From: Cryobacterium sp.
GTDB taxonomy: Bacteria; Actinomycetota; Actinomycetes; Actinomycetales; Microbacteriaceae
Direction of reading: 5' to 3'
Length of the DNA stretch: 64,000 bases
NCBI RefSeq assembly: GCF_025463825.1
Contig: NZ_JAODBG010000055.1
Span: 1 to 64,000, forward strand
The position numbers and the translations under genes were made by a program. The notes below the pieces were generated by a model, which had not been told where the DNA came from, ran no database searches, and worked only from the letters and a program-made list of their open reading frames with translations. Below are positions 1 through 64,000 of the stretch, one piece after another. Positions within the stretch are counted from its first letter, which is position 1. Each line of letters begins with the position of its first letter.

Positions 1-2
1 AC

Positions 3-1352
3 GACGGAGACCTCATCGAGGGTACCGTCGTCAAGATCGATCGCGACGAGGTTCTCCTCGATGTCGGCTACAAGACCGAGGGTGTCATTCCCTCACGCGA
101 ACTTTCCATCAAGCACGACGTTGACCCGAGCGAAGTTGTTCAGGTCGGCGACATGGTTGAAGCCCTCGTCCTCCAGAAGGAATACAAAGAAGTCAGCCTC
201 ATCCTGTCCAAGACGCGCGCACAGTACGAGCGTGCGTGGGGCGACGTTGAGAAGATCAAGGAAACCGATGGCGTCGTGACCGGTTCGGTCATCGAGGTCG
301 TCAAGGGTGGACTTATCGTCGACATCGGACTTCGTGGCTTCCTTCCGGCATCGCTCATCGAGCTTCGCCGTGTTCGCGACCTCACGCCGTACCTCGGCCA
401 GGAGATCGAGGCCAAGATCCTCGAGCTCGACAAGAACCGCAACAACGTCGTCCTGTCGCGCCGCGCCCTGCTCGAGCAGACGCAGTCCGAGAGCCGTTCG
501 ACCTTCCTGAACAACCTGCACAAGGGTCAGGTTCGCAAGGGTGTCGTGTCGTCGATCGTCAACTTCGGTGCGTTCGTCGACCTGGGTGGCGTTGACGGTC
601 TGGTTCACGTCTCCGAACTCAGCTGGAAGCACATCGAGCACGCCAGCGAGGTCGTCGAGGTTGGCCAGGAAGTCACCGTCGAGATCCTCGAGGTGGACCT
701 GGACCGCGAGCGCGTCTCGCTGTCGCTCAAGGCCACCCAGGAAGACCCGTGGCAGGTCTTCGCCCGCACCCACGCCATCGGCCAGGTCGCACCGGGTAAG
801 GTCACGAAGCTCGTTCCGTTCGGCGCGTTCGTTCGCGTCGCCGAGGGCATCGAGGGACTCGTTCACATCTCCGAGCTCTCGGGCAAGCACGTCGAGCTCG
901 CCGAGCAGGTTGTCTCGGTCGGCGACGAGGTCTTCGTCAAGGTCATCGACATCGACCTGGAGCGTCGCCGCATCTCGCTGAGCCTCAAGCAGGCCAACGA
1001 TGGTGTCGACCCCGAGGGCACCGAGTTCGACCCGGCACTCTACGGGATGCTCACCGAGTACGACGACCAGGGCAACTACAAGTACCCCGAAGGCTTCGAC
1101 CCGGAGACCAACGAGTGGCGCGAGGGCTTCGAGACCCAGCGCGAGAAGTGGGAGCAGGACTACGCTGCCGCCCAGGCTCGCTGGGAAGCTCACAAGAAGC
1201 AGGTTGCTTCCGCGAACGACGAGATCATCGCCCCCGGCGATGTCGCGTCCGCCGCTGGCAACACGTTCTCTTCTGAGACCGCCGGCGCCGGCACCCTCGC
1301 GGACGACGAGGCGCTTGCCGCCCTGCGCGAGAAGCTGTCCAGCAGCAACTAG
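3..1352 (+). CDS. rpsA: 30S ribosomal protein S1 (5' end truncated by window)
   Basis: Open from base 3 in the frame of ORF 153..1352; repeated S1 domains (VVSSIVNFGAFVDLGGVDGLVHVSELSW, KLVPFGAFVRVAEGIEGLVHISELS). Confidence 0.96.
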   Translation, partial: DGDLIEGTVVKIDRDEVLLDVGYKTEGVIPSRELSIKHDVDPSEVVQVGDMVEALVLQKEYKEVSLILSKTRAQYERAWGDVEKIKETDGVVTGSVIEVVKGGLIVDIGLRGFLPASLIELRRVRDLTPYLGQEIEAKILELDKNRNNVVLSRRALLEQTQSESRSTFLNNLHKGQVRKGVVSSIVNFGAFVDLGGVDGLVHVSELSWKHIEHASEVVEVGQEVTVEILEVDLDRERVSLSLKATQEDPWQVFARTHAIGQVAPGKVTKLVPFGAFVRVAEGIEGLVHISELSGKHVELAEQVVSVGDEVFVKVIDIDLERRRISLSLKQANDGVDPEGTEFDPALYGMLTEYDDQGNYKYPEGFDPETNEWREGFETQREKWEQDYAAAQARWEAHKKQVASANDEIIAPGDVASAAGNTFSSETAGAGTLADDEALAALREKLSSSN

Positions 1353-1381
1353 CATCACCTTCCCGGCCCTGCCGGGACCCA

Positions 1382-1413
1382 CACAGGCCGGACCCTTCGG
1401 GGTCCGGCCTGTG
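1382..1413 (+). terminator. Strong hairpin downstream of rpsA
   Basis: Perfect inverted repeat CACAGGCCGGACCC-TTCG-GGGTCCGGCCTGTG; no clear U-tract. Confidence 0.6.
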
Positions 1414-1448
1414 CTGGTTAACCGGCGCCCAGCCGTTAGCATGGGGCC

Positions 1449-2090
1449 GTGTACTTGATTGGGTTGACCGGCGGGATCGCATCGGGGAAGAGCACGGTGG
1501 CGAAGCGATTCGCCGAACACGGAGCCGTGGTGATCGACGCCGACCAGCTGGCCCGGGCCGCCGTGGCGCCGGGCACGGATGCGCTCGCGCACATCGGCGA
1601 AATCTTCGGCCCCGACGTCCTCGCCGAGGACGGCAGTCTCGACCGTTCCCGCCTGGGCGCGATCGTGTTCGGCAACCCCACCGCCCTCAGCGTGCTCAAC
1701 AACGTCGTGCATCCCGCCGTGCGGGCGCTCTCGTCCGCCGCCATCGCCGCGGCGGAGGAGGCGGACCCGGATGTGGTCGTCGTCTACGACGTCCCCCTCC
1801 TGGTCGAGGCCTCCGTCGGGCACCCGTTCGACCTGATCGTGGTCGTACACGCCGACGCCGAGACCCGGGTCCGGCGCATGGTGGAGCTCCGCGGCATGCC
1901 GGAGGCGGATGCCCGCAAGCGGATCGGCTCCCAGGCGCCCGACGCCGACCGCCTCGCCGTCGCCGACGTCGTGATCGACTCGGAGGGGTCCCTCGAAGAC
2001 GCCCTGGGCCAGGTCGACCGGCTCTGGGCGGACCGGCTCCGCACCTCCCGGGGCGCCCACTCCGACTCCGGTGTCGGTGGCGTTCCTTAG
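1449..2090 (+). CDS. coaE: Dephospho-CoA kinase (GTG start)
   Basis: MYLIGLTGGIASGKSTVAKRFAEHGAVVIDAD, typical CoaE P-loop N-terminus. Confidence 0.93.
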   Translation: MYLIGLTGGIASGKSTVAKRFAEHGAVVIDADQLARAAVAPGTDALAHIGEIFGPDVLAEDGSLDRSRLGAIVFGNPTALSVLNNVVHPAVRALSSAAIAAAEEADPDVVVVYDVPLLVEASVGHPFDLIVVVHADAETRVRRMVELRGMPEADARKRIGSQAPDADRLAVADVVIDSEGSLEDALGQVDRLWADRLRTSRGAHSDSGVGGVP

Positions 2091-2099
2091 ACTGGAAGC

Positions 2100-4151
<2,052 letters not shown>

Positions 4152-4163
<12 letters not shown>

Positions 4164-4231
4164 TTGGCATCCGAGCTGGTGAGCATCCGAGCTGGTGAGC
4201 ATCTGAGCTGGTGAGCATCTGAGTTGGCCAG
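4152..4231. repeat. Tandem array, five 16-bp units (CATCYGAGYTRGTGAG-like), first unit includes the uvrB stop codon
   Basis: CATC recurs at 4152, 4168, 4184, 4200 and 4216; units 2 and 3 identical. Confidence 0.9.
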
Positions 4232-4345
4232 ACTGCCCGGCCGGTTGCACCGCCCGGCGAGACGCGGTGCGCCGGCGTTCGCTGTCAGCGACCGCCAGGG
4301 GCACGCCGGTGGCGCTGGAGCGTCGGTGGCACTGCATAGACTCGA

Positions 4346-7216
4346 ATGGTGTCAATTTCAGAGGTAGAGCACGGCTCTCAACTCAGCGTCCGTGGTGCTC
4401 GCGTGCATAACCTGCACAACGTCAACCTGGACATCCCGCGCGATTCGCTCGTGGTGTTCACGGGGTTATCCGGGTCGGGCAAGTCTTCGCTCGCCTTCGA
4501 TACCATCTTCGCGGAGGGCCAACGGCGCTACGTGGAGTCGCTGTCGGCGTATGCCCGGCAGTTCCTCGGCCAGGTGGACCGGCCCGACGTCGACTTCATC
4601 GAGGGCCTGAGCCCCGCGGTGTCGATCGACCAGAAGTCCACCAATCGCAACCCGCGCTCCACGGTGGGCACCATCACCGAGATCTACGACTACATGCGCC
4701 TGCTCTGGGCGCGTATCGGCGTGCCGCACTGCGCCATCTGCGGTGAGATCATCCAGTCGCAGACCGTGCAGCAGATCGCCGACCAGTTGATGGAAATGGA
4801 AGCGGGGGTCCGGTACCAGATTCTCAGCCCCATCGTGTCGCAGAAGAAGGGCGAGTTCGTCGACCTCTTCAAGGAGCTCGCCGCCTCCGGCTACTCCCGG
4901 GCCATGGTCGACGGCACCCAGATCCAGCTCAACGAACCACCAGTGCTCAAAAAGCAGGTCAAACACGACATCTCCGTCGTCGTCGACCGTCTCGTTGCCG
5001 GCCCCGACCTGCTCAGCCGCCTCACCGACTCCCTCGAGACCGCGCTCAAGCTGACGGATGGCCTCGTCCAGGTCAATTACGTGGACCTCGAGGGTGACGA
5101 CGCCTGGCAGAGCTACTCCGAGAAGCTGTCCTGCCCGAACAACCACCCGGTGCAGCTCACCGAGATCGAGCCGCGCACCTTCTCGTTCAACGCCCCGTTC
5201 GGCGCCTGCCCCGAGTGCTCTGGCCTGGGCACCCGCATGTCGGTCGACGAGGACCTGCTGCTCGGCGACCCCGACCTCAGCATCGCCGAGGGCGTCGTGC
5301 TGCCCTGGACCACCCAGGGCAAGGGCCTCTTCCAGTACTACGAGAAGCTGCTGGACGGCCTGGCCCGCGACCTCAAGTTCAAGCTCACCACCCCGTGGAA
5401 GAAACTCAGCGATGAGGTGCGCACCGCCGTCATGCGCGGCGACAACTTCGAGGTCAAGGTGAAGTGGAAGAACCGATACGGCCGGGAGATGAGCTACACC
5501 TCGGGCTTCGAGGGCGTGGTTCCCTACATCGAGCGCCAGTTCCTGCAGGCCGACACCGATTCCCAGCGGCAGCGCTGGGGCGAGTACCTGCGCGAGGTCG
5601 CCTGCCCCGTCTGCGAGGGCAGCCGGCTCAAGCCGGAGGTTCTCGCCGTCCTCGTGCACGAGAAGAGCATCGCCGACATCTGCCAGCTGAGCCTGGCCGA
5701 TGCCCGTTCGTTCATGGACAAGCTCGAGCTGACCGACCGTGAGAAGACCATCGCCGCCCAGGTGTTGCGCGAGATCACGGTGCGCCTGGACTTCCTGCTC
5801 CAGGTCGGCCTGAACTACCTCAGCCTCGCGCGCGCCGCCGGGAGCCTGTCGGGCGGTGAGGCACAGCGCATCCGCCTGGCCACCCAGATCGGCTCCGGAC
5901 TCACCGGTGTGCTGTACGTGCTCGACGAGCCCAGCATCGGCCTGCACCAGCGGGACAACCGGCGCCTGATCGAAACCCTCGTGGCCCTCCGCGACCTGGG
6001 CAACACCCTCATCGTCGTCGAACACGACGAGGACACCATCAAGACCGCGGACTGGGTCGTCGACATCGGACCCGGCGCGGGTGTGAACGGCGGCCACGTC
6101 GTGCACTCCGGTTCCTACGCCGACCTGCTCACCAACACGGAGTCGCTCACCAGCGACTACCTCTCCGGCCGCAAATCGATCGCCACCCCCGAGACCCGGC
6201 GGCCGCTGGACCCCGAACGGGAGATCACCGTCGTCGGCGCCGAGGCGAACAACCTGCAGAAGGTCACCGTCAAGTTCCCGCTGGGCGTCTTCACGGCCGT
6301 CACGGGCGTGAGCGGCTCCGGCAAGTCCTCCCTGGTCAACGACGTGCTCTACCGGGTGCTCGCCAACCGGCTCAACGGCGCCCGCAAGCTGCCCGGCCGG
6401 CACACCAAGGTCACCGGCCTCGACCAGCTCGACAAGGTCATCCACGTCGACCAGGCCCCGATCGGCCGAACCCCGCGCTCCAACCCCGCCACCTACACCG
6501 GGGTGTTCGACAAGATCCGCACCCTGTTCGCCGAGACCATGGAGGCCAAGGCCCGCGGTTACCTGCCGGGCCGGTTCAGCTTCAACGTCAAGGGCGGCCG
6601 CTGCGAGGCGTGCTCCGGTGACGGCACCATCAAGATCGAAATGAACTTCCTACCCGACGTATACGTGGCCTGTGAGGCCTGCGGGGGAGCGCGCTACAAC
6701 CGCGACACCCTCACCGTGCACTACAAGGGCAAGAACATCGCCGAAGTCCTCGACATGCCCATCAGCGAAGCGGCCGAGTTCTTCGAACCGATCTCCTCCA
6801 TCCACCGGTTCCTGAAGACCCTCGTCGAGGTGGGCCTGGGCTACGTGCGCCTGGGCCAGAGCGCCACCACCCTCTCCGGCGGCGAAGCCCAGCGGGTCAA
6901 GCTCGCCACCGAGCTGCAGCGCCGGTCCAACGGTCGCAGTGTCTACGTGCTCGACGAACCGACCACCGGCCTGCACTTCGAAGACGTGCGGAAGCTCCTG
7001 CTGGTGCTCAACAGCCTCGTCGACAAGGGCAACACCGTCATCGTGATCGAGCACAACCTCGACGTCATCAAGTCCGCCGACTGGGTCATCGACCTCGGGC
7101 CTGAGGGCGGCTCCGGCGGCGGTAAAGTACTCGCCACCGGCACTCCTGAACACGTCGCCGGCGTGAAGAAGAGCCACACCGGAATGTTCCTGAAGGAGGT
7201 CCTCGCCGCGCGGTAG
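4346..7216 (+). CDS. uvrA: Excinuclease ABC subunit A (GTG at 4349 is an alternative start)
   Basis: [40 protein letters not shown]; two ABC signatures; Zn-finger Cys pairs. Confidence 0.98.
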
Positions 7217-7229
7217 GCGAAGGAAGAAC

Positions 7230-9218
7230 ATGTCTGATGCGTTGAGCTATCGCCCGAAGCCGGGGGAGATCCCCACCGAACCCGGGGTATACCGGTTCCG
7301 CGACGCCTCCCGCCGGGTGCTGTACGTCGGCAAGGCCAAGAACCTGCGAGCCCGACTGAGCAATTATTTCGCCCCGCTGAGCAGCCTGCACGACCGCACC
7401 CGGCGGATGGTGACCACCGCGACCAGCGTCGAATGGACGACGGTCGGCACCGAGGTGGAAGCGCTGCAGCTCGAGTGGACCTGGATCAACGAGTTCGACC
7501 CGCCGTTCAATGTGCAGTTCAAGGACGACAAGTCCTACCCGTACCTGGCGGTCACCCTCGGCGACGAGGCCCCCCGGGCGCTGGTCACCCGCACCACCGG
7601 CATCAAGGGCGCCCGGTACTTCGGCCCGTACCCCAAGGTCTGGGCGGTGCACGAGACCATCGACCTGATGCTCAAGGCCTTCCCGATCCGCACCTGCAAC
7701 AACGCCAATTACAAACGAGCCATGCAGTCCGGCAAGCCCTGCTTCGCCGGTCAGATTGGCCGCTGCTTCGGTCCGTGCTCCGGCAAGGTCGGCATCGAAG
7801 AGCACCGCGCGATCGTCAACGAGTTCGTGAACTTCATGGGCAGCCAGGACCGCAAGCTGATCAACAGCCTCACCGCCCAGATGAAGGACGCCGCCCTCGC
7901 CCAGGACTACGAGACGGCCGCCCGCCGCCGCGACCAGGTCAAGGCGCTCAACGCCGTGCTGGAGAAGAGCGCGGTGGTACTGCGCGACAACGTCGACATC
8001 GACTTGTTCGGAATCGAACAGGACGAGCTCGCCGCGGCCGTGCAGCTGTTCATCGTGCGCGGCGGCCGTATCCGCGGTGTGCGCGGCTGGGTCGTCGACA
8101 AGGAACTCGACCTGAGCATGAGCGAACTGGTCGATTCGATCATGCAGACCGCCTACACCGGCGACGCCGTGCCGCCGCGGGAGATCGTGCTGCCCGAGCT
8201 GCCGGACGATGCCGACGCGCTGGAGGGCTGGCTGGGCGAGATCGCACACCGCAAGGTCCGGCTCGTCGCCGCCCAGCGCGGCGAGAAGGCGGCGCTGCTG
8301 ACGACGGCCACCCAGAACGCCAAGCAGGCGCTGATGTTGTACAAGACCCGGCGGAGCTCGGACTTCGTGGCCAGGTCGAAGGCCCTTGAGGACCTGCAGG
8401 AGGCCCTGGGCATGGATTCGGCGCCGTTGCGGATGGAATGCTACGACGTCTCCCACCTGGGCGGCACCAACATCGTCGCGTCCATGGTGGTCTTCGAGGA
8501 CGGTCTGCCGCGCAAAGACGAGTACCGTCGCTTCGGCGTGCCGGAGTCCACCGACGACACCGATTCGCTGTACCGGGTGCTCACCCGGCGGCTGGCCTAC
8601 CTGGTGCCGGATGACGCCACCCCCGAAGCCCTGCCCAAGAGCGGTGTCATTCCCGTGCCGGCCGACGCCACCGCCGACCTGCTCGTCGGCGACGGTGAGG
8701 ATCTGGCCGAAGCCGCCCCGGGCGCCGACGGTGGGGCAGCGGGCGAATCGGACACCCCGGAGGTCGCGGCGAAGCGCAAGAAGTTCCGGTACCAGCCCAA
8801 CCTGCTGATCGTGGACGGAGGTCAGCCGCAGGTCGCGGCCGCCGCCCGGGCGCTGCGGGAATCCGGTGTCGAAGGCATCACGCTGTGCGGCATCGCGAAG
8901 CGGCTGGAGGAGATCTGGTTGCCGGATTCCGACTATCCCGTCATCCTGCCGCGCAACAGCGACGCCCTGTTCCTGATCCAACGCATCCGGGACGAGGCGC
9001 ACCGATTCGCGATCACCCACCAGCGAGCCAGGCGGAAGCGTGATATCAACACGATCCTGGGAGAAATCCCCGGCCTGGGGCCTGCCCGCATCAAGGTGCT
9101 GCTGCAGCACTTCGGCTCGGTGACCCGGCTGCGGGAAGCGTCGGTCGACTCGATCGCCGAGATCCGCGGCATCGGACCTGCCCTCGCCGAGGGCATCCAC
9201 CGGCACCTGCGCGCCTGA
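7230..9218 (+). CDS. uvrC: Excinuclease ABC subunit C
   Basis: GIY-YIG-like N-terminus ([30 protein letters not shown]), C-terminal HhH. Confidence 0.97.
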
Positions 9219-9278
9219 ACCGGGCCCCCGGTCGATAAGCTGGACATTCACTCACGTCGACCGAAGGCATAATCCAGT

Positions 9279-10154
9279 ATGAGCACGGAGACCGAGAAGC
9301 AGGAGATGCTCATCGTCACGGGCATGTCCGGCGCCGGGCGCTCCACCGTGGCCAACGCGCTGGAGGACCTGGGCTGGTACGTCGTCGACAACCTGCCGCC
9401 GCAGATGCTCCGCCCCCTGGTCGAACTCGTCGGCCGGGCCGGCACCAGCCTGCCCAAGATCGCCGCCGTCGTGGATATCCGCGGCCGCGACTTCTTCGGC
9501 GACTTCCAGGAACTCGTGCAGGCCCTCCGCACCGGCACCCAGGTGCGGGTGATCTTCCTGGAGGCCAGGGACGACGTGCTCGTGCGCCGGTTCGAGGCCG
9601 TCCGCCGACCGCACCCGCTTCAGGGTGAGGGAACCATCCTCGACGGGATCAGTGCCGAACGCACCCGTCTGGCGGTGGTCAGGGAATCCTGCGACATCGT
9701 CATCGACACCTCAGACCTCAACATCCACCAGCTGGCCACCACCATCACCGAACGCTTCGCGGCGGAGAACGCGGCCGGCCTGCACCTCACGGTGATGAGC
9801 TTCGGCTTCAAGTACGGCCTTCCCACCGACGTCGACATGGTCGCCGACGCCCGGTTCCTGCCGAACCCGTTCTGGATCCCGGATCTCCGTCCGCACACCG
9901 GCCTCGACCCGGAGGTCAGCGAGTACGTGCTCGGCCAGGAAGGCGCGCGCGAGTTCATCGACAGCTACGCCACCGCTGTCAAGCCCGTGCTCGCCGGTTA
10001 CCAGCGGGAGAACAAACGCCACGCCACCATCGCCATCGGCTGCACGGGCGGCAAGCATCGCTCCGTCGCCATGGCCAGGGAACTGGCCAGGCTCCTCCAG
10101 GAATTTCCCGGCGTCGCGGTGAGCCTCAAGCACCGCGACCTCGGACGAGAATAA
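9279..10154 (+). CDS. rapZ: RNase adapter / nucleotide-binding protein RapZ
   Basis: IVTGMSGAGRSTVANALEDLGWYVVDNLP; GCTGGKHRSV. Confidence 0.95.
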   Translation: MSTETEKQEMLIVTGMSGAGRSTVANALEDLGWYVVDNLPPQMLRPLVELVGRAGTSLPKIAAVVDIRGRDFFGDFQELVQALRTGTQVRVIFLEARDDVLVRRFEAVRRPHPLQGEGTILDGISAERTRLAVVRESCDIVIDTSDLNIHQLATTITERFAAENAAGLHLTVMSFGFKYGLPTDVDMVADARFLPNPFWIPDLRPHTGLDPEVSEYVLGQEGAREFIDSYATAVKPVLAGYQRENKRHATIAIGCTGGKHRSVAMARELARLLQEFPGVAVSLKHRDLGRE

Positions 10155-10210
10155 CGACAGGCCGCCGTCACACAGACGGCCGGCCGTGAACAACAGAATG
10201 GATAGAACGA

Positions 10211-11191
10211 TTGGCACTCACCATCGACGTCAAGGATGAACTAGCTCGCGTCGAGGTCTCCAAGACCACGGTCCGCGCGGCCGAACTGGCGACGATCCTG
10301 CGTTTCTCCGGCGGCCTCCACATGATCTCCGGACGGATCGCCATCGAGTCCGAGCTGGACACCGCACTCCTGGCCCGGCGGGTCCGCAAGGACCTCGCTG
10401 AGCTCTACGGCGTACGCAGCGACGTGACCGTGATCACGGCGTCCGGTCTCCGCCGCACCAACCACTACCTCGTCCGGGTGCTCGACGGCGGTGAAACCCT
10501 GGCCCGGCAGACCGGTCTGCTCGACGCCCGCCGCCGACCCATCCGCGGCCTGCCCAACCGACTGACCACGGGCTCAAAGGAAGAGATCGCCGCCGTCTGG
10601 CGCGGCGCCTTCCTTGCCACCGGCTCGCTCACCGACCCCGGCCGGTCCGCCGCCCTCGAGGTCGTCTGCCCGGGCAACGAAGCGGCCATGGCCATCGTCG
10701 GCGCGGCCGGCCGCCTCGGCATCGTCGCGAAGGCACGCGAAGTCCGCGGCGTCCACCGCGTGGTGATCCGGGACGGTGACGCCATCGGCGCCATGCTCGT
10801 GCAAATGGGCGCCCAGGAGACGGTCCTGAACTGGGAGGCCCTGCGTCAGCGCCGGGAGGTCCGGGCGACGGCCAACCGGCTGGTCAACTTCGACGACGCC
10901 AACCTGCGCCGCTCCGCGCAGGCCGCCGTCGCCGCCTGCGCGCGGGTCGACCGGGCCATGGAGATCCTCGGCGATGACATCCCGCAGCACCTCCGGTACG
11001 CGGGGGAGCTGCGGCTGTCCTTCCGCGACTCCAGCCTCGACGAACTCGGTCACCACGCCGACCCGCCCATGACGAAGGACGCCGTCGCCGGCCGCATCCG
11101 CCGGCTGCTCGCCATGGCGGACAAAAAAGCCGTCGACCTCGGCATCCCCGGCACCGACGCGAACCTGCCCGCCGACCTCGACGACGTCTGA
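10211..11191 (+). CDS. whiA: DNA-binding protein WhiA (TTG start)
   Basis: LAGLIDADG-like N-terminal half plus C-terminal HTH; position after rapZ. Confidence 0.93.
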
Positions 11192-11310
11192 GCTGCCCGG
11201 TGCCGGGGGACCAACGTCCCCCCTGCACCTGAGTAGACTAAAAAGGTCACTTACAGTGCAGTTGGCGCGAGAAATCGCGTCCCTGCCACATAAATGAGGA
11301 GATACGAGCT

Positions 11311-13019
<1,709 letters not shown>

Positions 13020-13033
13020 CAGGGGGATCCGCA

Positions 13034-14248
13034 GTGACGCTTCGCACAATCGAATCCCTGGGATCGCTCCACGGCAAACGCGTCATCGTTCGGTGTGATC
13101 TGAACGTTCCGTTGAAGGACGGCCAGATCACCGACGATGGCCGTGTGCGGGCGTCCCTGCCTACCCTCAAGGCCCTGGTCGAACAGGGTGCCCGTCTGGT
13201 GATCGTTTCTCACCTCGGGCGCCCTGACGGCCAGGTCAACCCGAAGTACAGCCTGGCGCCCGTTGCGGCTCGGCTGGCCGAGCTGATCGGTGCCCCGGTG
13301 GCCTTCGCCGCCGACACCGTCGGCGAGGCAGCCCAGGCCGCGGTTGCGGCCCTGACCGACGGCGACATCGTCGTGCTGGAGAACCTCCGCTTCAACGCCG
13401 GGGAAACCAGCAAGGTCGACGCGGAGCGGGTCGCTTTCGCCACCGAACTGTCGGCGCTGGGCGATGCCCTCGTGTCGGACGGTTTCGGTGTCGTGCACCG
13501 CAAGCAGGCCAGCGTCTACGACCTGGCGCAGATCCTGCCCAGCACCGCCGGCCTGCTCATTGCAGCCGAGCTCGACGTGCTCGACCGCCTCACCGAGAAG
13601 CCGGAGGCGCCGTACACGGTGATCCTCGGCGGCTCGAAGGTGTCGGACAAGCTCGGCGTCATCGGCCACCTGCTTCCGCGGGTGAACTCGCTCCTGATCG
13701 GTGGCGGCATGCTGTTCACCTTCCTCGCGGCCCAGGGCCACAAGGTCGGCGCCAGCCTGCTCGAGGCCGACCAGATCGACACCGTGCGCGGGTACCTCGC
13801 CGAGGCCGACCGTCTCGGCGTGAAGATCGTGCTGCCGACCGACGTGGTCGTCGCTTCCAAGTTCGGGGCGGACGCCGAGTACGTCACGACGCCGGCCGAT
13901 CAGATCGAAGACACCCCGTTCGGCGCTGCCGGACTGGGCCTGGACATCGGGCCGGACACGGCGGCGGCGTTCGCCGCCATCATCCGGGACTCGAAGACCG
14001 TGTTCTGGAACGGCCCGATGGGCGTGTTCGAGCTAGCACCCTTCGCGGACGGCACCCGTACGGTCGCCGCCGCACTCACCGAGGTCAATGGACTCAGCGT
14101 CGTCGGCGGAGGAGACTCCGCCGCGGCCGTGCGCATCCTCGGTTTCAACGATGACCAGTTCGGTCATATTTCTACCGGCGGTGGCGCCAGCCTCGAGTTC
14201 CTCGAGGGCAAGCGACTGCCAGGACTGGAGGTCCTCGGATGGCAGTGA
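13034..14248 (+). CDS. pgk: Phosphoglycerate kinase
   Basis: KRVIVRCDLNVPLKDGQITDDGRVRASLPTL; VGGGDSAAAV. Confidence 0.97.
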   Translation: MTLRTIESLGSLHGKRVIVRCDLNVPLKDGQITDDGRVRASLPTLKALVEQGARLVIVSHLGRPDGQVNPKYSLAPVAARLAELIGAPVAFAADTVGEAAQAAVAALTDGDIVVLENLRFNAGETSKVDAERVAFATELSALGDALVSDGFGVVHRKQASVYDLAQILPSTAGLLIAAELDVLDRLTEKPEAPYTVILGGSKVSDKLGVIGHLLPRVNSLLIGGGMLFTFLAAQGHKVGASLLEADQIDTVRGYLAEADRLGVKIVLPTDVVVASKFGADAEYVTTPADQIEDTPFGAAGLGLDIGPDTAAAFAAIIRDSKTVFWNGPMGVFELAPFADGTRTVAAALTEVNGLSVVGGGDSAAAVRILGFNDDQFGHISTGGGASLEFLEGKRLPGLEVLGWQ

Positions 14249-15030
14249 ACACGCGTGTTCCACTGATCGCAGGCAACTGGAAGATGAACCTGGACCACCT
14301 CCAGGCCATCGCCTTCGTGCAGAAGCTGGCCTGGAGCCTCAAGGACGCCGGCCACGACTTCAGCACGACCGAGGTCGCCGTCTTCCCGCCGTTCACCGAC
14401 CTGCGCAGCGTTCAGACCCTGGTGGCCGCGGACAAGCTGCCCCTGGCCTACGGCGGCCAGGATGTCTCCACCCAGGAGTCCGGCGCGTACACCGGCGAGA
14501 TCTCGGCTGCATTCCTGGCCGCGTTGGAGTGTAAGTACGTGCTCATCGGACACTCCGAGCGGCGCACGCTGCACAACGAGACCGACGAGGTCGTCGCCGC
14601 CAAGGTGGCAGCAGCGCTGAAGCACAACCTGGTTCCGATCATCTGCGTCGGCGAGACCGCCGCAGACCTGGAGCTGCACGGCCCGAGCGCCGTTCCGGTC
14701 GCTCAGCTGAAGGCCGCACTGGCCGGAGTCGACGCGGCTGCGGACATCGTGGTGGCATACGAGCCGGTCTGGGCCATCGGCTCCGGACAGGCGGCGACTC
14801 CCGAGCAGGCCGAGCAGGTCGCGGCCCAGCTGCGCCTGACGCTGGCTGAGGTCCTCGGCCAGGACGTCGCGGACAAGACCCGCGTCCTCTACGGTGGCTC
14901 GGTCAAGGGCGTCAACATCGCCGGCTTCATGAAGGAGCCGAACGTCGACGGTGCGCTCGTCGGTGGTGCCAGCCTGGACATCGCCGAGTTCTCCAGCATC
15001 GTCCGCTTCCAGAAGCACGTCGGACTGTAG
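14239..15030 (+). CDS. tpiA: Triosephosphate isomerase
   Basis: PLIAGNWKMNLDHLQA; AYEPVWAIGSG; 10-bp overlap with pgk. Confidence 0.97.
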   Translation: MAVNTRVPLIAGNWKMNLDHLQAIAFVQKLAWSLKDAGHDFSTTEVAVFPPFTDLRSVQTLVAADKLPLAYGGQDVSTQESGAYTGEISAAFLAALECKYVLIGHSERRTLHNETDEVVAAKVAAALKHNLVPIICVGETAADLELHGPSAVPVAQLKAALAGVDAAADIVVAYEPVWAIGSGQAATPEQAEQVAAQLRLTLAEVLGQDVADKTRVLYGGSVKGVNIAGFMKEPNVDGALVGGASLDIAEFSSIVRFQKHVGL

Positions 15031-15145
15031 CGTTCACCCGTCGTGCCCCTCCCGGGGGGCGCGGCGGGTTTCGTCTGCCGTCAGGCTATAATTGCCAGTG
15101 GTCTTGGTGGAGCTCTAGCGCCCATCGTTTTGTGAAAGGTTTCGC

Positions 15146-15397
15146 GTGGAGATTCTCCAGGTTGTGTTGCAGGTCCTGCTCGGTATTACGAGCCTCCTGC
15201 TCACCATGCTCATTCTGTTACACAAGGGGCGCGGTGGCGGGCTGTCGGACATGTTCGGCGGCGGTGTCACCTCGAACCTCGGCGCTTCCGGCGTCGCCGA
15301 ACGTAACCTCAACCGCATCACGATCATCCTGGCCGTATTGTGGATCTCCTGCATCGTCGTGCTGGGCCTGATCACTAAATTCGACACAGGGGCCTGA
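15146..15397 (+). CDS. secG: Preprotein translocase subunit SecG
   Basis: 83 aa, two TM segments, LLHKGRGGGLSDMFGG motif. Confidence 0.9.
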   Translation: MEILQVVLQVLLGITSLLLTMLILLHKGRGGGLSDMFGGGVTSNLGASGVAERNLNRITIILAVLWISCIVVLGLITKFDTGA

Positions 15398-15556
15398 TCG
15401 TGGCGTCGGGCCAAGGTTGTCGCATCCCGCACAACCGGTAACCCGCCGCTACTTCTTGCACCAGACTCGCGACCTCGTCGCACCCGGTTCCCACGGCGGT
15501 ACCGGACATGAGTGGAACAACCCGAACTAGCCGAACAGTTTTAGCGGAGGAACACA

Positions 15557-15925
15557 ATGGCATCTGGTGGAAGCGCAATTCGCGGATCGCGAGTCGGAGC
15601 CGGCCCCATGGGCGAGCAGGACCGTGGTTTTCACGCCGATCGAATCCGGGTGTCCTACTGGGATGCGCTCGGCAACGAAACCGTTCGCTACTTTGCCGCG
15701 AACCTGCCCGACGAAGAAATCCCCGACACGATCGACTGCCCGTCGTCCGGCCTCCCAGCCGGCCGTGACAAGGAGAACCCGCCGTCGGTGGTCAAGCTCG
15801 AGCCGTACAAGACGCACCTCGCCTATGTGAAGGAGCGCCGCACCGAGGAAGAGGCAGAGTCACTCCTCGAGGAAGCCCTGCAGCAGCTCCGCGTTCGTCG
15901 CGGAAAGCTCAGCGCCACCAACTGA
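15557..15925 (+). CDS. rbpA: RNA polymerase-binding protein RbpA
   Basis: GGSAIRGSRVGAGPMGEQDRG and basic linker typical of RbpA. Confidence 0.93.
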   Translation: MASGGSAIRGSRVGAGPMGEQDRGFHADRIRVSYWDALGNETVRYFAANLPDEEIPDTIDCPSSGLPAGRDKENPPSVVKLEPYKTHLAYVKERRTEEEAESLLEEALQQLRVRRGKLSATN

Positions 15926-15954
15926 CTCCTCGCGTCCTGCGGGACGCAGAAGAC

Positions 15955-15992
15955 AAGCGCATCGGTTCCGAGGAACCGATGCGCTTTTTTTT
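15955..15992 (+). terminator. Rho-independent terminator after rbpA
   Basis: GCGCATCGGTTCC-GAG-GAACCGATGCGC followed by T8. Confidence 0.9.
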
Positions 15993-16021
15993 GTCGCTCA
16001 GGGCGACACTCGGACGCGAGT

Positions 16022-16792
16022 CTACTGCGGTGACGCGATCAGGTTCTCCGGAACCTCGGCAGCGGCCTCACCGTCGACGAAGAAGTCGGTGTAGTGACGC
16101 CCGCGGATGCCCGCGACGGGGACCTCGTCACGGCTGGCCCCGGCCAGGGCCAGGCCGAGGGCCGAGGCCTTGTCGGTGCCGGACACGACAAGCCAGATGC
16201 GCTCGGACGAGTTCAGCACCCAACGGGTCAGGCTGATCCGCTCGGCGGGGGGCTTAGGCGAGTTGAGCACCCCGATGACGGTGAGGTCGTTCTCCCGGAT
16301 GCCCTGCAGGTGCGGGAACAGGGACGCGATGTGGCCGTCCCGGCCGACGCCGAGGAACGTGAGGTCGAACTGGGGGATCAGGGATACCGGAGCCGCCATC
16401 GACTTCAGCTCAGCCGCGTACCGGTCCGCGGCAGCGTCGATGTCCAGGCCCGCATCGGAGGCGGGGAAGGCGTGCACATTCGCCGCGGGGATATCGATGT
16501 GGTCCAGCAGGGCCGCCCGGGCCTGGACCTCGTTCCGGTCCGCGTGTCCGCGGGGCACCCAGCGCTCGTCACCCCACCAGAGATCGATCTTCGCCCAGTT
16601 CAGGCTGTCGCGCTCGGGCGACGCGTTGACTGCTTCCAGCACCGCGGTGCCGGCTTCGCCGCCGGACAGGACCACGTGGGCGTGCCCCTGTTCGTGCAGG
16701 ATGTCGGCCATCTTGGTAATGAACCGGGAGGCCACCGAGGCGAACAGGGCCGCCTTGTCGTCATGGACCAGCACGCGCCTGTCGTGGGTCAT
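16022..16792 (-). CDS. pgl: 6-phosphogluconolactonase (start MTHDRRVLVH; 5' extension in the ORF track is spurious)
   Basis: LSGGEAGTAVLEAV...WWGDERWVPRGHADRNE; 4-bp overlap with opcA. Confidence 0.92.
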   Translation of the reverse strand: MTHDRRVLVHDDKAALFASVASRFITKMADILHEQGHAHVVLSGGEAGTAVLEAVNASPERDSLNWAKIDLWWGDERWVPRGHADRNEVQARAALLDHIDIPAANVHAFPASDAGLDIDAAADRYAAELKSMAAPVSLIPQFDLTFLGVGRDGHIASLFPHLQGIRENDLTVIGVLNSPKPPAERISLTRWVLNSSERIWLVVSGTDKASALGLALAGASRDEVPVAGIRGRHYTDFFVDGEAAAEVPENLIASPQ

Positions 16793-17748
16793 GAGCCCGC
16801 TCCGTCCGTCGCGGCGGGACCGGCCAGCTGGGGGAGTCCCTTGGTGATGACCTCGCCGTACAGCTCGTCGGGGTCCAGGCGGCGCAGCTCGTCGCTCAGG
16901 CAATCCCGCAGGCTGCGGCGCTTGAGCGTGAGGTCCTGCACCGGCTGACCGGACTGGGTGAGCGTGGCGATGCCGGGTACCTCGCGCTCGAGCGAGATCA
17001 CCCCGGACGCACGGGTGAGATGCACGCCGTGGATGCCGTTCGAGTTCTCCCCAGAGGTGAGTTCGTAGTGCACCGGTACCTGCAGCGCCAGCTGCAGCCA
17101 GGCGGCCAGCAGGGTGGTGGAGGGGGAGTCCAGCGCGCCGGTGACGGACACCGCGGTGATGGACTCGTACGGCGGCTGGTCCAGGACGGCGGCGAGCTGG
17201 GCCCGCCACAGGGTGAGCCGGGTCCAGGCGAAGTCGGTGTCACCCGGGCGGTAGGAGGAGCAGATCTGCGTGAGGGCCGCCTGCGGGTCTGCCTGCGCCG
17301 ACGCGTCGGTGATGCGCCGGTAGGCGATCCGGCCCAGCGGCGACTCTGCGGGCACCTCAGGCGCCTCACCGGGCCACCACGCCACGACGGGAGCGTCCGG
17401 CAGCAACAGGCCGGTGACGAGGCTTTCCGGGTCGCTGGCGGCGTCCCCGTAGGCGCGAAGCACGATGACCTCGCTCGCTCCGGCGTCTCCGCCGACGCGG
17501 ATCTCCGCGTCGACGCGCGGTGCGCACTCGGCGGCGTCGGCGGCCTCGGTGGACAGCACGATGACCCGCATCGGGTGCTCACGGGACGCATCGTTCGCGG
17601 CTTCGATGGCTTCTTCCTCGTGCCCGAGTTCGGCGGCGATGATGAGGGTGAGCACCCGGCCGAGGGCGACCGCGCCGCCCTCTTCCCGGATGCGGACCAG
17701 TGCCTTGGAAATCTTCGCCGTGGTGGTGTCCGGCAGATCGACGATCAT
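16789..17748 (-). CDS. opcA: Glucose-6-phosphate dehydrogenase assembly protein OpcA
   Basis: MIVDLPDTTTAKISKALVRIREEGGAVALGRVLTLII; adjacent to zwf and pgl. Confidence 0.92.
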   Translation of the reverse strand: MIVDLPDTTTAKISKALVRIREEGGAVALGRVLTLIIAAELGHEEEAIEAANDASREHPMRVIVLSTEAADAAECAPRVDAEIRVGGDAGASEVIVLRAYGDAASDPESLVTGLLLPDAPVVAWWPGEAPEVPAESPLGRIAYRRITDASAQADPQAALTQICSSYRPGDTDFAWTRLTLWRAQLAAVLDQPPYESITAVSVTGALDSPSTTLLAAWLQLALQVPVHYELTSGENSNGIHGVHLTRASGVISLEREVPGIATLTQSGQPVQDLTLKRRSLRDCLSDELRRLDPDELYGEVITKGLPQLAGPAATDGAGS

Positions 17749-19286
17749 GGGCGTCTCCAGTTCCGGCCGTCGCGTGACAGCAGTTCGTCGGCTGATGCGG
17801 GTCCCCAGGTGCCCGGCCGGTACTGTTCCGGCTGGCCCTGGGTGGCCCAGAATTCCTCGATGGGGTCAAGAATCTTCCACGAGAGTTCGACTTCCTCGTG
17901 GCGGGGGAAGAGCGGCGGGTCGCCCAGCAGCACGTCCAGGATCAGTCGCTCGTAGGCTTCGGGGCTAGCCTCGGTGAAGGCGTGGCCGTAACCGAAGTCC
18001 ATGGTCACGTCGCGCACCTGCATACCGACGCCGGGGACCTTCGAGCCGAACCGGATGGTGACGCCTTCGTCGGGCTGGACCCGGATCACGAGCGCGTTCT
18101 CACCGAGGGCGGCCGTCTGGCTCTTCTCGAACAGGTACTGCGGTGCCCGCTTGAAGACCACGGCGATCTCGGTCACCCGGCGGCCCAGGCGTTTACCGGC
18201 GCGCAGGTAGAACGGCACGCCCGACCAGCGCCGGGTATCGATCTCCAGGCGCAGGGCCGCGTACGTCTCCGTCAGCGACTCCGGGTTCATGCCGTCCTCT
18301 TCGAGGAAGCCGAGGATCTTCTCGCCACCCTGCCAACCGCCGGCGTACTGCCCACGGGCGGTACCGGTGGCCAGGTCTTCTGGCAGCCGCACCGAGGCGA
18401 GCACCTTTTCCTTCTCGGTGCGCAGGTCGGCCGCATCGAAGGAGATGGGCTCCTCCATGGCGGTGAGCGCCAGGAGCTGCAGCAGGTGGTTCTGGATGAC
18501 GTCGCGGGCTGCGCCGATGCCGTCGTAATACCCGGCTCGCCCGCCGACGCCGATGTCCTCGGCCATGGTGATCTGCACGTGGTCGACGTAGTTGGCGTTC
18601 CAGATCGGTTCGTACAGCTGGTTCGCGAAGCGCAGCGCCAGGATGTTCTGCACCGTCTCCTTGCCCAGGTAGTGGTCGATGCGGAACACGGAATCGGCCG
18701 GGAAGACCGACTCGACGACGTCGTTCAGCTCGCGGGCCGTCTTCAGGTCGCTGCCGAACGGCTTCTCGATGACGACCCGGCGCCACTGGCCGTCCTTCTG
18801 CTCGGCCAGTCCGGAACGGCGCAGCTGCTCGGTGACCTGCGGGAACGCCTTCGGCGGAATCGACAGGTAGAACGCATGGTTGCCCATGGTGCCACGCTCG
18901 CGGTCCAGCTCCTCGATGGTCTCCTTGAGGAGCTCGAACGCGGCATCGTCGTCGAAGGTTCCCGGCACGAACCGGATTCCCTCGGCCAGCTGGGCCCAGA
19001 CGTCCTCGTGGAATTCGGTGCGCGCGTACTCCTTGACGGAGTCGTGCACGACCTGCATGAAGTCCTGGTTGTCCCAGTCCCTGCGGGCGAACCCGACGAG
19101 GGCGAAACCGGGCGGCAACAGTCCCCGGTTGGCGAGGTCATAGACGGCGGGCATGAGTTTCTTCCGCGACAGGTCTCCGGTCACGCCGAAGATGACGAGG
19201 CTGGAGGGCCCTGCGATCCGGTTCAGGCGATAGTCGGAGGGTGAACGCAACGGATTGAACTCCGGGGTGATTTCCACCGGGGACAT
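17745..19286 (-). CDS. zwf: Glucose-6-phosphate 1-dehydrogenase
   Basis: VIFGVTGDLSRKKLMPAVYDL; RIDHYLGKETVQNI; start at MSPVEITPEFNPL with AAGGAG RBS. Confidence 0.96.
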   Translation of the reverse strand: MSPVEITPEFNPLRSPSDYRLNRIAGPSSLVIFGVTGDLSRKKLMPAVYDLANRGLLPPGFALVGFARRDWDNQDFMQVVHDSVKEYARTEFHEDVWAQLAEGIRFVPGTFDDDAAFELLKETIEELDRERGTMGNHAFYLSIPPKAFPQVTEQLRRSGLAEQKDGQWRRVVIEKPFGSDLKTARELNDVVESVFPADSVFRIDHYLGKETVQNILALRFANQLYEPIWNANYVDHVQITMAEDIGVGGRAGYYDGIGAARDVIQNHLLQLLALTAMEEPISFDAADLRTEKEKVLASVRLPEDLATGTARGQYAGGWQGGEKILGFLEEDGMNPESLTETYAALRLEIDTRRWSGVPFYLRAGKRLGRRVTEIAVVFKRAPQYLFEKSQTAALGENALVIRVQPDEGVTIRFGSKVPGVGMQVRDVTMDFGYGHAFTEASPEAYERLILDVLLGDPPLFPRHEEVELSWKILDPIEEFWATQGQPEQYRPGTWGPASADELLSRDGRNWRRP

Positions 19287-19330
19287 GCAGCTCCTTAGAG
19301 GATGATGGCGAAACGACAAGAAGGTGCGAC

Positions 19331-20953
19331 TTACCGGACTGCGGCGAACAGGGTGCTGATGTTCGCAGCCGGGTCGGTCAGCGTGAGGGTGAGGACCGGG
19401 CGACCGTGGTCGGAGAGGACGCTGGCGTCTCCACCGGCCTGGGCCTGGATGAGTTCACCGAACGTGAACGGGCGGCCCGGGATGTCGAGGTCCTCGGCGG
19501 GGGTGCTGAGGACCTGCAGGAACACGCCGTTGGGCGTGCCACCTTTGTGGAACTGTCCGGTCGAATGCAGGAACCGGGGTCCCCAACCGAACGTGACCGG
19601 GCGTCCGGACAGCGTGGCGATCAAGCCACGCAGTTCGGCGAGCTGGGGGAGCGCAAGCCGGTTGACATAGGCCTGCACGGCCACATACCCATCGGGGCCG
19701 AGTTCTTCCAGCAGCGCGTCAACGGCGCTGGCGAGGTCGCTGGCGGCACCGATCACGTGCGGCGTGCCACGTACTTCGATGCCGGCAGAAATGAACGCGG
19801 CCGGTTCGGGCTCGGGGCGGGAATCCAGCAGGCCGCGGGTGGCGATCTTGGCGGACTCGACATCGGGCTGGTCGAACGGGTTGATCCCCAGCAGCCGGCC
19901 GGCGACGACCGTCGCGTACTCCCAGACCAGGAACTGTGCGCCGAGGGTTCCGCTGACGCGGATCTCGCCTGCACCGTTCTCATCCACACCGTCATGGGCG
20001 GCGAAGACCTCATCGCCGGCGTCGGCCACAACACGCACGATCTGCACGTCGGCCAGGGCCGCCGTCAGCTCGGGAGCAGCCAGGTCGAGGACGACGGGCA
20101 GGATACCGGTGCCGATCTTTCCTGTCGACTCCGCGATGAGCTGTTCGGCCCAGTCGGCCAGTCCCACGATGTGGGTGCCGTCTGCGACGATGGCCAGTTT
20201 GCCGCGGCGGGGACTGGTCGCAGCGATGGCCGCGCCCAGGATGAGCCCGGGGTTGTCCTCGGAGTCGACCGCCAGGGCCAGGGAGACCGCATCGGCCTCG
20301 TCGAGGAGCTGGCCGATGTCGATGCCGGCCAGGCCCGACGGTACCAGTCCGAACGCGGTGAGCGCGGAGAAGCGCCCGCCAACGGTCGGGTCGGCGGTGA
20401 ACACCCGGTAGCCCGCCTCGGTGGCGGATGCCTCGAGCGGCGAACCCGGATCGGTGACCACGATGATGCGGTCAGCGGGGTCGATGCCGATCGCACGGAA
20501 GGCGCGTTCGAAGACCCGGCGCTGGCTGTCCGTCTCGACGGTGCCGCCCGACTTCGACGACACCACAAGCGCGGTCGACTCCAGGCGGTCGCCCAGCGCG
20601 GCCAGGACCTGGCCGGGCTCGGTGGCGTCGAGGACCGTGAGGTCGACACCGGTGGTGAGCGTGATGACCTCCGGCGCCAGCGACGAGCCGCCCATGCCGG
20701 CCAGAGCGATGTGGTCAACGCCCTTGGCCCGCAGTTCCTCGCGCAGTGCGAGGATCTCGGCAACGAGCGGTCGGGACCGGACGACTGACTCCGTCCAGCC
20801 CAACCGCTTGCCCGCCTCACCCTCAGCCTCGGGGCCCCACAGCGCGGGGTCGAGGGAGGTGATGCCCGACGCGACGAGGTCGTCGACGAGGGCCGGCAGG
20901 GCGGCGCGGACGGCCTCGGCCGCCGCGCCGCTCACCGAGATCCTAAAACTCAC
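19331..20953 (-). CDS. pgi: Glucose-6-phosphate isomerase
   Basis: [26 protein letters not shown]-type motifs; operon position. Confidence 0.9.
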
Positions 20954-22065
20954 TTGGCGGCTTCGAGTGCGGCGGTCACCGTGTCGAGCAGTTCGTTCCA
21001 GGAGACGATGAACTTCGACACGCCTTCCTCTTCGAGGACCCGGGTCACGTCGTCGTAGGAGACACCCTGCGCGGCGATGGCGTCCAGTACCACGTTCGCC
21101 GCGTCGTAGGCGCCGGTGACGGCGCCCTCAACGATGACACCGTGGTCGAAGGTGGCCTCGAGAGTCTTCTCCGGCATGGTGTTGACGACCTCGGGGGCGA
21201 CCAGTTCGGTCACGTAGAGGGTGTCGGGCAGGTCGGCCGACTTGACGCCGGTGGATGCCCAGAGCGGCCGCTGCTTGTTGGCGCCGGCGCCGAGCAGGCC
21301 GGCGGCCCGCTCGGACGCGAAGGACTGCTCGAAGACCTGGTAGGCCAGCTGGGCGTTGGCGACGCCGGCCTTGCTCTGCAGGGCGAGGGCCTCGTCGGTG
21401 CCGACGGCCGCCAGGCGCTTGTCGATCTCGGTGTCCACGCGCGACACGAAGAACGAGGCGACGGAGTGGATCGTGGACAGGTCGATGCCGGCCGCCTTGG
21501 CCTTCTCGAGTCCGCTGAGGTACGCGTTGATGACCGCACGGTAGCGCTCAAGGCTGAAGATCAGGGTGACGTTGACGCTGATACCCAGCGCGATGGTCTC
21601 CGTGATGGCTTCGAGGCCCTCGATGGTCGCGGGGATCTTGATCATCGCGTTGGGGCGGTTGACCTTCTTCCACAGCTGCTGCGCCTCGGCGAGGGTCTTC
21701 TCCGCGTCGTGAGCGGCGGCGGGCTCGACCTCGATGGAGACGCGGCCGTCGAAGCCGTTGGTGGCGTCGTAGATCGGGCGGAAGATGTCGCAGGCAGCGG
21801 CGACGTCATCCGTGGTGATCTCGAACACCGCGTCGGTGACGTTGGTGCCGGCGGCGGCCAGGGTGGCCACCTGGGAGGCGTAGGCCTCGCCCTTGCTCAG
21901 GGCGCCCGCGAAGATCGTCGGGTTCGTGGTGACGCCGACGACGTTCTTTTCCGCGATGAGGGTCTCCAGTCCGCCGGACTGGATGCGCTGGCGGGACAGG
22001 TCGTCGAGCCAGATGCTGACGCCGGCGGCCGAGAGGGCCGCGGTGGGGGTGGTGGTTTCAGTCAT
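20950..22065 (-). CDS. tal: Transaldolase
   Basis: [34 protein letters not shown]. Confidence 0.95.
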
Positions 22066-22110
22066 GAAAATCAAATCTCCTTGAATGCTGCTCTGCTAGG
22101 GATGTCGCGC

Positions 22111-24204
22111 TCAGAGCGCGGCGAGGGATTCTTTGGCGGCGGTTACCACGGCTTCGGTGGTGATGCCGAATTCGCGGAACAGGGTCTTGTAGTCGGCCGA
22201 CGCACCGAAGTGTTCGATCGAGACGCTGCGGCCGCGGTCGCCGACGTACTTAGTCCAGGTCAACGCGATTCCGGCCTCAACCGATACCCGGGCGGTGATC
22301 GCCCTGGGCAGAACCGACTCGCGGTATTCGGCGGACTGTTCTTCGAACCACTCCAGGCTCGGAACGGAGACAACGCGAGCGTTGACGCCATCCGCCTTGA
22401 GGGCTTCGCGGGCGGCGACGGCAAGCTGCACCTCGGAGCCGGTGGCGAGAAGGATCACGTCGGGGGTGCCGTTCGGAGCCTCGGCGAGCACGTATGCGCC
22501 CTTTGCGACGTTCTGGGCCGAGGCGAAGGTCTCGCCGGACGCTTCGCCGTCGCCGCGCTCGAACACGGGGATGTTCTGGCGGGTCAGCACGATGCCGGCC
22601 GGGCCGTTGCGACGCTCGAGGATCGTCTTCCAGGCCCAGGAGACCTCGTTGGCGTCGCCGGGGCGCACCACGTCGAGTCCGGGGATGGCCCGCAGGGTCG
22701 CGAGCTGCTCGATGGGCTGGTGGGTGGGGCCGTCCTCGCCGAGGGCGACCGAGTCGTGCGTCCAGACGAAGATCGACGGTGCCTTCATCAGGGCGGCCAG
22801 CCGGACGGCGGGACGCATGTAGTCGCTGAAGATCAGGAACGTTCCGCCGAACGGGCGGGTGTTGCCGTGCAGGACGATGCCGTTGAGGATCGCGGCCATA
22901 GCGTGTTCGCGGATGCCGAAGTGCAGGACGCGGCCGTACGAGTTCCCGGTCCACTCGCCGGTGGAGTGCTCGCTCGGGATGAACGAGGCCGCACCGCCGA
23001 TGGTGGTGTTGTTCGACTCGGCGAGGTCGGCCGAGCCGCCCCACAGCTCGGGGATGACCTGGCCGAGTGCGGTGAGCACCTTGCCGGAGGACGCCCGGGT
23101 GGACACTTCGGTGCCGGCCGGGAAGACGGGCAGGGCCTCGTCGACGCCGTCGGGCAGGTCGCCGGAGAGGATGCGGTCGAGCAGGACCTTGCGCTCGGGG
23201 TTGGCGGCGGCCCATGCGTCGAAGCGCACGGTCCATTCGGCGTGCTGCTCCGCGCCACGGTCGAGGGCCTTGCGGGTGTGGGTGATGACCTCGTCGGACA
23301 CCTCAAAGGTCTTCTCGGGATCGAACCCGAGGATCTCCTTCACGCCGGCGAGTTCCTCGGCGCCCAGGGCGGAGCCGTGGATCTTGCCGGTGTTCTGCTT
23401 CTTCGGGCTGGGCCAGCCGATGATGGTCTTGAGGATGATCAGCGACGGCTTGTCGGTGACCTTCTGAGCCGCTTCGATGGCGTCGTTGAGCGCGGCGACG
23501 TCCTCGACGTACTCGCCGGTCTTCTTCCAGTCCACGGTCTGCACGTGCCAGTGATAGGCGTCGTAGCGGGCGGCGACATCCTCCGTGAACGCGATGTTGG
23601 TGTCGTCCTCGATCGAGATCTGGTTGGAGTCGTAGATCGCGATCAGGTTGCCGAGCTGCTGGTGTCCGGCGAGCGAGGAAGCCTCGGAGGTGATGCCCTC
23701 CTGCAGGTCGCCGTCGCCGGCGATGACGTACACGAACTGGTCGAACGGGCTGGTGCCCGCCTCGGCCTCGGGGTCGAACAGGCCGCGCTCGAAGCGGGAG
23801 GCGTAGGCGAAGCCCACGGCGGACGCGAGGCCCTGGCCGAGCGGGCCGGTGGTGATCTCGACGCCGTCGGTGTGGCCGTACTCCGGGTGGCCCGGGGTCT
23901 TGGAGCCCCAGGTGCGCAGGGCCTTGAGGTCGTCGAGCTCGAGGCCGTAGCCGCCCAGGTACAACTGCACGTACTGGGTGAGTGAGCTGTGACCGACCGA
24001 GAGGATGAAGCGGTCGCGACCGATCCACTCGTTGTCGGCGGGATCACGACGCATGACCTTCTGGAACAGCAGGTACGCGGCCGGAGCGAGGCTCATGGCG
24101 GTACCCGGGTGGCCGTTCCCGACCTTTTCCACGGCGTCAGCCGCGAGGATGCGAGCGGTGTCGACCGCTTTGTTGTCGATGGAATCCCACTGCAATGCTG
24201 CCAC
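22111..24204 (-). CDS. tkt: Transketolase (GTG start proposed; ORF track begins at 24231)
   Basis: ARILAADAVEKVGNGHPGTAMSLAPAAYLLF; GDGDLQEGITSEA; GAAGGG RBS before GTG. Confidence 0.95.
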   Translation of the reverse strand: MAALQWDSIDNKAVDTARILAADAVEKVGNGHPGTAMSLAPAAYLLFQKVMRRDPADNEWIGRDRFILSVGHSSLTQYVQLYLGGYGLELDDLKALRTWGSKTPGHPEYGHTDGVEITTGPLGQGLASAVGFAYASRFERGLFDPEAEAGTSPFDQFVYVIAGDGDLQEGITSEASSLAGHQQLGNLIAIYDSNQISIEDDTNIAFTEDVAARYDAYHWHVQTVDWKKTGEYVEDVAALNDAIEAAQKVTDKPSLIILKTIIGWPSPKKQNTGKIHGSALGAEELAGVKEILGFDPEKTFEVSDEVITHTRKALDRGAEQHAEWTVRFDAWAAANPERKVLLDRILSGDLPDGVDEALPVFPAGTEVSTRASSGKVLTALGQVIPELWGGSADLAESNNTTIGGAASFIPSEHSTGEWTGNSYGRVLHFGIREHAMAAILNGIVLHGNTRPFGGTFLIFSDYMRPAVRLAALMKAPSIFVWTHDSVALGEDGPTHQPIEQLATLRAIPGLDVVRPGDANEVSWAWKTILERRNGPAGIVLTRQNIPVFERGDGEASGETFASAQNVAKGAYVLAEAPNGTPDVILLATGSEVQLAVAAREALKADGVNARVVSVPSLEWFEEQSAEYRESVLPRAITARVSVEAGIALTWTKYVGDRGRSVSIEHFGASADYKTLFREFGITTEAVVTAAKESLAAL

Positions 24205-24472
24205 GTGAACTGACCCTTCATAATCCGTCAAAAGGCGGCACGTGTTTGTTCCGCGCCGCTGGAGAGTAATTGCCCGCCGACGTCGTTATCGGCATCGAGG
24301 TGCGCAGGAGGAGGCCCGTATCAGATGGCTCACGGATGCATGCCCCTTTGATTGGCGAGCGATTCCAGTATACGGAACCCGGCTTGGTGGCGTTGTTTCG
24401 CGGATATTGCGCCACGCTCGCAGAGGCCGGCCGGGAGTGAGAGGTGGCAGAATGATCTAGAATTGCGGCAAT

Positions 24473-25423
24473 ATGCGAAGCGCACGAGGAGTTATGGATA
24501 CCGCCGAAAAGACGCCCACCCTCAGCCGGCCGGCTCGGTTCGAGAGGATGGCCAGCACCTTCCGTGCCTACCTGTCGCTGACCAAGCCCCGGGTCGTCGA
24601 ATTGTTACTCGTTGTGACGGCGCCGACCATGATCCTGGCCGAACGTGGCATCCCGAGCCTTTGGCTGGTGCTTGCCACCCTCATCGGCGGCGCCTTCAGC
24701 GCCGGTTCGGCGGGGGCCTTCAACTGCTACCTCGACCGCGACATCGACCGGGTGATGAACCGCACCCAGGGGCGTCCGCTGGTCACCGGCGAGCTCACGG
24801 ACCGGCAGGCCCTCGTCTTCGCCTGGGTGCTCGGTGCCGTGTCGATCGCGTGGCTCTGGATCTTCACCAACTGGGTGGCCGCCCTGCTGTCGCTGGGCGC
24901 CATCCTGCTCTATGTGGTGTTCTACACGATGATCCTCAAGCGCCGCACGGCGCAGAACATCGTCTGGGGCGGCGTCGCGGGCTGCATGCCGGTGCTGATC
25001 GGTTGGGCCGCCGTGACCGGCGACCTGTCCTGGCCGCCGTTCATCCTGTTCCTCATCATCTTCCTGTGGACCCCGCCGCACTACTGGCCGCTCTCGATGA
25101 AGTACCGCGACGACTACCAAGCCGCCGGCGTGCCGATGCTGTCCGTGGTACGCGGTCGCGCCCAGGTCGGCCTGCAGGTCATCCTGTACGCCTGGGCGAC
25201 CGTGGCGTGTTCACTGCTGCTGGTCCCCATCGCCGGCATGGGCCTGCTCTACACGCTGGTCGCGGCCGGCTCCGGCGCCTGGTTCATCTACGAGACCCAC
25301 CGCCTCTACAACCTCGCCATCCGCCACGAGCACGTGTCGCCGATGCGGGTGTTCCACGGTTCGATCGCATACCTGACTCTGGTCTTCGTCGCCGTCGGCG
25401 TCGACCCGCTGCTGCCCTTCTGA
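24473..25423 (+). CDS. ctaB: Protoheme IX farnesyltransferase (start may be ATG 24494)
   Basis: [38 protein letters not shown] UbiA-family motifs. Confidence 0.94.
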
Positions 25424-25501
25424 CCCGCGAGAGCAGCGTTGAGGTCGCTTCAGCGCGCTGAGGTGACCACTGGGCCGCTCTCGCGGAGGCATCGGTTGCG
25501 G

Positions 25502-26446
25502 TCAGCGGGCCAGGGTGTCCGCAATGGTGCGGGGGGCCGGGGGAGCGGTCGGGCTGCCGACGGGCTGCTTGAGGTTAAGCACCAGAGCCGTCATCACCGA
25601 GGCCAGTACGCAGGCCAGGACCATGTGGATGCCGACCAGGACGGCCGGCAGGCCCAGGTTCGCCTGGATGAGGCCGACCGCCGTCTGCGCGAGCTCCACG
25701 GCCAGCAGCAGGAACGCCCACCGACGAAGCGGCAGGCGCAGGGTCACCGCCCAAAGGACCAGCACCAGCGTGAGCGCCAGCGTCAGGTAGGCGGGCCAGC
25801 TGTGCACGTGCTGCAGGAACTCCGAGTCCAGGCCGTTCCGGGGCGCATCCGCGTCACCGGCATGCGGGCCGGACCCGGTCGTGAGGATACCCACGGCGAT
25901 GGTCACGGCAACAACGAGGGTGGTGACGTGGGCGACGATCAGGTACCAGACGGGAACCACGCGCTCCCGGGGAGCCGAGCCCGTGTAGAGCCGGTAGACG
26001 AACGCGGTGCACAGCCCGACCAGCCCCACCGAGATCACGAAGTGCAGGCCGACCACGTAGGGGTTCAGCTGGGTCAGCACGCTGATACCGCCGATCACGG
26101 CCTGGGCGGGGATGCCCAGCCCCGCGAGCAGGGTCAGCCGGAACAGGTCGGGGCGGCTCTTCCGCATCCGCAGCACGGCGACGAAGGCGACGATGGCGAC
26201 CAGGCCGAGCACCACGCCGAGCAGGCGGTTGCCGAATTCGATGACGCCGTGGATGCCCATCTCCGGGGTGTTGACGATCGAGTCGGCCGTGCACTTGGGC
26301 CAGGTGGGGCAGCCCAAGCCTGAACTGGTGAGCCGGACCAGGCCGCCCGTGCCGACCAGGAAGATCTGCGCGGCGAGGTACACCCAGCCGAGCACGATGA
26401 GACGACGGTCCACTCTCGTGGGCAACCAGTCGATTATCCGGTTCAC
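25502..26446 (-). CDS. ctaA: Heme A synthase (GTG start with GGAG RBS proposed)
   Basis: LVGTGGLVRLTSSGLGCPTWPKC; EFGNRLLG; multiple TM segments. Confidence 0.92.
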   Translation of the reverse strand: MNRIIDWLPTRVDRRLIVLGWVYLAAQIFLVGTGGLVRLTSSGLGCPTWPKCTADSIVNTPEMGIHGVIEFGNRLLGVVLGLVAIVAFVAVLRMRKSRPDLFRLTLLAGLGIPAQAVIGGISVLTQLNPYVVGLHFVISVGLVGLCTAFVYRLYTGSAPRERVVPVWYLIVAHVTTLVVAVTIAVGILTTGSGPHAGDADAPRNGLDSEFLQHVHSWPAYLTLALTLVLVLWAVTLRLPLRRWAFLLLAVELAQTAVGLIQANLGLPAVLVGIHMVLACVLASVMTALVLNLKQPVGSPTAPPAPRTIADTLAR

Positions 26447-26732
26447 GGGTTCTGCTCCCTGCTTGTGCGCACGTATGTGAATACGCCGGGTCGCACTACT
26501 AATAACATCACTAGCCTGTAGAATTAGGTGTTTCACGGGCCCAGCGTGCGCGGCATGCGTTTTTTTCGTCACGGCGCGACCGGCCCCTGTTCATCTTAGG
26601 TACGCAACGTAGCCATCCACACAACTCACTCCTCCTGGGCCGTGCACGTTCGACCAGTCGGTCGTGACGGCACGCCGGGCGGGAATGGCCGGACTGATAT
26701 CCGGGTTGATGTGGATAGGAGAAGAGGTAATA

Positions 26733-28151
26733 ATGTCTGACGTTCTACTGGACCGACCCGAGCTCGCAGGGCTGGGGGTGTACGAATTTGGCTGGTCCGA
26801 TTCCGACGCCGCCGGCGCCTCCGCGCGCCGCGGAATTTCGCCCGAGGTTGTCACCGACATCTCGAACCTGAAGAAGGAACCGGCCTGGATGCTGGAGCGG
26901 CGCCTGAAGGCGTTGCAGCTCTTCGAGCGCAAGCCCATGCCCACGTGGGGCGCCGATCTGTCCGAGATCGATTTCGACAACATTAAGTACTTCGTGCGCT
27001 CCACGGAGAAGCAGGCCCAGACCTGGGAAGACCTGCCCGACGACATCAAGAACACCTACGAGAAGCTCGGCATTCCCGAGGCCGAACGTCAGCGCCTGGT
27101 GTCCGGCGTCGCCGCACAGTACGAGTCCGAGGTGGTCTACCACCAGATCAACGAGGAACTCGAAGCCCAGGGCGTCATCTTCATGGACACCGACACCGCC
27201 CTCAAGGAGCACCCGGAGTTCTTCGAGGAGTACTTCGGCAGCGTCATCCCGTCCGGCGACAACAAGTTCGCCGCCCTGAACACTTCGGTCTGGTCCGGTG
27301 GCTCGTTCGTCTACGTGCCGCCCGGCGTGCACGTCGAGATCCCGCTGCAGGCCTACTTCCGTATCAACACGGAGAACATGGGCCAGTTCGAGCGCACGCT
27401 GATCATCGCCGACGAGGGCAGCTACGTGCACTACATCGAGGGCTGCACCGCCCCCATCTACAAGTCCGACTCGCTGCACTCCGCCGTTGTCGAGATCATC
27501 GTGAAGAAAAACGCCCGCGTTCGCTACACGACCATCCAGAACTGGTCGAATAACGTGTACAACCTCGTCACCAAGCGCGCCACGGCTGCCGAGGGCGCCA
27601 CCATGGAGTGGATCGACGGCAACATCGGCTCGAAGGTCACCATGAAGTACCCGTCCATCTACCTGATGGGCGAGCACGCCAAGGGCGAGACCCTGTCGGT
27701 CGCGTTCGCCGGCCCCGGCCAGCACCAGGACGCCGGCGCCAAGATGATCCACATGGCCCCGTACACGCAGTCCTCCATCGTGTCGAAGTCGATCGCCCGA
27801 GGCGGTGGCCGTGCCGGTTACCGCGGTGAAGTGCGCGTGGATGCCGGAGCGCACCACTCCGCCAACACCGTGCGCTGTGATGCCCTGCTGGTTGACACGC
27901 AGTCCCGGTCCGACACCTACCCCGCCATCGACATCCGGGTCGACGACGTTCAGCTCGGCCACGAGGCCACCGTGTCGCGGGTCAGCGAAGAGCAGCTCTT
28001 CTACCTGATGAGCCGTGGCATGCCCGAAGACGAAGCCATGGCCATGATCGTGCGTGGCTTCATCGAACCGATCGCCAGGGAGCTCCCGATGGAGTACGCC
28101 CTCGAACTCAACAAGCTCATTGAAATGGGCATGGAAGGATCCGTCGGCTAA
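26733..28151 (+). CDS. sufB: Fe-S cluster assembly protein SufB
   Basis: SufB-type sequence including [43 protein letters not shown]. Confidence 0.97.
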
Positions 28152-29375
28152 ATGTCCGCCGCCTCAACTTCAACAGCGCCCGACGCCGCAACCTCGTCGG
28201 AAGCCTTGCCCACCGCGCAGCAGCACGGCATCAAGGAACACTCAGACGGCCGGTTCGGCTTCGTCCCCGTGCAGACCCGCTCCGCACGATTCAAGAGCTT
28301 CGATGTGGCCGACTTCCCTGCCGTCACCGGCCGGGAAGCGGTCTGGAAGCTTTCACCCGTCGCCAAGTTCACCGACCTCACCGCCGGCGAACTCGACGGT
28401 GCGGTGTACGACTTCGCTTCGACGCCGCACGCCGACGTCGATGTGACCTGGGTCGACCGCACCGATGCGCGCATCGGCGGTGCCGGAGCCCCCGAGGAGC
28501 GCGCCGCCGCGAACGCATGGAGCACCTTCGAGAAGGCCCTGGCCATCACCGTCACCGGCGAGGAAGCCAAGGAGATCACGCTCACCCGATCCGCCCTCGG
28601 TTCGGCGCCCCGCGCTGCACACACCGTCATCGAGGCCAAGCCGTTCAGCCAAGCCGTCGTGATCCTGCAGAACACCGGCGACGCGCGCATCTCCGAGAAC
28701 GTGGAGATCATCGTCGGCGAATCCGCCAACCTCACGGTCGTCACCGTGCAGGAGTGGAACGCCGACGCCGTCCAGCTCGCGAACCACTTCGCCAGCATCG
28801 GCCGGGACGCCCGCCTCAAGCACGTCGTCGTCTCCCTCGGCGGCGGCATCGTGCGGGTCAACCCGTCGGTGCACCTCGCCGGCCAGGGCAGCGACACCGA
28901 GCTCTTCGGCCTGTACTTCGCCGACGCCGGCCAGCACCTCGAGCAGCAGGTGTACGTCAACCACGACGCACCGAACAGCCGCAGCCGGGTGACCTACAAG
29001 GGCGCCCTGCAGGGCGCCGGAGCGCGCACCGTCTGGATTGGCGACGTGCTGATCGGCAACACCGCACCGGGCACCGACAGCTACGAGCAGAACCGCAACC
29101 TGGTCCTCACCGAGGGCACCCGGGCAGACTCCATCCCGAACCTCGAAATCGAGACCGGCGACATCCTCGGAGCAGGACACGCCAGCGCCACGGGTCGCTT
29201 CGACGACGAGCAGCTGTTCTACCTGCAGTCGCGTGGTATCGGGGAGATCGAAGCACGGCGCCTCGTCGTGCGCGGCTTCCTCAGCGAAATCGTGCAGCAC
29301 ATCGGCTCACCCGCCCTCGAAGAGCGCCTGCAGGGCGCCATCGAAGACGAACTCCGCGGAACAGAAGGCAACTGA
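28152..29375 (+). CDS. sufD: Fe-S cluster assembly protein SufD
   Basis: ATGRFDDEQLFYLQSRGIGEIEARRLVVRGFLSEI; follows sufB directly. Confidence 0.95.
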   Translation: MSAASTSTAPDAATSSEALPTAQQHGIKEHSDGRFGFVPVQTRSARFKSFDVADFPAVTGREAVWKLSPVAKFTDLTAGELDGAVYDFASTPHADVDVTWVDRTDARIGGAGAPEERAAANAWSTFEKALAITVTGEEAKEITLTRSALGSAPRAAHTVIEAKPFSQAVVILQNTGDARISENVEIIVGESANLTVVTVQEWNADAVQLANHFASIGRDARLKHVVVSLGGGIVRVNPSVHLAGQGSDTELFGLYFADAGQHLEQQVYVNHDAPNSRSRVTYKGALQGAGARTVWIGDVLIGNTAPGTDSYEQNRNLVLTEGTRADSIPNLEIETGDILGAGHASATGRFDDEQLFYLQSRGIGEIEARRLVVRGFLSEIVQHIGSPALEERLQGAIEDELRGTEGN

Positions 29376-29377
29376 AC

Positions 29378-29704
29378 ATGGCGTCAACCAAGATTTGCGC
29401 GCTCGACGAGCTTGAGCCCAACGAGGCCATCAAGGTCGAGATCGGCGGCGTGTCCATCGCCGTCGTCCGGGACTCGAACGGCGCCGTCTTCGCCATCGGC
29501 GACACCTGCACCCACGGCGACATCTCGCTGTCCGAGGGCTTCGTCGAAGGGGACACTCTGGAATGCTGGGCGCACGGCTCCAAATTCTCGCTCAAGACCG
29601 GTCGCCCGCTGACCCTGCCGGCCTACGAGCCCGTGCCCGTCTACCAGGTCGACCTGATCGACGGAGACGTGTTTATCGACCCACTGGTCACCATCGCCGT
29701 CTGA
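29378..29704 (+). CDS. Rieske [2Fe-2S] ferredoxin-like protein in the SUF operon
   Basis: Rieske ligands CTHGD and CWAHGSKF (CxH...CxxH). Confidence 0.93.
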   Translation: MASTKICALDELEPNEAIKVEIGGVSIAVVRDSNGAVFAIGDTCTHGDISLSEGFVEGDTLECWAHGSKFSLKTGRPLTLPAYEPVPVYQVDLIDGDVFIDPLVTIAV

Positions 29705-29788
29705 TGCCCTCCGCGCTCACCCGCACGGCGGCATCCGGCCCTCCACACTGAAGCCCGCAGCACGCGGACAACGAAAGAGATACTGAAA

Positions 29789-30553
29789 ATGTCTGTTCTT
29801 GAGATCAAAGACCTGCACGTCAGCGTCGAGACCGACCAGGGCACCAAGCAGATCCTGCGCGGCGTCGACCTCACCATCAACGAGGGCGAGATCCACGCGA
29901 TCATGGGGCCGAACGGCTCCGGCAAGTCCACCCTGGCATACACGATCGCCGGCCACCCCAAGTACCACGTCGACAGCGGTTCCATCCTGCTGGACGGGGC
30001 CGAGGTCCTCACCATGACCGTCGACGAGCGCGCCCGCGCCGGCCTCTTCCTGGCCATGCAGTACCCGGTCGAGATCCCCGGCGTCACCGTCACCAATTTC
30101 CTCCGCACCGCCAAGACCGCCATCGACGGTGAGGCACCTGCGATCCGCACCTGGATCAAGGATGTCCGCGAGTCCATGGTGCGCCTGCGCATGGACAAGA
30201 GCTTCGCCGAGCGCAACGTCAACGAAGGCTTCTCCGGTGGCGAGAAGAAGCGCAACGAGATCCTGCAGCTGGAACTGCTCAAGCCCAAGTTCGCCGTCCT
30301 CGACGAGACCGACTCCGGCCTCGACGTCGACGCGCTGAAAATCGTGTCCGAGGGGGTCAACCGCGCCAAGGAGAACACCGGCCTCGGGCTGCTCCTGATC
30401 ACGCACTACACCCGCATCCTGCGCTACATCAAGCCCGACTTCGTGCACGTCTTCGTGGACGGCCGCATCGCCGAACAGGGCGGCCCCGAACTCGCCGACC
30501 GTCTCGAAGACGAAGGATACGATCGCTTCCTCGCCGAGACGCCCGTAGGCTAG
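29789..30553 (+). CDS. sufC: Fe-S cluster assembly ATPase SufC
   Basis: [36 protein letters not shown]. Confidence 0.97.
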
Positions 30554-30557
30554 AACC

Positions 30558-30887
30558 ATGGTCTCCACACTCACCCCGGCGCGCTTCGATGAGATCGAAG
30601 AGGCGCTCAAGGACGTCATGGACCCTGAGCTGGGCATCAATGTCGTCGACCTCGGTCTGATCTACGACCTGGGCTGGGACGACGAGAACGACGCCCTGAT
30701 CATCCACATGACTCTCACATCGGCCGGCTGCCCGCTCACCGACGTGCTCGAGGAACAGACCGCGGAAGCGCTGGACGGCGTCGTCGACCAGTTCCGGATC
30801 AACTGGGTCTGGATGCCGCCGTGGGGTCCGGAGAAGATCACCGACGACGGCCGCGACATGATGCGCGCACTCGGCTTCGCGATCTGA
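30558..30887 (+). CDS. sufT: Metal-sulfur cluster assembly factor (DUF59/SufT family)
   Basis: LKDVMDPELGINVVDLGLIYDL; TSAGCPLTDVLEEQ. Confidence 0.9.
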   Translation: MVSTLTPARFDEIEEALKDVMDPELGINVVDLGLIYDLGWDDENDALIIHMTLTSAGCPLTDVLEEQTAEALDGVVDQFRINWVWMPPWGPEKITDDGRDMMRALGFAI

Positions 30888-30902
30888 GACCGAACCAACC
30901 GC

Positions 30903-30946
30903 CCGCGCCGGGACGGATGCCACGCATCCGGCCCGGCGCGGTTTTT
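30903..30946 (+). terminator. Rho-independent terminator after suf operon
   Basis: CCGCGCCGGGACGGATGC-CAC-GCATCCGGCCCGGCGCGG then TTTTT. Confidence 0.88.
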
Positions 30947-31005
30947 CGTTCCATCCGGCCTGGATGGGCCGGCGTCGACGCGCGATCGCGACGCATCACC
31001 GTTTG

Positions 31006-31025
31006 TAACGCCGTACCAGGCGTTA
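31006..31025. promoter_or_regulatory. Palindromic operator-like site upstream of TetR gene
   Basis: TAACGCC-GTACCA-GGCGTTA, perfect 7-bp arms, just upstream of a TATTCT -10-like box. Confidence 0.6.
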
Positions 31026-31043
31026 GAGGGCTATTCTAAGCAG

Positions 31044-31694
31044 ATGGATAACCCGCGCACCCGCAGCCAGATCCGCCGCGATGCCCAGACCGCCGGCACC
31101 CGGGGGGACATCATCGAGGCCGCCAGTGCGTTGATGCGGGAACACGGTTACGTGGGCACGTCGATCGCCGCCATCGCCGACAAGGGCGGGGTTGCCGTCC
31201 AGACCATCTACAACACCGTGGGCTCAAAGGTGGACGTCCTCGCGGCGGTCCTCGCCGCGACGAACGACGGGGCGCGTGCGGCCGGCCTCTCCGCGACCGG
31301 GCTCGGCGCGGGGATCACCGGTGCCGGAAACCCCGGGAGCGCCGTGCGGGTCCTCGCCGCCTGGATCGCCGATTCCAACGAGCGGGCGGCTCCGCTGAAC
31401 CGCGTGGTCAACGAGGCCGCCGGGCTGGACCCGGAGATCAAGGAACTCGAGCTCAGCATGGCAGCCCGCAGCCTGCACGCGTACAGCGAAGCCGTCGGCG
31501 CGCTCCGCTCCCAGCTGGGGCTGCGGCCGGGCCTGAGCGACCATGAGGCCGCCACGTCGATCTGGGCGCTCGGCCATCCCCAGGTGTTCACCACCCTGGT
31601 GGGCGGCTTCGGCTGGTCGAGGGAAACCTACGAGAACTGGTTGCGGTCCGCACTGCCCGGGGTGCTGCCCACCGGGCGTTTCCCCGCCCGGTGA
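31044..31694 (+). CDS. TetR/AcrR family transcriptional regulator
   Basis: N-terminal HTH: IIEAASALMREHGYVGTSIAAIADKGGVAVQTIYNTVGSKVDVL. Confidence 0.9.
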   Translation: MDNPRTRSQIRRDAQTAGTRGDIIEAASALMREHGYVGTSIAAIADKGGVAVQTIYNTVGSKVDVLAAVLAATNDGARAAGLSATGLGAGITGAGNPGSAVRVLAAWIADSNERAAPLNRVVNEAAGLDPEIKELELSMAARSLHAYSEAVGALRSQLGLRPGLSDHEAATSIWALGHPQVFTTLVGGFGWSRETYENWLRSALPGVLPTGRFPAR

Positions 31695-31813
31695 TCGCCG
31701 GCCGAGAGCACCCATTCGGGCACATCGGCACCGAAACCCCGCGCGAACAAATATACTGGTGGATTGGCCGCCTTTGGCCGCCCTCCTCCGACTCCCTTGA
31801 ATGGACTATTGCT

Positions 31814-33412
<1,599 letters not shown>

Positions 33413-33430
33413 CCCGTTCGGTCCCAGCTG

Positions 33431-33468
33431 CGAAAAACCCGCCGGCCCCGTCAGGGGCGGCGGGTTTT
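33431..33468. terminator. Bidirectional terminator between ABC-F and SURF1 genes
   Basis: AAAAACCCGCCGGCCCC-GTCA-GGGGCGGCGGGTTTT. Confidence 0.85.
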
Positions 33469-33481
33469 GCGCTCTCTCAGA

Positions 33482-34324
33482 TCAGGAGTGCTGGTCGATC
33501 AGCTCGTCCTCGATCTCGGCGTCGCTGCGGGGCTTCGCCGCCTGCCGCCTGGCCCGCTCAGCGGCCCGCTCCTGCTCCTGCGGCACCTCGGCGTTGACGG
33601 TGCGGAACTCCTGCCTGGCCGCCCAGCCCAGGCCCACGAACGCCATCAGGGCGAAGACGAACCACTGGAAGGCGTAGGACAGGTGCGGCCCTTCATCGCG
33701 AACGGGTCGCAGCACGGCGGTGGGACGTTCGGCGGGAGCCGGATCCTCCGACTTCATCAGTCCGTAGGCGCCGGTGTAGGTGTCCTGGCCGAGCCGTTCC
33801 GCGATGTCGGGCAGGTTGATGGTGGCCACCTGATTGCCGCTGGCACTGCGGCCCGCCAGCACTGGCTCTCCCTGCTTGAGCCGAACCACCACGGTGACCT
33901 GGCCGTCCGGCGCTGCCGGCACCGCGTCGGGGGAGTTCTGGTCTTCACCGGTCGGCACCCAGCCGCGGTCGACGATGAAAACGTCACCATTGGCCAGCAG
34001 CAGCGGAGTGAGAACCTCGAATCCGGGATTGATGTTCAGCGAACGGTTCCGGACGAGCAACTCCTCATCCAGCAGGTAGGTTCCGGTGAGTTCGACGGGC
34101 AACCATTTTTGATCCTCGTCGAAGGATTCCAGGGTGGGCAGGGCCTCGGCCAGCGACACGGGTTCGGCGTCGAAGTTCGCGTCCAGCCGGCTGATCTCGA
34201 CCTGGGCCTCGGCGCGCCGGGCGAGTTGCCACATGCCGAGCCCCGAGCACACCACGGCGAAGATGATCGTGAGGGCCAGGTAACCTGCCCACTGCCGCGA
34301 AACCAGGAACCGCCAGCCGGTCAT
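33482..34324 (-). CDS. SURF1 family cytochrome oxidase biogenesis protein
   Basis: GMWQLARRAEAQ, VFIVDRGWVPTG, C-terminal TM with WFVFALMAFVGLGWAARQEF. Confidence 0.9.
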   Translation of the reverse strand: MTGWRFLVSRQWAGYLALTIIFAVVCSGLGMWQLARRAEAQVEISRLDANFDAEPVSLAEALPTLESFDEDQKWLPVELTGTYLLDEELLVRNRSLNINPGFEVLTPLLLANGDVFIVDRGWVPTGEDQNSPDAVPAAPDGQVTVVVRLKQGEPVLAGRSASGNQVATINLPDIAERLGQDTYTGAYGLMKSEDPAPAERPTAVLRPVRDEGPHLSYAFQWFVFALMAFVGLGWAARQEFRTVNAEVPQEQERAAERARRQAAKPRSDAEIEDELIDQHS

Positions 34325-34548
34325 GCGGGCTCCGGTTGGGTGGGCCGGATGGCGCTCACCGTGAGGGGGAAATCGCGGGTGCGCAGGAAATCGCTGAGGA
34401 ACTCGACATGCTCGTCGCAGGCAAGCCAGGTTTTCCTGCGGTCCTCGGCGTGGATGCGCGGGTTACGCCAGTCGAGCCGCCAGGCGGCGCCCTCTCGGCA
34501 GCCGGCCCGCGAGCAGCTGGTCTCCGGGGCGTCCCCGAAGCCGATCAC
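34321..34548 (-). CDS. Small conserved-looking protein with C-x4-C...C-x2-H motif
   Basis: CSRAGC...CDEH; 4-bp overlaps with both neighbouring genes. Confidence 0.75.
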   Translation of the reverse strand: MIGFGDAPETSCSRAGCREGAAWRLDWRNPRIHAEDRRKTWLACDEHVEFLSDFLRTRDFPLTVSAIRPTQPEPA

Positions 34549-34868
34549 AGGGGTTCTCCGTCGCTCGTGGGCCGGTTCTCGTCCGGGCGGCCGGCGGCAA
34601 GCCGGGGGAGCGTGGCCACGGCGCCGGGCCGTAGCACCTCAGGGGTGGGCTGGCCGCCGTGCACATTCGCAGCGACAACGGCGAAGTACGGGAGCAGGAT
34701 GGCGCCGAGAGCGCAAATCAGGAGCCACCAGCCCTGCACGAACAGCATCAGTACGATGCAGACCATGCGGATGCCCATCGTGACGGCATACCGGATCATG
34801 CGGCGACGCCGCTCCTCCTCCGGAGACAGAGGGAGCGTCGTGATCGATTGCTGCTTCATCGTGCCCAT
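34545..34868 (-). CDS. DUF3099-like small membrane protein
   Basis: Two adjacent TM segments (VTMGIRMVCIVLMLFVQGWWLLICALGAILLPYFAVVAANV); Actinobacteria-typical context. Confidence 0.75.
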   Translation of the reverse strand: MGTMKQQSITTLPLSPEEERRRRMIRYAVTMGIRMVCIVLMLFVQGWWLLICALGAILLPYFAVVAANVHGGQPTPEVLRPGAVATLPRLAAGRPDENRPTSDGEPL

Positions 34869-35022
34869 CGCTTCACCCGGTGATCGGTATTCGTAGGCCG
34901 GTTACCTGTCGTGAAACAAGTTTACGTCTCCTGTCCACCCCTGGGGTGCATCGATGGACGCTCTAAGCTGAATGGATCTGTGCCCGCTGACGTGCGGGCA
35001 TTCCCACTGAAAGGACCGCGCC

Positions 35023-35733
35023 ATGGCGACCGCTCGAACAGTTCTGGTAACCGGAGGCAATCGCGGCATCGGCTACGCCATCGCCGAGGAATTCATCGCC
35101 AAAGGGCACCGGGTGGCCATCACCGCCCGCTCCGGCGAGGGCCCCGCCGGCAGCCTCACCGTGCGGGCCGACGTCACGGACTACGCCTCCGTCGACGCCG
35201 CCTTCACCGAGATCGAAGCCGCGCTCGGCCCGGTCGAAGTGGTCGTGGCCAACGCCGGCATCACCAAGGACACCCTCCTCATGCGCATGTCGGAGGAGGA
35301 CTTCACCTCGGTCATCGACACCAACCTCAGCGGCGCGTTCCGCGTCGTCAAGCGGGCGTCCAAGGGCATGCTCAAGGCCAGGTTCGGCCGGATCGTGCTC
35401 ATCTCCAGCGTCGTCGGGCTGTACGGTTCCGCCGGCCAGGTGAACTACTCGTCGTCCAAGAGCGGCCTGGTCGGTCTCGCCCGCTCGGTCACCAGGGAGC
35501 TCGGCGCCCGCGGCATCACCGCGAACGTCGTCGCCCCCGGTTTCATCGAAACCGACATGACCGCCGCCCTGCCCGAGGCGCAGCAGGCCGAGTACAAGCG
35601 GAACATCCCGGCCGGCCGGTTCGCCGCGCCCGCCGAGGTCGCCAGGGTCGTCACCTGGATCGCCGGTGACGACGCGTCCTATATCTCCGGCGCGGTCATC
35701 CCCGTCGACGGCGGCCTGGGCATGGGCCACTAA
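35023..35733 (+). CDS. fabG: 3-oxoacyl-ACP reductase family SDR
   Basis: VTGGNRGIGYAIAEEF; NAGITKDTLLMRM; YSSSKSGLVG. Confidence 0.92.
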   Translation: MATARTVLVTGGNRGIGYAIAEEFIAKGHRVAITARSGEGPAGSLTVRADVTDYASVDAAFTEIEAALGPVEVVVANAGITKDTLLMRMSEEDFTSVIDTNLSGAFRVVKRASKGMLKARFGRIVLISSVVGLYGSAGQVNYSSSKSGLVGLARSVTRELGARGITANVVAPGFIETDMTAALPEAQQAEYKRNIPAGRFAAPAEVARVVTWIAGDDASYISGAVIPVDGGLGMGH

Positions 35734-35750
35734 CCCTCGAGCCCCGAAAG

Positions 35751-35777
35751 ACCCGGCCGGCTTCGCACCGGCCGGGT
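35751..35777. terminator. Convergent hairpin terminator fabG/serB
   Basis: ACCCGGCCGG-CTTCGCA-CCGGCCGGGT. Confidence 0.7.
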
Positions 35778-36424
35778 CAACCGCGCAGGCCCAGGATCGG
35801 CAGGACCTGGCTGAGGTCGGTCGTACCGATCACCAGGTCGGCCGTGCGGCGCACGATGGGTTTGGCGTTGAAGGCGACGCCGAGACCGGCGACCCGCATC
35901 ATGGTGAGGTCGTTGGCTCCGTCACCCACCGCCACCGTCGAGCAGAGGTCCACGCCGTCCAGCGCCGCCCATTCGGTGAGGGCGGTGGCTTTCGCGGTCG
36001 CGTCGATGATCGGGCCGACCAGGCCGCCGGTGAGGCGTCCGTCGGCCACCTCGAGCCGGTTGGCCCGCCAATGGTCCAGACCCAGGGACGCAGCGAGCGG
36101 GTCCAGGAGCTCATGGAAACCACCGGACACCACACCGATCCGGCTCCCGGCGGCGTGGAGGCCTTCGATCAGGTCGTACACACCGGTGGTAGGCCGGATG
36201 AGCGCCCCCACCTCGGCGAAGACGTCGGTGGACAGCCCCGCCAGCGTCGCTACCCGTTCGCGGAGGCTCTCGGCGAAGTCGAGTTCCCCCCGCATGGCAC
36301 GGTCGGTCACCTCGGCCACCTGGGCGAGGGAACCGGCCGCGTCAGCGAGAAGCTCGATGACCTCGTTCTCGATGAGTGTCGAATCGGCATCCAGGACAAC
36401 GAGGAAGCGAACTGGCGAGATCAC
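35777..36424 (-). CDS. serB: Phosphoserine phosphatase (GTG start at 36424)
   Basis: [29 protein letters not shown]; 4-bp overlap with glgC. Confidence 0.92.
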
Positions 36425-37665
36425 GGGTGTACGTGCACACCCTTCCCGACCACGGTGATGCCGGATTCGGTCACGCTGAACCCGCGGGCCAGGTCTCGGT
36501 CGCGGTCGACGCCGATGGCGGCGCCTTCGGCCACGATGACGTCCTTGTCGAGGATCGCGCGGTGCACCACCGCGCCTGGCCGGATCTGCACCCGGTCGAA
36601 CACGATCGAATCCACGACGTGGGCGCCGGAGTCGATGACGGCCCAGGGGCCGACGACGCTGCGCTCGAGGTGGGCACCGGAAATGACGCAACCCAGCGAC
36701 ACGATCGAGTCGATCACGGTACCGAGCGACCCCTTGGCATCCCGCACGAACTTCGCCGGCGGCGAGTTCAGCTGCTGGCTGAAGATGGGCCAGCTCTGGT
36801 TGTAGAGGTTGAACACCGGCAGGGCGGAGATCAGGTCCTGGTGCGCCTCGAAGAACGAGTCGATCGTTCCCACGTCGCGCCAGTAGTAGCGGTCGCGGTC
36901 GGTCGAGCCTGGCACCTCGTTGCGCTGCAGGTCGTACACGCCGGCCTCGCCACGGTTGACGAAGTCGGGAACGATGTCGCCGCCCATGTCGTGGCTGGAA
37001 TCGGTGCGTTCGCCGTCGCGGCGGACAGCGTCGATGAGGGCGTCCGTGTTGAAGACGTAGTTTCCCATCGACGCGAACACCTCGTGCGGCGCGTCGGCCA
37101 GGCCGACGGCGTCCTTGGGCTTCTCCAGGAAGTCCTTGATCTTGTCGGGGGTGGCGGCATCCACTTCGATGACACCGAACTGGTCGGCCAGGCCGATCGG
37201 CTGACGGATGGCGGCAACGGTCGCCTCGGCACCGGAGTCGATGTGGGCCTGGATCATCTGACTGAAGTCCATGCGGTACACGTGGTCCGCGCCGACCACG
37301 ACGACGATGTCGGGCTTCTCATCGTGGATGAGGTTGAGGCTCTGCAGGATCGCATCGGCGGAGCCGCTGAACCAGCGCTTGCCCAGCCGCTGCTGGGCGG
37401 GCACCGAGGCGATGTACGAGTTGAACAGACCGCCGGACACATGCCAGGTCTGCGACACGTGCCGGTCGAGGCTGTGGGACTTGTACTGCGTCAGGACGAC
37501 CACCTGGGTGACGCCCGAGTTGATCAGATTCGACAGTGCGAAGTCGATCAGACGGTAATGCCCTCCAAACGGTACCGCCGGCTTGGCGCGGTCTTCGGTC
37601 AACGGCATCAGCCGTTTTCCCTCGCCGCCTGCGAGAACGATTCCAAAGATCTTCTTGGCCTTCAT
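36421..37665 (-). CDS. glgC: Glucose-1-phosphate adenylyltransferase (start [14 protein letters not shown])
   Basis: [44 protein letters not shown]. Confidence 0.96.
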
Positions 37666-37746
37666 AACTTCAGAGTAGGGCCATCGGCGACTTCCGACCA
37701 GCGTGCGGGGGTGTGTCCGCGGTACAGGCTGCGCTAGTTTTACTGC

Positions 37747-38928
37747 ATGCGCGTCGATCTGCTCACCAAGGAATACCCGCCCGAAATCTACGGAGGGGCC
37801 GGTGTTCACGTTGCGGAACTCGTGAAAGCGCTCCGCGCCGACATCGATGTCACGGTGCGGTGCTTCGGCGCCGCCCGGACGGAGCCCGACACGTTCGCCT
37901 ACGGCGTGCCCGTCGAACTGGCGGACGCCAACGCGACCCTCACGACCTTGGGCGTCGACCTGCAGATGGCCCAGGACGTGCAGGGCGCCGACGTCGTGCA
38001 CTCGCACACCTGGTACGCCAACGGAGCCGGCCACATCGCGAAGCTGCTGCACGGCGTGCCGCACGTGGTCACCGCGCACAGCCTTGAGCCGTTGCGACCC
38101 TGGAAGGCCGAACAGCTCGGCGGCGGCTACCGCGTGTCCAGCTGGATCGAGAAGACCGCGTTCGAGGCCGCGGACGCCGTGATCGCCGTCAGCGGAGGCA
38201 TGCGTGCGGACATCCTGCGCAGCTACCCGGCGCTGGATCCGGCCCGGGTGCACGTGGTCTACAACGGCATCGACCTCGACCGGTGGAAGCCCGTCGACGA
38301 CCACGACACCGTCCGGGCCCTCGGCATCGACCCCGACCGGCCCGCCGTGGTCTTCGTGGGCCGCATCACCCGGCAGAAGGGCCTGCCGTACCTGCTGCGG
38401 GCCGCCGCTCTGCTGCCGCCCGAGGTGCAGCTCGTGCTGTGCGCGGGCGCCCCCGACACGCCCGGCATCCTCGCCGAGGTCACGGACCTCGTCCAGGCCC
38501 TGCAGAAGGAACGCTCCGGGGTGGTCTGGATCGACCGGCTGCTTCCGCAGCCGGAGCTCTCGGCCGTGCTCACCGCCGGCACCGTGTTCGTGTGCCCGTC
38601 GGTGTACGAACCGCTCGGAATCGTCAACCTGGAGGCCATGGCCTGCGGCCTGCCCGTCGTGGGAACCGCCACCGGCGGTATCCCCGAGGTTGTCGCGGAC
38701 GGCGTCACCGGGCGTCTGGTGCCCATCGACCAGCTGAGCGACGGCACCGGAACCCCCACCGATCCGGAGATTTTCGTCGCCGACCTCGCGCGCACGCTCA
38801 CCGAGGTCCTTGCGGACCCCGCGCTGGCCGCCGAAATGGGTCGCGCCGGCCGGGTGCGCGCCGAGGAGATGTTCAGTTGGGGCCAGATCGCCGCCAGCAC
38901 GCGGGAGATTTACGCCGGACTGCTCTAG
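37747..38928 (+). CDS. glgA: Glycogen synthase (actinobacterial GT4 type)
   Basis: [29 protein letters not shown]; divergent from glgC. Confidence 0.93.
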
Positions 38929-38968
38929 CGTGACCCGGGGGCCCGGCGACGCCCGATAACATGGGGAT

Positions 38969-39751
38969 ATGGTCAACGTTCTTCACTTCACCGGGGTTTC
39001 CGTCGTCCGGGGTGGCTCAGCCATCCTCGACTCAGTGGATTGGAGCGTTGAAGACGATCAGCGTTGGGTGATCCTCGGCCCCAACGGAGCCGGCAAGACC
39101 ACCACGCTGCAGATCGCCGCGGCCCTGCTGCACCCCTCCACGGGCACCGCCGAGGTGCTCGAAGAGCCGATCGGCGCCAGCGACCTGTTCGAGTTGCGTC
39201 CCCGGATCGGGTTCGCCTCCACGGCCATGGCCCGCCGGGTGCCCGCCTCGGAAACCGTGCTCAACGTCGTGATGACCGCCGCGTACTCCGTGACCGGTCG
39301 TTGGAACGAGGAGTACGAGGAGATCGACGAGCGCCGCGCCCAGCGGGTCCTGACCGAGTGGAAGCTCGACCACCTGGCCGGCCGCAAGTTCGGCACCTTG
39401 AGCGACGGCGAGCAGAAGCGCGTGCAGATCGCCCGGTCGATCATGACCGACCCGGAGATCCTGCTCCTCGACGAGCCGGCCGCCAGCCTGGACCTCGGCG
39501 CCCGGGAAGAACTCCTCCGGCTGCTCAGCGGTTACGCGAGCGAACCGAACTCCCCGGCCATCATCATGGTCACCCACCACGTCGAGGAGATCCCGCGCGG
39601 ATTCACGCACGTCCTGCTGCTGTCCGGCGGCTCGGTCGTCAGCGCCGGACCACTCGCCGAGGCCCTCACCTCCGACACCCTGACCGAGGCCTTCGGCCTG
39701 CCGATCGAGCTGACGGAGACCGACGGGCGCTACGCTGCCCGGGCAATCTGA
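38969..39751 (+). CDS. ABC transporter ATP-binding protein
   Basis: [46 protein letters not shown]. Confidence 0.92.
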
Positions 39752-39885
39752 GCGCCGGCGAGTCCTGGCCACCTCGCGGCCCAAGATTCTGCTAAACTCA
39801 CTAGCTGGTCCTCGTGACCGGAACACTTTTCTGCCGCAACCGGCGAGCCAGAACCCACCCACCGAAACGCACCAAGGAAGTCTCC

Positions 39886-40137
39886 ATGAAGTCTGACATT
39901 CACCCCACATACGCTCCCGTGGTCTTCCGCGACCTCGCGTCGGGTGCGACGTTCCTTACCCGTTCGACGGTCTCCAGCGCCAAGACCATCGAGTGGGAAG
40001 ACGGCACCACCTACCCCGTCATCGACGTGGAGATCTCCTCCGAGTCCCACCCGTTCTACACGGGCAAGCAGCGCATCATGGACTCCGCCGGCCGCGTCGA
40101 GAAGTTCAACTCCCGCTACAAGGGCTTCGGCAAGTAG
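39886..40137 (+). CDS. rpmE2: 50S ribosomal protein L31 type B
   Basis: [29 protein letters not shown]; no Cys residues. Confidence 0.95.
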
Positions 40138-40180
40138 TCCGACCCAGCCTTCTCGGATCCGTCTGACGGTTCCGCTCCTC

Positions 40181-40208
40181 AGGGTGATCAGCTTCGGCTG
40201 GTCACCCT
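40181..40208. terminator. Convergent hairpin between rpmE2 and treS
   Basis: AGGGTGATCAGC-TTCG-GCTGGTCACCCT, one mismatch. Confidence 0.65.
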
Positions 40209-41962
40209 GTTGTGTTGTAACGCACGCCCGCGTTCATCCCCATGGCGTTCAGGCCCGTACCACCCGCGCCGCAATGCAACCAGTAGAAGCTCTGCGCGCC
40301 CAGGGTGAGCGTGATCGAACCGGCATCGTCGAAGGACGGGAACACGGCCCCGCCGAAGATGTCGTACAGCCGGGTGCCGGCCATCTCGGGGTCATCGATT
40401 TGGAATGCGACGGCGTTGTGCGCAAAGCTGAAGACGCACAGAACGGTCTCCGGCTGATCGCCGAAGCTCGACCCGGACCCGGCGTATTCCCGCACGAACG
40501 CGAGGATCGACTCGTGGCCCGTCGCCAGCACCCGCAGGGACCCCAGACCGAACGTCGGATGCCCCTTCCGCACGTGGATGACGTTGCGAATCCAGTGCAG
40601 CAGCGACCCGGACTGCGCCAGGTGGGATTCGACGTTGGTCTGCGTGTAGTTGTACACCAGGGACTGCACGACGGGCAGGTACAACTTGCCCGGATCGGCC
40701 GCGGAGAACCCGGCGTTCCGGTCCGGGGTCCACTGCATCGGCGTGCGGGAACTGTCCCGGTCGGGCAGCCAGATGTTGTCGCCCATCCCGATCTCGTCGC
40801 CGTAGTAGAGGAACGGGCTTCCGGGCAGGGCGAACAGCAGCGCGTGGGCGAGCTCGAGCTCTGAGCGGGAGTTGTCCAGGAGGGGCGCCAACCGGCGGCG
40901 AATGCCGATGTTGGCGCGCATCCTGGGGTCGTAGGCGTACCAGCCGTACATCGCCTGGCGATACTCCTCGCTGACCATCTCGAGGGTGAGCTCGTCGTGG
41001 TTGCGCAGGAACACGGCCCAGCCCGCGCCGGCGGGGATGTCGGTCGTCTCCGACAGCACCCGCACGAGCTCGCCCGCCCGCTGCGAACGGAGGGAGTAGA
41101 AGATCCTCGGCATGACGGGGAAATCGAAGGCCATATGGCATTCCGGTTCGTCTTCGGTGCCGAGGAACGCGGCCACCTCACGCGGCCACTGATTCGCCTC
41201 GGCGACCATGACCCGGCCGGGGTAGTCGCGGTCAAGGATGCCGCGCAGGTGCCGGATGAAGTCGTGGGTGGGCGGTTCGCCCTCCCCGTTGCCCTCATCC
41301 GACTCGTAGAGGTAGGGGATCGCGTCCAATCGGAAGCCGTCCACGCCCAGGTCCAACCAGTACCGCACGACCTCGATGATCGCTTTGTGCACCGCGGGGT
41401 TCTCATAGTTCAGGTCCGGCTGGTGGGAGAAGAAGCGGTGGAAGTAGAACTGGCGCCGCACCGAGTCGAACGCCCAGTTGGAATCCTCCGTATCGGTGAA
41501 GATGATCCGGATGTCCGGGTACCGCTCGTCCGTGTCGCTCCAGACGTAGAAGTCCCCGAAGGGCCCCGCGGGATCGTGCCGGGACTGCTGGAACCAGGCG
41601 TGCTGGTCGGAGGTGTGGTTCAACGGCAGGTCGATGATGATGCGCATATTGCGTTCGTGCGCCTTGGTCACCAGCTCCCTGAATTCCTCGAGCGTGCCGA
41701 ATTCGGGCAGGATCGACCGGTAGTCCGCGACGTCATAGCCACCGTCCCGCAACGGGGAGGTGAAGAACGGCGGAATCCAGAGGGCATCGATGCCGAGCCA
41801 CTGCAGGTAGTCCAGCTTCGAGATGAGACCGGACAGGTCGCCGGCACCATCCGCGTTGCTGTCGACGAAGGAGCGGACCATGACCTCATAGAACACCGCG
41901 CGGCGATACCAGCGCGGATCGAGGGTCAGCCCGGGCAACTGAATGGGTGCGGAGAAGCTCAC
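40202..41962 (-). CDS. treS: Trehalose synthase / maltose alpha-D-glucosyltransferase (GH13)
   Basis: YRRAVFYEVMVRSFVDSNADGAGDLSGLISKLDYLQWLGIDALWIPPFF; GVDGFRLDAIPYL. Confidence 0.93.
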   Translation of the reverse strand: MSFSAPIQLPGLTLDPRWYRRAVFYEVMVRSFVDSNADGAGDLSGLISKLDYLQWLGIDALWIPPFFTSPLRDGGYDVADYRSILPEFGTLEEFRELVTKAHERNMRIIIDLPLNHTSDQHAWFQQSRHDPAGPFGDFYVWSDTDERYPDIRIIFTDTEDSNWAFDSVRRQFYFHRFFSHQPDLNYENPAVHKAIIEVVRYWLDLGVDGFRLDAIPYLYESDEGNGEGEPPTHDFIRHLRGILDRDYPGRVMVAEANQWPREVAAFLGTEDEPECHMAFDFPVMPRIFYSLRSQRAGELVRVLSETTDIPAGAGWAVFLRNHDELTLEMVSEEYRQAMYGWYAYDPRMRANIGIRRRLAPLLDNSRSELELAHALLFALPGSPFLYYGDEIGMGDNIWLPDRDSSRTPMQWTPDRNAGFSAADPGKLYLPVVQSLVYNYTQTNVESHLAQSGSLLHWIRNVIHVRKGHPTFGLGSLRVLATGHESILAFVREYAGSGSSFGDQPETVLCVFSFAHNAVAFQIDDPEMAGTRLYDIFGGAVFPSFDDAGSITLTLGAQSFYWLHCGAGGTGLNAMGMNAGVRYNTTG

Positions 41963-42086
41963 GGCGTTCCTTCCGGCACTGGCGCGGCTCGCGTCAACTA
42001 TGGATGGTGCAGATACGAAAGAGTCTAAATCGATTGGGGCGGTTCCTGTCGAGTCCCGCGAGGTGCGCCCGCCTAAACTGGGAGCG

Positions 42087-42989
42087 ATGATCGTTCCCTC
42101 GCCATACGCCGACCTGCTCTCCGTGATGGATGCCCGTGCCCACAGCGTTTCCGTCCTGGGCAGCGATACCCGGTACTGGGAATACGGCGACCAGGCGTCG
42201 CCGACGACCGTGGTGATGGTGCACGGGTTCCGTGGTGACCATCACGGCCTCGAAGCCGTCGTAGCCCAGCTGCAGGGGCTCCGCGTCCTCGCTCCCGACC
42301 TGCCCGGGTTCGGCGAATCGGCACCCTTCCCCGCCGCCGGGCACACCATCGAGTCCTACGCCGCCTGGCTGACCGAATTCCTGCGCCTGGCCGCCGTGCC
42401 CGGCCGCGTCGTCGTGCTCGGGCATTCCTTCGGCTCCATCATCGTCGCCGCCGCAGCCGCCGCGCCCGGCGGCCTGCCGGCGGACGACCTGGTCCTCGTA
42501 AACCCCATCGCAGCCCCGGCCCTCGCCGGCCCTCGGGGGAACCTGACGCGGCTTGCCGTGTTCTACTACTGGCTCGGCGCGACGCTGCCGGAGCGGCTGG
42601 GCTTCGCCCTGCTGCGCAACCGCATCATCGTGCGGGTGATGAGCATCACCATGGCGAAGACCCGGAGCCGGGCGCGCCGCCGTTGGATCCACGACCAGCA
42701 CGACAGGTACTTCTCGGCCTTCGCCGACCGCACCGTCGTGCTCCAGGCCTTCACCGCCTCCGTGAGCCACGACGTCAGCGAGTACGCCGACACGATTCCC
42801 ACCAGGACGCTGCTGATCGCCGCCGAAAAAGACGACATCACCCCGGTCGCCGCGCAGGTGACGCTGCGCGCCCAGTTCGCCGACGCCCGACTGCACGTCA
42901 TCCCCGGCGTCGGGCACCTGATCCACTATGAGGTCCCTGAGGCCGCGGCGGCTCAGCTGCGGCGGTTCCTGGAGGCGGGAGAGTCATGA
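42087..42989 (+). CDS. Alpha/beta fold hydrolase
   Basis: VVMVHGFRGDHHGLE; VLGHSFGSIIVAAAA nucleophile elbow; IPGVGHLIHYE. Confidence 0.88.
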   Translation: MIVPSPYADLLSVMDARAHSVSVLGSDTRYWEYGDQASPTTVVMVHGFRGDHHGLEAVVAQLQGLRVLAPDLPGFGESAPFPAAGHTIESYAAWLTEFLRLAAVPGRVVVLGHSFGSIIVAAAAAAPGGLPADDLVLVNPIAAPALAGPRGNLTRLAVFYYWLGATLPERLGFALLRNRIIVRVMSITMAKTRSRARRRWIHDQHDRYFSAFADRTVVLQAFTASVSHDVSEYADTIPTRTLLIAAEKDDITPVAAQVTLRAQFADARLHVIPGVGHLIHYEVPEAAAAQLRRFLEAGES

Positions 42990-44092
42990 GCGCGCCCGCC
43001 GAGAAACCGCTCCGGATCGTCTTCGACTGCCGGTACACCCGCACCGACCGGCACGACGGCATCAGCCGGTACACCGCCGGGCTGGTCACCGAGCTGAGCC
43101 GGCTGCACCCGGTGACCATGCTGATCAGCAACCACCGCCAGCTCGCCATGCTGCCCACCCTGCCGTGGCAGCTGGTGCGGTCACCGACCAGCCCGCTCGA
43201 GCCCCTCGTGGCGCTCACCGTGAACAAGCTGAAACCGGACATCGTCTTCACCCCGATGCAGACCATGGGCTCCTGGGGCCGCCGCTACCGCCTGGTGCTC
43301 ACGGTGCACGACCTGATCTATTACCGCAACCGCACCCCGCCGCGGGAATTCTCCGCGGGGATCCGGTTGCTCTGGCGCCTGTACCACCTGTCCTGGGCTC
43401 CCCAGCGGATGCTGCTGAACCGGGCCGACGGTGTGGTGACGGTGTCCGAGACCACGGCCGCTCTCATCGCCCGGCACCGGTTGACCGTCCGGCCGGTCTC
43501 GGTAGTGCCCAATGCGGCTGATTCCGTCGCGGCGGGAGCGTCCATGACACCGCGCAGCGCACCGGCGACCAGGCGGCTCGTCTACATGGGCTCGTTCATG
43601 CCGTACAAGAACGTCGACACCCTCGTGCGGGCGACAGCGGCGCTGCCCGGCTACGAACTCCATCTGCTCAGCCGGATCGGCGACGACGAACGCGCCCGGC
43701 TCAGCGCCCTCGCCCCGCAGGCGACGCTGGTGTTCCACAACGGGGTGACCGACGACGCCTACGTCCAGCTCCTGGCCGAGGCGACGGCCCTGGTCACGGC
43801 GTCCCTCGACGAGGGCTTCGGCATCCCGCTGGTCGAGGCGATGAGCTTGGGCATCCCCGTGGTGGCCAGCGACATCGCCATCTTCCGGGAGATCGGCGGC
43901 GACGCCGCGAGCTTCGCGGCTGCCCGGAATCCCGACGCCTTCGCTGCCGCCGTGCTCGCCCTGGAAGAACCGGGGGAATGGGCGCGACGCTCGCGCCTCT
44001 CCGTGCAGCAGGCGGCCACGTTCACCTGGGCGACCTCCGCCCGGCGGCTGTTCGAGGTGCTGCAAGGCACCCAGGCCGCGCCGCGGCGCTGA
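42986..44092 (+). CDS. Glycosyltransferase family 4 protein
   Basis: YTRTDRHDGISRYTAGLV; VYMGSFMPYKNVDTLV; ASLDEGFGIPLVEAMSLGIPVVASD. Confidence 0.9.
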   Translation: MSAPAEKPLRIVFDCRYTRTDRHDGISRYTAGLVTELSRLHPVTMLISNHRQLAMLPTLPWQLVRSPTSPLEPLVALTVNKLKPDIVFTPMQTMGSWGRRYRLVLTVHDLIYYRNRTPPREFSAGIRLLWRLYHLSWAPQRMLLNRADGVVTVSETTAALIARHRLTVRPVSVVPNAADSVAAGASMTPRSAPATRRLVYMGSFMPYKNVDTLVRATAALPGYELHLLSRIGDDERARLSALAPQATLVFHNGVTDDAYVQLLAEATALVTASLDEGFGIPLVEAMSLGIPVVASDIAIFREIGGDAASFAAARNPDAFAAAVLALEEPGEWARRSRLSVQQAATFTWATSARRLFEVLQGTQAAPRR

Positions 44093-44187
44093 CCGGGCCT
44101 AACGAGCACCGGGCCGGGCGGGCACCGGGCCTAACGGGCACCGGGCCTAACGAGCACCGGGCCAAACGAGCACCGGGCCTAACGGGC
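44092..44187. repeat. Tandem array, six 16-bp units (ACCGGGCCTAACGRGC)
   Basis: Units start at 44092, 44108, 44124, 44140, 44156 and 44172; spans the stop-to-stop gap of two convergent genes. Confidence 0.95.
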
Positions 44188-44748
44188 AGAGACGAACGAC
44201 TCGAGTTCAAGCCGGCCGGCCCGCCAGTGGAAGTCATGCACTGAACCGTTCGGGATCAGCTCGCCGGGGACGGGTCGTTCGCCGTCGGTCGCGTACCGCA
44301 CCAGGGTGCCGATCACGCCGCCGTGGCAGACCACGACGAGTTCCCGATCCGGATGCGCCGTCGCCAGCCGCTCCAGGGCGGGCAGCACCCGATCGAGCAC
44401 GGCCTGTCGGGTCTCCAGGCCCGGGACCACCGATCCGTCCGGGAACCGCACCTGGCGCTCGGCGAAGGTCAGCCCCTCGATGTCGCCGTGGTGGCGTTCG
44501 GTGAGTTCCGGCACGATGAGGGGAGCAGCCGAATGGTCCAGTTCCCCGGCAATGATGCGGGCGGTTTCCAGCGCTCGCACCAGCGGGCTGGTGACGACGG
44601 CGTCCCAGCGAGTGCCGCGCAGCGACAGCCCGGTTTCGGCCGCCTGCGCCCGGCCGAGCGTGTTCAGGGGGATGTCGGTGCTGCCCTGGATGCGTTTTTC
44701 CAGGTTCCAGTCGGTCTGGCCGTGCCGGACGATCGCGAACCTGGTCAT
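44179..44748 (-). CDS. Histidine phosphatase family protein
   Basis: FAIVRHGQTDWNLEKRIQGSTDIPLNTLGRAQA; VVCHGGVIGTL. Confidence 0.93.
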   Translation of the reverse strand: MTRFAIVRHGQTDWNLEKRIQGSTDIPLNTLGRAQAAETGLSLRGTRWDAVVTSPLVRALETARIIAGELDHSAAPLIVPELTERHHGDIEGLTFAERQVRFPDGSVVPGLETRQAVLDRVLPALERLATAHPDRELVVVCHGGVIGTLVRYATDGERPVPGELIPNGSVHDFHWRAGRLELESFVSAR

Positions 44749-44773
44749 GACTACGCCTTCTGCTGAGCGGGAG

Positions 44774-45625
44774 CTAGCCGGTGAGTCTGCTCACCAGCCC
44801 GGCAAACGTCTCCGACGTGCCTGCCTCCAGCTTAACCAGTGCTCGACCGTCGCCTTTCGTCGCCCCGCGGTTGATAACGACGATCGGCAGCTTCCGCCGC
44901 CTGGCGAGTTCGAGCAGCCGGATCCCCGAGTTGACGGCCAGGGATGAGCCGGCCACGATCAGCGCATCGGCAGCGCGCACCAGGGCGGCGGCCGCGGCGA
45001 ATTTGCCCGTGGGCACGAGCTCGCCGAAGAACACCACGTTCGGTTTGAGCAGACCGCCACAGACGGAGCAGTCCGGCACGATGAACCCGTCGATGTCCAC
45101 GACGATGGCATCGCCGTCCGGAGCGATCTCCACCTGTTCCGGATGCGCGAGCACCGGGTTGTCGGCCTCCAGCCTGGCCGCGATGCTGTCCCGCCCGAAC
45201 GCCTGTCCGCAGGAGAGGCACACCACGAGGTCCATGGAGCCATGCAGGTCGACGACGTGCCGGGACCCGGCCCGGGTGTGCAGCCCGTCGACGTTCTGGG
45301 TGATGACCCCGCTGACCAGTCCGGCGTTCTCCAGGAGAACGAGGGAACGGTGGCCGAGGTTGGGTTCGGCTGCCCGGAACCGGTGCCAGCCGAGGTGGCT
45401 GCCGGCCCAGTAGCGTTTGCGGGCGCGCTCGTCCGCCACGAAGGTCTGGAAAGTCATCGGGACGCGCACGGGAGCTCCGGCGCCACGGTAATCGGGGATT
45501 CCGGAGTCCGTGCTCACGCCGGCGCCGGTGAGGACCGCGGTGCGCCGGTCGCGGAGCAGGGTGGCGAGGCCGTCGAGCGCCTGCTCGGCGCCCACCGACG
45601 GTGTCGCGAGTGTCTCAGCCGTCAT
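44774..45625 (-). CDS. Sir2 family NAD-dependent protein deacetylase
   Basis: VLTGAGVSTDSGIPDYRGAG; ITQNVDGLHTRAGS; CLSCG...CSVCGG Zn site. Confidence 0.93.
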   Translation of the reverse strand: MTAETLATPSVGAEQALDGLATLLRDRRTAVLTGAGVSTDSGIPDYRGAGAPVRVPMTFQTFVADERARKRYWAGSHLGWHRFRAAEPNLGHRSLVLLENAGLVSGVITQNVDGLHTRAGSRHVVDLHGSMDLVVCLSCGQAFGRDSIAARLEADNPVLAHPEQVEIAPDGDAIVVDIDGFIVPDCSVCGGLLKPNVVFFGELVPTGKFAAAAALVRAADALIVAGSSLAVNSGIRLLELARRRKLPIVVINRGATKGDGRALVKLEAGTSETFAGLVSRLTG

Positions 45626-45831
45626 CGTGCTCCATCCACTTGACCGCGTCGACGGCTCGGCCCTGGCGGCCTGACCCGACGACGATGTCCTTCGAGTCTA
45701 AACTGGTCAGTTTTCGACGGTGTTACAGATCTCGCCGACCACCCGCCCACTTCTCCGGCCGACCCGCATCGGATCTGCCCCGCAGACCTGACAGTCTGGA
45801 AGCCCACCCATTCAGAAAGGCGGCCGCCTCC

Positions 45832-46653
45832 GTGCAGATCGTTCCGATTACCGACCTCGACCAGCCGGGCCTGACCGACTATTCCCGGCTGACCGATGTG
45901 GCACTGCGCCGGGTCAGCGAACCGGCCAACGGCCTGTACATCGCCGAGTCCGCGAAGGTCATCGGGCGTGCGATAGCCGCCGGGCACCGACCCCGGTCGG
46001 TCCTGGTACAGGAGCAGTGGCTACCCGACGCAGGGCGCCTCCTCGCCGACTGGCCGGACGTGCCGATCTACGTGGGGTCGGCCGGCCTGCTTGAGCAGTT
46101 GACCGGGTACAACCTGCACCGGGGGGCCCTCGCGGCGATGCACCGGCCCGACCTCGCCTCAGTGGCCGACATCATCCGCGACGCCCGGCGCGTCGTGATC
46201 CTGGAGGACATCGTCGATCACACCAACGTCGGCGCGATCTTCCGCTCGGTCGCCGGCCTCGGCGCCGATGCGGTGCTGATCACGCCGCGCTGCGCCGACC
46301 CGCTGTACCGGCGCAGCGTCCGGGTGAGCATGGGCACGGTGTTGCAGGTGCCGTGGACCCGGTTGCCGGAGTGGTCAGAGGCCGGACCGGTGCTGCACGA
46401 GCACGGTTTCCACCTGGCCGCCCTCGCCCTGGCGGACAACGCCGTGTCGCTGGACACTTTCGCGGCCGACCCGCCGGAGCGGGTGGCCCTGATCCTCGGA
46501 ACCGAGGGTGACGGCCTGAGCCGCACCGCGCTGGCCGCCGCCGACACCGTGGTCACCATTCCGATGCTGCGCGGCGTGGACTCGCTGAATGTGGCCTCCG
46601 CCAGTGCCGTCGCCCTCTACGCCCTGCGGGCCTGCTCAGACGCGCGTCGATAG
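45832..46653 (+). CDS. TrmH/SpoU family RNA methyltransferase (GTG start proposed)
   Basis: VVILEDIVDHTNVGAIFRSVAGLGADAVLI; ILGTEGDGLS; SLNVASASAVALYAL. Confidence 0.9.
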   Translation: MQIVPITDLDQPGLTDYSRLTDVALRRVSEPANGLYIAESAKVIGRAIAAGHRPRSVLVQEQWLPDAGRLLADWPDVPIYVGSAGLLEQLTGYNLHRGALAAMHRPDLASVADIIRDARRVVILEDIVDHTNVGAIFRSVAGLGADAVLITPRCADPLYRRSVRVSMGTVLQVPWTRLPEWSEAGPVLHEHGFHLAALALADNAVSLDTFAADPPERVALILGTEGDGLSRTALAAADTVVTIPMLRGVDSLNVASASAVALYALRACSDARR

Positions 46654-46662
46654 ACTTCTCGA

Positions 46663-47886
46663 ATGTCTCTCACCCGGCGTCAGGTCTACCACCGTCGGCG
46701 AATCGCATTCTTCGGCGCCCTCGCCGTGATCCTCGCGACGATCGCCTACCTCACCACATCCGGCCTCGCCCCGGTCTCCGCGTCCGCTGCAACGCTGGCC
46801 GAGCCCGCCGCCCTCACCCAACCGGCCGTCTCGCCGACCTGGCCCGCCGGGGGAGCCGGTGCGATCGGCGCGGTGGGCTACGACGGGGTCCTGGCCGCCA
46901 GCGGCGACCAGGAACCGATGCCGATCGCGAGCATCACCAAGATGGTGACATCCCTGGTGATCCTGCAGGCCAAGCCCCTGACCGGGGACGACCTCGGGCC
47001 GGACATCACCTTCACCGACGATGACGTCGACATCTACTACGACGCCATCGCCGAAAACGGCTCGGTCGCGCCGGTCGTGTCCGGCATGGTCCTCACCCAG
47101 CGTGAAGCGTTCGAGACCATGCTGCTGCCCTCCGCGAACAACTACAGCGTGTCGCTGGCCGTGTGGGCGTTCGGCTCGGTCGACGCCTACCTCGATGCCG
47201 CCGCCGACTTCCTCGCCGCGAACAACCTGACGGCCACCACCGTCGCCGACACCAGCGGTATCTCCGCCGAGAGCGTCAGCAGTCCGGCCGACCTCGTGGC
47301 CATCGGCAAACTGGTGGTGGCGAACCCGGTGCTGGCCGACATCGTGTCCATGCCCACCGCCGACATCCCCACCGTCGGCACCGTGATCAACACCAACAAG
47401 TTGCTGGGCACCGACGGGGTCGCCGGCATCAAGACCGGGACCACCGACGAGGCGGGCGCCTGCCTGCTCTTTGCCGTGGACGTGCCGGTCGGCGAGACCT
47501 CCGTGACCGTGGTGGGCGTGGTGCTCGGCGGCGACAGCCATCCGGAACTGAACCAGACCATCCTCACCCTGGTCGACAGCGTGACGCCGGGCTTCCGCGA
47601 GGTGGAGCTGGTCGCCGCGGGCACCGCCTTCGGCAGCTACACGACGCCGTGGGGCCAGTCCGGGCAGGCCGTCGCTGAGACGGCCGCCTCCGCCGTCGTC
47701 TGGTCCGACACGCCGATCAGCACCTCCGTTGACGTGGACAGCGTCGACCTGGGCGAGAAGGGCGACTCCGTCGGCAGCGTCGACGTCACCGTCGGCGCCG
47801 AGACGCTCACCGTTCCCCTGGTGCTCGACACGACGATCAGCGATCCCGGGCCGTTCTGGCGCTGGACCCACCCCGGCGAGGTCTAG
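46663..47886 (+). CDS. D-alanyl-D-alanine carboxypeptidase-like serine peptidase
   Basis: SxxK in PIASITKMV, SxN in SANNYS, KTG in IKTGTTDEAG; N-terminal TM. Confidence 0.87.
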   Translation: MSLTRRQVYHRRRIAFFGALAVILATIAYLTTSGLAPVSASAATLAEPAALTQPAVSPTWPAGGAGAIGAVGYDGVLAASGDQEPMPIASITKMVTSLVILQAKPLTGDDLGPDITFTDDDVDIYYDAIAENGSVAPVVSGMVLTQREAFETMLLPSANNYSVSLAVWAFGSVDAYLDAAADFLAANNLTATTVADTSGISAESVSSPADLVAIGKLVVANPVLADIVSMPTADIPTVGTVINTNKLLGTDGVAGIKTGTTDEAGACLLFAVDVPVGETSVTVVGVVLGGDSHPELNQTILTLVDSVTPGFREVELVAAGTAFGSYTTPWGQSGQAVAETAASAVVWSDTPISTSVDVDSVDLGEKGDSVGSVDVTVGAETLTVPLVLDTTISDPGPFWRWTHPGEV

Positions 47887-47894
47887 GCGTAGCC

Positions 47895-48710
47895 CTAACC
47901 GAGAAGTTCCGCCGGCTGCTCCGGATCATCCAGCCGGGTCACCGGATCCGCCGCCGGTCGTTTGGGCAGGATGTGGTCACCGGAGGACTGGTGCCGCACC
48001 CGGCGCAGCACCCACGGCACCAGGTACTCCCTCGCCCAGGCGAGGTCCTCGGTGCGCGCCTGGCGCCAGGTGGTTCCCGGCATCGGCTCAGGCACCAACG
48101 GCTCAAGGGGGTTCTGCACATTGAGCGTGTCGAGCACCATCCGGGCCACCGTGTGGTGCCCGAGCGGATTCAGGTGCAGCCGGTCCGGCGCCCACATCCG
48201 CGCGTCCTGAGTCGCCGTGAGCGACCACATGTCCGCCACGATGGCGTCGCGTGCGGTCGCGATCGCCCGGATGTTCTCGTTGTAGATCGCGACCTTGCCC
48301 CGGAGGCCCCGTAAGACGGGGGAGAAGTGCACGTCGATGCCGGTGAACACCACCACGGTGGCGCCGTCAGAGCCGAGCAGCCGGACCGCTTCGTCGAGCC
48401 GGGCCGCGATCGCATCCGGGTCGCTGCCCGGGCGCAGCACGTCGTTGCCACCGGCGGAGATGGTGACCAGGTCGGGGTGCAGGGCCAACGCGGCCTGCAC
48501 CTGCTCGGCCAGGATCTGATTCATCAGCTTGCCGCGCACGGCAAGGTTCCCATACGCGAAATCGTCCGAGCCCAGGCTGAGCATCTCGGCGACCCGGTCC
48601 GCCCAGCCGCGGTTGCCGCCCGGGCTGGCCGGTTCGGCGTCGCCCACTCCCTTGGTGAAGGAGTCGCCCACAGCGACGTAGCGGGACCACGGATGCTGCT
48701 GCCTCGTCAT
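47895..48710 (-). CDS. SGNH/GDSL hydrolase family protein
   Basis: VAVGDSFTKGVGD; ISAGGNDVLRPG; DRLHLNPLGHHTVA. Confidence 0.9.
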   Translation of the reverse strand: MTRQQHPWSRYVAVGDSFTKGVGDAEPASPGGNRGWADRVAEMLSLGSDDFAYGNLAVRGKLMNQILAEQVQAALALHPDLVTISAGGNDVLRPGSDPDAIAARLDEAVRLLGSDGATVVVFTGIDVHFSPVLRGLRGKVAIYNENIRAIATARDAIVADMWSLTATQDARMWAPDRLHLNPLGHHTVARMVLDTLNVQNPLEPLVPEPMPGTTWRQARTEDLAWAREYLVPWVLRRVRHQSSGDHILPKRPAADPVTRLDDPEQPAELLG

Positions 48711-48766
48711 CTGATCATTCTGCCCCGTCCGGCAAGAGTCGTCGTGACTTGGTAGGTTCTTATGAA

Positions 48767-50710
48767 GTGACTACTGCACCTGACTTCGGATCCTCGTTCC
48801 GGGAACCCTCGAACCGGGAGCCCTCGAATTCGGGAACCACCGAACCCGGATTGTTCCTTATGGGCGACAACGTACTTGCAGACGACGTCGGCACACCGCC
48901 GGTCTACGGCCCGGACCGGGGACCGGCCGGCACCAGCGCCGCCGAGCACCTGTCCCCGTCGTTCCCGGAGCGCGCCGCCTGGGGCACCGCCAGCAAGCTG
49001 CGGGCCTGGCAGGCCGAGGCGCTCGAGGCGTACTTCCAGCACCAGCCCCGCGACTTCCTCGCCGCCGCCACCCCCGGTGCCGGTAAGACCACCTTCGCGC
49101 TCCGCCTGGCCGCCGAGCTGCGCGCCCGCAAGGTGATCGACCGCATCACCGTGGTCGCGCCCACCGAGCACCTCAAGCGCCAATGGGCGGATGCCGCCGC
49201 CCGCGCCGGCATCCGGCTCGACCCGTTCTTCAAGAACGCCCACGGCCGCTACGGCAGCCACTACCACGGCATCGCCGTCACCTACGCGCAGGTGGCCACC
49301 CGCGCGGCCCTGCACCGCGAACTCACCCAGAGCAGCCGCACGCTGGTGATCCTCGACGAGGTGCACCACGGCGGCGACGCGCTGAGCTGGGGCGACGCCA
49401 TCCGGGAGGCCTTCGACCCGGCCACCAAGCGGCTGTCGCTGACCGGTACCCCGTTCCGCTCCGACACCTCACCGATCCCGTTCGTCACCTATCTGCCCGA
49501 CAAGCACGGAATCCGACTGTCCCAGAGCGACTACAACTACGGCTACGGTCGCGCCCTGGAGGACGGGGTGGTGCGGCCGGTCATGTTCATGGTCTACGCC
49601 GGGCACATGAAGTGGCGCACTCGGGCCGGCGACGAGATGGAGGCCAAGCTCGGCGAGGGCAACACCAAGGACATCACCTCGCAGGCCTGGCGCACCGCCC
49701 TCGAGCCCAGCGGCCAGTGGATCCCCGCCGTGCTACGGGCGGCGGAGCGCCGCCTCACCGAGGTCCGGCACAGCATCCCCGACGCCGGGGGACTGGTGAT
49801 CGCTACCGACCAGACCACCGCCCGCGCCTACGCGGCGATCCTCGAGGAGATCTCGGGGGAGCCGGTCACCGTCGTGCTCTCCGACGAGAAGGAATCCAGC
49901 GACCGGATCGACGAGTTCTCGCAGAACACCCGGCGCTGGATGGTCGCGGTCCGGATGGTGTCCGAAGGCGTCGACGTGCCGCGCCTCGCCGTCGGGGTCT
50001 ACGCCACGAGCGCGTCCACTCCGCTGTTCTTCGCGCAGGCCATCGGCCGGTTCGTGCGCGCCCGCCGCCGCGGTGAGACCGCGTCGATCTTCCTGCCCAA
50101 CGTTCCGGGCCTGCTCAGCCTGGCCAACGCCATGGAGCTTGAGCGCGACCACGCCCTCGACCGCAGCAACCGCGACGACGGCGACGACGGCATGTACAAC
50201 CCCGAGGACGCCATGGTGGCGGCCGCGAACAAGTCCGACAAGGCCTCGGACGAGCTGGGCGAAGAATTCACCTGGCAGGCGCTGGACTCGCAGGCGACGT
50301 TCGACATGGTCATGTTCAACGGCGACGAGTTCGGCGAACTCGCCGAACCCGGCACCGACGAGGAATTCGACTTCATCGGCATCCCGGGCCTCCTGGAGCC
50401 CGAGCAGGTGTCCGAGCTGCTGCGCCAGCGCCAGCACAAGCAGGCCAAACGCGGCTCTGAGCGGCGCACAGCCGCCGCCGCGGTCGAGGGCGCCCCCGAG
50501 GAGGAGATACCGCTCTACCGCACGCTCAAGGAGCAGCGGAAGCTGCTGGGCAGTCTTGTGGGCATGTGGTCCAAGCTGTCGGGGGAACCGCACGCCATGG
50601 TGCACGCCGAGCTTCGGCGGCTGTGCGGCGGCCCCGCCGTGGCGCAGGCCAGTGTCACCCAGATCCAGAAGCGGATCGACCTTCTCCGCCGCCGCCTCGG
50701 CCGCAGCTGA
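48767..50710 (+). CDS. SF2 DEAD/DEAH-box helicase (GTG 48767 start proposed; ATG 48860 possible)
   Basis: ATPGAGKTTFALRLAAEL; VILDEVHHGGDAL; SLTGTPFRSD; QAIGRFVRARR. Confidence 0.9.
   Translation: MTTAPDFGSSFREPSNREPSNSGTTEPGLFLMGDNVLADDVGTPPVYGPDRGPAGTSAAEHLSPSFPERAAWGTASKLRAWQAEALEAYFQHQPRDFLAAATPGAGKTTFALRLAAELRARKVIDRITVVAPTEHLKRQWADAAARAGIRLDPFFKNAHGRYGSHYHGIAVTYAQVATRAALHRELTQSSRTLVILDEVHHGGDALSWGDAIREAFDPATKRLSLTGTPFRSDTSPIPFVTYLPDKHGIRLSQSDYNYGYGRALEDGVVRPVMFMVYAGHMKWRTRAGDEMEAKLGEGNTKDITSQAWRTALEPSGQWIPAVLRAAERRLTEVRHSIPDAGGLVIATDQTTARAYAAILEEISGEPVTVVLSDEKESSDRIDEFSQNTRRWMVAVRMVSEGVDVPRLAVGVYATSASTPLFFAQAIGRFVRARRRGETASIFLPNVPGLLSLANAMELERDHALDRSNRDDGDDGMYNPEDAMVAAANKSDKASDELGEEFTWQALDSQATFDMVMFNGDEFGELAEPGTDEEFDFIGIPGLLEPEQVSELLRQRQHKQAKRGSERRTAAAAVEGAPEEEIPLYRTLKEQRKLLGSLVGMWSKLSGEPHAMVHAELRRLCGGPAVAQASVTQIQKRIDLLRRRLGRS
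48799..48850. repeat. Short 15/15/16-bp degenerate tandem repeat at 5' end of helicase gene
   Basis: CCGGGAACCCTCGAA / CCGGGAGCCCTCGAA / TTCGGGAACCACCGAA. Confidence 0.75.
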
Positions 50711-50775
50711 TGCGTTGACCGGTATCGAGGTCGCAGAAGGGTCGATAAACTGACTCGCAACGAAAGAGGGCGAGC

Positions 50776-51255
50776 ATGGATTCCAAAAAAGCGGATCTCG
50801 ACCGGGTAGACCGCGCCCTGCTCCGCGCGCTCTCCGTCAACGCGCGAGCCTCCGGCGCGGCACTGGCCGCCGAGATCGGCGTGGCCGAGTCGACGGTGTC
50901 CCTGCGCTTGCGCCGGCTCCAGCAGCTGGGCCACATCCGCGGTTACCGGGCCAACATCGACCTGGCCGCGCTGGGTGCGTCGCTGCAGGCGCTGATCTCG
51001 GTGCGGCTGGCGAAGCACGTGCGCGACCAGATCGACGACTTCCGCAACGCCGCACCGCACTGGCCCGGCGTGATCGGACTGTTCCACACGGCGGGCGCTG
51101 ATGACTACCTGCTGCACGTCGCCGCCGCGGACGCCTCCGACCTTCGTGATTTCGTCCTGGAGCACCTCGCCGAACATCCGGCCGTGGCCCACACGGAGAC
51201 CAACCTGATCTTCGAGTACGTGGACGGCGACGGCTGGCAGGACCTGGTCAAGTAA
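50776..51255 (+). CDS. Lrp/AsnC family transcriptional regulator
   Basis: LDRVDRALLRALSVNARASGAALAAEIGVAESTVSLRLRRLQQLGHIRGYRA. Confidence 0.92.
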   Translation: MDSKKADLDRVDRALLRALSVNARASGAALAAEIGVAESTVSLRLRRLQQLGHIRGYRANIDLAALGASLQALISVRLAKHVRDQIDDFRNAAPHWPGVIGLFHTAGADDYLLHVAAADASDLRDFVLEHLAEHPAVAHTETNLIFEYVDGDGWQDLVK

Positions 51256-51311
51256 CCACCGGCAGCCCCCACCTGGCCCACCAGGCCCGGCGACACCGCG
51301 ATAATCGAGAC

Positions 51312-52325
51312 ATGACTGCTCACTCCGACCCCGAGGACCCCCGGCCGCGCGCGGCAAGCGTGTTCGACGTGGCGAAGGTCGCCGGGGTCTCGCATCAGAC
51401 GGTGTCTCGGGTGCTGAACGACCACCCCAGCCTCCGGGACGCCACCCGGCAGAAGGTGCTCACGGCGATGCGGGAGCTGAACTACCGGCCCAACGCTGCG
51501 GCGCGCGCTCTGTCCTCGAGCCGCTCGCGGATGATCGGCATCCTCTCGACGTCCAGCGGCGAATATGGGCCGGCATCGAGCGTTGCCGCGGCGGAGACCG
51601 CCGCGCGCGGTCGGGGTTACAGCGTGACCATCGCCAACGCGGATGGCCTCGACCCCCTGTCGGTCAACGAAGCGGTCAACCACCTCGCGAACCTCGCCGC
51701 AGAGGGACTCGTGGTGGTGGCGCCGCAGACCCGGGTGCTGGCGGCCCTCTCCGCGTTGTCCATCGGGATTCCCTTCGTCACGCTGCAGGCCAGCGGTCCC
51801 GAAACCCCCGGCGCGCGAGAACTCGACCAGGTGGTCGGGGCGCGCCTGGCCACCGCACACCTCGTGGCACTCGGGCACACCCGGGTCGGGCACATCGCCG
51901 GCCCTCCGGAGTGGCTCGACGCGTCGCAGCGACTCGCCGGCTTCCGGGACGAGCTGGCCCAGCACGGGCTCGGAGCCGACCTCATCGCGTCCGGCGACTG
52001 GAGCGCGGCATCCGGCTACCGGGCGGCGACCGCCCTGCTCGACCAGGGCGTCACTGCGATCTTCGCCGGCAACGACCAGATGGCGCTCGGCGCACTCAGC
52101 GCCGCCACGGCCGCCCGGCTGGAGGTGCCGGGGGACCTCAGCATCGTCGGCTTCGACGACGTCCCCGAGGCGGCGTACTACCACCCGCCGTTGACCACCG
52201 TCCGGCAGGATCTCGCCGAGGCCGGGCGTCGCGCCGTCGCCCTGCTGCTGGGGGAGAGTGACGCCGCCCCGTCGGTGCAGCCCGAGCTGATCGTTCGGGC
52301 CTCGACGGCTCCGCCACGCCGTTGA
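51312..52325 (+). CDS. LacI family transcriptional regulator, likely arabinose regulator
   Basis: SVFDVAKVAGVSHQTVSRVLNDHPSLRDATRQKVLTAMRELNYRPN; immediately upstream of araBDA. Confidence 0.92.
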   Translation: MTAHSDPEDPRPRAASVFDVAKVAGVSHQTVSRVLNDHPSLRDATRQKVLTAMRELNYRPNAAARALSSSRSRMIGILSTSSGEYGPASSVAAAETAARGRGYSVTIANADGLDPLSVNEAVNHLANLAAEGLVVVAPQTRVLAALSALSIGIPFVTLQASGPETPGARELDQVVGARLATAHLVALGHTRVGHIAGPPEWLDASQRLAGFRDELAQHGLGADLIASGDWSAASGYRAATALLDQGVTAIFAGNDQMALGALSAATAARLEVPGDLSIVGFDDVPEAAYYHPPLTTVRQDLAEAGRRAVALLLGESDAAPSVQPELIVRASTAPPRR

Positions 52326-52375
52326 TCGATGCGGCGCCGGCACGTTGTGCCGTACACTCGTCAGAGTGGTCGTTC

Positions 52376-52391
52376 ATGTGATCGATCACAT
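52376..52391. promoter_or_regulatory. LacI-type operator candidate upstream of araB
   Basis: Perfect 16-bp palindrome ATGTGATCGATCACAT with central CG, 23 bp before the araB ATG. Confidence 0.7.
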
Positions 52392-52414
52392 ACGAGCCAA
52401 AGGAGTCCCGCGCC

Positions 52415-54079
52415 ATGACTGAGCACGCCGCCGCGAGCACTGATTTCGTCGCCACGCCGCCCCCCGCCACCGATCGACAGACGGCGGCCAGGGACGCGAT
52501 CCTCGCCGGGCGCGCCTCCCTCGGAATCGAGCTGGGCTCCACGCGCATCAAGGCCTGCCTGATCGGGGACACCCCGTCCGACGTCCTGGCGGTCGGCAGC
52601 CACGAGTGGGAGAACGCGTTCGTGGACCGGGTCTGGACCTACTCGCTTGAGGAGGTGTGGTCCGGCATCCAATCGGCCCACGCCGCCCTGCTCGCCGACG
52701 TCGAAAAGCAGTACGGCGTACGCCTCACCGGGTACGGCGCGATCGGCGTCTCGGCGATGATGCACGGCTACCTCGCCTTCGATGCGGCCGGCGAGCTCCT
52801 GGTGCCGTTCCGCACCTGGCGCAACACCACGACCGGTCCCGCGGCGGCAGAGCTCACCGAGCTGTTCGGCGTGAACATCCCGCTGCGCTGGTCCGTCGCC
52901 CACCTGCACCAGGCCGTACTCGACTCCGAACCGCACGTTCCGCAACTCGACTTCGTCACCACCCTCGCCGGCTACGTGCACTGGCGGCTCACCGGCCGCA
53001 AGGTCCTCGGCGTCGGCGATGCCTCCGGCATGTTCCCCATCGACGCCGCCACCAAGGACTACGACGCCGAGTTGCTGGCCCGGTACGACGCGCTCGTCGC
53101 CGAGTCCGCCCCCCGATTGGACCTGGCCCGGCTGCTGCCGGAGGTGCTCGTCGCCGGCGCGCCCGCTGGTGCGCTCACCCCGGCGGGCGCGGCGCTGCTC
53201 GACCCATCGGGCGCAGTGCAGCCCGGCGCCGTGCTCTGCCCGCCCGAAGGCGACGCCGGCACGGGCATGGTCGCTACCTGCTCCGTCGCCCCGCGAACGG
53301 GCAACGTCAGCGCCGGCACCAGCATCTTCGCGATGGTCGTTCTCGAACACCCGCTGGCCAGCGTGCACCACGAACTCGACCTCGTCACCACCCCGGCCGG
53401 CGACCCCGTCGCAATGGTGCACTGCAACAACGGCGCCAGCGAGCTCGCCGCCTGGGCGGGCATGTTCGGCCGCTTCGCCACGGCCGCCGGAACCGCGCTC
53501 GACAGCGACACCGTGTTCGACACCCTGTTCAGGGAGGCCCTGGTCGGCGATGCCGACGCCGGCGGCCTGCTGGCCTACAACCACCTCGCCGGTGAGCCGA
53601 TCGCCGGACTCACCGAGGGCCGGCCGCTCTTCGTGCGCACCCCCGACAGCCGGCTCACCCTCGCCAACTTCATGCGCGCCCAGCTGTACGGTGTGTTCGG
53701 CACGCTCAGCCTGGGCATGCGGGTGCTCGCCGACGAGGGCGTCGAACTCGATGCGATGTTCGCGCACGGCGGCCTCTTCCGGACCGCCGGCGTCGCACAG
53801 CGATTCCTCGCCGGCGCCCTGAACGCGCCGGTCTCCGTCGCCGAGACGGCGTCCGAGGGTGGCGCCTGGGGCATCGCGGTCCTGGCCGCGTACACGGCGG
53901 CCGTCTCGGCCGGTTCCGACCTGGACCTCGACGGCTACCTCCGCGAGCGGGTCTTCGGGGACGCGGAATTCGACACCACCCCCGCCGACCCGCTCGACGT
54001 GGCCGGTTTCACCGCATACCTCGACCGTTACGCCGCCGGTCTCGCCATCGAACGCACCGCAGTCGACACTCTCTCTTGA
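52415..54079 (+). CDS. araB: Ribulokinase / FGGY-family carbohydrate kinase
   Basis: SLGIELGSTRIKACLIGD FGGY ATP-binding N-terminus; first gene of araBDA. Confidence 0.87.
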   Translation: MTEHAAASTDFVATPPPATDRQTAARDAILAGRASLGIELGSTRIKACLIGDTPSDVLAVGSHEWENAFVDRVWTYSLEEVWSGIQSAHAALLADVEKQYGVRLTGYGAIGVSAMMHGYLAFDAAGELLVPFRTWRNTTTGPAAAELTELFGVNIPLRWSVAHLHQAVLDSEPHVPQLDFVTTLAGYVHWRLTGRKVLGVGDASGMFPIDAATKDYDAELLARYDALVAESAPRLDLARLLPEVLVAGAPAGALTPAGAALLDPSGAVQPGAVLCPPEGDAGTGMVATCSVAPRTGNVSAGTSIFAMVVLEHPLASVHHELDLVTTPAGDPVAMVHCNNGASELAAWAGMFGRFATAAGTALDSDTVFDTLFREALVGDADAGGLLAYNHLAGEPIAGLTEGRPLFVRTPDSRLTLANFMRAQLYGVFGTLSLGMRVLADEGVELDAMFAHGGLFRTAGVAQRFLAGALNAPVSVAETASEGGAWGIAVLAAYTAAVSAGSDLDLDGYLRERVFGDAEFDTTPADPLDVAGFTAYLDRYAAGLAIERTAVDTLS

Positions 54080-54110
54080 GTTGTCCCGCCCTCCCGAAAG
54101 GAATCACCCC

Positions 54111-54821
54111 ATGACTGGCTATTCTCCCGACATCGAGGCGGCGATCGCTCGCACCCGCATCGATGTCGCCACGCTGCACGCGCAGCTGACCAAGTACGGG
54201 CTGGTGATCTGGACCGGCGGCAACATCTCGGGCCGGGTGCCCGGCGCCGACCTGTTCGTCATCAAGCCCTCCGGCGTGGAGTACGACGACCTGACCCCGG
54301 AGAACCAGATCCTCTGCGACCTGGACGGTACGGTCATCGCCGGCACTCCCGGGTCCGACCGGAGCCCCTCCAGCGACACCGCGGCGCACGCCTACGTCTA
54401 CCGCAACATGCCGGAGGTCGGCGGTGTCGTGCACACGCATTCCACCTACGCCACCGCCTGGGCCGCGCGCGGCGAGGCCGTCCCCTGCGTGATCACCGCC
54501 ATGGCCGACGAGTTCGGCGGCGAGATCCCGATCGGGCCGTTCGCCATCATCGGGGACGAGTCCATCGGCCGGGGCATCGTCTCGACGCTCGCCGGCCACC
54601 GCTCACGCGCCGTGCTGATGCAGAACCACGGCGTGTTCACCATCGGCAAGAACGCCAAGGACGCCGTGAAGGCCGCCGTGATGGCCGAGGACGTCGCCAA
54701 GACCGTGCACATCTCCCGCCAGCTGGGCGCGAGCCTCCCCATTCCCCAGACCGCGATCGACTCATTGTTCGACCGCTACCAGAACGTGTACGGCCAAGAC
54801 CCCAAAGGAGCACTGAAGTGA
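54111..54821 (+). CDS. araD: L-ribulose-5-phosphate 4-epimerase
   Basis: [53 protein letters not shown]. Confidence 0.93.
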
Positions 54822-56338
54822 CTAACTCGATCATCCCCGACCTCAAGGCGAACGAGGTCTGGTTCCTCACCGGCAGCCAGGACCTCTACGGCGAGGACAC
54901 CCTGCGCCAGGTCGCCGAGCAGTCCCAGGACGTCGTCGACCAGCTCAACGCGTCCAGCGACATCCCGGTCACCATCGTGTGGAAGCCCGTCGTCAAGGAC
55001 TCCGAGGCCATCCGCCGCGCGATGATCGACGCGAACTCCGCAGAGAACGTCGTGGGCGTCATCGCCTGGATGCACACCTTCAGCCCCGCCAAGATGTGGA
55101 TTCGGGGCCTGGACGCCCTGGCCAAGCCATTCCTGCACCTGCACACCCAGGCCAACGTCGAGCTGCCCTGGGCCGAGATCGACTTCGACTTCATGAACCT
55201 GAACCAGGCCGCCCACGGCGACCGGGAGTTCGGCTATATCGCGGGCCGGATGAACATCCCCCGCAAGACCGTCGTCGGCCACGTGTCGAACCCCGCCGTC
55301 GCCGTGCAGGTGGGCACCTGGACCCGTGCGGCCAGCGGCGCCGCCGCCGTGCGCAACCTGAAGCTCGCGCGTTTCGGCGACAACATGCGCAACGTCGCCG
55401 TCACCGAGGGTGACAAGACCGAGGCCGAGATCCGGTTCGGTGTCTCGGTGAACACCTGGGGAGTCAACGAACTGGTCGAGCGGGTGGATGCCGCCAGCGA
55501 GTCCGACGTCGACGACCTCATCGCCGTCTACCTCGAGGCGTACGACGTCGTACCGGAGCTCAAGCCCGACGGTGCCCGCCACGAGTCGCTGCGCTACGGC
55601 GCCAAGATCGAACTCGGCCTGCGGTCCTTCCTCGAAGAGGGCGGCTTCAGTGCCTTCACGACCAACTTCGAAGACCTCGGCGGCCTCCGGCAGCTCCCCG
55701 GCCTGGCCGTTCAGCGGCTGATGGCCGACGGGTACGGCTTCGGCGGCGAGGGCGACTGGAAGACATCCGTCCTCATCCGCGCGGCGAAGGTCATGGGCGC
55801 CGGCCTGCCCGGTGGCGCCTCGCTGATGGAGGACTACACCTACAACCTGGTCCCGGGCGAAGAGTCGATCCTCGGTGCGCACATGCTCGAGATCTGCCCG
55901 TCGCTGACCACGAAGAAGCCGAGCTTGGAGATCCACGCGCTCGGCATCGGCGGCCGGGAAGACCCCGTGCGCCTGGTCTTCGACACCGACGCCGGCGCGG
56001 GCGTAGTCGTCGCCCTGTCCGACATGCGCGACCGCTTCCGTCTCACCGCGAACGTGGTCGAGGTCATCGACCTGCCCGCACCGCTGCCGCACCTGCCCGT
56101 GGCCCGCGCCGTGTGGAAGCCGGCCCCCGACCTCGCGACGAGCGCCACCGCCTGGATCACGGCCGGAGCAGCCCACCACACCGTGCTGTCCACCGCCGTC
56201 GGCATCGAGGCGTGGGAGGACTTCGCCGAGATCACCCGCACCGAGCTGCTGATCATTGACGAGAACACCACCAAGCGTGGCTTCGCCAATGACGTCAAGT
56301 GGAACGCGGCGTACTACCGCCTGGCCCAGGGCATCTAG
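54818..56338 (+). CDS. araA: L-arabinose isomerase
   Basis: [39 protein letters not shown]; 4-bp overlap with araD. Confidence 0.97.
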
Positions 56339-56350
56339 CCCACGATTGAA

Positions 56351-56407
56351 CACAGCCCCGGTGGTCGGGTTCGGGAGTCGCTCCGGAGCCGGACCACCGG
56401 GGCTGTG
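56351..56407. terminator. Large hairpin after araA
   Basis: CACAGCCCCGGTGGTC ... GACCACCGGGGCTGTG perfect 16-bp arms, 25-nt loop. Confidence 0.65.
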
Positions 56408-56422
56408 TGCTGCCGCCCGCGG

Positions 56423-56491
56423 CAACTGTGCCCGGTGCGGACAACTGTGCCCGGTGTGCCGGGTGCACAAGTCCGCAGCGGGCACAGTTGT
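56423..56491. repeat. Direct plus inverted repeat element (CAACTGTGCCCGGTG)
   Basis: CAACTGTGCCCGGTG at 56423 and 56442; inverted CGGGCACAGTTGT at 56479-56491. Confidence 0.7.
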
Positions 56492-56504
56492 GGGTCCGCG
56501 CTTT

Positions 56505-56540
56505 AAAAAACAACGCCCCCGCCGAAGCGGAGGCGTTGTT
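56505..56540 (-). terminator. Rho-independent terminator of the cold-shock gene
   Basis: Minus strand AACAACGCCTCCGC-TTCG-GCGGGGGCGTTGTTTTTT. Confidence 0.88.
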
Positions 56541-56570
56541 GACAGCTGTGTGTAGCTGACGCGGCTCTAT

Positions 56571-56774
56571 TTAGAGGGCGCGGATGTTCTCGGCCTGGGG
56601 ACCCTTGGGGCCCTGGGTTACCTCGAACTCGACCTTCTGGTTCTCGTCGAGCGACTTGTAGCCGTTCGAAGCGATCGCGGAGTAGTGCGCGAAGACATCG
56701 GCGCTTCCGTCGTCGGGAGCGATGAAGCCGAAGCCCTTTTCAGCGTTGAACCATTTCACGGTACCTGTTGCCAT
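56571..56774 (-). CDS. cspA: Cold-shock protein (CspA family)
   Basis: [34 protein letters not shown]. Confidence 0.97.
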
Positions 56775-57020
56775 TTTGAAACTCCTCCAGGAGTGTTAGA
56801 AAAGCCCCGACTGTCGAGGCCGTTCGTCGCGGTATTCGTCGTCCGCTTCCGAAAGGAATAAGCGCGCACCGACCGGAGTCAATGCGTTTTCTAGACGTGC
56901 AAGCACTACAACTACTGCGACAACACTAGCTCACATCGCTCGGTTCAAGTGGAGATCTGTGCGAAAAGAGAATCAAAGTGTTACGAAATTTGACAAAAAT
57001 GCTCAAATCCGCCGGTGAGG

Positions 57021-57863
57021 TCACTGTTCGACGGTGACGAAGTCAATCAGTTGCTCCACCCGGCCAAGCAACGCGGGTTCCAGGTCGGCGTAGGTGCGCA
57101 CCTGGCCGAGGATCCGTTGCCAGGCGCGGGCGATGTCGGCCTGGTCGTCGTGCGGCCAGCCGAGGGCCGCGCAGATGCCGTGTTTCCACTCGATGGAGCG
57201 CGGGATGGTGGGCCAGGCCGACAGATTCAGTCGGGCCGGCTTGACCGACTGCCAGACGTCGACGTACGGATGGCCGACGACGAGAACGTTCTTGCCGTAT
57301 GGTCCGCGGGCCACCGCGTCGGCGATCCGGCTCTCCTTGGAGTTCGGCACCAGGTGGTCGACCAGAACGCCGACCCGGCGGGTCGGAGTGGGCTTGAACC
57401 CGGCCAGGAGCTCGGCCAGGTTGTCGACCCCCTCGATGTACTCCACGACGACGCCCTCGATGCGCAGGTCCGCGCCCCAGACCTTCTCCACAAGCTCCGC
57501 GTCATGGCGGCCCTCCACGAAGATCCGGCTGGCGCGCGCCACGCGCGCCGGGGCGTTCGCCACAGCCACGGAACCCGACGCGGTGCGGGCCCGGGCAGCC
57601 GGAGTTTTCATGGTCGGGTTCACGAGCTCGACGGGCTGCCCGTCGACCAGGAATCCCGCGCCGAGGGGGAACAGCCGGAGCTTGCCGTGCCGGTCCTCGA
57701 GGGTGACGACCTTCTTCTCCACCCGGATCACCGCACCGCAGAACCCGGTGGCCACCTCCTCCACGACCAAGTCGCGCACGGCCTCCTGGTGCGGCACGAC
57801 CCGACGGCCCGCGTCCTTCCAGCCGTCGAAGAGCACGTCCTGGGAGTATCTGTCATCGTTCAC
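57021..57863 (-). CDS. DUF3097-like protein
   Basis: YSQDVLFDGWKDAGRRVVPHQEAVRDLVVEE; family name from memory; 10 bp downstream of dnaE2. Confidence 0.8.
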   Translation of the reverse strand: MNDDRYSQDVLFDGWKDAGRRVVPHQEAVRDLVVEEVATGFCGAVIRVEKKVVTLEDRHGKLRLFPLGAGFLVDGQPVELVNPTMKTPAARARTASGSVAVANAPARVARASRIFVEGRHDAELVEKVWGADLRIEGVVVEYIEGVDNLAELLAGFKPTPTRRVGVLVDHLVPNSKESRIADAVARGPYGKNVLVVGHPYVDVWQSVKPARLNLSAWPTIPRSIEWKHGICAALGWPHDDQADIARAWQRILGQVRTYADLEPALLGRVEQLIDFVTVEQ

Positions 57864-57873
57864 TGGATCGACG

Positions 57874-60800
57874 TTATCGGAAGTCGCGGGATGGCGTGGA
57901 AGCCGCCACGGTGAGCGGTTCGAACCGGTCGGCGATGAGATTCACGACGCCTTCCGGGGAGCGCTCGAGGATGCCGCGGATCATCAGCGCGGGAGATTCG
58001 CGGGCGATCCGGCGGAAGTGGGTCCACACGCCGACGCTGACCACCACGTTGACGTTTCCCGTTTCATCTTCCAGGTTGATGAAGGTGACGCCGTTGGCGG
58101 TGGCCGGGCGCTGCCGGTGGGTGACCACGCCGCCGACCTCGATGCGGCGGCCGCTTTCGCTCGCTGCCAGCTGGTTCGCGGCCAGGGCGCCGCGCGCCCG
58201 GAGCGCGGCCCTGGCGTGCCGGATGGGATGGTCGTCGGTGGACACCCCGGTGGACCACAGATCATAGGCGACCTGTTCCACGGGGGTCATCAGCGCCAGT
58301 AGCGGGGGTTGCACGGTCTCCAGCGACCCGCGCAGGTGCAGGTCGGTGTCCGCGGCGGCCTCTCCGGCGGTCCACAGCGCCTCGCGGCGCGCCATCCCCA
58401 GGCTCTCGAAGGCGCCCGCGGTGGCCAGGGACTCGAGCTGTTCGGTGTTCAGCCCGGCGCGCCGAGCGAGGTCGTTCATCGACCGGTACGGACCGAACTC
58501 CTCCCGTTCCGACACGATCCGCTCCGCCACCCGGGCGCCGATCGCGCGCACATCCGCCAGGCCGAGTCGCACGGCCAGGCCGGCATCCCTGCGGTGGCCC
58601 GAGTCATCGACGGGCAGCCTCCGGTCATAGTCGGGGACGACCGGCTGGTCGTGGTCGAGGCAGCCGGTCCGTCCGGTCGGCCCGGCGGCGGCGTCTTCGA
58701 TGGCTTCGAGAACCGCGTGCGCGCCGGACCGCTGCACGCAGGGGCGGAGCACGCGCACACCGTGCCGGCGAGCGTCGGCGACCAGCGATTGCGGGGAGTA
58801 GAAGCCCATCGGCTGGGCCCGCAGGAGGGCGGCGAGGAAGGCGCCAGGGTAGTGCAGCTTCAACCAGGCGCTGGCGTAGACCAGCAGGGCGAAACTGATC
58901 GAGTGGCTCTCGGCGAACCCGAAGTTGGCGAACGCCTCGATCTTCTCGTAGATCTCGTCGGCGAGGTTCCCGGTGATGCCGTTGTCGGCCATGCCCTCGT
59001 AGAGGGTGGCGCGCAGGCTGGAAATCTTCTCGACACCGCGTTTGGAACCCATGGCGCGCCGGAGCAGGTCGGCATCCTCGCCGGTGCAGCCGCCGACGGC
59101 CATTGCCATCTGCATGAGCTGCTCCTGGAAGAGCGGGATGCCGAGCGTGCGTTCGAGGACCGGTTCGAGTTTCGGATGGAGGTAGGTCACCGGTTCCTGG
59201 CCGAGCTTGCGGCGGATGTACGGGTGCACGGCGCCGCCCTGGATGGGGCCGGGCCGAATGAGGGCGATTTCCACCACAAGGTCGTAGAAGCGGCGTGGCT
59301 GCAGGCGCGGCAGGGTGCCCATCTGCGCTCGGCTCTCCACCTGGAACACGCCGATGGAGTCGGCCCGGCAGAGCATGTCGTAGACCCCGGCCTCCTCCCG
59401 GGGAATGCTGCCCAGGCTCCAGGATTCGCCGAGCGAGCCGTCGACCAGGTCGAAGGTGTACTGCAGGGCTGCGAGCATGCCCAGGCCGAGCAGGTCGAAC
59501 TTCACCAGGCCCATCCAGGCGCAGTCGTCCTTGTCCCATTGCAGCACGGTGCGGTTTTCCTTACGGGCGTGCTCGATCGGGCAGACCTCCCCGACGGGCC
59601 GGTCGGTGAGCACCATGCCGCCCGAGTGGATGCCTAGATGGCGCGGGAACCCGAGCACCCGGCCGGCGAGGTCGGCGACGCCGTCGGGAATGTCATGGTC
59701 GGGGCTGGACACGGCCGAGCCCCAGCGTTCCACCTGCTTCGACCAGGCATCCTGTTGGCCCGTGCTGTATCCGAGAGCCTTGGCCATATCACGCACGGCG
59801 ACCTTGGGCCGGTAGGTGATCACGTTGGCGACCTGGGCGGCGTTCTGGCGACCGTAGCGTTCGTAGACGTACTGGATCACTTCCTCCCGCCGGTCGGAGT
59901 CGAAGTCCACGTCGATGTCGGGCTCCTCCTCGCGGAGGCTCGAGAGGAACCGCTCGAACGGCAGCCGGTAGAAGATGGAGTCGACCGCGGTGATGCCGAT
60001 CACGAAGCAGACCGCCGAGTTGGCCGCAGATCCCCGGCCCTGGCAGAGAATCCCGTTGCGCCGGGCGAACTGGACGATGTCGTGCACGATCAGGAAGTAG
60101 CCGGGGAAGTCCTTGGCTTCGATTACCGCGAGTTCCTTCTCCAGCCGGTCCCGGACGTTCGCGTTGTAGCCCGGGTAGGCCCGCTCGGCGCCGGCCCAGA
60201 CCAGGTGGCGTAGCCAGCTCATGGGTGTGTGCCCCTCCGGCACATGTTGCCGGGGGAGCCGGGGCCTGGCACGGCGCAGCGAGAAGGCGAGTTCGTCGGC
60301 GAGCGGCACGGTGCGTTCAACCGCCCCCGGGTACCGACGGAAGCGGGCTGCCATCTCAGCGCCGCTGCGCAGGTGCTGAGTCGCCGCCCCTGGCAACCAG
60401 CCGTCCATGTCGTCCAGGCTGCGCTGGGCGCGCACCGCTGCCAGGGCGGAGTACACCTCGAAGTCGTCCGGCCGGGCGTAGTGAACGTTGTTGGTGGCGA
60501 TCACGGGCAGTCCGGCCTGGTCCGCCAGGGCGGCCAGGGTGTCGTTGGTCATGGTGTCCTGGGGGCGGCCGTGGTCGAAGAGTTCCACCTGGACGGCGCC
60601 CCGGCCGAACACCGAGACCAGCCGGTCCAGTTCGCGGGCCGCGGCCGTCTCCCCGTCCCTGCGCAACGCCTGGCGCACCGCACCGGATCCCGACCCCGTG
60701 AGGATGACCCACTGCCCGCCGGCGAGTTCGGCCAGCTCGTCGATGTCATACACCGGCCGGCCCTTCTCGCCCCCGGCGAGCTGTCCACGGGTGAGGGCCG

Positions 60801-61275
60801 TGGCAAGGCGGTGGTAGCCCTCCTGCCCCCTGGCGAGCACGACCAGGTGGGTGCCTTCGGGTTCCGCGACCCCGTTCTGCGGGCGGTCCAGGCCGAGCGA
60901 GAGCTCGGCTCCGAAGACCGTGCGCAGCTCCGGATAGCTCTCCGCGGTCTCGGCGAGGCGGACGGCCCCGTACAGGCCGTCGTGGTCCGTCAGTGCCAGA
61001 GCGTGCAAGCCGAGCTCGCCGGCCTCCTCGAGCAGGCGTTCGGGCGAGCTGCCGCCGTCGAGGAAGCTGAAATTGGAGTGGGAGTGCAACTCGGCATAGC
61101 CGACGACCGCTGTCTGGTGCCGGTAGGGCGGTGCCGGCGGGGCATACGGTTGCCGATGCCGGGACCAGGCCGGACTGTCACCGCCGTCGGCCTCCGGAGG
61201 CGGCCCGCCGGGACGCCGGTCGGAGAGCTTCCGCTCCAGCTCCGACCAGGGAATGGGCGGGTTATCGAATCCCAT
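57874..61275 (-). CDS. dnaE2: Error-prone DNA polymerase DnaE2
   Basis: PHP domain YAELHSHSNFSFLDGGSSPERLLEEA; C-family core CQGRGSAANSAVCFVIGIT, DIDVDFDSDRREEVIQYVYERYG; OB domain. Confidence 0.95.
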   Translation of the reverse strand: MGFDNPPIPWSELERKLSDRRPGGPPPEADGGDSPAWSRHRQPYAPPAPPYRHQTAVVGYAELHSHSNFSFLDGGSSPERLLEEAGELGLHALALTDHDGLYGAVRLAETAESYPELRTVFGAELSLGLDRPQNGVAEPEGTHLVVLARGQEGYHRLATALTRGQLAGGEKGRPVYDIDELAELAGGQWVILTGSGSGAVRQALRRDGETAAARELDRLVSVFGRGAVQVELFDHGRPQDTMTNDTLAALADQAGLPVIATNNVHYARPDDFEVYSALAAVRAQRSLDDMDGWLPGAATQHLRSGAEMAARFRRYPGAVERTVPLADELAFSLRRARPRLPRQHVPEGHTPMSWLRHLVWAGAERAYPGYNANVRDRLEKELAVIEAKDFPGYFLIVHDIVQFARRNGILCQGRGSAANSAVCFVIGITAVDSIFYRLPFERFLSSLREEEPDIDVDFDSDRREEVIQYVYERYGRQNAAQVANVITYRPKVAVRDMAKALGYSTGQQDAWSKQVERWGSAVSSPDHDIPDGVADLAGRVLGFPRHLGIHSGGMVLTDRPVGEVCPIEHARKENRTVLQWDKDDCAWMGLVKFDLLGLGMLAALQYTFDLVDGSLGESWSLGSIPREEAGVYDMLCRADSIGVFQVESRAQMGTLPRLQPRRFYDLVVEIALIRPGPIQGGAVHPYIRRKLGQEPVTYLHPKLEPVLERTLGIPLFQEQLMQMAMAVGGCTGEDADLLRRAMGSKRGVEKISSLRATLYEGMADNGITGNLADEIYEKIEAFANFGFAESHSISFALLVYASAWLKLHYPGAFLAALLRAQPMGFYSPQSLVADARRHGVRVLRPCVQRSGAHAVLEAIEDAAAGPTGRTGCLDHDQPVVPDYDRRLPVDDSGHRRDAGLAVRLGLADVRAIGARVAERIVSEREEFGPYRSMNDLARRAGLNTEQLESLATAGAFESLGMARREALWTAGEAAADTDLHLRGSLETVQPPLLALMTPVEQVAYDLWSTGVSTDDHPIRHARAALRARGALAANQLAASESGRRIEVGGVVTHRQRPATANGVTFINLEDETGNVNVVVSVGVWTHFRRIARESPALMIRGILERSPEGVVNLIADRFEPLTVAASTPSRDFR

Positions 61276-61301
61276 GAGGTCGCTGCTCCCTGTCGGCCTG
61301 G

Positions 61302-62879
61302 TCAGTCATAGCGGGCCTCCGCCCGCCAGCCCTGGTCGTCCAGAGCCAGCAGCCAGGCGTCCCCGGTGTCTTCCACGATCTGCACGCGATGCACGGTCCG
61401 CGCCGTTGCCGGGTCCCACCAGCGCTCCTGAACGGGCCACGGACCGGCCCAGGCCACCACCGTGTGTCGACCCGTCCCGTCCGTTCCCACGTCGAGCGGG
61501 TGCGGTTCGAAAACGACGGGCACTCCGTCCAGGCCACCACGGTCGTCCGTGGAAACCGGCCGGTCATTCGCGGCCAGAAGAGTCACGGGTCGGTGCTCCC
61601 GGTACACGGTCGAGGGCGTCTGGCCGCCCAGGCTGCCGGACCACGGGCGGGCCGGGCCGCGGGAATCGGCCCCTGGAGCGGTATCGTCGCCCCAGGGCAC
61701 CCAGCGTTGCCGGTCGGCGAGCAGCCGCCCGCCGCCGACGCCCGCTGTCACGACCCCGGCGTGGCCGACCAGGCCCTGCACCCGGGTGAGCGCGTGGTGG
61801 ATACGCTCGTCCGGGCCGGTACCCCAGAGGCCGTCCTCGTGGTTCGCGACCGCGTCCACGCGCTCGGGGGACAGCACGACGCGGACGATTCCCGCGGCCA
61901 GGCCGGACCCCGCCCGGCCGTCACCCTGCAACTGCCAGCGCACCCGGTCGATGAGGTCGGTGGCCGTGAACCAGCGGGGATGCCGCCAAGTGCGGTCGGT
62001 GAGCGAGCCGTCCTCGGTGGTCACCAGGATGCTGACGGCCGTGCAGACCAGGGTCTGCTCCCGCAGCGCCTGCACGAAGTCGTCCGCCGTGCTGCGCAGT
62101 GCGAAGGCGAGCTGGTCGATGCGGTCGAGGGCGGGTTCGAAGTCCTGGCCGCGGTCGAAGACCGGGGTGGGGGTGCGGGGCACCACCTCTTCCCGCTCGT
62201 GCCCGGCGGCCCTGCCGTGGGCCCGGGCCGCCGCCGCGCCGAAGCGGCGGTGCACGTCCTGCGCGGGAAGGGCGGCGAACTGCCCCAGGGTGTGCACGCC
62301 CAGCCGGGCCAGCAGGATGCCCAGGGGGACGTCCACCACCTCGCCTACCGGCAGCGGGGCGAGGAACACCGCCGACTCGCCCGGCGGGATGATGCGCACC
62401 GGCACCCCACCGCGCCGCGCGGCCTGCTCGGCGGCGAACGGCCCGTCGGCGATGCCGACCCGGGCCCCGGCCAGCCCGGTTGTGTGCAGATATGCCAACA
62501 GCGCCAGCGCCGCGGCCTCCTCGCCCCCGTAGTAGCGCACCGGTCCGCGGGCGCGGATGGCGCACGTTCCCGGGCGGACCACGGCCACCCCCGGGGTGAG
62601 CGCCTCGATGCCGTCGAGAACCGGCTCGAAGGCTCGTCGGTCAAGGACCGGGTCGTAGGGCAGCACGAGCAGGCCGGTGCAGCGGAACTGGGCCTCCCGC
62701 ACAGTCAGGCCGCGGCGGACGCCGTCCACCCGTGCCGCGGGCGAACAGGCGAACACCAGTCCGCGATCGATCAGGGCCAGCGGGGTGTCCGGCGGCAGGT
62801 CGGCGGCTGACCTGGCGGCCAGCACCGGCCAGTCCGGGCACCACAGCACGATGGTGCGTTCGCGGTTCATGGTGGTCAT
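61302..62879 (-). CDS. imuB: ImuB-like Y-family polymerase homologue
   Basis: RTIVLWCPDWPVLAARSAADLPPDTPLALI; lies between imuA'-like gene and dnaE2. Confidence 0.9.
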   Translation of the reverse strand: MTTMNRERTIVLWCPDWPVLAARSAADLPPDTPLALIDRGLVFACSPAARVDGVRRGLTVREAQFRCTGLLVLPYDPVLDRRAFEPVLDGIEALTPGVAVVRPGTCAIRARGPVRYYGGEEAAALALLAYLHTTGLAGARVGIADGPFAAEQAARRGGVPVRIIPPGESAVFLAPLPVGEVVDVPLGILLARLGVHTLGQFAALPAQDVHRRFGAAAARAHGRAAGHEREEVVPRTPTPVFDRGQDFEPALDRIDQLAFALRSTADDFVQALREQTLVCTAVSILVTTEDGSLTDRTWRHPRWFTATDLIDRVRWQLQGDGRAGSGLAAGIVRVVLSPERVDAVANHEDGLWGTGPDERIHHALTRVQGLVGHAGVVTAGVGGGRLLADRQRWVPWGDDTAPGADSRGPARPWSGSLGGQTPSTVYREHRPVTLLAANDRPVSTDDRGGLDGVPVVFEPHPLDVGTDGTGRHTVVAWAGPWPVQERWWDPATARTVHRVQIVEDTGDAWLLALDDQGWRAEARYD

Positions 62880-63667
62880 CCCGCCACCGGGTGCCGCCGC
62901 GCGGCCGGTACCGCCCTGGCCGGGTCGCGGCGGGAGACCGGGAGGCCGTCCACGCTCCCGGCCTCACCGGCGGCTCGGTCGGGAAGGTGCAACCGCTCGG
63001 TGCGCCGGGGCCCGTTGCGATCGATGACCGCGACGGTGAGGTCCCGGCCGGAGAGGTAGCCGTGCCCGGTGCCCAGGCCCTCCCAACGGCTGCCGGTCAC
63101 CCGCAGGGCCGCCTCGCTCTGCGCCCAGGTACCCGCGACGAGGAGGGTGCAGCCGGTCTGGCGCAGGCGAGCGCCGAGCCGGGCCACCTCGGCGGCGCCC
63201 ACGGAACGCTGTGGACGAACCACCACGAGCGGCAGCACATCCACCAGCGCCGCCGTCACGGCCAGCCACTGATCGCCGGGGGAGGGAACGAGCACCAGCC
63301 GCTCCAGGTCGATGCCGAAACCGAGCGCCGCCTCGACGCCGAAATCGGGCAGGCCCACGATCGCACCCCAGCCGCCGTCCGTGGTGGCCGCTCCGAGAAT
63401 CGCCATGATGAGCGAGGTGGAATTCTCGACGGTGTACACCACACCGCTGCGCAGCATTCCGTTCGGGAGCAGCCCGGCCAGGCCACCGGGGAGCGCGCGC
63501 CCGTTCGGCTCCCAGCGGGCCCGCTGCATGCCGTTCATCCGTTCCCGCAGCTCCGTCACGCGCTCCGCCGCCGTTCCCGGGGCCGCGCGGCCGGGCGTGC
63601 CGTCGAGGGTCGACGACACGGGTGCAACGGAAGTCAGGGGGAGAGCCACCCTCCAATTTTCGAACAC
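62876..63667 (-). CDS. ImuA'-like protein (start uncertain, probably downstream of 63667)
   Basis: ALPGGLAGLLPNGMLRSGVVYTVENSTSLIMAIL RecA-like region without a Walker A; 4-bp overlap with imuB. Confidence 0.8.
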   Translation of the reverse strand: MFENWRVALPLTSVAPVSSTLDGTPGRAAPGTAAERVTELRERMNGMQRARWEPNGRALPGGLAGLLPNGMLRSGVVYTVENSTSLIMAILGAATTDGGWGAIVGLPDFGVEAALGFGIDLERLVLVPSPGDQWLAVTAALVDVLPLVVVRPQRSVGAAEVARLGARLRQTGCTLLVAGTWAQSEAALRVTGSRWEGLGTGHGYLSGRDLTVAVIDRNGPRRTERLHLPDRAAGEAGSVDGLPVSRRDPARAVPAARRHPVAG

Positions 63668-63675
63668 AGATTCGA
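63660..63675. promoter_or_regulatory. LexA (SOS) box candidate
   Basis: TCGAACACAGATTCGA, one mismatch to TCGAAC-N4-GTTCGA. Confidence 0.75.
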
Positions 63676-63733
63676 ATTAGTCAACCGGTGTGGATAACCC
63701 GGTCCGACCGGGCCGGCACGGTAGCCTGAGCCT

Positions 63734-64000
63734 ATGTGTGGGCGATTCATCATGACCGATTCGGCGCCTGACCTCGCCGCCATGTTCGACATCGAGCACG
63801 AGGCCGGCGCACTGCCGGAGCCGTCCTGGAACGTCAAACCGACGGAGCAGATCCCCATCGTGCTCGAATCGGGTAAGTCCGACCCGGTCGTCCGCCGGCT
63901 GGAATCGGCGCGCTGGTCGCTGGTACCCACGTTCTCGCCGGAGTTGTCGGCCGCCTTCGCCACGTTCAACGCCCGCGCGGAGACCGTCTCGGAGAAGCCG
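63734..64000 (+). CDS. SRAP/HMCES-like SOS response-associated peptidase (3' truncated; absent from ORF track)
   Basis: ATGTGTGGGCGATTC = MCGRF with catalytic Cys2; continues ...WNVKPTEQIPIV...RRLESARWSLVPTF...FATFNARAETVSEKP. Confidence 0.93.
   Translation, partial: MCGRFIMTDSAPDLAAMFDIEHEAGALPEPSWNVKPTEQIPIVLESGKSDPVVRRLESARWSLVPTFSPELSAAFATFNARAETVSEKP

Follow-up and report, generated by a model that had tools for sequence, protein, structure and literature searches.

A predicted LexA operator within the imuA' promoter of a Cryobacterium mutasome and a divergent SRAP gene with a probable promoter of its own

The DNA analysed here is a stretch of 64,000 nucleotides from a Cryobacterium sp. 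contig (hereafter the window), and by its named relatives it falls in Cryobacterium, within the Microbacteriaceae. Towards its right-hand end, a LexA-type box separates two divergently oriented transcription units. Leftward from the box, imuA', imuB and dnaE2 follow each other in one run of genes, so that all three components of the mutasome are present and adjacent; the first of them matches the NCBIfam profile ImuA' (NF058630, E 5e-49). Rightward lies a gene of the SRAP (YedK/HMCES) family, the product of which matches both YedK and HMCES in the PDB and starts with MCGRF, having the Cys2 next to the initiator Met that is characteristic of the SRAP domain. It is missing from the open reading frame track because its stop lies past the end of the window. 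The layout of a leftward imuA'-like gene, a box and a rightward SRAP gene, as given in a preliminary description of this DNA, is thus borne out (Table 1).

Table 1. Genes and predicted promoter elements at the mutasome-SRAP locus (window positions)
Feature	Position	Strand	Basis or remark
dnaE2, error-prone DNA polymerase	57874..61275	-	NF004225, 1450 bits
imuB, Y-family-like mutasome subunit	61302..62879	-	PF00817
imuA'	62876..63649	-	probable leaderless GTG start, six bases past the -10
imuA' -10, GAAAAT	63656..63661	-	GANNAT in 28/30 loci; putative
LexA (SOS) box, TCGAACACAGATTCGA	63660..63675	.	within the 17-bp imuA' promoter spacer; position and conservation
imuA' -35, TTGACT	63679..63684	-	TTGAC at this register in 28/30 loci; putative promoter
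DnaA-box-like 9-mer, perfect, TTATCCACA	63689..63697	-	next to the imuA' -35; 11/12 clade genomes
SRAP -10, TAGCCT	63722..63727	+	six bases ahead of the ATG, leaderless; putative
SRAP (YedK/HMCES family)	63734..64000, on to 64462	+	ATG start; PF02586, 208 bits; PDB matches

Read on the forward strand, TCGAACACAGATTCGA deviates by a single mismatch from the actinobacterial LexA palindrome TCGAAC-N4-GTTCGA and has its core, CGAA-N6-TTCG. It fills the 17-bp spacer between the TTGACT and GAAAAT elements of a predicted leaderless imuA' promoter, sharing the first two bases of the latter. Of 30 imuA' loci in Cryobacterium and further genera, 28 show this geometry of -35, box and -10, and 28 likewise have their start codon at box+26. 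On the basis of this register, the leaderless GTG at 63649-63647 is most likely the imuA' start. A longer reading frame starting at 63667 was considered and set aside; its start would fall inside the LexA box, and the leaderless GTG is likelier.

The box accompanies every imuA' gene in Cryobacterium (22/22), its location within the promoter being fixed, and occurs in other genera as well, where some imuA' loci have a perfect LexA box and no adjoining SRAP gene. The same core is present upstream of lexA in 44 of the 45 congeners examined, in agreement with the expected autoregulation of lexA. Genome-wide (3.53 Mb), 21 sites have at most one mismatch, as compared with 9 for the reversed control, and about 0.0005 such sites would be expected in the gap of approximately 84 bp between the imuA' and SRAP start codons, so that a chance occurrence there is unlikely. 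The one departure from the consensus could suggest a fortuitous match without LexA function, but conservation at a fixed promoter position in all 22 genes and in other genera already contradicts this, and we regard it as extremely unlikely. The recognition of a LexA-like box in the preliminary description therefore holds, and TCGAACACAGATTCGA is strongly supported as a genuine predicted LexA operator of the mutasome. Elsewhere in the genome, a perfect LexA box (TCGAACATGTGTTCGA, L006:1501-1516) lies directly upstream of a gene resembling an SplB-type radical SAM protein.

Bound between the -35 and -10 elements, LexA would block RNA polymerase at the imuA' promoter, and its damage-induced cleavage would release the leaderless imuA' transcript. 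In mycobacterial mutasome work, imuA'-imuB is treated as SOS-box regulated (PMC8151990). The locus resembles the LexA-controlled imuA'-imuB/dnaE2 mutasomes of mycobacteria and other organisms in having the same genes, a LexA box in the promoter and an expected SOS induction. It differs from them in that imuA', imuB and dnaE2 form one run, the mRNA is apparently leaderless and a SRAP gene is divergently oriented.

To what extent the box belongs to the SRAP gene can be judged from its distribution in the genus. Among 57 Cryobacterium genomes, all 57 have lexA, 55 have this SRAP gene and 22 have imuA'. The preliminary description had named conservation of the divergent arrangement in related genomes as a check, and the outcome is twofold: every one of the 16 genomes with an adjacent, divergent imuA' has the box upstream of SRAP (16/16), but none of the 39 genomes lacking this adjacency has it within 300 bp upstream of the gene (0/39), even with a relaxed pattern and although all of these genomes have lexA. 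The corresponding Fisher p of 3e-14 ignores the kinship of the loci and is not a count of events, since the 55 loci share ancestry; on the tree, the mutasome was gained or lost just four or five times, and no more than two contrasts in adjacency are independent. In two genomes (G032 and G054) a distance of about 1 kb separates SRAP from imuA', in G054 with a separate gene of 267 codons in between, and the box remains beside imuA'.

Flanked by DUF3097 and SRAP, the mutasome operon (57021-63649) appears as a presence/absence cassette, 35 of the 57 Cryobacterium genomes being without imuA'. In 33 of these 35, SRAP faces DUF3097 within 1.5 kb. In the window, DUF3097 is situated just beyond dnaE2, and the locus is therefore the same, with the mutasome alone missing. 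Across 396 genomes of the order, three true LexA boxes were found near SRAP (that of the window included), all with a divergent imuA'. A member of another genus of the Microbacteriaceae (G308) has the same divergent pair, with the LexA box on its imuA' side and a PafBC motif on its SRAP side, and G415, from a third genus that belongs to a different family, also combines the divergent imuA'/SRAP pair with a LexA box. In G286, a candidate box situated 5-35 bp upstream of what resembled a SRAP start was rejected, as the frame that it precedes is ruvA-like.

The SRAP gene appears to have a promoter of its own. A TANNNT sequence lies 6-7 nt ahead of its ATG in 55/55 Cryobacterium genomes, whether the box is present or absent. 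Counted from the SRAP start, the box occupies -74 to -59, ending 58 bp before the ATG, and overlaps neither the SRAP -10 nor the likely -35; it is upstream of any likely SRAP core promoter. Thus, the box is located in the promoter of imuA', where it fills the spacer, and not in that of SRAP. The divergent gene would use a separate leaderless promoter with its core outside the box, and would not be a direct target of LexA. The same genome contains a second, distant SRAP paralogue (L004:469-1194, G000:C63), with no LexA box in the 300 bp upstream at up to 3 mismatches. In another genome (G050, L175) the SRAP gene is seemingly split by a frameshift, giving one match to query residues 1-167 and another to 168-233, either as a pseudogene or through a sequencing error.

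A second type of damage control has to be considered for SRAP. From mycobacterial work, PafBC is described as a LexA-independent activator acting via the RecA-NDp motif (PMC6789036, PMC8223512, PMC8151990). This motif was scored as TTGTCRGTG-N8-TAnnnT, aligned to the -10 of SRAP. When up to two mismatches are allowed, it is found at SRAP in 10 of the 55 Cryobacterium genomes, as compared with 0.16% of shuffles, and also in some Microbacterium outgroups; the exact motif is found at SRAP in 12 of the 396 genomes of the order (control 0). The likeness to RecA-NDp/PafBC promoters thus extends to the SRAP promoters of several members of Cryobacterium, Microbacterium and other genera, at a fixed -29/-30 position. 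The SRAP promoter of the window itself differs from them: it has the -10 TAGCCT and has lost the -26 half, which carries six mismatches. Among the papers searched for a link of PafBC with SRAP, YedK or HMCES, the sole match cites YedK for its chemistry, and none gave PafBC data on SRAP.

The genome of the window has an adjacent pair of WYL genes, one of them PafB-like, and ten exact PafBC motifs as opposed to one in the control. Several of these motifs stand directly ahead of repair genes, and promoters of this type precede uvrB and recG-, sbcD- and dnaX-like genes. One of them, TGTCGGTGGCGTTCCTTAGACT, is situated in the window itself (2072-2093, forward strand), six bases ahead of the uvrB ATG, and is likely a leaderless, LexA-independent damage promoter of uvrB. 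Ancestrally, SRAP would have had a promoter of the PafBC (RecA-NDp) type, the PafBC element of which decayed in the clade of the window; in this clade, expression of SRAP is therefore probably constitutive at a low level or governed by a different regulator.

Between the LexA box and the SRAP promoter lies TTATCCACA, by sequence an exact DnaA box, which is specific to the clade of the window and is kept there while the neighbouring spacer is not. It has 16 copies genome-wide, as compared with 4 for the control, and several of these align to the start of the closed chromosome of a relative. It is conceivable, as a tentative and rather doubtful proposal, that two arms of the actinobacterial damage response stand back to back here, translesion synthesis under LexA repression to the left and, to the right, a SRAP gene for abasic-site shielding that was ancestrally activated by PafBC and, in spite of its label 'SOS response-associated', belongs to the RecA-independent branch, and that in the clade of the window, where the PafBC element was lost and the DnaA box kept, the pair is tied to replication.

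The reading that we consider very probable is that the LexA box in the imuA' promoter controls the mutasome, while SRAP is separately promoted and not a direct LexA target, its promoter being ancestrally of the PafBC type and decayed in this clade. It builds on sequence, position, conservation and co-distribution, from which we infer LexA binding, promoter usage and PafBC activation. The preliminary description had suggested instead that a single box co-regulates both genes, LexA repressing the two promoters and the SOS response inducing mutasome and SRAP together. For the mutasome, this agrees with the position of the box, its conservation and the core at lexA; for SRAP it does not, as the box is never kept upstream of that gene without imuA' and stands clear of the gene's own promoter. 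Joint repression would suit the location of the box between the two genes, and also the distance from box to SRAP, which is constant at 73-74 in the 12 genomes of the window's clade despite divergence of the spacer sequence; this could reflect a functional spacing and would then count against separate control. LexA is, moreover, able to act from unusual positions. A weak or indirect effect of LexA on SRAP is possible in this species. A precedent exists in Acinetobacter, where a UmuDAb operator between umuDAb and ddrR provides one damage-repressor site for two divergent genes (PMC7273328). There, the operator overlaps the -35 elements of both genes, whereas here the box overlaps the imuA' promoter only, and the Acinetobacter SRAP gene A1S_2014, next to umuC, is regulated differently from umuC. 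Taken with the distribution in Cryobacterium, joint repression seems improbable.

Less probable still is a competition between the two promoters, in which the polymerase footprints overlap, so that LexA bound at imuA' favours SRAP and the SOS response lowers SRAP while raising the mutasome. The predicted starts are about 84 bp apart in the clade of the window, less than two full polymerase footprints, and about 110 bp apart in the other adjacent clade. However, the argument is purely geometric, and the conservation of the overlap region is already accounted for by the imuA' -35 and TTATCCACA. Separate control being preferred, TCGAACACAGATTCGA is best read as a predicted LexA operator for the mutasome alone.

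The neighbourhood of SRAP and mutasome is itself not new, the occurrence of SRAP beside ImuA, ImuB and DnaE2 genes having been reported already (Aravind et al. 2013, PMC3765255). The locus is like those neighbourhoods in that SRAP is next to the same genes. In that study an SOS function was inferred from the neighbourhood, whereas here the box assorts with imuA' and SRAP appears to have its own promoter. HMCES-type shielding competes for abasic sites with error-prone bypass, and consequently the presence of one switch or two decides whether the cell chooses between them. The comparison of these genomes argues for two separate controls of mutasome and SRAP. It can be predicted that in many Microbacteriaceae SRAP answers to PafBC and not to LexA, despite the name of the family, and Cryobacterium, with the mutasome present or absent at the same locus, provides a natural test bed.
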